A stretch of DNA of 27,596 nt from a virus. The DNA lies in IMG/VR virus record IMGVR_UViG_3300034102_001304, positions 1 to 27,596 of that record. The stretch is one strand, 5' to 3'. A model generated the notes under the pieces. The model was not told the DNA's origin and did not search any database. It saw only the letters and a list, made by a program, of their open reading frames with translations. The translations under genes and the position numbers were made by a program. Each line of letters begins with the position of its first letter. The stretch's first letter is position 1. Positions 1-27,596 of the stretch are shown piece by piece.

Positions 1-91
1 GGAGCTAGGCGCGATAGAATCAGAACTCATCTCGCCAACATACGATGAGATGGGCCTTCTGGGCGACATAACGGAAAAGGTGGCAGCATGA
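1..91 (+). CDS. 3' end of an unidentified phage gene (partial)
   Basis: An open frame enters from the left edge (first full codon at position 2) and ends at TGA 89-91, giving 29 residues ending in DITEKVAA. The stop overlaps the ATG of the next gene by the ATGA pattern seen throughout this genome, which supports a real upstream gene in the same rightward structural operon. The fragment is short, acidic and unrecognised. By position next to ejection-type proteins it is probably the end of a tail or virion gene. Confidence 0.6.
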   Translation, partial: ELGAIESELISPTYDEMGLLGDITEKVAA

Positions 92-879
92 CTTTCGGCA
101 TCACTGCTGGACAAGCATTTATAGGCGGCAGCGCCCTCTTGGGCGGTCTGATCTCAAGCAGCGGTGCTCAGAGCGCCGCAGGCACTCAGGCCGCTGCTGC
201 TGATCGTTCTGCTGCTCTCCAGAAGGAGATGTTTGACGAACAGAAGCGTCTCTCAGAACCGTATCGCCAGGCTGGCCTGACGGGTCAGAACCGGCTGATG
301 GAACTGCTGGGGCTAGGCGGTAACACTGGTGCAGCGGGGTACGGTCAGTACGCTCGCGACTTCGGTATGCAGGACTTCCAGCAAGACCCCGGCTATCAAT
401 TTAGGCTGGGCGAGGGTCTCAAGGCGATGAGCCGCCAAGCAGGTGCTAGGGGTGGACTGATCTCTGGCCAGACCATGAAGGGTCTAGAGGACTACCGGCA
501 GGCATCGGCATCGCAAGAGTACGGCAACGCCTTCAATCGCTACCAGACCAACCGCGCCAACCAACTCCAACCGCTTGGCAGCTTGATGTCGTCTGGCCAA
601 GCAGCAGCGGCGGGCCAAGCCGCTCAAGCAGGCCAGTACGGCACCAACGTGGGCAACCTGATGGGTCAAGCGGGCCAGTCGATGGCGGCGGGGCAGATGG
701 GCGCAGCCAACACAATGGGCAACGCGCTGGCTTCAATGGGCAGCATGTACCAGCAGCAGCAACAGCAGAACCAGAATCAGGCCAACTTCAACACGTTGTT
801 TGGTAACCGGGGCGGCGGTGTATCGTACATGAACGATCCGTCATCCTCCTTCGCTTACTACCCAGGTGGAGTTGTCTAA
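88..879 (+). CDS. Putative internal virion / DNA-ejection protein (P22 gp7-like)
   Basis: 263 aa. The first ~30 residues are a Gly/Ala/Ser-rich hydrophobic segment (GGSALLGGLISSSGAQSAAG), followed by a helical Gln-rich body and long AAGQ-type low-complexity repeats around residues 160-210. It has a poly-Gln run near residue 225 and a Gly-rich tail. This build is typical of small ejection proteins of P22-like podoviruses and of 'DNA transfer proteins' in betaproteobacterial phages, which sit inside the capsid and help form the channel through the host envelope. ATG 88 follows a purine-rich GGAAAAGG ribosome binding site and overlaps the preceding stop. The two following genes have similar character and probably complete the ejectosome. 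The exact family is inferred from composition and position, not from a catalytic motif. Confidence 0.6.
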   Translation: MTFGITAGQAFIGGSALLGGLISSSGAQSAAGTQAAAADRSAALQKEMFDEQKRLSEPYRQAGLTGQNRLMELLGLGGNTGAAGYGQYARDFGMQDFQQDPGYQFRLGEGLKAMSRQAGARGGLISGQTMKGLEDYRQASASQEYGNAFNRYQTNRANQLQPLGSLMSSGQAAAAGQAAQAGQYGTNVGNLMGQAGQSMAAGQMGAANTMGNALASMGSMYQQQQQQNQNQANFNTLFGNRGGGVSYMNDPSSSFAYYPGGVV

Positions 880-2318
880 TGGCTGATCTGAACGCTCTCA
901 TCGCCCAAGGCGCCCAGTTCCGCGTCCCGCCCCCGGTAGATCCGATGGGGAACATGCCGCAACTGATGCAGATGCGCGCTTCGCAGAACCAGAACGCGCT
1001 GGCGCAGTACCAACTCTCATCTGCTAAACGCGAAGACGCATCTACGAACGCGCTCAACGCGGCGTATCAGAACGCCTATGACCCCGCCACAGGCAAGATA
1101 GACCCTGTTCGATTGCGTCAAAGTTTAGCGTCAGGCGGCGCAGGCTCAAGAATTCCTGGAGTTGAAAAAGGGTTGATGGAGCTTGAAAATGAACGGTTGC
1201 AGCAACAAAAGCTACAAGGCGACGTCAATCTTCAGCCCATCACTAAGTCTGCGGCTGAAGTTAAGCTGCTTGACGACAGGTTGAAACAATCTCGTGGTTT
1301 TTTAGACACTCTTGATGCTACGGCGCCCGATGCGGGCGCCCGGTACTTGGCTTGGCATGAGGCTAACCACGCCGATCCTATTATTGGGCCGGCGCTCACT
1401 GCGCGAGGTGCTAACGCTAATCAATCAAGGGCGGCTATTGAACAAGCTATTGCCAAAGGCCCGCAAGCACTTGCAGACCTAATCAACCAGTCCAAGTTAG
1501 GTGCGGAAAAGTTCATGGAAATGAACAAGCCTACGGTTACGTCTCAGAATCTTGGTGGCCAACTGCGGATGGTGTCTACGCCTGGCCTTGGGGGCGCCGC
1601 TACTGTTGTACCAGGGTCCACAGTTGCCACAACAATGACGCCGGGGCAAATTGCCGCCAACAAAATTTCCGAACAGCAATTGAAGGTGTCGCAAGGACAA
1701 CTTACGTTGGCTCAAACAGGTCAAAACCTTACCGATGCCCGTGAGCAACGAAAAATTGCCATCATGGAGGAAAATCAACGGCGCGAAAATGACCCCGCGT
1801 TCCAACGACAAAAGGCCGAAGCTGCGGCTACGGGTCAAGCCATCGCTAAAGATAAAGCGTTGGCCCAGCAATTGTTGCCAAAAGTGCTTGAGACTGCCCA
1901 GCAAACGCTTGGCCAAATTGACAGCTTGATTGGAAAACGAGATCGCGAAGGCAATTTGGTTAAAGGTCAAGCGCCGCACCCCGGATTTTCTAACGTGGTG
2001 GGCGCTACTTTGCTGCCTGGTTTGCGGTTTGTTCCGGGAACTGACGCGGCTGACTTTCAATCAAAATTTGATCAGATCAAAGGCGGGGCGTTCCTGCAAG
2101 CGTTTGAAACGCTTAAAGGTGGCGGTTCTATTACCAACCTTGAGGGTGAAAAAGGAACTTCCGCTCTTAACCGCATGAGTCTGGCGCAAAGCGAAAAAGA
2201 GTTTGTAAGCGCCGCGCGCGAGTTCCAAAGCATAATTCGCAAAGGGGTGGAACGCGCCAAAGTGCGCGTCGGCGGCAGCGTAACGCCTATCGATGCTCTT
2301 CTTGAGAAATACAAGTAA
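879..2318 (+). CDS. Putative internal virion protein, coiled-coil rich
   Basis: 479 aa. ATG 879 overlaps the stop of the previous gene by one base. The protein is largely polar and alpha-helical. There is an N-terminal Met/Gln-rich stretch (about residues 20-50), a long Gln/Lys/Ala coiled-coil-like region (about residues 260-360) and a charged C-terminus. No enzymatic motif was found. By position between two Gly/Ala-rich virion proteins it is probably the middle-sized ejection protein or another virion-internal component. Base composition changes visibly near 1110-1130, from GC-rich codons in the first ~80 codons to A/T-richer codons (AAA, CAA, TTT) further on, which suggests a recombination joint inside the gene. 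It could also be a tail or minor structural protein. Confidence 0.5.
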   Translation: MADLNALIAQGAQFRVPPPVDPMGNMPQLMQMRASQNQNALAQYQLSSAKREDASTNALNAAYQNAYDPATGKIDPVRLRQSLASGGAGSRIPGVEKGLMELENERLQQQKLQGDVNLQPITKSAAEVKLLDDRLKQSRGFLDTLDATAPDAGARYLAWHEANHADPIIGPALTARGANANQSRAAIEQAIAKGPQALADLINQSKLGAEKFMEMNKPTVTSQNLGGQLRMVSTPGLGGAATVVPGSTVATTMTPGQIAANKISEQQLKVSQGQLTLAQTGQNLTDAREQRKIAIMEENQRRENDPAFQRQKAEAAATGQAIAKDKALAQQLLPKVLETAQQTLGQIDSLIGKRDREGNLVKGQAPHPGFSNVVGATLLPGLRFVPGTDAADFQSKFDQIKGGAFLQAFETLKGGGSITNLEGEKGTSALNRMSLAQSEKEFVSAAREFQSIIRKGVERAKVRVGGSVTPIDALLEKYK

Positions 2319-2320
2319 TC

Positions 2321-4435
2321 ATGGCCACCCTTGAGCAACTCAGCGCAGCGTTGGTCAAAGCCGATGCTGCCGGCAACTCTGCCGATGCCAAGGCTTTTGC
2401 CGATGCCATTCGACAAATGCGTGGCCCCGCAATGGGCGAAATTCCAACTGTTGACGCGCCGCAAGCCCCGGCAAAAGAGCCTGGCATCTACGAGCAATAT
2501 GTGCGGCCTTTCCTTGAGCCCGCAATTACAACGGCGGGCGCTGTCGGTGGCGGCTTGCTAGGTGCTGCCGCAGGTACGTTTGGTGCCGGCCCAGTCGGCA
2601 CCGCAACCGGCGGTGTTGCTGGCGCTAGCCTTGGCTATGGCCTTGGCAAAGAGGGTATGCAGCTACTCGACGTAGCAATGGGCGCCAGACAACCCCGTCA
2701 AGGCGCAGCGCAAGTAGTTGAGCCGGTGCAAAACCTGCTGGAAGGCGCTGCTTTTGAGGCTGGCGGGCGAGCACTTGGGCCTGCGATTGGCGCAGTAGCA
2801 GGCAAGATTGCTGACATTCGACGACTACCAACGCAGAAAGCGGCTGAGATTGCCCGTAACGCGCTTGGTCCTGATCTGCCTGAAGCACTCAACCTGCTCA
2901 AGGCAAGCCAGAGTGGTGGCAGCGCGGCGCAAGCAACTGCGGATATCAACAGTCCCACCTGGCAAGCATTGCTAGCCCGCGTATCAAAGCGCGATCCTCG
3001 GTTTACGGAAGCGTTGGCTGCATCGCAAGGCGAAGTGTCGTTGAACGCGCTTGCGCGATTGGCCGGCGGCAGCACAGCGGCTGACGTTAGAGGAACCACT
3101 ACGGCGGCAAAGAACGCGCTCAATGCGATAACAACACCGCAACGCGAACTGGCGCTCAATCGGGCAAACCTTGGCAAGGCCGTAGCCGAGTATGAAGCGC
3201 AGGCAGGCAAATTGAGCGCAGACGCAGCGGCCAAAGTGCAAGAAGTGCGGCGCTTGATTGATCTAGGCGATCACGCGGCTGCGGCGGCGCGGTTAAAAAC
3301 GCTCGAAATGGGTTTGCCCCCAAGTTCCCGCCTTGCGCCAGCTAAGTCTCAAGCAGGTTTTTCAGATGAGTTTGCGGCAAAATTTACTTACCCTGGTAAG
3401 TTGGCGCAGATGTCAGACGAATGGGCTACGGGCGCAGCTAACGCATCGTTGGACTTGGGCCAAGGTGCTCGGTTTGCGCAGGGCGCGGCAGACGCGCTAC
3501 GGTCGGTTGGCATCAAACCGCTCAAAGGCGATGAAGTCATTCGCAGCATCCAGGGTGTTGCCAACAACCCTGAGTTTGCAGGCAACGATCTGATAACCGG
3601 TGCAATTGGCAACTTGACCAAAGACATTGCGCAATGGACACGCGGCGGCGGCGTGATCGACGCCAAAGCGTTGGACGCCATCCGCAAGAACTCCGTCAAC
3701 GCCGCAATCCAGCAACTTCGACCAGGCGTAGACGCCACCACGCAGCGCAATCTTGCCGCCAGTGTGATGTCAGAAATTCGCCCTGCGCTAATTGACGCTA
3801 TTGAAGCGGCAGGCGGCACCGGATACCGTCAGTACTTGGCCGACTACACCAAGGGGATGCAGCGGATTGCCGAGAAGAAGCTGTCTGGCGCGGCCCTAGA
3901 CCTGTGGAAAACAAACAAAGACGAGTTTGTTCGATTGGTTCAGAACGAATCGCCAGAGGCAGTAGAGAAAATTCTTGGTCCCGGACGGTACAACGTTGCC
4001 AGCGAACTAGCAGACAGCACGATGTCTGTGCTGCGGGAACAAGCGGCTAAACACCTCAAAGAACTGAAGATAAAAGGGCAGGCCGAAGCGGGGCAAGACG
4101 CGCTCAAACAACTGCTGCTTGATAGCACATCTAAGATACGTTTGCCGTCGTATGTCAGCGCCGTGGTCGCAAGCACGAACAAAGCCCTGAACATCTTAGA
4201 AAACAAGATTGGCGCTAAGACAATGGCGGCGCTGACGCAAGCGTCACAAACCGCAGGGGGCGCCGTCAAGCTGTTGGAGACTTTGCCCGCCAATGAACGC
4301 AACAGGGTGCTGAAGTTGATCTCGACGCCTTCTCAATGGACTGCTGCTGAACGTGCGGTAGCGGGCACGGCAACTGTCGGCGGCGTCAACTCTCTAGCGC
4401 CTGACCGCTTCAACGAAAACGCATTGGCTCAATGA
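2321..4435 (+). CDS. Large putative ejection / internal virion protein with glycine-zipper segment
   Basis: 704 aa. ATG 2321 lies two bases after the previous stop. The N-terminus (MATLEQLSAALVKADAAGNS) is a type I recognise at the start of many phage internal proteins. Residues ~65-110 form a long Gly/Ala stretch with repeated GxxxG spacing, resembling a glycine-zipper membrane-spanning segment. The remaining ~580 residues are Ala/Lys/Glu-rich and predicted helical. The architecture fits a large pore- or channel-forming ejection protein delivered with the DNA, comparable in role to P22 gp16 or gp20. No lytic transglycosylase motif was seen. The next gene starts inside its last codons (ATGA overlap at 4432). 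Function is inferred from architecture and neighbours. Confidence 0.55.
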   Translation: MATLEQLSAALVKADAAGNSADAKAFADAIRQMRGPAMGEIPTVDAPQAPAKEPGIYEQYVRPFLEPAITTAGAVGGGLLGAAAGTFGAGPVGTATGGVAGASLGYGLGKEGMQLLDVAMGARQPRQGAAQVVEPVQNLLEGAAFEAGGRALGPAIGAVAGKIADIRRLPTQKAAEIARNALGPDLPEALNLLKASQSGGSAAQATADINSPTWQALLARVSKRDPRFTEALAASQGEVSLNALARLAGGSTAADVRGTTTAAKNALNAITTPQRELALNRANLGKAVAEYEAQAGKLSADAAAKVQEVRRLIDLGDHAAAAARLKTLEMGLPPSSRLAPAKSQAGFSDEFAAKFTYPGKLAQMSDEWATGAANASLDLGQGARFAQGAADALRSVGIKPLKGDEVIRSIQGVANNPEFAGNDLITGAIGNLTKDIAQWTRGGGVIDAKALDAIRKNSVNAAIQQLRPGVDATTQRNLAASVMSEIRPALIDAIEAAGGTGYRQYLADYTKGMQRIAEKKLSGAALDLWKTNKDEFVRLVQNESPEAVEKILGPGRYNVASELADSTMSVLREQAAKHLKELKIKGQAEAGQDALKQLLLDSTSKIRLPSYVSAVVASTNKALNILENKIGAKTMAALTQASQTAGGAVKLLETLPANERNRVLKLISTPSQWTAAERAVAGTATVGGVNSLAPDRFNENALAQ

Positions 4436-4683
4436 TGCCCTCGCTCCCGCAAGATAAGGCAAACCACGCCATCTACGGTTCGCTGATCTTCCTAGCCGCC
4501 CTAGCCATCTTGCGCCGGCCTGACGCCGCCTACGCCCTCGTGGTGCTTGCAGCAGTGGGCAAGGAGGTGCTCGACTGGCTCTCCAACCAACGGTCAGAGA
4601 GGCCCACGCACGGAGTAGAATGGTTCGATGCCCTAGCAACTTGCGCCGGCGGGGCGGTGCCACTCCTTGCTAGGATGATCTGA
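4432..4683 (+). CDS. Small membrane protein with DKxNH...GKE...D motifs
   Basis: 83 aa. A hydrophobic segment covers residues ~14-45. Conserved-looking polar motifs surround it: DKANH near residue 8, GKEVLDW around residues 43-49, and HGVEWFDALATCAGG near the C-terminus. This DK.NH / GKE..D / eW.D pattern resembles small membrane proteins of the YfiM/DUF2279 type and similar phage proteins found near lysis genes. It starts with tandem ATGATG overlapping the previous stop and ends by overlapping the next start (TGATG). A lysis or envelope role is inferred from context; no enzymatic activity can be assigned. Confidence 0.6.
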   Translation: MMPSLPQDKANHAIYGSLIFLAALAILRRPDAAYALVVLAAVGKEVLDWLSNQRSERPTHGVEWFDALATCAGGAVPLLARMI

Positions 4684-4919
4684 TGGATTCGCAACACCTG
4701 ATCGACATAGGCCTTGCTACCGCTTGCGCGGTTACCGGCTGGTTTGCAAGGGAGTTGTGGTCAGCGGTCAAGGAGTTGAAAGCCGACCTGACCCGCCTAT
4801 CGGTCGAGCTACCCAAGACCTATGTGACGCGGGACGACTACAGGTCAGACCTTAAAGAGATCCGCGACCTGCTGGGGCGCATCTTCGACAAGCTCGACGG
4901 CAAGGTCGACCGCTCATAG
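4683..4919 (+). CDS. Small single-TM protein with coiled-coil tail (possible holin/spanin-like)
   Basis: 78 aa. One N-terminal hydrophobic helix (about residues 7-30, IGLATACAVTGWFARELW) is followed by a charged helical tail (about residues 30-75) with heptad-like leucines and a LGRIFDKLDGK motif near the end. A short membrane anchor with a soluble coiled coil fits inner-membrane spanins and several phage small membrane proteins in lysis regions. No lipobox partner (Rz1) was found, so spanin identity is unproven. It is the last gene of the rightward block. Its stop codon (4917-4919) overlaps the end of the leftward operon by six bases. Confidence 0.55.
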   Translation: MDSQHLIDIGLATACAVTGWFARELWSAVKELKADLTRLSVELPKTYVTRDDYRSDLKEIRDLLGRIFDKLDGKVDRS

Positions 4920-5156
4920 CAGCGCCGAGATACCCACAGTCACCATCTCGCTCTTGAGCTTTGACGGGTTGGTCTTCGCCATCACCCGCAGCGCCACTGC
5001 TGCGAACGTCTCAATGCCGGCCCAGGCGTCCTCTAGGTGCGGATCATTGAGCGCCAAGATGTGCGCTCTGATTGTCAGAACGTCAGCCATGTAGGCGTCC
5101 CGGATGGCGTCTATCGCTGCTTTAGTTGGGCGCATGGGAAGTCCACTAGTTGCCAT
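4914..5156 (-). CDS. Small phage protein of unknown function
   Basis: 80 aa, the last gene of the long leftward operon. It is predicted mostly helical, with a repeated hydrophobic pattern from about residue 12 to 65 and no cysteines or membrane segment. The ATG at 5156 overlaps the preceding gene by 46 bases. The internal ATG at 5135 (MRPTKAAID) would shorten that overlap to 25 bases and is a realistic alternative start. The stop overlaps the convergent rightward gene. I do not recognise the family. Confidence 0.5.
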   Translation of the reverse strand: MATSGLPMRPTKAAIDAIRDAYMADVLTIRAHILALNDPHLEDAWAGIETFAAVALRVMAKTNPSKLKSEMVTVGISALL

Positions 5157-5512
5157 ACTGAATTCGGTGCGTTGATCCTGAACGGTTTGACTACCCGCCT
5201 TGGCGCCAGTTCCGATGCGGCCTGGCGGGCAGCGATCCTACGATCCCTGCACGCCTTGTGCTGCAACTTGCGCTTTGTCCAGCGCCCAGCGTCTAGCTCT
5301 GCTGCCCGCTCAGGCGATGCCCAGCGCGCAGTGACGCCGGAGCCGGCCACACCCAGCAGCCGCGCCTTGCGAGCGAAGCAAAGAATCTTGCGGGCCTTGT
5401 CGAGCGAGATCGCCATGCGTAGATGCATGTCGACCGTGCTCACGCCGTTGGGGTACTCGCGCACCAAGTTGGCGGCAAGGTGCATCAGCAATTCGGTGTC
5501 AGGATGCATCAT
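5111..5512 (-). CDS. Basic phage protein of unknown function, HTH-like N-terminus
   Basis: 133 aa, strongly basic in its second half (many Arg/Lys/His between residues 75 and 115). Residues ~20-60 (roughly YPNGVSTVDMHLRMAISLDK to LLGVAG) could form a winged-helix-like DNA-binding fold, and the segment around residue 64 (ARWASPERAAELDA) resembles linker regions of small phage regulators. It starts with ATGATG at 5512 and overlaps the upstream gene by 14 bases. DNA binding is an inference from charge and predicted helices only. Confidence 0.5.
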   Translation of the reverse strand: MMHPDTELLMHLAANLVREYPNGVSTVDMHLRMAISLDKARKILCFARKARLLGVAGSGVTARWASPERAAELDAGRWTKRKLQHKACRDRRIAARQAASELAPRRVVKPFRINAPNSVWQLVDFPCAQLKQR

Positions 5513-5660
5513 CGCGTACTCTCAAGGTTCCGCCTTCGTGCATCGCCAGTAGCAACTGCGCGATGACAATCTCTTGGCGTTTGATTTCGTACTTGAGGCG
5601 CTCGTTCTCCGCTAGGGCATCGCCCAGCAAAAGGTCTAGGTTTCTTTCGGTCTCAGTCAT
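5499..5660 (-). CDS. Small coiled-coil phage protein
   Basis: 53 aa from ATG 5660. The frame is open further upstream, but this start follows a good AAGGA ribosome binding site and overlaps the preceding stop by the 8-base ATGACTGA pattern also used at 5885-5892. The protein is a single long charged helix (MTETERNLDLLLGDALAENE then KRQEIVIAQLLLAM) with leucine/isoleucine heptads, so a short dimeric coiled coil is likely. Function unknown. Confidence 0.55.
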   Translation of the reverse strand: MTETERNLDLLLGDALAENERLKYEIKRQEIVIAQLLLAMHEGGTLRVRDDAS

Positions 5661-5892
5661 TTTTTTCCTTGAGTTTGGCTTCTGCTGCTCTAATAAACTC
5701 CACAACCTCACTCTTGAACGCAATCACGAATCTTGTGAGTTTATTTACATCAGCCTTCGTCAACCCCTGCCACTCAGGCTTCGTATAAAGCGGCAAAGCT
5801 CGTTGGCCTTGCTGGATGTCGGTTGGGTTATCGGTTACATACACAGACGTACCGTCTTCTGTGTAAACCATATATGCTACGGGTTCAGTCAT
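5653..5892 (-). CDS. Small conserved-type phage protein with LPLYTKPE motif
   Basis: 79 aa from ATG 5892, chosen because it overlaps the upstream stop by ATGACTGA and because similar phage proteins begin MxEPVAY. Residues ~4-42 form a compact beta-like domain (VAYMVYTEDG, then ALPLYTKPE), and the C-terminal half is a Lys/Glu helix. The 'PLYT.P' signature recurs in many small phage proteins of unknown role. Its 3' end overlaps the next gene by eight bases, implying translational coupling. Confidence 0.6.
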   Translation of the reverse strand: MTEPVAYMVYTEDGTSVYVTDNPTDIQQGQRALPLYTKPEWQGLTKADVNKLTRFVIAFKSEVVEFIRAAEAKLKEKND

Positions 5893-6244
5893 TGCGTTCA
5901 ATCCAGAACAACTCCCCAATCTGCTCTGCCGTGTACTCTGCAAAGTCGTTACTGGCCCACTTAACAAGCGCTTTGCCGGTGGTGGAGGTGGCCTCTACAG
6001 TGCACAGTTCGTCGGTTTCAATGCAACGCAAAATGTCTCCTCTGGTTAGCGCCCCCAACTCTTTTGAACAGGCGTAGCAGAGCTTGGCCCTCTTGCACGT
6101 TTCCCCGCAGTCCCCAACCTGCGCTAGGTCAACACGCCCAGCCCGCCAAGCCGCCCACTCCCCGCAGGTCCGGCTCTTGTGCAAGTACGAACTTGTTTCC
6201 CAATAGTCATCACACCATGCCTCAAACGCAGCACGCTCGGTCAT
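5885..6244 (-). CDS. Cys/Trp-rich phage protein with FEAW motif
   Basis: 119 aa. The N-terminus (AAFEAWCDDYWETSSY, then CGEWAAWRAGR) matches the FEAW...W.AW.AG layout common in small accessory proteins of tailed phages. The central part has a cysteine cluster (DCGETCKRAKLCYACSKE, about residues 44-62) that could bind zinc. ATG 6244 overlaps the upstream stop by four bases. Unknown function; a metal-binding or regulatory role is plausible but unproven. Confidence 0.6.
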   Translation of the reverse strand: MTERAAFEAWCDDYWETSSYLHKSRTCGEWAAWRAGRVDLAQVGDCGETCKRAKLCYACSKELGALTRGDILRCIETDELCTVEATSTTGKALVKWASNDFAEYTAEQIGELFWIERND

Positions 6245-6441
6245 GGCTCAAGCCCAAAGTGGTTACAGATTAAGAGCTTGACGTTGCCGGTATAGCCGGT
6301 ACTCAACTCGGCGCACTCCCTGACAATGAGGTCTGCAAACCGCTGCACGTTGATAAAGTCGGCAGTGCATTCCTCCCTTCCGCGAGAGTCAACGGTAACG
6401 TCGAACAGCCCTTCCATTAGTTTTCTAATCCGTTCGTTCAT
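6241..6441 (-). CDS. Small phage protein of unknown function
   Basis: 66 aa. ATGAACGAACGG at 6441 overlaps the upstream stop by four bases, and the gene ends in an ATGA overlap with the next. The MNERIRKLMEG start and the VQRFADLIVRECAEL helix are typical of short helical accessory proteins repeated in many phage early regions. No membrane segment or catalytic motif is visible. Confidence 0.6.
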   Translation of the reverse strand: MNERIRKLMEGLFDVTVDSRGREECTADFINVQRFADLIVRECAELSTGYTGNVKLLICNHFGLEP

Positions 6442-6668
6442 AACTCAATCCTCTGATTAATGCCCAACATCTCTCGATGCAGGTTCTCCAGCATCACCCT
6501 ATACGGCGCATCCGGCAGGCAGTCCGTTGCCAGCTTGCATCGGTCTGCAAATGCATCAGTGCGTACTGCTTCGCGTACAACGGTCCGCACTTTCGCAAGC
6601 ATGTCATCAGGGTGGAGGCTAGTTGGCCAATGCCACCCCATCAGTTCGGCAATGCGTTCATCGGTCAC
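6438..6668 (-). CDS. Small phage protein of unknown function
   Basis: 76 aa, starting at GTG 6668, which overlaps the holin stop as GTGA. The N-terminus (TDERIAELMGWHW) and the helix DDMLAKVRTVVREAV look like the neighbouring small helical protein, and the two may be distant relatives. Tight overlaps on both sides suggest coupled translation directly after the lysis genes. Function unknown. Confidence 0.55.
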   Translation of the reverse strand: MTDERIAELMGWHWPTSLHPDDMLAKVRTVVREAVRTDAFADRCKLATDCLPDAPYRVMLENLHREMLGINQRIEL

Positions 6669-7042
6669 GACGCAACTCCCTTCGTCTTCTCAAAAGTTCT
6701 CAAGCCACCAAGCCCCAGCATCCCCAGCATCAGTTGCCAGAGGTTGTCGTCGATGCCAGGCAGCGCAGGCAGCGGGTGGTCGAGCACAATGCCGGTCCAC
6801 TGGACCAGCGGCCTGGCGATGTATTGACAAGCCAGCGCCGACGCGCAGACCCAGCCAATGGCTGGGCGCCAGCCGCTGGTGAACGCGCTGGGGCTCGACG
6901 CCTCGGCGCGGTTGACGTCCAGTTGGCCCTGGACGATGGCGACCTGGGCGGCAAGCTGCGCTGCCTCGGCTGCTGACTTGTCCGGCCAGATGCGGGTGAT
7001 GACGGTCTGCGCCAGTTCCACGCCTGCGGTCAGTGGGTCCAT
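6665..7042 (-). CDS. 3-TM phage holin (GTA-holin-like, PF11351 type)
   Basis: 125 aa from ATG 7042 (MDPLTAGVELAQTV). The layout matches the 'holin of 3TMs for gene-transfer release' family: an N-terminal amphipathic helix ending in the WPDK motif, an Ala/Gln-rich helix (KSAAEAAQLAAQVAIVQGQL), the SGWRPAIGWVC membrane entry, hydrophobic segments around residues 60-80 and 100-118, and a closing GLGGLRTFEKTKG. A holin opens the inner membrane at a set time so the lysozyme can reach the cell wall. It directly follows the lysozyme gene, overlapping it by 13 bases. A longer open frame upstream was rejected because it would run deep into the lysozyme gene. Confidence 0.88.
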   Translation of the reverse strand: MDPLTAGVELAQTVITRIWPDKSAAEAAQLAAQVAIVQGQLDVNRAEASSPSAFTSGWRPAIGWVCASALACQYIARPLVQWTGIVLDHPLPALPGIDDNLWQLMLGMLGLGGLRTFEKTKGVAS

Positions 7043-7452
7043 TCGCCTGTCTCCATCTGTAACGCCATGCGATGCGCTCGTGCTGGCGTCTGCCGTGCCC
7101 AAGTGCTCTCCACCATCTGCGCAGCAGCCTCAAAGTACTGGCCGTCCTCAACCGCCGATAGCATCCGCTTGAACTTGAGCAAGCCACCGATGCCCATTTG
7201 GAACGCCATGCCGATCAACACGGCCTGGCGCGGCTCGGACAGTCTGGGCATCCACGGCAGCGCCAGCAATACCTCGCGGGTCTTGGCCTTGATGTCGTTG
7301 TCCAACAAGTAGTCGATCTCCTCGCTCGACAGGCCGCCGCCCTTGCGCGAGTCGATCAGCCGGCCCACGCCAATGGTCCAGTACCCGAGCGAGTCTTGGT
7401 AGGCGCAGGACTCGGCGCCCTCTTCCCTCAAAAGTTGGCTCTTCAGGTCCAT
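7030..7452 (-). CDS. Endolysin, T4-type lysozyme (glycoside hydrolase family 24)
   Basis: 140 aa from ATG 7452. The N-terminal catalytic stretch LLREEGAESCAYQDSLGYW-T carries the E-x8-D-x5-T triad of T4-like lysozymes (Glu, Asp and Thr at about residues 10, 19 and 25), followed by IGVG and a helical C-terminal lobe with the WARQTPARAHRM region typical of the family. It hydrolyses the beta-1,4 bond between N-acetylmuramic acid and N-acetylglucosamine. There is no signal peptide or SAR anchor, so export should depend on the holin encoded next. The start overlaps the preceding small gene's end by ten bases. Confidence 0.92.
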   Translation of the reverse strand: MDLKSQLLREEGAESCAYQDSLGYWTIGVGRLIDSRKGGGLSSEEIDYLLDNDIKAKTREVLLALPWMPRLSEPRQAVLIGMAFQMGIGGLLKFKRMLSAVEDGQYFEAAAQMVESTWARQTPARAHRMALQMETGEWTH

Positions 7453-7631
7453 AGCGTCACCCCGTAAGCCAGCGCCAGTACCCAGACACTGAAGGCAACG
7501 GCTCGGTTGAACCACGACCATCGGTTTCGGTAGTGGGTGATGGCGTAACCGTCGCCGCCGAAGGCTTCGTCGAGCGATCTACAGAAACGGCGAGTTGTTC
7601 CGTTGTGCTGAACCGGTGGTTGTTGTAACAC
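7443..7631 (-). CDS. Small C-terminally anchored membrane protein (RSLDEAFG motif)
   Basis: 62 aa with a GTG start at 7631. A polar N-terminal part contains RSLDEAFGGDGYA, a pattern I associate with short proteins in phage lysis regions. It is followed by NRWSWFNRAVAFSVWVLALA, a single membrane helix near the C-terminus. The gene lies almost entirely inside another reading frame, the zinc-ribbon gene, and ends by overlapping the lysozyme start. Both frames carry recognisable features, so I list both. A lysis accessory role is inferred from position. The start codon is uncertain. Confidence 0.45.
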   Translation of the reverse strand: MLQQPPVQHNGTTRRFCRSLDEAFGGDGYAITHYRNRWSWFNRAVAFSVWVLALAYGVTLWT

Positions 7632-7714
7632 TGGTATCTCCTTCTGGTTGAATTGTCGGGCGCGGCCCGAGTTGAAAGCACGCCGGCTGGCGCGTTACAG
7701 CGGGGGCACTGCAT
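7457..7714 (-). CDS. NrdR/Ogr-like zinc-ribbon protein
   Basis: 85 aa from ATG 7714 (MQCPRCNAPAGVLSTR), chosen because zinc-ribbon proteins of this type begin directly with MxCPxC; an ATG at 7729 is also in frame. The first ~40 residues contain CPRC and a later Cys followed by HRF (RRRYQCYNNHRFSTTEQL), the layout of the NrdR N-terminal zinc ribbon and small phage regulators. The C-terminal half is Ser/Thr/Pro-rich and probably disordered. A role in nucleic-acid binding or transcription control is inferred from the family. It shares about 175 bases with a membrane-protein frame and overlaps the upstream gene by 20 bases. Confidence 0.7.
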   Translation of the reverse strand: MQCPRCNAPAGVLSTRAAPDNSTRRRYQCYNNHRFSTTEQLAVSVDRSTKPSAATVTPSPTTETDGRGSTEPLPSVSGYWRWLTG

Positions 7715-7826
7715 ACAACGGCACCGCATTGCATCCGAGGTCTACCCAGTACTGCATCTCTTCGCGGCGCCGAGTGAGCAAGATGCAAACATTGCTCTCA
7801 AGGATCATCCAACCGATGTGCGTCAT
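7695..7826 (-). CDS. Very small phage protein with VPLYAVPP ending
   Basis: 43 aa from ATG 7826, which overlaps the upstream micro-gene stop by four bases (ATGA). The C-terminal motif RREEMQYWVDLGCNAVPLYA is like the '...PLYA.P' ending of many short phage proteins. The frame is open further upstream, but that part overlaps two other genes and has no supporting start. Function unknown. Confidence 0.5.
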   Translation of the reverse strand: MTHIGWMILESNVCILLTRRREEMQYWVDLGCNAVPLYAVPPL

Positions 7827-7927
7827 GCCAACCACGCAATCAGCGCCACTAGGGCGACGATCCAGACGGCCGCAAACAGGCTCTGGCGGGCCGCAGCCTT
7901 GCAGAAGTACTCTTCTCTGTCTTTCAT
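7823..7927 (-). CDS. 34-aa single-TM micropeptide
   Basis: A short frame fills the gap between the transporter gene and the next small gene: ATG 7927 overlaps the transporter stop as ATGA, and its own TGA (7823-7825) overlaps the next ATG in the same way. The product begins MKDREEYFCKAAARQS and continues with a 17-residue hydrophobic helix (LFAAVWIVALVALIAWL). A charged N-terminus with one C-terminal membrane helix suggests a tail-anchored micropeptide, perhaps a lysis regulator. Perfect placement in the overlap chain is the main support. Confidence 0.7.
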   Translation of the reverse strand: MKDREEYFCKAAARQSLFAAVWIVALVALIAWLA

Positions 7928-8397
7928 GTCTTGCTCCGGTTGAAAATCCAAGTCCAAATAGCGCCGCCGGCAATCTTTGCCAAGAACTGCGCCAATACGA
8001 TTTGAGGCATCAGCGCCCCAAATGCCAAGGTCGGGAAGATCAACGAGTCTACGGCTGCGCCTGCCACGTTAGACCCGTTTGCCCGGTACATCCAAGATCC
8101 GCGCAACCGCGTAAACGTCGCCCAGTCGACAAGCGCAGCGGCGCTGAACGCACATGCGCTTGCCACTGCAATCTTGCCGGCAGCAGGGTTCAGCGCATAC
8201 GTCAGCAGCCCGGTCAATGCGATCAGCGCCGCCATCTGCCAAGGCTTGATGCGGACATGCAACCAGTCACGCATGGTCAGGTCAAGACCAATCAACACAA
8301 AAGCATTGACTGGCGTCACGCTTGGGCCAAACGTTGCCACGGACAAATTTGCCAAAATCATGGCGGCGGCGTAAACCAAAACGGCAGTTGCGATCAT
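7924..8397 (-). CDS. VUT/YhhQ-family queuosine-precursor (7-deazapurine) transporter
   Basis: 157 aa, strongly hydrophobic, with about five membrane helices: residues ~1-20, 28-42, 52-70, 76-95 and 110-150. The motifs VNAFVLIGLDLTMRDWLH, ALNPAAGKIAVASACAF and the GSNVAGAAVDSLIFP segment are what I expect of the VUT (DUF165/PF02592) family. Its member YhhQ imports preQ0/preQ1, precursors of queuosine and of 7-deazaguanine DNA marks. It is shorter than the usual ~220 aa, mainly at the N-terminus, as phage versions can be. ATG 8397 overlaps the stop of the DpdA-like gene by four bases. That coupling supports a supply role for the DNA-modifying enzyme upstream. Confidence 0.82.
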   Translation of the reverse strand: MIATAVLVYAAAMILANLSVATFGPSVTPVNAFVLIGLDLTMRDWLHVRIKPWQMAALIALTGLLTYALNPAAGKIAVASACAFSAAALVDWATFTRLRGSWMYRANGSNVAGAAVDSLIFPTLAFGALMPQIVLAQFLAKIAGGAIWTWIFNRSKT

Positions 8398-9107
8398 AGA
8401 AATGTGTACCTTGTTGCTGCGTTGTGAGATTCAATTCGCGCTCGCATGACTGCGGCGCGGGCTTCTTTGGTCGGTGGCAAATAGTTTCCCTTCTTCCAAT
8501 GCTGGTCTATCCCCACGTTTCTACCTATGTTCGTTGAGTCGGCGCTCGACAGCGGCAACAGAGTGAACACCCTAGGGTTGAGCATCCGCAACCCGTGCAG
8601 CTTGACCAAAGGCTCCCCGTCCGGCGTACAAACAACGCGCATCGCCTTGTCCATGCGCGCCCACCATGTCGGCGTTCCCGGCGTTGCGTACTCGCCGGAA
8701 CTACCCAAACAGATGCGCGGGTAGAACGCTGCCAACCGCTCCAGCCGGTCAAGCGATTCGTGCATGTGCCACACCGGTGCCGCAAACCAATACGGCAACG
8801 GACATTCCAGAAGTAACGCATCGTTGGCAAGTTCGCTGCCGTCAATGACATCTGGAATGATCGCAAAATCGCACGATGGAATGCGACGGCACATCTCGGC
8901 CCAAACGTAGTACTCGCGCCAGTCCGTTATTGGCTTGCCACTGCGCCAGGCCGAAAACGCGCCGTTGTCAATCGCAAACGATTGGCAGACTTCGACAGCC
9001 AACCCCAAAGGTTGCGTGTCGCAAAACGACACAAAAGCGTGCCCCCCCGTTATGGCATGGCGGGCCACCGTTTGCGGATTGATCGGTAGCCCGTGGTAAT
9101 GGATCAC
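8394..9107 (-). CDS. dpdA: DpdA-like tRNA-guanine-transglycosylase homologue (7-deazaguanine DNA modification)
   Basis: 237 aa from GTG 9107, which overlaps the upstream stop as GTGA and gives the family-like start IHYHGLPINP; an ATG at 9149 is a weaker alternative. Visible TGT/DpdA features: AIDNGAFSAW (Asp47, matching the first catalytic Asp region), DFAIIPDVIDG (80-90), a GSSGEY loop (135-140, like the substrate-binding Gly loop), KLHGLRM (169-175) and SSADSTN (Asp190, candidate nucleophile). TGTs swap guanine in tRNA. DpdA proteins do this in DNA, inserting preQ0-type 7-deazaguanines that protect phage DNA from restriction. The downstream overlapping gene is a VUT transporter, and no local preQ0 biosynthesis genes are seen, so precursor salvage is inferred. 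A 7-G run lies within codons 20-22. Confidence 0.82.
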   Translation of the reverse strand: MIHYHGLPINPQTVARHAITGGHAFVSFCDTQPLGLAVEVCQSFAIDNGAFSAWRSGKPITDWREYYVWAEMCRRIPSCDFAIIPDVIDGSELANDALLLECPLPYWFAAPVWHMHESLDRLERLAAFYPRICLGSSGEYATPGTPTWWARMDKAMRVVCTPDGEPLVKLHGLRMLNPRVFTLLPLSSADSTNIGRNVGIDQHWKKGNYLPPTKEARAAVMRARIESHNAATRYTFL

Positions 9108-9301
9108 GTTTTCGACCGTTCTGGCCAGTTGTCTGGCCTTGGATACCACTTGACGTCATCGGTTGATTCCCTGGCGCTGTACCGCGCTATCCAGTACTCG
9201 TTGTCGCTGTCTAGGCAAGTCCACGACCAGTACTCGCCGTTCCACCAGCGCACCTTGTGCTCGCCGGTGGGCCACCATCCGATGCTTGGCGGTTTTCTCA
9301 T
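9104..9301 (-). CDS. Small tryptophan-rich protein
   Basis: 65 aa containing nine tryptophans (for example GWWP at 8-11, RWWNGEYWSW at 18-27). ATG 9301 and the stop at 9104 both make four-base overlaps with neighbours, the latter with the GTG of the DpdA-like gene. The compact aromatic N-terminal half may be a small beta-sheet binding domain. I do not know its function. Tight coupling to the DpdA-like gene makes a shared role possible but unproven. Confidence 0.55.
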   Translation of the reverse strand: MRKPPSIGWWPTGEHKVRWWNGEYWSWTCLDSDNEYWIARYSARESTDDVKWYPRPDNWPERSKT

Positions 9302-9489
9302 GCCGCCATCGCCCCGCGCAAGATCAAAATGCGCTCGCGCTCAAGGCGCAGGACGCAGTACCGCTGGTGCAGGCGCAGCAGGATGGTGATGCGGTTGGCC
9401 CCGGCCTGCTCCTCTTGCAGCAGCTTCAGCACTTCCTCTTCAGACAGTTTCGTCAGCACCTCGTGCATGCTTCTCCAAGTCAGCTTCAT
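9298..9489 (-). CDS. Small helical phage protein
   Basis: 63 aa. Two predicted amphipathic helices (MHEVLTKLSEEEVLKLLQEE and a basic second helix, about residues 35-58, RLHQRYCVLRLERERILIL) form a helical hairpin like other short phage proteins that follow SNF2 helicase genes. ATG 9489 overlaps the helicase stop by four bases. Function unknown; a partner or regulator of the helicase is possible from position. Confidence 0.6.
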   Translation of the reverse strand: MKLTWRSMHEVLTKLSEEEVLKLLQEEQAGANRITILLRLHQRYCVLRLERERILILRGAMAA

Positions 9490-10748
9490 TTCAACTCCTC
9501 TATGGCTATGTCAGAAATCGTTCGCTTGTCGCGCAGTGCGCGCCAAATCTTCTCATCGACCGTCTTGTCGGTGATCATCAGGTAGACCCAAACCGGATGC
9601 GCCTGGCCGCTGCGGTGCAGCCGGCCTATGGTCTGCTCGTACAGTTCCAGCGACCAGGGCAGCGACAGGAACACCACCTTGCAGCCGCCGTACTGTAGGT
9701 TCAGCCCGTGGCCTGCGCTCTTGGGGTGAACCAGTAGCAGTTCAACCAGACCCGCGTTCCACCGCTCGATGACGTTGTCGTCGTCCAGCGTCTGCGCGTG
9801 CGGGTAGCGCCGCTTCAGTTCAGCCAACTCGGCCTTGAAGTTGTACGCGATCAGCGTGTTGGCGCGTTGATTCTCGGCCAGCAGATCGTCCAGCGCGTCG
9901 AACTTGTGGGGTGACATCCACTGCGGCGCGCCATCGGCGTAGACGAACCCTGAGGCCATCTGCTGGAGCTTGCCCGTCACCACGCCAGCGTTGACCGCGA
10001 TGGCGCGGGCGTCGGGAAACTCCAGCACCATGTCCTTCTTCATCTGCTTGTACTTGGCCAAGTCCATCGAGCAGCGCACCTCGACCACGTTCAGGTCTGG
10101 CAGCGTGTAGGACTCCAACAGGAACGTGGACGGCTTGATGCGCTCCATCACCTGCGCCAACGATCCAGCGCGTGGCGCCCACTGATTGAATTCCTTGTTG
10201 ACCAGCATGAAGTACTGCTGCTGGAAGGCGCCCTTGGTGCGGCCCAGCAGCGCCGGGTCGATGATCTTGCACTGGCCAAAGACATCCTTCAGACCGTTGC
10301 TGGTGAACGACCCGGTCAGGCCCCAGCGGATGTTGACCTCGCGCAAAAACTTCTCCAACAGCTTGAACCGCTGGCCGCTTGGGTTCTTCAGCCTGGTCAA
10401 CTCATCGAACACCACGCCGTCAAACCCGCCCGAGGGCAGGTTCTCGTAGTTGGTTACCACCACCTGCACGTCGGCCCGCAGCGCAGCGGCGCGCTGCTTG
10501 GCCGTGCCCACGGCGATGGCCATCGTGATCTCTGGCGCCCACTTCGCCTTCTCTTCTAGCCAGACATGTTCAGCCACGCGCTTAGGCGCCAGCACGAGGA
10601 ACCGACTGGCGTGGCCATCGCGCAGCATCTCGCGCATGGCGGTTAGCGTGATAGCTGTCTTGCCCGCGCCGACCGGCGCGAGGATCATCGCGCGGTCATG
10701 CTCGTACAGGAAGTCAGCCGCAATGGATTGATACGAACGTAGCAACAT
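9486..10748 (-). CDS. SNF2-family DNA helicase/translocase
   Basis: 420 aa. Helicase motifs in order: Walker A APVGAGKT (residues 24-31), motif Ia region FLVLAPKRV, Walker B GVVFDELTRLKN (DELT in place of DEAH), motif III LTGSFTSN, motif V HPKSAGHGLNLQ and motif VI QTIGRLHRSGQ. This is the SNF2-like SF2 ATPase core without extra domains, the usual short phage form. These proteins move along double-stranded DNA, and phage versions are thought to act in replication, recombination or transcription switching. ATG 10748 lies within the end of the VRR-NUC gene (35-base overlap). SNF2 and VRR-NUC genes are commonly adjacent in phages, so the two products probably cooperate in DNA processing. Confidence 0.93.
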   Translation of the reverse strand: MLLRSYQSIAADFLYEHDRAMILAPVGAGKTAITLTAMREMLRDGHASRFLVLAPKRVAEHVWLEEKAKWAPEITMAIAVGTAKQRAAALRADVQVVVTNYENLPSGGFDGVVFDELTRLKNPSGQRFKLLEKFLREVNIRWGLTGSFTSNGLKDVFGQCKIIDPALLGRTKGAFQQQYFMLVNKEFNQWAPRAGSLAQVMERIKPSTFLLESYTLPDLNVVEVRCSMDLAKYKQMKKDMVLEFPDARAIAVNAGVVTGKLQQMASGFVYADGAPQWMSPHKFDALDDLLAENQRANTLIAYNFKAELAELKRRYPHAQTLDDDNVIERWNAGLVELLLVHPKSAGHGLNLQYGGCKVVFLSLPWSLELYEQTIGRLHRSGQAHPVWVYLMITDKTVDEKIWRALRDKRTISDIAIEELK

Positions 10749-10992
10749 CTTCTTTATTCCAAAGTACTGTGTAGTTTTGGCCTAGCGCGGCCATGTCGGA
10801 CGAAAAGACCTGCTGCAACGCCGACAGACGCCCGCCCTTGACCTTAAGCTCAACAAACCAGACGCGCCCGCCAGGTAGCACGACCAAGCGGTCGGCCACG
10901 CCTGCGCGGCCTGGCGAGACGAACTTGTACGCCTTGCCGCCGGCCTTCTCGACCAGACGGACAAGGTGCCGCTCGACATCAACTTCCCTCAT
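10714..10992 (-). CDS. VRR-NUC domain nuclease
   Basis: 92 aa from ATG 10992; a longer frame begins at a TTG (11016) and is less likely. The sequence shows the complete small VRR-NUC fold (PF08774): an N-terminal helix (REVDVERHLVRLVEKAGG), KFVSPGRAGVADRLVVLPGG carrying the catalytic Asp, then VWFVELKVKGGRLSALQQ with the ExK motif. These PD-(D/E)XK enzymes cleave branched or structured DNA, such as Holliday junctions. It lies directly before the SNF2 helicase, a known phage pairing, and overlaps the PP-loop gene upstream by 14 bases. Confidence 0.92.
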   Translation of the reverse strand: MREVDVERHLVRLVEKAGGKAYKFVSPGRAGVADRLVVLPGGRVWFVELKVKGGRLSALQQVFSSDMAALGQNYTVLWNKEDVATFVSIHCG

Positions 10993-11734
10993 CGACGCAA
11001 TAAGTACAAGGTACAACCGTTGGCTCTTCTAGCGTCGTAGCAAAATCGCGCCAAGAGAACCGCCGCCCAAGACCTTTAACCGTCGTCAACTTAGCGTTGT
11101 CTTCCATCGCTATGGCGCGTGTGAACAGCAACGGGTAGGTGTCTTTCATCTGTGCTATTTCCGGTTTTGTAGACGCAGGGCAAAAAAAGCAAGAGGACTT
11201 TCCGGGTAACGGAAGACCGGCGCGCTCGATGGCCGCAATGCATTCGGGTCTTGACCACTCCCATTCGACCAAAGGGTAGTGGTAGAGGTATTTCCCGTCT
11301 TCAATTGGCGCTTTCATCCATCGGCGGCGCTCAGAAAATTCGTAGCCAATGAACTTGTTGACTTTGCCGCCGGCCTTCCACAACGCTTTCATGCCAGGCA
11401 AGTTGTTGACGTACTTCTCTTGCGGCGCAATCTTGAACTTCTGTGAGCACCCTTTGAACCCGTAGGCAAGACTTGGCAACATGTGCGCATCCAAGCAGTT
11501 TTGCTCCAGCGTCTGCACGGTCTGATTTCGTTTGACCTTGCGAACGATAGTGATGGGCGGCATTCCGTTAGCGGCCAAATACGGTTGCATCCGTTCGATG
11601 TGTTCGTAGGTGTGCGGGCGCTCCCCCCCCGTATCCGCAAACAAGATGTGGTCAAAGGGCGCTAGCCCACGTTCGATCCACCCGCACAAAATGGCGGTCG
11701 AGTCGGTGCCGCCTCCGAAAGAAAGGATGTTCAT
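10979..11734 (-). CDS. PP-loop ATPase, PAPS-reductase-like
   Basis: 251 aa. The N-terminal SFGGGTDSTA (residues 5-14) is a PP-loop, which binds ATP and adenylates or transfers sulfur in the PAPS reductase / N-type ATP pyrophosphatase superfamily. Further features are a GCSQKFKIAP motif with Cys96 (the 'C..xxKi.P' pattern of phage PAPS-reductase-like proteins), the CFFC pair (Cys182/185) and a C-terminal CTYC pair, which together could hold a metal or Fe-S cluster. Such stand-alone phage enzymes are of unknown substrate; sulfate assimilation, nucleotide or DNA modification have all been suggested. ATG 11734 overlaps the upstream stop as ATGA. An 8-G run spans codons 35-38. A link to the DpdA-like enzyme in the same operon is speculative. 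Confidence 0.8.
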   Translation of the reverse strand: MNILSFGGGTDSTAILCGWIERGLAPFDHILFADTGGERPHTYEHIERMQPYLAANGMPPITIVRKVKRNQTVQTLEQNCLDAHMLPSLAYGFKGCSQKFKIAPQEKYVNNLPGMKALWKAGGKVNKFIGYEFSERRRWMKAPIEDGKYLYHYPLVEWEWSRPECIAAIERAGLPLPGKSSCFFCPASTKPEIAQMKDTYPLLFTRAIAMEDNAKLTTVKGLGRRFSWRDFATTLEEPTVVPCTYCVDEGS

Positions 11735-12024
11735 TCAACTTCGGGCTCTGACGGGTTGAGACGCGCAACGCGGTCGGGCAGCGGGTGGTACAGCAAGATG
11801 TGGTCGCCAGAACCATAGGCCGCAAGAGTCCAATGGCTGTTCAACGCAAAGTACTGCTGGATGTAGTCCTCGGTCGAACCAAAAATTTTTGGAAAGCTGC
11901 GCTTGTGGGCTTTGATCTTGGTCGACTTGAGCGGCTTAAGGCCGGCAAAGAGATCGCGCATTGATTGCGCGTGGGCCTCTGTTACAGTGGCTGTCCCTCG
12001 CGGGGCGGTCTGGAAAGTGATCAT
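11731..12024 (-). CDS. First gene of leftward operon, unknown phage protein
   Basis: 97 aa from ATG 12024, preceded by an AGGAG ribosome binding site; the frame is open further upstream but that part lies in the promoter. The protein has a basic central segment (LKSTKIKAHKRSFPKIFG, about residues 30-47) followed by a compact domain ending DHILLYHPLPDRVA. It is the promoter-proximal gene of the 7 kb operon that also encodes the modification and lysis genes. Function unknown. Confidence 0.65.
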   Translation of the reverse strand: MITFQTAPRGTATVTEAHAQSMRDLFAGLKPLKSTKIKAHKRSFPKIFGSTEDYIQQYFALNSHWTLAAYGSGDHILLYHPLPDRVARLNPSEPEVE

Positions 12025-12045
12025 GTCTGCTCCTGTTGAGGCACA

Positions 12046-12058
12046 ACTGTAACACAGT
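12046..12058. repeat. Inverted repeat ACTGT-AAC-ACAGT, candidate operator
   Basis: A perfect 5-bp dyad with a 3-bp centre covers the -10 box of the leftward promoter. The half-site ACAGT recurs at 12093-12097 (inside the rightward -10) and 12121-12125, and TGTTACAGT occurs at 11980-11988. The position fits a repressor or activator operator, but no protein can be assigned. Confidence 0.4.
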
Positions 12059-12075
12059 AAAAAAGTTCTTGACAA
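12046..12075 (-). promoter_or_regulatory. Leftward sigma70-type promoter of the 12-5 kb operon
   Basis: On the minus strand, TTGTCA (12075-12070) is followed after 18 bases by TACAGT (12051-12046), with the AGGAG and ATG of the first gene just downstream. Both hexamers are reasonable sigma70 matches. The -35 box overlaps that of the opposing promoter by five bases, so the two promoters should compete for polymerase. Confidence 0.6.
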
Positions 12076-12097
12076 GTCTTTTTTCGTCCGCTACAGT
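12069..12097 (+). promoter_or_regulatory. Rightward sigma70-type promoter of the replication module
   Basis: TTGACA (12069-12074), a 17-base spacer and TACAGT (12092-12097) make the best-matching sigma70 promoter in the window. Transcription would start near 12104 and reach an AAGGAG ribosome binding site (12114-12119) ahead of GTG 12129. Confidence 0.75.
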
Positions 12098-12128
12098 TCA
12101 GGTTCCATCAACCAAGGAGTACAGTAAA

Positions 12129-12302
12129 GTGAAGATCACCCTAGACGACGCAGACATCAAAGACATCTTGACCTCGCACATCAAGAGGCGCTACGGCTCT
12201 CAATTCGAACTGGAGGAGTTGAGGGGCTACAGCTACACCACGACAGCGGTGTTTGCCGAGGTTCAGGAAAAAGAAGAGGCGCAAGATGACGACGCACTCT
12301 AA
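12129..12302 (+). CDS. Small protein leading the replication operon
   Basis: 57 aa from GTG 12129, placed 9 bases after an AAGGAG site; an ATG at 12036 lies upstream of the promoter and is rejected. The N-terminal half (KITLDDADIKDILTSHIKRR) looks like a small helical domain seen in other phage leader proteins, and the C-terminus is acidic (EKEEAQDDDAL). It overlaps the DUF2800 gene by 17 bases. Function unknown; coupled expression with the recombination nuclease is likely. Confidence 0.65.
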   Translation: MKITLDDADIKDILTSHIKRRYGSQFELEELRGYSYTTTAVFAEVQEKEEAQDDDAL

Positions 12303-13347
12303 GATCGTCGGCGGCTCGACCGCCAGCCGGGTCATCAACTGCCCTGGTTCCGTCGCCCTGACGGCCAAGATGCCGCCCCAGGCTGAGAGCAAGTACGCCG
12401 CCGAGGGTACGCTGCTGCACGATGTCATCGCGGCCATCATCGATGGTAAGACGCCTAAACAGATCAGCGAGGAACTGCACAACGACAAGATCATGCCGGC
12501 ACTGGCGCTGCTGGATCAGGTCGACCCTGACAAGACGATGGAGTTGATGGTCGAGGTGCGCGTCGATTTCGGCGACTTCATCCCCGGCGTCTTCGGGTCG
12601 GTCGATGTGCTGGGCAAGATCGGCAACCGCGCCGTCATCCTCGACTGGAAGTTCGGCGATGGCGTTATCGTTGAAGCCCAAGAAAACATGCAGTTGATGT
12701 TCTACGCTGCTGCAGCGCGTCGGTCCCAGCCGTGGGCCTTTGAAGGCGTGACCGAGGTCGAGTTGGTCATCATCCAGCCGCCGATGATCAAGCGCTGGGT
12801 CACCACTCGCGCCCGGATCAGTCGGTTCGAAGACCAACTGTTCGACGCGGTGCAGCAAGCGGTCCAACCCGACGCGGCGCTGAAGTCGGGCGAGCACTGC
12901 CGGTGGTGCACCGCCAAGCCAGTCTGTCCTATCTTGACCGGCGCAGTTGACCGCGCCATCAAGGTGCAGTTCGACGCGCTGGACAAGCAGCAGATCAGCA
13001 TCTACTTGCAGCAGGCCGACCTGCTCGACAGCTGGATTGCCGGCCTGCGCGAGTTGGCGCAGCGCGCACTAGACAACGGCCAGGTGATCCCCGGCTACAA
13101 GTTGGTCGCGAAACGCGGCACAAGAAAATGGTTGGACGAAGACAAGGCGCGGGTTGCCTTGATCGAGGCCGGCCTGAAAGACCCCGACGTGACAACGCTG
13201 GTCTCGCCAGCAGTGGCCGAAAAGAAGCTCAAAAAGCTTCCCGACGGTCTCACTGTCAGCGTGTCGTCGGGTAACACAATGGCACCGGATTCTGACCCCC
13301 GGCCCGCCATCCTCCAGCTGGGTCAGCTTTTGAAAAAGGTACTGTAA
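12286..13347 (+). CDS. DUF2800 protein, RecB/Cas4-like PD-(D/E)XK exonuclease
   Basis: 353 aa from ATG 12286. Features of the DUF2800 (PF10926) RecB-type nuclease: SRVINCPGS near the N-terminus (Cys19), EGTLLHDV (nuclease motif I His), GSVDVLG (Asp107) and ILDWKFG (Asp120/Lys122) forming the D...DxK core, then a second cysteine set CRWCTAKPVC (Cys205, 208, 214) that with Cys19 can hold a 4Fe-4S cluster as in Cas4/AddB. The likely role is 5' or 3' resection of DNA ends for phage recombination or replication. DUF2800 genes commonly precede a ~200-aa partner and a phage DNA polymerase, the same order as here. Confidence 0.87.
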   Translation: MTTHSKIVGGSTASRVINCPGSVALTAKMPPQAESKYAAEGTLLHDVIAAIIDGKTPKQISEELHNDKIMPALALLDQVDPDKTMELMVEVRVDFGDFIPGVFGSVDVLGKIGNRAVILDWKFGDGVIVEAQENMQLMFYAAAARRSQPWAFEGVTEVELVIIQPPMIKRWVTTRARISRFEDQLFDAVQQAVQPDAALKSGEHCRWCTAKPVCPILTGAVDRAIKVQFDALDKQQISIYLQQADLLDSWIAGLRELAQRALDNGQVIPGYKLVAKRGTRKWLDEDKARVALIEAGLKDPDVTTLVSPAVAEKKLKKLPDGLTVSVSSGNTMAPDSDPRPAILQLGQLLKKVL

Positions 13348-13970
13348 TGTCTAATCTCGTAGCGTTCAAATCAGCCGGCTTGCCGGCAGTCGCGTCCCTC
13401 GCCCAATCGTTGCGCGCCATCGCGCCGCGTGAGGCGCCTGGTGTGGCCATCCTCAAGATGGACCGCACCGGTCATTGGGTCTTTGGCAGCGATCAGGATG
13501 AGGCCGAGGCTGGCTCGACCTGGGCGGTCAATCCGTTCGCCTTTGTCCACGGCTGGATTGCGTGGGGCGATGGTGAAGTCCTTGGTGAAATGATGGCGTC
13601 GGTGTCCGAGCCGTTGCCGGAGCATGGCCCGGTGCCTGCCGGTGCGAAGAAAGGCTGGGAGCAGCAGGTCGGCATGTCGCTCAAGTGCCTGACCGGCGAA
13701 GACAAGGGTCTGGAGGTGCGTTATTCCAGCACCAGCGTCGGTGGTAAGCGCGGCGTCCAGACCATCGCAGTGGCCATCGCTGCGCAGGTCGAGGCTGACC
13801 CGAGCAAGCCGGTGCCGGTGATCGTGCTGAACAAGGAGTTCTACCAGCACAAGTCGTACGGCAAGATTTACACGCCGCTGTTCGATGTGCAGTCGTGGAT
13901 CGGCATGGAAGGCGAAGAAGAGGCGCCCTCCGATACGCCTGCCGAGCCAACACGCCGGCGTCGGGCGTGA
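13347..13970 (+). CDS. Putative ssDNA-binding / recombination partner protein
   Basis: 207 aa. ATG 13347 overlaps the DUF2800 stop by one base. The core appears beta-rich with aromatic residues (HWVFGSDQDE, FVHGWIAWGDGE, KSYGKIYTPLFDVQSW) and ends in an acidic then Arg-rich tail (EGEEEAPSD...RRRRA). Acidic tails and an aromatic beta core are typical of single-stranded-DNA-binding proteins. In several phages the gene between DUF2800 and DNA polymerase is an SSB-like protein (DUF2815 family in other hosts). I do not see a defined family motif, so the role is inferred from position and shape. Confidence 0.5.
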   Translation: MSNLVAFKSAGLPAVASLAQSLRAIAPREAPGVAILKMDRTGHWVFGSDQDEAEAGSTWAVNPFAFVHGWIAWGDGEVLGEMMASVSEPLPEHGPVPAGAKKGWEQQVGMSLKCLTGEDKGLEVRYSSTSVGGKRGVQTIAVAIAAQVEADPSKPVPVIVLNKEFYQHKSYGKIYTPLFDVQSWIGMEGEEEAPSDTPAEPTRRRRA

Positions 13971-15835
13971 TCTGGGTCGATTTTGAGACCCGTAGCGCCT
14001 GCGACCTAAAAAGCGCAGGCGTCTACAACTATGCGCAGAGCCTCAGCACAGAGGTTCTGTGCATGGCGTATGCGTACGATGACGGCGAGGTCCAGATGTG
14101 GACCGGTGGCCCGCTGCCTGATTTCACAGGCCACCAGATCCGCGCCCACAACGCCGCTTTCGAGCGGCTCATTTTCTGGTACGTCCTCCAGCAGGACTAC
14201 CCGCTAGAACAGTTCTACTGCACGGCCGCGCAGGCCCGCGCCAACTGCGCGCCTGGCAGTCTAGAAGACGCTGGCCGGTTCGCCGGCGCGTCGATGCGCA
14301 AGGACCATCGCGGTGGCCACCTAGTGCGGCAGTGCTGCATACCGCCCTACAACACCGCGCTGCTTCCTGAGCTGTTCGACTACTGCGCTCAGGATGTCCG
14401 CGCCATGCGCGCCATCAGTCAGGGCATGCGCGGCCTGTCCGACGATGAACTGCTTGACTACCACGTCAACGAGCGCATCAACGACCGTGGCGTGCTAGTC
14501 GATGTTAAGCTAGCACGTTCGGCCGTGCGCTACGCCAGCGCCGAGTTGATCGAGATACAGGATACTGTCGCCAAGGTGACGCAGGGCGCAGTGACATCTG
14601 TCCGCTCGCCGCGCATGCGCCAGTGGGTGCAAGACCGCGTGTCGCTCGAGCAGTTGGCGCTGATGACGGTCGAGGACAAGATCAGCATCGACAAGACCGT
14701 CCGCGCCAACCTGCTGGCCTGCGACGATCTCGACCCGGATGTGCGCGAGGTTGTCCAGTCCGCTGACGATCTCTGGGCGTCGTCCGTTGCCAAGTTCGCC
14801 CGCATGGCGGCGCTGGCTGATGAGGAAGACCATCGCGTGCGCGGCGCGTTTGTCTTCAACGGCGGCGCTGCCACTGGCCGCTTGTCCAGCTACGGCCTGC
14901 AAGTCCACAACTTCACGCGCAAGTGTGCCAAGCAGCCGCAGCAGGTGCGCGACTCGATGGTAGCAGACGCGCCTATCGTGCCGGCCTACGGCAAGCGCGT
15001 CACCGATGTGCTCAAGAGCATGCTCCGGCCTGCGCTGATCCCGGCTGCGGGCAAGCAGTTCGTCGTGGCCGACTGGTCAGGCATCGAGGCGCGGTGCAAC
15101 CCATGGTTGTCGGGTATTGGCGACGAAGTGCTCAATGTGTTCCGCTCTGGCCAAGACATCTACGTTCGCGAGGCGTCGCTGATCTTCAAGACCGAGGATG
15201 TCACGCCTGACATGCGCCAGGTTGGCAAGGTGGCGATCCTAGCCTGCGGCTACGGCGGCAGTGTGGGCGCCTTTGCCGCTATGGGCAGGGCCTATGGTGT
15301 CCACCTGCCCGAGGCCGCTGCCAGGCGCACGGTTGACGCTTGGCGGCGCGCCAATCAGTGGGCGGTGCGGTACTGGCAGGCGCTGGAGTCGGCCTACATG
15401 CGCGCCATGCGCAACCCGAATCAAGAGTTCGCCGCTGGCCGCGTCTTTTACCTGTTTGACGGTGTCCACCTATGGTACGCGCTGCCCAGCGGCAGGGTAC
15501 TATGCTACCCCTATGCGCGTTTCGAACCTGATGGTGTGTCCTATGCCAAATGCGCTTGGAAACCCTCGCAAGGCGCGACTGAGTGGCCCCGAGCGCGGCT
15601 CTGGAGCGGTCTGGCGGCAGAGAACGTCTGTCAGGCAGTGGCCAACGATCTGTTGCGGCACTCGCTGCGCCAGGTCGAGGATGTTGTGTTGACTGTCCAC
15701 GATGAGATCGTCATCGAGACCGCTTCGCCTGACGTAGATGCGCTGCGCCAGGTGATGTGTACCCCGCCCGCTTGGGCGTCTGGCTTGCCACTAGCGGTCG
15801 ACATCAAAGTGATGGCGCGCTACGGCAAGCCCTAA
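13967..15835 (+). CDS. Family A DNA polymerase with 3'-5' exonuclease domain
   Basis: 622 aa from GTG 13967 (GTGA overlap with the previous stop). This start places the exonuclease motif at the very N-terminus: Exo I WVDFETRS (Asp5/Glu7), Exo II HNAAFERL, Exo III YCAQDV. Polymerase motif A is VADWSGIEAR (Asp369/Glu374), motif B RQVGKVAILACGYGG (Arg417/Lys421/Tyr429), motif C VHDE (577-580). It is a compact phage replicase of the T7-like PolA group, synthesising DNA with proofreading, with no 5' nuclease domain. The primase-helicase follows after a 43-base gap with a hairpin. A longer frame from 13895 overlaps the previous gene and is rejected. Confidence 0.95.
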   Translation: MIWVDFETRSACDLKSAGVYNYAQSLSTEVLCMAYAYDDGEVQMWTGGPLPDFTGHQIRAHNAAFERLIFWYVLQQDYPLEQFYCTAAQARANCAPGSLEDAGRFAGASMRKDHRGGHLVRQCCIPPYNTALLPELFDYCAQDVRAMRAISQGMRGLSDDELLDYHVNERINDRGVLVDVKLARSAVRYASAELIEIQDTVAKVTQGAVTSVRSPRMRQWVQDRVSLEQLALMTVEDKISIDKTVRANLLACDDLDPDVREVVQSADDLWASSVAKFARMAALADEEDHRVRGAFVFNGGAATGRLSSYGLQVHNFTRKCAKQPQQVRDSMVADAPIVPAYGKRVTDVLKSMLRPALIPAAGKQFVVADWSGIEARCNPWLSGIGDEVLNVFRSGQDIYVREASLIFKTEDVTPDMRQVGKVAILACGYGGSVGAFAAMGRAYGVHLPEAAARRTVDAWRRANQWAVRYWQALESAYMRAMRNPNQEFAAGRVFYLFDGVHLWYALPSGRVLCYPYARFEPDGVSYAKCAWKPSQGATEWPRARLWSGLAAENVCQAVANDLLRHSLRQVEDVVLTVHDEIVIETASPDVDALRQVMCTPPAWASGLPLAVDIKVMARYGKP

Positions 15836-15862
15836 AAAAAAGGGCGCCCTGCAAGGCGCCCT
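15833..15862 (-). terminator. Intrinsic terminator, minus-strand orientation
   Basis: A perfect 8-bp stem AGGGCGCC / GGCGCCCT (15841-15848, 15855-15862) with a 6-base loop is followed, when read on the minus strand, by eight Ts (A run 15833-15840 on plus). On the plus strand there is no T run. It therefore stops leftward transcription, although both flanking genes are rightward. Confidence 0.7.
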
Positions 15863-15878
15863 AAAAGGAGTTTTCTAC

Positions 15879-18092
15879 GTGCTGAACTATATCGCATCTT
15901 TGGCAGTTGAGGGTGAAACTGCGTTGGTGGTGAAACAAAAAGACAACACTTGGCCGGCATATCTACCGGAAAAATGGCGCGGCGAGGCGTCGTGGTACTG
16001 CAATACCGGTAGTTTCATAGTGTCGAGATTCGTCGATGGTCGAGTGTCGGCATCTGCGTCTAACTGCACGCATTGTCTTGCGATGATGCTGGACGATATT
16101 GGCACCAAAAGCAAGACGCCGCCGCTGCCGCCGACATGGATCATGGAAACGTCGCCGGGTAACTATCAGTATGGTTATGCGTTCAACGAGCAGCCAACGG
16201 TCGGCGAGTTTTCAGCCGCCATCAAGGCCATCGCTGCCGCCGGCTACACCGATCCAGGCGCATGCAACCCGGTGCGCAATTTCAGACTGCCAGGCTCGAT
16301 CAACCAGAAGAACGGGTTTGCCTCGGTGCTGACTGAGTTCACGCCAGGCCGTGAGTACAGCGTAGAGGCTATATGCGCCGCGCTGGGCGTCACGCCAGGC
16401 GTGGCCGATACCGCCACAATGCGCCCGGTCGGCCTCGCGGACGATGGCGATGACGACGTGCTGGCGTGGATTGCCGAGCGTGGCGACCTGTTGGAGAATG
16501 CCAACGGCGAGGGCTGGTGCGGCGTCGTTTGCCCCAACGCGGCCGAACACACGGACGGTAACGCTATGGGCCGCTACAGGCCCGTTTCGCGGGCCTACAC
16601 TTGCTTCCACGGTCACTGCGTGGATGAGTGGAACAGCGCCCGGTACTTGACATGGGTGGCCGAGCAGGGCGGGCCTGACCACCAGCATGGTTTGCGCGAC
16701 GAACTGCTAGCGGTTGTGATGGCTGGCGCGCTGGGCAAGATATCGCCGACGACTGCATTCCCCGATGAGACCATCGAGATTATCCGCGAGGTCAACCGCA
16801 AAGAGATGGGCCGGTTAGAGAAGGCCGAATGGTATGAGCGCTTTGCTTATATTATGAGCGACGATGCGTACTTCGACATGATGGAACGCCGCGAGATCAT
16901 GCGCAAGTCGTTCAACGCGGTGTTTGCCCATATACCGTGCAAGTCAGTCCACGGGACGGCGAAAGTGTCGGCGTCGGTTTGCTACGATGAGAACCGTCAG
17001 GCGAAGGGCGCCCGCACGCTGCAAGGCGTCACTTACGCCGCCGGCGAGTCGGTGCTGGCCACAATGGATGGCGCCGTTTTTGGCAACCGTTGGCGCGACG
17101 CCAGGCCACCGACCGTTGAGGGCGATGCGTCACGGTGGCTTGAGCATGTCGAGCGCTTGATACCCGAGCAGTTTGAGCGCGAGCATGTGCTCGACGTGCT
17201 TGCGTATAAGCTGCAGCACGCGGATAAAAAAATCAACCACGCCGTGCTGCATGGCGGGTTGCCGGGGTCAGGCAAAGACACGCTCTACGCGCCGTTTTTG
17301 TGGGCCATCGGTCGCAGCAACGTGTCCATCGTCAAAAACGAAGAGCTATCGTCGTCGTGGGGTTATGCGTTGGAAGCGGAAGTTATGGTGATCAACGAGC
17401 TTCGCCAGGCTGAGGCGCGAGACCGTCGAGCGATGGAAAACGTCCTCAAGCCGATCATTGCAGCGCCGCCGGAATATCTGCCCGTCAACCGCAAAGGGTT
17501 GCACCCCTATAACGCGTTGAACAGAATCTGGGTCTTGTGCTTTTCGAACGAGCGCGCCGCTATCTCGAACCCCAGCAACGACCGCCGGTGGTTTTGCATA
17601 TGGTCCGACGCGCCTCGCATGACCGACGCCGAAGGCGCCGCCATGTGGGCATGGTACGAGCGGGGTGGCAACGCAATCGTTGCCGGCTATCTGGCGTCGC
17701 GGGATGTATCAGCGTTTCTGCCAGGCGCCAGCCCGCCCATGACGGAAGCAAAGGCCATCATGGTCGAACGCGGTCGGTCGGCCCACGAGGAATATCTGCA
17801 ATTGCAGATAGAGGCGCGCATAGGCGTATTCTCGCTGGGCGTGATCGCTGGCCCGTGGCACGCTATCTGCGACGCGTTGACGCAGCCAGGCCAGCACCGG
17901 ATTCACCCCAGCGCGCTCATGCACGCCCTAAATGAGGCGGGCTGGCAGGACGCCGGCCGCATCATGTCGAAGACGAACACAACGAAAAAACAAGTGTTCG
18001 TGTCCGCCGACATGTCCGCAAAGTACAGCAAGTCGCAGTTGCGCGATATGGTAGAGGCGCCAGCGGCGCCTACGGTACTGCGAGCGGTCTAG
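15879..18092 (+). CDS. Primase-helicase (AEP/RepB-type primase plus SF3/DUF5906-like ATPase)
   Basis: 737 aa from GTG 15879, 8 bases after AAGGAG (15865-15870). The N-terminal ~170 residues look like a RepB/AEP primase: METSPGNYQYGYAF and FRLPGSINQKNG are typical of that fold. A Cys/His cluster follows around residues 208-250 (CGVVCPNAAEH, CFHGHC), probably a zinc-binding element. The C-terminal half is an SF3/D5-like ATPase with Walker A GLPGSGKDT (460-468), a Walker B-like MVINELRQAE, the Asn-bearing CFSNE sensor and DRRWF with the likely arginine finger. It should unwind DNA and make primers for the polymerase encoded just upstream. Exact family names are from recognition by eye. Confidence 0.88.
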   Translation: MLNYIASLAVEGETALVVKQKDNTWPAYLPEKWRGEASWYCNTGSFIVSRFVDGRVSASASNCTHCLAMMLDDIGTKSKTPPLPPTWIMETSPGNYQYGYAFNEQPTVGEFSAAIKAIAAAGYTDPGACNPVRNFRLPGSINQKNGFASVLTEFTPGREYSVEAICAALGVTPGVADTATMRPVGLADDGDDDVLAWIAERGDLLENANGEGWCGVVCPNAAEHTDGNAMGRYRPVSRAYTCFHGHCVDEWNSARYLTWVAEQGGPDHQHGLRDELLAVVMAGALGKISPTTAFPDETIEIIREVNRKEMGRLEKAEWYERFAYIMSDDAYFDMMERREIMRKSFNAVFAHIPCKSVHGTAKVSASVCYDENRQAKGARTLQGVTYAAGESVLATMDGAVFGNRWRDARPPTVEGDASRWLEHVERLIPEQFEREHVLDVLAYKLQHADKKINHAVLHGGLPGSGKDTLYAPFLWAIGRSNVSIVKNEELSSSWGYALEAEVMVINELRQAEARDRRAMENVLKPIIAAPPEYLPVNRKGLHPYNALNRIWVLCFSNERAAISNPSNDRRWFCIWSDAPRMTDAEGAAMWAWYERGGNAIVAGYLASRDVSAFLPGASPPMTEAKAIMVERGRSAHEEYLQLQIEARIGVFSLGVIAGPWHAICDALTQPGQHRIHPSALMHALNEAGWQDAGRIMSKTNTTKKQVFVSADMSAKYSKSQLRDMVEAPAAPTVLRAV

Positions 18093-18106
18093 CGTTTGCC
18101 AGTATG

Positions 18107-18129
18107 AAAAAACCCGCCAGCGGCGGGTT
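18107..18129 (-). terminator. Intrinsic terminator of the leftward 18-21 kb operon
   Basis: Inverted repeat AACCCGCC-AGC-GGCGGGTT (18111-18129). Read on the minus strand it ends in a run of six Ts (A run 18107-18112 on plus). It lies just after the last leftward gene and just after the rightward primase-helicase stop, where it also separates convergent transcripts. Confidence 0.85.
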
Positions 18130-18190
18130 AGAGGTCTAGCAGGGCCGCTAGCAGTAAGGCTAGCAGGCCGACAAGCAACGCGGTCAGCAT
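18128..18190 (-). CDS. 20-aa hydrophobic micropeptide overlapping the terminator
   Basis: ATG 18190 lies within the last codons of the methyltransferase gene (7-base overlap) and the frame ends at TAA 18128-18130, inside the terminator stem. The product MLTALLVGLLALLLAALLDL is almost entirely hydrophobic, long enough for one membrane helix. Its Leu-rich coding comes from three near-copies of CTAGCAG. The coupled start and full use of the gap argue for a real micro-gene, but 20 codons can arise by chance. Confidence 0.4.
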   Translation of the reverse strand: MLTALLVGLLALLLAALLDL

Positions 18191-18909
18191 GCAATGCGGC
18201 GCGCATAGGCCAGCGCGTCTGCTTCATTGGTGAACAGGTTTTGCCCGCCAAGGGTCGCTTGGTCGTCGCCGCGCACGCGCACCAGCCAGCCGAGCGCGAT
18301 AGGGATCACCGTGACGGTAACCTTGTCGCCCGGCCACTGCGCTGCCATAGCATCAGCGATGCCCTGAAACGTGGCGCTGCGGATCTTCCAACGGTCGGCG
18401 CTGGGTGGCAGGTTGTACCATGTCGGCAGGCTCTTCCCTGACTTCGTGACATGCCGCGCCCCTTTGCCGACAATGTTCGTCGGCACGAGCGGCGGCAACC
18501 CCTTGAGCCATAGGCAGGTGGTCTTGGTGGCCTCATGGCCAAACATCCACGGTTGGATTATCTGATCGGGCTTGCGGATGCGAGTGCTGATGATGCTCAC
18601 GGGATTCTCCACGCATATGCGTGGGATAGGCGCGTCCATGAGCATGCGAACGAACTCTAACGCCGCCGCCTGCCGACCGTCCGCCTGTTTGGCTGCAAAA
18701 TGCTTCGCACCAGAGACAGCTAGATGAGTGCATGGTGGATGCGCGATCATCAGGTCCCAGTCATCGCGCAGAATGTCGACAATGTCGCCTTGATAGTGCG
18801 GGCCCGGTCGGTCGGACGGCAGGATGTCGCATGACATAGCATCATGCCCGTGCGCGATGAAAGCATCGCGTACCGTCCCCGAGTACTCGCACGCGATCAG
18901 TACCCGCAC
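18184..18909 (-). CDS. Cytosine-C5 DNA methyltransferase-like protein with fused C-terminal domain
   Basis: 241 aa from GTG 18909. Dcm-type features: an SAM-binding N-terminus (MRVLIACEYSGTVRDAF), the IAHPPCTHLAVSG motif IV with catalytic Cys60, RICVENPVSI (motif VI), then QPWMFGHEATKTTCLWLKGL and DRWKIRSATFQGIADAMAAQW, as in short phage methyltransferases that usually end there. Beyond this, residues ~196-240 form an extra domain about 47% identical by eye, without gaps, to the small protein encoded at 19273-19488. It should methylate cytosines in phage DNA, probably against restriction; target sequence unknown. It lacks a large target-recognition region. Confidence 0.82.
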   Translation of the reverse strand: MRVLIACEYSGTVRDAFIAHGHDAMSCDILPSDRPGPHYQGDIVDILRDDWDLMIAHPPCTHLAVSGAKHFAAKQADGRQAAALEFVRMLMDAPIPRICVENPVSIISTRIRKPDQIIQPWMFGHEATKTTCLWLKGLPPLVPTNIVGKGARHVTKSGKSLPTWYNLPPSADRWKIRSATFQGIADAMAAQWPGDKVTVTVIPIALGWLVRVRGDDQATLGGQNLFTNEADALAYARRIAC

Positions 18910-19085
18910 GGTACGCGCGTCCAGTCGGGTGGCGTGCCTTCGTAATATTCGCCGTTCGCGTCTAGCTCGTCATTCCAGACATGAGCATACGTGTAGGCCT
19001 CAGCTGCGCGCCCGTTGATCCAGTCATCGGTCGATAGCTGGAATTGATAACCCTCGTCGGGTTTGTTGGTGGCATAGATGTTCAT
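18897..19085 (-). CDS. Small acidic protein of unknown function
   Basis: 62 aa from ATG 19085, which overlaps the upstream stop as TGATG. The sequence (MNIYATNKPDEGYQFQLSTD, then NGRAAEAYTYAHVWNDELDA) is aromatic and acidic with no known motif. The stop lies 13 bases inside the methyltransferase gene, so the two are translationally coupled. A longer frame upstream is mostly a shadow of the neighbouring gene. Confidence 0.55.
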   Translation of the reverse strand: MNIYATNKPDEGYQFQLSTDDWINGRAAEAYTYAHVWNDELDANGEYYEGTPPDWTRVPCGY

Positions 19086-19276
19086 CAGATGATCTCCGAA
19101 AGGGTTTGAATGATGTCGCGGCGGGTCGAGCGGGTCGGCAGCCATGCTTGCCGGGTCAACACGTAGGCGCCGCTGATAAGGCGCCATTGTTGCCACCGGA
19201 TGCGCCGCTGGCCGTTGACGGTCGCGCAGTCGCCGAGCGTGTAGCGGGCTTGATCGTGATAGAACGAGCGGGTCAT
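19085..19276 (-). CDS. Small basic protein of unknown function
   Basis: 63 aa from ATG 19276 (ATGA overlap with the previous stop). It is Arg/Gln/Trp-rich, with RRIRWQQWRLISGAYVLTRQ in the middle, and probably a small beta-plus-helix fold; the basic character suggests nucleic-acid contact. No family recognised. Confidence 0.55.
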   Translation of the reverse strand: MTRSFYHDQARYTLGDCATVNGQRRIRWQQWRLISGAYVLTRQAWLPTRSTRRDIIQTLSEII

Positions 19277-19488
19277 GCTATCCCCCCAAGGCGCAGCCAC
19301 GGGTCAACCCCGGCGATTTTATGCGCGTACGCGATCGCGTCGACTTCCAGCGGGTAGATGCGCTGGCCGACGATATTGCCGCTGTCGTCGTCGGTCATGC
19401 GCACGAGGTAGCCGCGCGCGACGGGAAAAACTTCGACGGTCAACCCGTCGTCAGGGTTGACGAACGTAGCGGTCGCGGCAATTGTCAT
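19273..19488 (-). CDS. Small protein homologous to the methyltransferase C-terminal domain
   Basis: 71 aa from ATG 19488 (ATGA overlap). Residues ~15-59 align without gaps to the last 45 residues of the methyltransferase, sharing the P-x-A-x-G-x-LVR core, a DD pair, GQ and D-A-x-AYA-x-x-IA (21 of 45 identical by my count). The pair indicates duplication, with one copy fused to the enzyme and this one free. A beta-hairpin plus helix domain is likely. Function unknown; it may be a DNA- or protein-binding module. Confidence 0.7.
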   Translation of the reverse strand: MTIAATATFVNPDDGLTVEVFPVARGYLVRMTDDDSGNIVGQRIYPLEVDAIAYAHKIAGVDPWLRLGGIA

Positions 19489-19703
19489 ATCGTGCAGCAC
19501 CCGCAGCATGGCGCATCCTCGCAACGACCGTTGCGGTTACGATAAAACTCTCTGGCGCCGCTATCGCCAAAAAAGACGATTGTGTCGCTGACGTGCTGCT
19601 GCTGGACTAGCACGGGCTTCCGCGCCGCAGTGAACGTGATCACGTCGCCGGGCCGGATAGCCCGGCCCGTGCGTGCGCATTTGCCGGGATAGCGGGCGAT
19701 CAT
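19485..19703 (-). CDS. Small Cys-rich protein
   Basis: 72 aa from ATG 19703 (ATGA overlap). The N-terminus MIARYPGKCARTGRAIRPGD resembles zinc-ribbon-like openings with a 'YPGKC...I.pGD' pattern, the middle is beta-like (VITFTAARKPVLVQQQ), and the end has a cysteine cluster (CEDAPCCGCC). Possible metal binding; function unknown. The longer upstream frame was rejected because it overlaps two other genes. Confidence 0.6.
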   Translation of the reverse strand: MIARYPGKCARTGRAIRPGDVITFTAARKPVLVQQQHVSDTIVFFGDSGAREFYRNRNGRCEDAPCCGCCTI

Positions 19704-19816
19704 GACAGCAACAACCGTTTGAGGGCCGCGACGGTCAGGCCGGTGAGGGCCGACAGCTCTTTGAGCGTCAGCATGGGATGATTGTCGTACATGCGTTTGA
19801 TGTCTTCGGTTGTCAT
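19700..19816 (-). CDS. 38-aa helix-turn-helix-like micropeptide
   Basis: ATG 19816 and TGA 19700-19702 both make ATGA overlaps with neighbours. The sequence MTTEDIKRMYDNHPMLTLKE then LSALTGLTVAALKRLLL reads as a minimal helix-turn-helix (LTLKELSALTGLTVAALKR). Such tiny proteins could bind DNA as dimers. The role is inferred only from this pattern. Confidence 0.55.
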   Translation of the reverse strand: MTTEDIKRMYDNHPMLTLKELSALTGLTVAALKRLLLS

Positions 19817-19887
19817 GCTGATAGCCCATAAAAGAGAAAAACAGCGCCAGCGATGCCCAGCGCAAAAGCAAACAACGCGTCTCGCAT
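19813..19887 (-). CDS. 24-aa single-TM micropeptide
   Basis: ATG 19887 overlaps the upstream stop (TGATG) and the stop overlaps the next ATG (ATGA). The product, MRDALFAFALGIAGAVFLFY plus GLSA, is one membrane helix with a short charged N-terminus. Placement exactly between two overlap junctions supports a real gene. Function unknown. Confidence 0.6.
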   Translation of the reverse strand: MRDALFAFALGIAGAVFLFYGLSA

Positions 19888-20072
19888 CAAAACCCCCTGA
19901 TACTGTAGACGCGGCGCGTGTAGTGCGCCCAGCGGCGCGAGTCGCGTTTGCCGCTCTCGTGGCTGTAGCCGCAGCCATCCGCCACCCACTTGCGCCATGA
20001 CGATATCGTGGCCTCGGAAAACCCCATACGGGCTAACGCGGCAGCGGCTTTATCAATTCTTTTGTGGTTCAT
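19887..20072 (-). CDS. Small basic DNA-binding-like protein
   Basis: 61 aa. ATG 20072 follows an AAAGGA ribosome binding site and a hairpin. It begins MNHKRIDKAAAALARMGFSE and continues with ATISSWRKWVADGCGYS, a helical region reminiscent of a small HTH, then a basic segment. It is the first gene after the 20.1 kb inverted repeat. Family not recognised. Confidence 0.6.
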   Translation of the reverse strand: MNHKRIDKAAAALARMGFSEATISSWRKWVADGCGYSHESGKRDSRRWAHYTRRVYSIRGF

Positions 20073-20101
20073 GGTGTTTCCTTTACCGGACCGGATTGTC
20101 C

Positions 20102-20126
20102 GGGCATGCGCCGCTAGCGCATGCCC
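20102..20126. repeat. Perfect 10-bp inverted repeat between operon genes
   Basis: GGGCATGCGC-CGCTA-GCGCATGCCC lies in the 60-base gap between the leftward genes ending at 20133 and starting at 20072. No T run follows on either strand, so it is not a classic terminator. It may be a protein-binding site, an RNA-processing hairpin or an attenuator controlling the downstream micro-genes. Confidence 0.7.
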
Positions 20127-20132
20127 TGAGAA

Positions 20133-20876
20133 TCACGCAGTAGCGATGCGCACAACGCGGCGCTTGTGACCTAGAGCGTGATCTATGATCACGATATCTT
20201 TGGCGCGCTTGCTCGTGCCTGAGCAAAGCAAGCATGCGTTACATGTAGTGCGCTGCCCCATCTCTTTGCTGGCCGGACAGCGCGCCTCAGTCGATGCCTT
20301 GTCTTCGTTCAACGCAACGCGGAAGGTGCGCCATCCGCGCGCCTTCGCATCCGCATATTCTTGATCGTTGTCGACGCTGGCCATAAGCATGCCTGACCAA
20401 TCACCCGCGTCGATGTTGCGCCATTGATGCGAGTAGCCCACCCAATCGGCGCAGTACCGAATGATGCGATGCCACACCACTGCGGGAGCCGCAGCGGGAT
20501 CACCATAAGTGCCCATCCGCAAATTCTTGCCAGCAAGCGCTAGCGCGACCGTCTCGAGCGGCGCTTTGATGTAGCGTCCGCGTTTATATGCGTCATAGAC
20601 TGAGCGCACGCTTCGCCCCACGTTGACGTAGCACGGCGCTTCCCCGTTGCTTGCAGCGAGCAAAGGGCGATGCTTGCAATCGCCGCACACGCTTCCGTCG
20701 TCGCCTGTCTTGAGCGCTTCGGTCGGCGCGATATCGGCGCGGATAATAAAGGTCTGGACTAGTCCGCCCGTTTTCGCGTTTTCAGAATCCGCGTCAATCC
20801 TGTTGACGATGACAACAATGGGTTGCCCGTCAATGACGGACGGACCTTCGTATGCGATGTAACCGAGTATGCTCAT
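20133..20876 (-). CDS. Conserved phage protein with zinc-binding Cys motifs (DUF7227-like)
   Basis: 247 aa. N-terminal beta-rich part with GGLVQTFIIRADIAPTEAL, a CGDCKHRP motif and CYVNVG; middle with WVGYSHQWRNIDAGDW and MASVDNDQEYADAKARGWRT; C-terminal RCPASKEMGQRTTCNACLLC followed by DIVIIDHALGHK. Several Cys pairs look zinc-binding. I recall this layout from a widespread family of phage and plasmid proteins of unknown function, annotated as DUF7227 or similar, but the name is from memory. ATG 20876 overlaps the stop of the first operon gene. A replication-related role has been guessed for such proteins; I would not assign it. Confidence 0.6.
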   Translation of the reverse strand: MSILGYIAYEGPSVIDGQPIVVIVNRIDADSENAKTGGLVQTFIIRADIAPTEALKTGDDGSVCGDCKHRPLLAASNGEAPCYVNVGRSVRSVYDAYKRGRYIKAPLETVALALAGKNLRMGTYGDPAAAPAVVWHRIIRYCADWVGYSHQWRNIDAGDWSGMLMASVDNDQEYADAKARGWRTFRVALNEDKASTEARCPASKEMGQRTTCNACLLCSGTSKRAKDIVIIDHALGHKRRVVRIATA

Positions 20877-21181
20877 TCGGACACGCTGGCGTCAAAACCG
20901 TCGTTGAAAAAATCGACGATGGCATCGTGATCGTGCTTGCCGTCAATGCGCAGCTCATAGCGTGCGTTGTCAAAGTCGCATTCCGTCATGGTGTCGTATC
21001 CGTCGGTGTACAAATAGCTGACGTTCTCAGCATCGATGCCGCTGAAGGCGTGACATTCGTCGCTATCTTCAGCTGACAGCCAAGGGCTGTTGACGCTATG
21101 CCCATCGTTGACTGTGACTGTGATGGTTGTGACGGGATAGACGCGAGTCGCGCCGTTGACTGTTACCGCAAGTGAGATCAT
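20873..21181 (-). CDS. Very acidic first gene of the leftward early operon (candidate DNA mimic)
   Basis: 102 aa. I count 20 Asp/Glu against 4 Arg/Lys, a net charge near -16. The N-terminus is beta-like (ISLAVTVNGATRVYPVTTIT) and the rest is acidic with short helices. A small, highly acidic protein at the head of an early operon fits DNA-mimic anti-defence proteins (Ocr, ArdA or anti-CRISPR types), but there is no sequence motif for this. The ribosome binding site is weak (GAGTAAACACATG). No homologue was recognised. Confidence 0.6.
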   Translation of the reverse strand: MISLAVTVNGATRVYPVTTITVTVNDGHSVNSPWLSAEDSDECHAFSGIDAENVSYLYTDGYDTMTECDFDNARYELRIDGKHDHDAIVDFFNDGFDASVSE

Positions 21182-21267
21182 GTGTTTACTCTACTGTTGC
21201 GTCACTGCGGGCTGCAGCGACATGTAGGTAGTGTAACGCGCTATGTAGTGTGTTGTCTATGCCCCTA

Positions 21268-21277
21268 CTGTTAACAG
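21268..21277. repeat. Palindrome CTGTTAACAG in the early leader
   Basis: A perfect 10-bp palindrome preceded by A, giving ACTGTTAACAG, in the untranslated leader before the acidic-protein gene. It repeats the ACTGT...ACAG half-sites found near 12046 and 21412. Candidate operator. Confidence 0.4.
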
Positions 21278-21306
21278 GGTCAGCGCCCTGGTGGCGAGGT
21301 AGTCTT

Positions 21307-21387
21307 CTAGCGCGGTTCGGCAGCGGTTCGGTAGTCGGCGCGTAGCCATGGGGTGTCGCCGGGCGTGTAAGCGGTATAGTCACTCAT
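21307..21387 (-). CDS. Possible 26-aa leader peptide
   Basis: ATG 21387 to TAG 21307, product starting MSDYTAYTPGDTPWLRADYR. It sits just after the AT-rich promoter-like region and upstream of the first clear early gene. No ribosome binding site is visible and nothing recognisable is encoded. It could be a leader peptide or chance. Confidence 0.25.
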   Translation of the reverse strand: MSDYTAYTPGDTPWLRADYRTAAEPR

Positions 21388-21429
21388 TGTGTTATTGCTA
21401 GGAAAATTAACACTGTGTTTATATACAGT
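21388..21429 (-). promoter_or_regulatory. AT-rich promoter/operator region of the leftward early operon
   Basis: This AT-rich island, in otherwise GC-rich sequence, has two dyads: GTGTTA-N13-TAACAC (21389-21413) and ACTGT-N8-ACAGT (21412-21429). A minus-strand TATATAAA can serve as a -10; no good -35 is seen, so an activator or phage polymerase may be needed. It lies upstream of the early leftward genes. Confidence 0.45.
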
Positions 21430-21567
21430 ATGGCTATTTGAGCGGTTTTGCGCGGGGGGACTATGTGACTACATGACTACCGGGACGCATGCGCACGTGC
21501 GAAACCCGGACGCCCTCAACCCGCAGCTAAACGAGCGCGCAGCACTTACGGGCCGCAGCTGCTGGCG

Positions 21568-21695
21568 CATGTTGCAGTGCAGCATACTTGCCTGGACAAT
21601 GATTGCCTGGACAATGATTGCCTGGACAATGGTTGTCTAGTCAATGATTGCCTAGGCAATGTTTGCTTAGGCATGGACATGTTGCAGTGCAGCAT
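21568..21695. repeat. 18-bp direct repeats flanking the 15-bp dyad array
   Basis: CATGTTGCAGTGCAGCAT occurs at 21568-21585 and again, identically, at 21678-21695, bracketing the tandem array. Each copy is an imperfect palindrome (ATGTTGCA-G-TGCAGCAT). A partial inverted copy (GCTGCAACAT) lies at 21775-21784. These look like protein-binding sites rather than remnants of a transposon. Confidence 0.8.
21588..21677. repeat. Six tandem 15-bp dyad repeats (candidate origin or packaging site)
   Basis: Units begin at 21588, 21603, 21618, 21633, 21648 and 21663. The consensus is about TTGCCTGGACAATGA; the third to sixth units vary (TTGTCTAGTCAA, TTGCCTAGGCAA) while keeping dyad symmetry, and the fifth has a perfect 12-bp palindrome. 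The 15-bp spacing is ~1.5 helical turns. It lies in a 430-bp gene-free region directly upstream of the terminase genes, a typical place for a replication origin or a terminase recognition (pac/cos) site. Confidence 0.8.
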
Positions 21696-21802
21696 TCGAG
21701 AGGGGGGGGTAGGGCCCGCCGCCGGCCGGTCACGCTGGCGAAGGGTCCGCAAACAAAATTTTTTCATGGCCCACGCTGCAACATCCTTCGTAGCAACAAA
21801 CC

Positions 21803-21811
21803 TGATACACT
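21803..21811 (+). promoter_or_regulatory. Extended -10 promoter, possibly leaderless, for terminase operon
   Basis: TGATACACT is a TG-n plus TACACT extended -10 element. A start site 7 bases on would fall at about 21818-21819, directly at the ATG of the small terminase gene, which has no ribosome binding site. No clear -35 box is present. Confidence 0.45.
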
Positions 21812-21818
21812 CCCGCGC

Positions 21819-22220
21819 ATGAAATCCCTACCGCTAGAAATTAGGGAGATCAGGGCGACTGAGGCGCGACTGCAACAGATTTACGAAGCAGCGCGCTTGG
21901 GCCTAAAAGGCGACAGTTTGGCTCTGGCCTCCGGCATGCTGCCAGTTGAATACAGGCGGCTGTGTCAGCTAGACCCCATCGCCGAGATGGCGGCGCAAAA
22001 AGGCAAAGCCGATGCTGAGATGGCGCATGCAGGCAAACTGTCCGAGGCGTCGATGAACGGCGACGCCAAGGCCAGCCTGGCGATCCTTCAGCATGTCCAC
22101 GGTTGGACTGCCAAGCAAGAGATCAGCCTTGATGTCTATCAAAAGATCAGCGTCATCACCGCGCTGGAAGAAGCCCGTGCTCGCCTAACTTACGTTGAGG
22201 AAGTCAAAGATGGCAACTAA
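21819..22220 (+). CDS. terS: Terminase small subunit (putative)
   Basis: 133 aa from ATG 21819; the frame is open upstream through the repeats but that part is not protein-like. The body (AARLGLKGDSLALASGMLPV to HVHGWTAKQEISLDV) resembles small terminases, with a helical N-terminal DNA-binding-like segment and a long helix that usually forms the ring core. The subunit recognises packaging sites on phage DNA and recruits TerL. It lies directly downstream of the 15-bp repeat array and two genes before TerL, the expected place. Moderate sequence similarity only. Confidence 0.7.
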   Translation: MKSLPLEIREIRATEARLQQIYEAARLGLKGDSLALASGMLPVEYRRLCQLDPIAEMAAQKGKADAEMAHAGKLSEASMNGDAKASLAILQHVHGWTAKQEISLDVYQKISVITALEEARARLTYVEEVKDGN

Positions 22221-22878
22221 CAAGCTGATGCCCAAGTCGGACAACGCGCTTGAAAAACTACGGCACTTGCGCGGCGACGACAAGATTCGGCTAATGCGTC
22301 AGATTGCCAGTGAACAACCTCAGTACCAAGAGCTTGCGGACTACTTGATGGCGCGCAGCGCCATGCCGCCAGTCAAGGAGGGGTATCTACCTGGGGGCGC
22401 AAACGCGGAGTACAGCCGAAACACCATGTTTGGCCGTGAGCTTCCGGCTACCGGCGAGGTCACAATAAACTACGGGTCTAACGACCCCAACAGTCTTATC
22501 CACGAATTGACGCATGCTGCGCATTACCAGATGGGGCGGCAGTACCGTCAAGAAGGCGCAAAAGATGCGGAAGCCAAACAGCGGTTCAAAGACGCCTACG
22601 ACAGGCTACTAAGAACAAACGAACAAGGCCTAGTCGGGTTTGCCGCGCCTACGGTGTTTCAAACAGAGGCTATGGCCAGCCGTTTGGCACCTGACTGGAC
22701 AAAGCAAAACAGCCGCTACCGGTCATCGGTGTCAGAGCTACCGGCCTTTGCTATGGGTAACCAAGGCGCAAAAGGGGCGCCAGCGCATGTAGACCCGACG
22801 TTGTCAACAGAGTTCAGGGTATTGCTTGACATGGCGTTGCGTGACGCGCAAGCCAACCCGTACAAGACTACCCGCTGA
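22210..22878 (+). CDS. Zincin-like protein (HELTH motif) between the terminase genes
   Basis: 222 aa from ATG 22210 (11-base overlap with TerS). It contains SLIHELTHAAHYQ, a HExxH zinc-binding motif (His98, Glu99, His102, plus His105), and a later TEAMASRLA helix whose Glu153 could be the third ligand, as in gluzincin-type metallopeptidases. The N-terminal ~85 residues are helical then loop-rich, without a signal peptide. Metalloprotease activity is predicted but the substrate is unknown. It might process a virion protein or a host factor, or be a toxin-like fold. Position between TerS and TerL is unusual. Confidence 0.65.
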   Translation: MATNKLMPKSDNALEKLRHLRGDDKIRLMRQIASEQPQYQELADYLMARSAMPPVKEGYLPGGANAEYSRNTMFGRELPATGEVTINYGSNDPNSLIHELTHAAHYQMGRQYRQEGAKDAEAKQRFKDAYDRLLRTNEQGLVGFAAPTVFQTEAMASRLAPDWTKQNSRYRSSVSELPAFAMGNQGAKGAPAHVDPTLSTEFRVLLDMALRDAQANPYKTTR

Positions 22879-24401
22879 TGCAACTCCCAATCTACACATC
22901 CGCTGAAGAGCAGCGCCTAATGGTCGAGTTGTGGTCACCCGCGCTTGCGGATGATCCCGAGGCGTTTGTCCGCTTCGTGTTTCCCTGGGGGCAGAAGAAC
23001 ACGCCACTGGCGCAATTCAAAGGCCCGCGCAAATGGCAACGCGAGGTGCTCAACGACATCAAGGCGCACATCCAGCGGAACAAGGGGAAGGTCCAGATGG
23101 ACACCCTACGGGAAGCGGTCTCCTCAGGCCGGGGTATTGGCAAGAGCGCCCTAGTATCTTGGCTGGTGCTGTGGATGCTCACCACGCGCATCGGCGGGAG
23201 CGTAGTGGTTAGCGCCAACTCTGAGAATCAGTTGCGGTCGGTGACCTGGGCAGAACTGACCAAGTGGGCGGCGATGGCGATGCACTCGCACTGGTGGGAA
23301 GTGAGCGCCACCAAGCTGGTGCCCGCGAAGTGGATCACTGAACTGGTCGAGCGTGATCTAAAGAAAGGCACGCGCTACTGGGCCGCAGAGGGCAAGTTGT
23401 GGTCAGCCGAGAACCCTGACAGCTACGCGGGCGTCCACAACCAGGACGGGATGATGCTGATCTTCGACGAGAGCAGCGGCATACCAAACCCGATCTGGGA
23501 AGTGGGGGCAGGCTTCTTCACAGAGAACACGCCCGACAGGTACTGGTTTGCCTTCAGCAACCCGCGCCGAAACGAGGGTTACTTCTTTGAGTGCTTCAAC
23601 GCCAAGCGGGCGTTCTGGAACGCTCGCAGCGTGGACGCTAGAACGGTCGAGGATACGGACAAGGCGGTGTACGACCAGATCATCGCGGAGTATGGCGCGG
23701 ACTCATCCCAGGCCAAGGTGGAGGTGTACGGTGAGTTCCCCAGCGCAGGCGAGGATCAGTTCATTAGCCCAACGGTGGTGGATGAGGCGATGAAGCGGCC
23801 ACGGTACAAGGACAGTTCGGCGCCAGTGGTCATAGGGATCGACCCGGCACGGGGCGGCGCTGACTCGACGGTCATACTGGTGCGCCAGGGCCGGGACATC
23901 GTGAGCATCAAGCGGTACTCGGGCGAGGACACTATGACCATCGTCGGTCGGGTGATCGACGCCATCGAGGAGTTCAAGCCGGTGCTGACGGTGATTGACG
24001 AGGGTGGGCTGGGGTACGGTATACTTGACAGACTGAACGAACAACGATATAAGGTACGCGGAGTGAACTTTGGCTGGAAGGCCAAGAACTCGGTGATGTG
24101 GGGCAACAAGCGGGCTGAGATGTGGGGCACGATGAAGGACTGGCTGCGAAGCGCATCCATACCCGAGGATCGGCAACTCAAGGCAGACCTGGTGGGGCCA
24201 ACCAAGAAGCCTAACTCTAGCGGTACAATCTTCTTAGAAGGCAAGAAGGAAATGCGCTCAAGAGGTCTTGCCAGTCCTGATGCTGCTGACGCGCTGGCGG
24301 TGACATTTGCGTTCCCGGTGGCGCATCGGGAGTACACGGACAAAACTCCGCGCAGAACCTACGCGCCGCAGGGCGTCCTAACTAGCTGGATGGGATCATA
24401 G
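22878..24401 (+). CDS. terL: Terminase large subunit
   Basis: 507 aa. ATG 22878 overlaps the previous stop (TGATG). ATPase: Walker A SGRGIGKS (83-90), Walker B GMMLIFDESSG (191-201). Nuclease: VIGIDPARGGADS (Asp322), TVIDEGGLGYG (Asp374) and SPDAADALA (Asp468/471), the acidic triad of the RNase H-like headful or cos-cutting nuclease. TerL docks on the portal, pumps DNA into the capsid and cuts it. It is followed directly by the portal gene. Length and motif order match complete phage terminases. Confidence 0.96.
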   Translation: MQLPIYTSAEEQRLMVELWSPALADDPEAFVRFVFPWGQKNTPLAQFKGPRKWQREVLNDIKAHIQRNKGKVQMDTLREAVSSGRGIGKSALVSWLVLWMLTTRIGGSVVVSANSENQLRSVTWAELTKWAAMAMHSHWWEVSATKLVPAKWITELVERDLKKGTRYWAAEGKLWSAENPDSYAGVHNQDGMMLIFDESSGIPNPIWEVGAGFFTENTPDRYWFAFSNPRRNEGYFFECFNAKRAFWNARSVDARTVEDTDKAVYDQIIAEYGADSSQAKVEVYGEFPSAGEDQFISPTVVDEAMKRPRYKDSSAPVVIGIDPARGGADSTVILVRQGRDIVSIKRYSGEDTMTIVGRVIDAIEEFKPVLTVIDEGGLGYGILDRLNEQRYKVRGVNFGWKAKNSVMWGNKRAEMWGTMKDWLRSASIPEDRQLKADLVGPTKKPNSSGTIFLEGKKEMRSRGLASPDAADALAVTFAFPVAHREYTDKTPRRTYAPQGVLTSWMGS

Positions 24402-26539
24402 TGCAGTCTGACATCAAAGCGGCTAAGTCAGTCGCCGGCGGCAACGCCGACGATCTGAACACCATGCGTAGCCGCTTTACGATGGCTGTGTCGGCCTACA
24501 GCGAGTCCCGCGAGGATGAGCTAGACGACCTGCGCTTTGCCGCAGGCAGTCCCGACAACCAGTGGCAGTGGCCGGCAGATGTGCTGGCAACGCGAGGCAG
24601 CGTCCAAGGGCAGACGATCAACGCCAGGCCATGCCTGACAATCAACAAACTGCCCCAGCACGTCAAGCAGGTCACAAACGACCAACGGCAGAACCGGCCC
24701 AGTGGCAAGGTCATCCCGGTGGACGACAAGGCCGACATCGAGGTCGCTGAGATATTCGACGGCATCGTGCGGCACATCGAGTACATCTCGGACGCTGACG
24801 TAGCCTACGACACCGCCTGCGAGAACCAGGTAACCTACGGCGAGGGCTACATCCGGCTCCTGACCGAGTACTGCAACGACGACAGTTTTGAGCAGGACAT
24901 CCGGATTGCTCGGGTGCGCAACTCGTTCAGCGTGTACATGGACCCGACGATCCAAGACCCCTGCGGGTCGGACGCGGAGTGGTGCTTCATCACCGAAGAC
25001 TTGACGGCTGACGAATACGAGCGCCAGTTCCCCGACGCATCGCCGATATCGACCATGATGCAGCGCGGCGTGGGCGACCAGAGCCTGAGCCCGTGGATCA
25101 GCGAGAAGACTGTGCGCATTGCGGAGTACTTCTACACCGAGCACACGCCGGCAACGCTGCACCTGTACCACGGCAACGTGTCGGCGATGGAGAACTCGCC
25201 CGAAGACCGCCAGATGCGCATGATGGGCATGAAACCCATCAAGACGCGCATCGTGGATCAGAAGAAGATCAAGCGGTGCAAGACAAACGGGTTCGAATTC
25301 ATCGAAGAACACGAGTGGGCGGGCAAATCCATACCTGTTATCCGCGTGGTTGGCAACGAATTTGAGGTTGACGGTCGCCTGTACGTCTCTGGGCTGATCC
25401 GCAACGCCAAAGACGCCCAGCGCATGTACAACTACTGGGTCAGCCAAGAGGCTGAGATGCTCGCACTGGCGCCAAAAGCCCCGTTTATTGGGTACGGCGG
25501 TCAATTTGAGGGCTATGAAAACCAATGGAAGACCGCAAACACGACAAATTGGCCGTATTTGGAGGTCAACCCTGACGTTACAGACGGCGCAGGCGGCGTA
25601 CTGCCCCTACCGGCACGGTCACAGCCTCCAATGGCCTCCAGCGGGCTCCTACAGGCCAAGGCGGGCGCTTCTGATGACATCAAAAGCACTACCGGCCAAT
25701 ATGACTCTAGTTTGGGCGCCACAAGCAACGAACGCTCTGGCCGAGCGATCCTGGCGCGTGAAAAGCAGGGCGACACAGGCACCTACCACTACGTCGACAA
25801 TCTGGCGCGGGCGATTCGGTACACCACTCGGCAGATTGTGGACTTGATCCCGAAAATCTACGACACCCAGCGCATTGCCCGCATCATCGGCATCGATGGG
25901 GAGACGGATTCGGCGATGATTGACCCGAATCAGCCGCAGCCGGTGCGCAAGATCGTTGACCAGGCAGGGATTGTGATCAAGAAGATCTACAACCTCGGCG
26001 TTGGCCAGTACGATGTGTGCGTGACGACTGGTCCGAGCTACATGACCAAGCGCCAAGAGTCGCTGGACGCCATGAGTCAGTTGTTGCAGGGCAACCCGCA
26101 ACTGTGGGGCGTGGCGGGTGACCTGTTCATCAAGAACATGGACTGGCCGGGTGCTCAGGAGATGAGCAAGCGGTTTGCCAAGACCATCGACCCGAAACTG
26201 CTGGCCGATGATGACGATCCAGCACTCCAGGCCGCGCAGCAGCAGATGCAGGCGATGGGCCAGGAGATGGAGCAGATGCACCAAATGCTCCAGAACGTGT
26301 CGAAGTCGATGGAAGCGCAGGACTTGCAGGTCAAGCAGTTCGACAGCCAGGTCAAGGCTTACGATGCTGAGACCAAGCGGATCAGCGCCACGATGGCCGG
26401 CATGACGCCTGACCAGATTCAGGAAATAGTCTTGGGCACGGTCCACGGCATGATTACCAGCGGTGACCTCATAGGCGAGATGCCAAACCGGGATGTGGAC
26501 ATGATGCCGGAGGAGATGCCGCAAAATGAAATGCAATGA
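24401..26539 (+). CDS. Portal protein, P22-like
   Basis: 712 aa from GTG 24401, which overlaps the TerL stop by one base. The N-terminal part (SRFTMAVSAYSESREDELDD to NKLPQHVKQVTNDQRQNRPS) and IPVDDKADIEVAEIFDGIVR match the P22-type portal family (PF16510). A central beta and stem region precedes the helical region with KSTTGQYDSSLGATSNERSG. The C-terminal ~100 residues are Gln/Met-rich coiled coil, like the P22 barrel extension. It forms the dodecameric ring through which DNA enters and leaves. The P22-like type suggests short-tailed morphology. Confidence 0.94.
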   Translation: MQSDIKAAKSVAGGNADDLNTMRSRFTMAVSAYSESREDELDDLRFAAGSPDNQWQWPADVLATRGSVQGQTINARPCLTINKLPQHVKQVTNDQRQNRPSGKVIPVDDKADIEVAEIFDGIVRHIEYISDADVAYDTACENQVTYGEGYIRLLTEYCNDDSFEQDIRIARVRNSFSVYMDPTIQDPCGSDAEWCFITEDLTADEYERQFPDASPISTMMQRGVGDQSLSPWISEKTVRIAEYFYTEHTPATLHLYHGNVSAMENSPEDRQMRMMGMKPIKTRIVDQKKIKRCKTNGFEFIEEHEWAGKSIPVIRVVGNEFEVDGRLYVSGLIRNAKDAQRMYNYWVSQEAEMLALAPKAPFIGYGGQFEGYENQWKTANTTNWPYLEVNPDVTDGAGGVLPLPARSQPPMASSGLLQAKAGASDDIKSTTGQYDSSLGATSNERSGRAILAREKQGDTGTYHYVDNLARAIRYTTRQIVDLIPKIYDTQRIARIIGIDGETDSAMIDPNQPQPVRKIVDQAGIVIKKIYNLGVGQYDVCVTTGPSYMTKRQESLDAMSQLLQGNPQLWGVAGDLFIKNMDWPGAQEMSKRFAKTIDPKLLADDDDPALQAAQQQMQAMGQEMEQMHQMLQNVSKSMEAQDLQVKQFDSQVKAYDAETKRISATMAGMTPDQIQEIVLGTVHGMITSGDLIGEMPNRDVDMMPEEMPQNEMQ

Positions 26540-26888
26540 TTTCATGGGCCTGCTCTTCTTGGGCCGGGATGTGGCGCACAGCGTCCATCTCAACACGCGC
26601 AGCTTCAGCAAGCACACGGCGCTGAACACGTTCTACGACAGCATCATCGACCTTGCGGACGCCTTTGCTGAAGCCTACCAGGGCCGGCATGGGTTGATCG
26701 GCGGGATCACTTTGCAATCATCCAAGAAAACGACTAATATTGTCGAGTTCTTGCAGGCGCAGTTGGATGAGATCGAGTCTGTGCGGTATGACGTATGCGA
26801 CAAGACTGACTCCTCGTTGCAACAGTTGATCGACAATATTGTCGAACTGTATTTGACAACGCTCTACAAGCTCAAATTCTTGGGGTAA
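26526..26888 (+). CDS. DUF5856 (Dps-like fold) phage protein
   Basis: 120 aa. ATG 26526 overlaps the portal end by 14 bases and follows a GGAGGAGA site. The sequence shows CNDFMGLLFLGRDVAHSVHL, RSFSKHTALNTFYDSIIDLA and EAYQGRHGLIGGI, features I associate with DUF5856 (PF19174), an all-helical, ferritin-like protein common in phage head regions. Metal ligands are plausible (His, Glu and Asp in the first two helices). Function is unknown; it may bind DNA or metal inside the head. The name is recalled, not searched. Confidence 0.75.
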   Translation: MKCNDFMGLLFLGRDVAHSVHLNTRSFSKHTALNTFYDSIIDLADAFAEAYQGRHGLIGGITLQSSKKTTNIVEFLQAQLDEIESVRYDVCDKTDSSLQQLIDNIVELYLTTLYKLKFLG

Positions 26889-26891
26889 CTG

Positions 26892-27197
26892 ATGGAAATG
26901 CTCAACCCGTGCATTGGCACGCAACTTGGTCCTAAGACGGTCGCCTACACCGGCACTGCTGGCTCCACAGGCACCTGGCCTGCTGGGCCTCAAGGCGTGG
27001 TGGTGACGGTCACCTCGGCGGCATATGTGCTGGTGGGCGAAGGCGTGACTGCCTCGGCGACCGATGGGACGTATGTGCCTGCAAACGTTGCCATTCCGTT
27101 CAAGATTCCGACTGGCACTGGCGCTCCTTGGCGTGTCAGTGCGATCCAAGTCGCTGCTGCCGGTGACCTCTACACGAAGCCGGTGAACAAGCAATGA
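26892..27197 (+). CDS. Small conserved virion protein
   Basis: 101 aa from ATG 26892, three bases after the previous stop. The sequence (NPCIGTQLGPKTVAYTGTAG and GAPWRVSAIQVAAAGDLYTK) is beta-rich, Gly/Thr/Val-rich and very typical of a small protein found after portal/DUF5856 genes. By composition it may be a head-decoration or tail-associated beta-sandwich protein. The gene ends by overlapping the next start (ATGA). No catalytic features. Confidence 0.6.
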   Translation: MEMLNPCIGTQLGPKTVAYTGTAGSTGTWPAGPQGVVVTVTSAAYVLVGEGVTASATDGTYVPANVAIPFKIPTGTGAPWRVSAIQVAAAGDLYTKPVNKQ

Positions 27198-27596
27198 GCT
27201 TCCTTGGCGCCCAGAACAGCATCGCCTTGGGCGTCCAGGGGTTGATCCATATTGACACCGGCGGGGGCGCCGGTGGCAGTGCGGACTACCTGCTAGCCAA
27301 ATCCCTGCGTTTCCGGTCTTCTGCGAGTGCGTACCTGAACAGGACTGCGGGCACTCCCACCGCCCAAACCAAGTACACCATAAGCGTTTGGGTTAAGCGT
27401 GGAACGTTTGCAGCATATTCAATTTTTTCTGCTGGTAGCGGTTCCGCAGGGGATTACAGTTCGTTTCAGTTTAATACGGACACTAGTTTGGCTTTTTGGG
27501 TTAATAATGGCGGGGCAAATGGTGAGATTATAACCACACAACTGTTTCGTGACCCAGCAGCTTGGTATCACGTTATAGTAGCGGTGGATACAACTC
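27194..27596 (+). CDS. LamG/concanavalin-like tail protein (partial, runs off the window)
   Basis: ATG 27194 overlaps the previous stop. The visible 134 residues start MSFLGAQNSIALGVQGLIHI, then a Gly-rich linker and a lectin-like domain with SLRFRSSASAYLNRTAG, KYTISVWVKRGTF and FRDPAAWYHVIVAVDTT, the jelly-roll strands of LamG/concanavalin-A-like domains. Such domains sit in phage tail fibres, spikes or head decorations and bind host glycans. The 3' end lies outside the window. Confidence 0.75.
   Translation, partial: MSFLGAQNSIALGVQGLIHIDTGGGAGGSADYLLAKSLRFRSSASAYLNRTAGTPTAQTKYTISVWVKRGTFAAYSIFSAGSGSAGDYSSFQFNTDTSLAFWVNNGGANGEIITTQLFRDPAAWYHVIVAVDTT

Follow-up and report, generated by a model that had tools for sequence, protein, structure and literature searches.

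The window analyzed here is a 27,596-nucleotide stretch (positions 1 to 27,596 of IMG/VR record IMGVR_UViG_3300034102_001304) from a phage whose P22-like portal is 73% identical to that of Phage DSL-LC05 of a gammaproteobacterium. The phage also encodes a DNA polymerase and a terminase and, judging from its relatives, appears to come from freshwater. A queuine tRNA-ribosyltransferase-like protein is encoded elsewhere in the window (8394-9149, minus strand; phrog_887, E = 4.6e-65) and could be relevant to modification of DNA or tRNA. At the locus of interest, a methyltransferase (MTase) gene carries an in-frame C-terminal tail and lies near a gene for a free-standing small protein. The features are as follows.

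19273-19488, minus: free-standing small protein ORF, ATG start, 71 aa; a relative of the tail, not its source
19085..19276, minus: RSFYHD-type small gene, from the ATG at 19276; homologues fill the slot described below in L083 and, spliced to the MTase end, in L085
18184-18909, minus: MTase ORF, GTG start, 241 aa
18334..18909, minus: MTase core, residues 1-192; phrog_757, predicted M.HhaI-like fold, ends AMAAQW
18187..18333, minus: fused tail, residues 193-241; 193-240 form a predicted bbba domain that belongs to the small-protein family, and Cys241 comes from the slot border
18232..18299, minus: 68-nt core identical between the tail and the L004 free gene, with diverged flanks
18128..18190, minus: hydrophobic 20-aa frame MLTALLVGLLALLLAALLDL; its start codon and the stop codon of the MTase overlap in ATGCTGA; the slot's fixed border on the downstream side
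18111..18129, minus: intrinsic-terminator-like hairpin and T run, directly past the micropeptide frame
15879..18092, plus: primase-like gene, convergent, on the downstream side of the slot and still within the region homologous to relatives

A complete methyltransferase core followed by a small-protein domain

Both ORFs singled out by a sequence-only reading, the MTase and the 71-aa protein, were found on the minus strand where it had placed them. Its claim that MTase residues 196-240 align without gaps to residues 15-59 of the small protein at about 47% identity was borne out (21 of 45 identities), and the ungapped match extends to MTase 193-240 and small protein 12-59, with a BLOSUM62 score of 120. 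When the shuffle comparison that it proposed was run, 20,000 shuffled versions of the small protein scored a mean of 22.4 against the tail (standard deviation, 4.4), with a maximum of 54. The tail and the free copies are homologous, as members of one small-protein family. A second IMG/VR record carrying the fusion junction (G001, 39,439 bp) matches the window over 27,596 of 27,596 bases, with 5 mismatches and no gap; although the two records possibly derive from shared reads, their agreement argues against a local assembly error. The in-frame fusion of MTase and tail is real.

The phrog_757 profile matched the core with an E value of 1.7e-70 (protein residues 1-195, profile positions 15-221 of 247), placing it in a family of phage "DNA methyltransferases" that includes Burkholderia phage Bcep1 gp12 and proteins of cyanophages 9515-10a and P-SSP7. 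Identity to phage records reached 65%, and the phage matches listed, 60 in number, end at residues 191-208. Two motifs, PPC at 58-60 (P58 P59 C60) and ENP at 101-103 (E101 N102 P103), are invariant across 45 sequences; we take PPC to be motif IV and EN to be motif VI of C5 MTases. In a structural model built from the 45 sequences (mean pLDDT, 87.5), strand and helix alternate through the core, and the top Foldseek matches are C5 MTases. Residues 1-199 of the model align with residues 12-327 of M.HhaI (1fjx; Z = 13.7, 3.5 Å, 192 residues), and the predicted model has a C5-cytosine DNA methyltransferase fold. By sequence, no match was obtained to the Pfam C5-MTase family at E <= 1 or from the MTase profile to PDB sequences.

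The window MTase thus shares its predicted fold and the PPC and ENP motifs with M.HhaI and other C5 MTases but is much shorter: a full-size target-recognition domain ahead of the last motif is absent, and the end-to-end alignment covers 192 of the 327 residues of M.HhaI. The sole candidate for a recognition domain in the core is a stretch of variable length, about 28 residues (roughly 148-175), as read from a MAFFT alignment of MTases and free small proteins (A2); this alignment and another with free small proteins added (A3) were misaligned by MAFFT and were kept out of the modelling. Comparison with nine close relatives gave core dN/dS values of 0.07-0.17, and the core is under purifying selection. 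Because the core aligns along M.HhaI up to the C terminus, the tail sits after a complete fold and outside the recognition position; in the predicted model, the core is M.HhaI-like and complete at W192.

Within the MTase model, the tail comprises strands at 198-204, 207-213, and 223-226 and a helix at 229-240. These are the elements of the 71-aa protein model (bbbba; pLDDT, 79.6) offset by 181 residues. Model confidence in the tail is below that in the core (block means, 50-86, with dips at 191-200 and 211-220). The models suggest that the tail would fold in the cell as an independent bbba unit on a short linker. It is uncharged (pI 6.6, net charge 0), and the two free small proteins for which charge was computed are both acidic. 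Against the L004 free gene, the tail has a dN of 0.12 and a dS of 0.29 over 48 codons, a span that includes time spent as a free gene, and the substitutions suggest at most a weak signal of selection since fusion.

The small-protein model is matched by viral models of unnamed small phage proteins (best E, 4.7e-05). No convincing relative was found among solved structures; the best Foldseek hit, the MMO inhibitory subunit 6d7k (E = 0.12, Z = 6.3, 4.9 Å), was too weak to assign a fold family. By sequence, the family gave nothing credible against the PDB (best E, 1.1), and the 71-aa protein had no family match in PHROGs. DUF2188 (PF09954) is weakly similar to the tail pattern, with two of eight members matching (best E, 0.0075); the window tail scored 13 bits (13-13.7) against a curated cut-off of 22, and none of six records exceeded the cut-off.

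Distribution and source of the tail

Scanning of viral contigs yielded 445 MTase relatives, 80 of which were kept; L001 (G001) and the window represent one and the same phage. The sequence-only reading held that the usual enzyme ends at the AMAAQW region. Nine MTases among the 80 kept (L002-L010), 88-96% identical to residues 1-192, all terminate exactly at W192. The relatives' loci examined contain 141 distinct C-terminal MTase sequences with 88 different extensions between them. The small-protein domain occurs in 1 of the 88, the window phage's own; the tail is not a general feature of short MTases. A separate pattern scan for MTase-like frames found at least 120 stretches. After exclusion of one open frame and of 16 of 120 stretches without PPC or EN in the 220 upstream residues, 101 of 103 closed frames had extensions of 1-30 residues, and neither of the 2 longer extensions was the small-protein domain. 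Searches (tblastn) of 50,697 phage records gave a single weak match to the tail (E = 0.9) and no match to the 71-aa protein, and none of 62 stretches on genome contigs that fit the small-family pattern was confirmed. L057, a candidate second tailed MTase because of its longer tblastn match (residues 1-208), was rejected: its frame stops soon past the usual end, and the domain is absent from all three downstream frames viewed. The fusion is found only in this phage lineage, represented by two near-identical records.

Window positions 18322-18187 are 87.6% identical to L004:3962-4098, which lies inside a free small gene; the MTase of that phage is tail-less. Among the genes compared, this gene is the best match to the tail DNA (40 of 48 aa; 85% nucleotide identity), and the 71-aa neighbour matches the tail at 23 of 48 aa and 60% of nucleotides. 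In DNA and protein trees of nine copies, the tail pairs with L004 with support of 100/99 in both, and a clade of tail plus neighbour was rejected (p-AU, 7.7e-52 for DNA and 7.7e-07 for protein). The tail is therefore a family member of foreign origin, a second allele beside that of the neighbour. Of the sequence-only proposal of a recent duplication and fusion, the fusion stands, with relatives ending at W192, and the duplication of the neighbour is unsupported.

The match to L004 is uneven. The 21 mismatches fall in the first 34 nt (12) and the last 42 nt (9), on either side of a 68-nt identical run; an uninterrupted run of that length arose in 1 of 100,000 random placements of the mismatches. 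An identical core with diverged ends marks the tail as a mosaic, and the core appears to have been exchanged recently with an L004-like gene, the ends being older or from another allele. Given this pattern, the similarity to L004 could stem from a subsequent exchange, and the original donor may have been another gene. Free small genes occur in L082 and L083, which have no MTase, and next to MTases that lack the tail in L004, L009, and L010; this distribution indicates that the free gene came first. Contig G005 has two different free small-protein copies, each seen at both contig ends. On the 40,968-bp contig of L098/L099, the two different free copies of one phage lie at L098 577-741 and 2214-2411, and one, just 55 aa long, has an ending like that of the fused tail.

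The accessory slot and its downstream border

The MTase gene is the last gene ahead of the hydrophobic frame, and homology to relatives resumes directly past the insert. The 20-codon frame of relatives starts before the MTase gene has ended, mostly with the overlap ATGGTAA or GTGGTAA. The frame occurs in the window, L002-L010, L015, L082, L083, L085, and L117, in phages with and without an MTase. Differences among 14 copies (91 pairs) number 439, 102, and 910 by codon position, the pattern expected of a constrained, Leu-rich coding frame; the product is probably a membrane micropeptide. A pattern scan for the frame returned 24 stretches on 23 contigs; because the pattern required a conserved frame, the counts below tell what precedes the frame and not the rate at which it is conserved.

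MTase ending QW: 8/24
MTase plus tail: 1/24, the window phage itself
MTase cut to MRVLIAC: 1/24 (L119, 4872-4952; first 7 codons left)
RSFYHD gene: 1/24
RSFYHD gene ending in MTase DAMAAQW: 1/24 (L129, the contig of L085; L085 5320-5604)
Another small gene: 1/24 (L082)
Two small genes spliced: 1/24 (L124, 6978-7292 in reverse-complement numbering; alignment confirmed)
Further small gene: 2/24, both in G005
HTH-like gene (label assigned by eye): 8/24

The stop-start overlap is 7 nt in 16 of 24 stretches and 4 nt in the other 8, the HTH-like cases. The final Cys of the fused MTase comes from the slot border, and Cys also ends the slot genes of L082, L083/L135, L119, L124, and G005. The tail allele was not found as a free gene in the slot in any of the 24 stretches. 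Three more splice or deletion products lie at the slot in other phages (L085/L129, L124, and L119). It is possible, rather than probable, that this last accessory slot is a recurrent splicing site, at which genes that come or go are cut and rejoined close to the fixed start-stop overlap. Fusions (MTase-tail, L124, and L085) and stubs (L119) would then form repeatedly, and the need to keep the micropeptide translated would hold them in frame.

Interpretation and comparison with known systems

Two rival readings of the fusion are, in our view, very improbable. Copying of the 71-aa neighbour onto the MTase would fit a gene of the same family and strand that lies about 360 bp from the MTase gene start and has 47% identity to the tail; it is opposed by the rejected tail-neighbour clade and by the closest relatives of the two sequences, which for the neighbour is L082 (90% nucleotide identity) and for the tail L004. 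An assembly artefact joining two places, to which we give even less credence, would come naturally to metagenomic records, but two of them agree across the whole window, and the joint preserves both the reading frame and the downstream start-stop overlap.

The other readings concern what the tail does. Small bbba folds include DNA-binding domains, and where M.HhaI has its recognition domain the core offers little, so that a tail setting or widening specificity could be imagined; the sequence-only reading had suggested that the tail supplies target recognition. The tail instead follows the complete M.HhaI-aligned fold, beyond its C terminus, with a net charge of 0 where the two computed free proteins are acidic, and the best PDB structures found by fold with the small-protein model all match weakly and offer no DNA-binding lead, all of which makes this improbable. 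A gain of function through recruitment, in which the tail brings the MTase to a partner (for example, that of the free protein, or replicating DNA), seems unlikely but deserves more weight. Among 37 distinct MTase C-terminal extensions of at least 8 aa, 11 carry Q[LM]x[LMI], against a mean of 1.1 and at most 6 in shuffled sequences, a class picked after the sequences had been viewed and counted over extensions several of which are mutually related. The motif resembles the bacterial sliding-clamp motif QL(S/D)LF in the part of PMC9690074 that gives it. C-terminal additions may therefore serve binding in relatives, and the motif suggests that some phage MTases (carriers include L150, L156, L234, and L142) are tied to the sliding clamp. 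The window tail lacks the motif, however, and the cores of close relatives that end without an extension are intact.

The reading that we favor as likely is that the gene is a young chimera made by illegitimate recombination, an intact enzyme with an independently folding appendage that is tolerated or binds a partner. The variable slot holds the last accessory gene ahead of the start-stop overlap, the micropeptide frame, and the terminator. Illegitimate recombination there would have joined the MTase, in frame past its last codon, to a small-protein gene, the donor being most of a free small-protein gene from another phage lineage. With all 192 residues of the C5-type MTase present, the catalytic part would be unchanged, and the enzyme most likely works like its unfused relatives, presumably by methylating DNA. 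The tail would be tolerated and may serve as a tether between the enzyme and the free small protein's partner; that the tail and the free protein share a partner is possible, as the sequence-only reading also proposed. Occurrence in one lineage and the weak selection signal over 48 codons argue against a stronger functional claim for the tail.

Neither the fusion nor the slot was described in the titles and abstracts listed for DUF2188, Bcep1, orphan cytosine MTases of phages and their recognition domains, illegitimate recombination with gene fusion, or clamp motifs. Many gene fusions are known from phages, but tail-less sisters, the free partner gene, a foreign source allele, and other products of the splicing site are rarely found together. 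The natural pair of enzymes with and without the tail lets one ask whether a new enzyme domain acts at birth. Viral composite (mosaic) genes built from segments of two families are described in the portion of Jachiet et al. 2014 (PMC4202312) that deals with them. The kind of gene is thus already known, and the window case is a well-resolved variant: compared with the composite genes in that portion of the study, its source, its joint, and a putative site of repeated splicing can be traced in close relatives.

Follow-up and report, generated by a model that had tools for sequence, protein, structure and literature searches.

The region upstream of the terminase genes

The window, by which we mean the whole stretch of 27,596 nucleotides analysed here, is a 27.6-kb virus record with genes for a P22-like portal, a terminase, DNA polymerase A and a primase-helicase. 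According to the ORF list, a divergent intergenic region (21182–21818) separates a leftward gene block, whose ORF at 20873–21181 borders it, from the putative small terminase subunit gene, terS (21819–22220, plus strand, 133 aa), with its ATG at 21819. The assignment of terS is based on its position before terL and on family-wide conservation; its own product matched nothing in Pfam or PHROG, and the homologous position in OR003940 carries the annotation “terminase small subunit”. The gene for the large terminase subunit, terL, lies at 22878–24401 on the plus strand (PHROG 2, E 3.6e-43). An ORF between the two (22195–22878, plus strand) contains a HELTHAAH (HExxH) motif and matches Peptidase_M91 weakly (E 0.051). 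It is missing from close relatives, L002 among them, in which terS is directly followed by terL. A search for similar DNA in named phages gave no match. A sister phage (G003, 39,439 bp) was found to have the same array as the window. No terminal repeats were found in this 39.4-kb sister contig. Contig ends near terS are spread across hundreds of bp and thus mark no terminus.

Within the intergenic region lie two exact copies of an 18-bp repeat, CATGTTGCAGTGCAGCAT, at 21568–21585 and 21678–21695. Between them, at 21588–21673, are six units of 15 bp, starting at 21588, 21603, 21618, 21633, 21648 and 21663, and each comprising a 12-bp imperfect dyad and a 3-bp spacer. The sixth unit, TTGCTTAGGCAT, is the most divergent. 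The 15-bp period (21588–21666, score 109) is the strongest tandem repeat that TRF detected in the window. Exact matches of TTGNCTNGNCAA in the window are confined to the array; when one mismatch was allowed, 23 matches were found versus 6.5 expected, and none of 100 shuffles reached 23. For CATGTTGCAGTGCAGCAT, no site other than the two exact copies was found in the window at up to three mismatches (0.04 expected in shuffles). The 15-bp array and the 18-bp repeats are far above chance, and the exact repeat, TRF and the shuffles all confirm the arrangement reported in an earlier note on this DNA, namely six 15-bp dyads between 18-bp repeats upstream of the terminase genes.

The array DNA has a strong fold of its own, as expected for tandem dyads. 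A search for sigma-70 promoters and terminators beside the array returned one weak promoter-like match on the minus strand and no clear promoter. A coding repeat was rejected: the frames across the array yield just 5-residue repeats, as the earlier note had stated and the ORF list bears out, and close relatives lack the array.

To describe the conserved part of the unit, 70 units from 13 phages were compared. The conserved pattern is TTG..T.G.CAA, with the ends TTG...CAA and T6 retained. At dyad pair 4/9, C.G was observed in 41 units, C.A in 13, T.T in nine, C.T in five and T.G in two, and the compensated T.A never. The six units of the window have 4, 4, 4, 5, 6 and 4 complementary pairs out of 6. 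What is conserved is the TTG..T.G.CAA pattern and not symmetry as such, as changes within the dyad are one-sided. Thus, the earlier proposal that the units keep their symmetry while their sequence drifts holds for the ends and T6 and fails for the inner dyad.

The 15-bp units resemble operators of host marR genes

We ran a query of two units, separated by any 3-bp spacer, over a genome collection. The scan returned six loci, at least four of them at MarR-like genes; two of the latter are from Comamonadaceae and have the spacer TGA, as in the phage. In a genome sample centred on G001, a genome itself picked for having the motif, the double motif was present in 16 of 301 Comamonadaceae-family genomes, and the reversed control in none. 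In all 16 genomes, the site adjoins the 5' end of a MarR-family gene, in most of them 6–17 bp before its start codon. Elsewhere in the class sample, the double motif was found in 0 of 228 genomes.

A matrix was then computed from the phage units alone and used to scan approximately 3.4 kb around each of 30 MarR orthologues, which had been found by protein search. The best match was the marR promoter in 29 of the 30 host loci (Comamonadaceae); column-shuffled matrices, which served as the control, scored 1–20, with a median of 4. In all 22 loci with two or more marR-promoter sites, the sites were spaced in multiples of 15 bp (the scripted count was 20, the two others having a distant extra match 503 or 605 bp away). 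Four phage 12-mers are identical, letter for letter, to host operators, and the phage units vary mainly where host operators vary too. By their letters, spacing and phase, and from the tandem-repeat search together with the match to host marR promoters, the six 15-bp units are predicted to be MarR operators of the host type. Comamonadaceae are the likely hosts, an assignment that leans on the motif itself.

The host MarR proteins score below the NCBIfam cut-offs for several MarR subfamilies, the best match being SlyA. In one host, the gene after marR encodes an outer-membrane efflux protein, and a role of the host MarR as an efflux regulator is only a guess. A literature search for the 12-mers as MarR operators found none.

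The 18-bp repeats resemble PhaR operators

Both phage copies of the 18-bp repeat fit the R. eutropha PhaR motif YTKNTGCRNYGCANMAR, save for the two outermost bases (PMC12849132). The repeat differs at 1 of 17 bases from an S. meliloti site that is bound efficiently by PhaR, as determined by EMSA (PMC12542648). The palindrome TGYTGCANTGCARCA is present in 34 of 41 Comamonadaceae-family genomes, with 0 in the control, and all 41 encode a PhaR-family protein. In these genomes, the palindromes repeatedly form pairs at 57–59 bp from each other, with a phasin gene (PF09361) on one side and, diverging from it, a histone-deacetylase-like gene on the other. Judging from the exact repeat and the motif fit, the 18-bp repeats are predicted operators for PhaR, the polyhydroxybutyrate regulator. 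The whole region, 21568–21695, is accordingly annotated here as a predicted host-type operator cluster that comprises six sites of the MarR type and two of the PhaR type. The suggestion that the units look like protein-binding dyads was borne out, at the level of sequence, by the match of both motifs to operators of host regulators.

Predicted operators and a conserved element upstream of terS in related phages

Searches with TerS and TerL, the second of which reached more than 590 stretches with a TerL relative, yielded 117 loci that match TerS. Where TerS is 97–99% identical, the number of 15-bp units ranges from 0 to about 12; at least six loci at this identity (L006, L007, L083, L085, L086 and L099) are free of the array and have other short repeats instead. 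With such a range at near-identical TerS, the array is unlike a TerS recognition site.

A family element of about 63 bp is located directly downstream of the operator sites (21702–21764 in the window, plus strand). It comprises a G-run, AGGGCC, a variable middle, AACAA and a T-run, and 63 distinct regions upstream of terS contain it. In 35 of these, the G-run is no more than 12 bp from the end of the nearest operator (PhaR in 23, TetR-like in 7, MarR in 5); in the window, the right 18-bp repeat occupies this place, its motif ending 7 bp from the G-run. Operators of the three types end 0–7 bp from the element in most regions that have them, and 17 of the 63 regions have none of the PhaR, MarR and TetR-like operators. 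A conserved RNA fold of the element was rejected, as it had only two pairs, neither compensated. The element is possibly a late-operon control site or a packaging site.

Enrichment of the operators was tested in 85 distinct terS-upstream regions against 263 kb of the terL/portal side. The PhaR motif had 47 sites upstream of terS versus 0 on the terL/portal side (0.2 in shuffles), the TetR-like palindrome AGTNAGYRCYYACTAAC had 46 versus 0, and MarR dyads had 60 versus 14; Fur-like boxes occurred in 8 of the 85 regions. The commonest arrangement is a single PhaR site. PhaR-type sites recur beside the G-run, with varied centres, even at a TerS identity of about 72–77%. Across the family, the type of predicted operator changes and its position stays.

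Several further sequences were observed in the relatives. Arrays of AGTNAGYRCYYACTAAC at a spacing of ~22–35 bp lie upstream of terS in L010, L023, L104, L114, L116, L127, L129, L135, L136 and L143, and two of these relatives, L135 and L136, contain the E. coli SlmA consensus GTGAGTACTCAC without a mismatch. That the TetR-like palindrome is the Burkholderiales SlmA site found no support, its counts in 50 Burkholderiales genomes being like those of the control; in two genomes it lies between radC and coaBC, which is a lead only. If SlmA binds the AGTNAGYRCYYACTAAC-type arrays of relatives, phage DNA could block host division. Fur-box-like sequences such as AATGATAATCATTCTC precede terS in L137, L142, L144, L146, L147, L148, L149 and L151, and, by eye, in L108. 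The upstream part of the interval has 9-bp repeats of the CATGACTAC type (21455–21480 in the window; also in L083, L085, L099 and L103), and other simple repeats of relatives in the interval are GCCT, CGGTCGGCC, GCCGTCTG and GGTGGCT. In MW202483 (L153), a more distant relative, GTTTACNTAAAC palindromes at 4900–5030, perhaps another operator type, precede the terminase genes, and a PhaR-type site lies at 4544. At 490–531 of L157 (IMGVR_UViG_3300027821_000010, 47 kb), a phage contig that is not evidently related, three TTGGCTAGACAATGA copies keep a 15-bp phase and precede a small ORF.

A proposed role for the operator cluster

Our preferred reading, with a probability of roughly 0.55, is that the region is a cluster of host MarR and PhaR operators whose occupancy tunes the G-run/T-run element and the packaging operon. 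In the infected cell, a host MarR-family regulator and PhaR would bind the region, and the occupancy of the operators would switch or tune the neighbouring element and so the packaging operon. Control of the element is suggested because the nearest operator usually ends a few bp from this fixed element; as there is no clear promoter beside the array, it is position alone that points to control in cis. MarR proteins are usually released from DNA when they bind small ligands. For PhaR, it is the formation of PHB granules that takes the protein off the DNA (PMC12849132). The phage may thus read the state of its host with respect to chemical stress and storage, sensing small ligands via MarR and PHB stores via PhaR. 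Extra tandem copies of an operator would raise occupancy, and in related phages operators for other regulators would be swapped in at this position.

A reader encoded by the phage itself was sought among the 46 ORFs of the sister phage, which gave no Pfam match to MarR or PhaR, novel folds being outside such a search. Possible phage transcription regulators in the sister phage (L225/L226) are the product of one ORF with a zinc ribbon like that of NrdR and the product of another with a zinc finger of the Ogr/Delta type. The counterpart of the zinc ORF in the window is likely 7457–7729 on the minus strand, a guess from a Cys-rich ORF.

A broader and tentative reading, to which we give slightly less than an even chance, is that the phages of this family share a socket for exchangeable regulators: lineages would plug in operators of different host regulators next to a fixed element before terS. 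These would include PhaR, MarR, the TetR/SlmA-like palindrome and Fur-like boxes, and perhaps others. If so, an exchange of short DNA alone would be enough to change which host signal controls packaging, or which host protein is hijacked.

The main rival to cis control is titration. Replicated phage genomes would draw the regulators off host promoters and derepress host genes to the phage's advantage, and phage transcription would not depend on the sites. A dosage effect would be in keeping with the many tandem repeats of a single operator and with a copy number that varies between 2 and about 12 among phages that are almost identical; the upper number is more than cis control needs. No promoter was seen in the array, and decoy arrays titrate regulators in E. 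coli (PMC7826281). Titration is indifferent to position, yet operators of three types adjoin one element, and the prevalence of single PhaR sites does not favour a dosage effect. We regard titration by itself as rather unlikely, and it could act alongside cis control.

It is improbable that the array consists of neutral repeats at a hot spot of slippage or recombination, with the operator likeness arising incidentally from captured promoter DNA of the host. The simple repeats that many relatives hold in the interval, such as GCCT, CGGTCGGCC, CATGACTAC and GGTGGCT, and the quick change in copy number would fit such an origin. Chance capture would not be expected to place several regulator types at one family-wide position, to maintain PhaR-type sites beside the G-run between phages with divergent TerS, or to confine the variation of the MarR units mainly to host-variable positions.

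A packaging or replication site, at which TerS would bind the units or a replication protein of the phage would bind them as iterons, was favoured by the earlier note and is very improbable: the dyads are in tandem, the array adjoins terS and the neighbouring conserved element could be a packaging site, but near-identical TerS proteins occur without the array, the units have their counterparts in host marR promoters, and the minimum of the cumulative GC skew is near 11 kb, with no turn at the 21.6-kb array (in a 27.6-kb fragment of a genome that is not closed). The position near terS may be meaningful all the same, given that the operators usually adjoin the conserved element upstream of it.

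If cis control by host regulators is true, phages of freshwater bacteria use the stress and storage regulators of their hosts via interchangeable sites and encode no regulator. Short phage repeats, which are usually dismissed, would become a route from sequence to the prediction of host and regulator. The sensing of host state by phages (PHB stores, MarR ligands and, in relatives, perhaps division control) would become testable with small DNA fragments.

Comparison with known systems

Like iterons and phage pac sites, the array consists of short tandem dyads beside terS; unlike them, it is not retained with TerS, and its design is identical to that of host operators. SlmA sites (GTGAGTACTCAC; PMC3116907, PMC3573117) are contained in the TetR-like arrays of relatives (L135, L136) or resembled by them, whereas the window has no GTGAGTACTCAC.

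The predicted MarR operators share 12-bp dyads, 3-bp spacing and 15-bp phase with the autoregulated marR promoters of Comamonadaceae (L167–L169, L177–L191, L229–L258). These promoters usually have one to three sites, mostly 6–17 bp before marR, whereas the phage has six, 145–231 bp upstream of terS, and its array is not accompanied by a marR gene. The predicted PhaR operators fit the published motif of phasin-gene operators (PMC12849132, PMC12542648) and, like the sites at phasin promoters of Comamonadaceae, are present as a pair. They differ in being 110 bp apart instead of 57–59, in having MarR-type sites between them and in having no pha gene nearby.

In one literature collection, a search for MarR or PhaR operators in phages, for a 15-bp operator array of this kind and for a slot with exchangeable operators turned up no report of any of them. 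The use of host regulators by phages is already known, and the nearest case is the cluster of CtrA sites in alphaproteobacterial phages, described as “lytic deferment”, for which gel shifts and reporter assays established CtrA as the regulator (Mascolo et al. 2022, PMC9437464). The authors of that study cite LexA and Spo0A as other examples (PMC9437464). CtrA clusters serve one regulator, whereas the predicted operator cluster described here and in relatives combines MarR-type and PhaR-type sites, tandem 15-bp arrays and exchanged operator types. No phage gene encodes CtrA, and here the ORFs of the sister phage gave no Pfam match to either regulator. In both systems, sites for a host regulator, predicted ones in the present case, are concentrated in one large intergenic region, which in one CtrA case also lies between divergent gene blocks, and close relatives gain and lose sites (PMC9437464).
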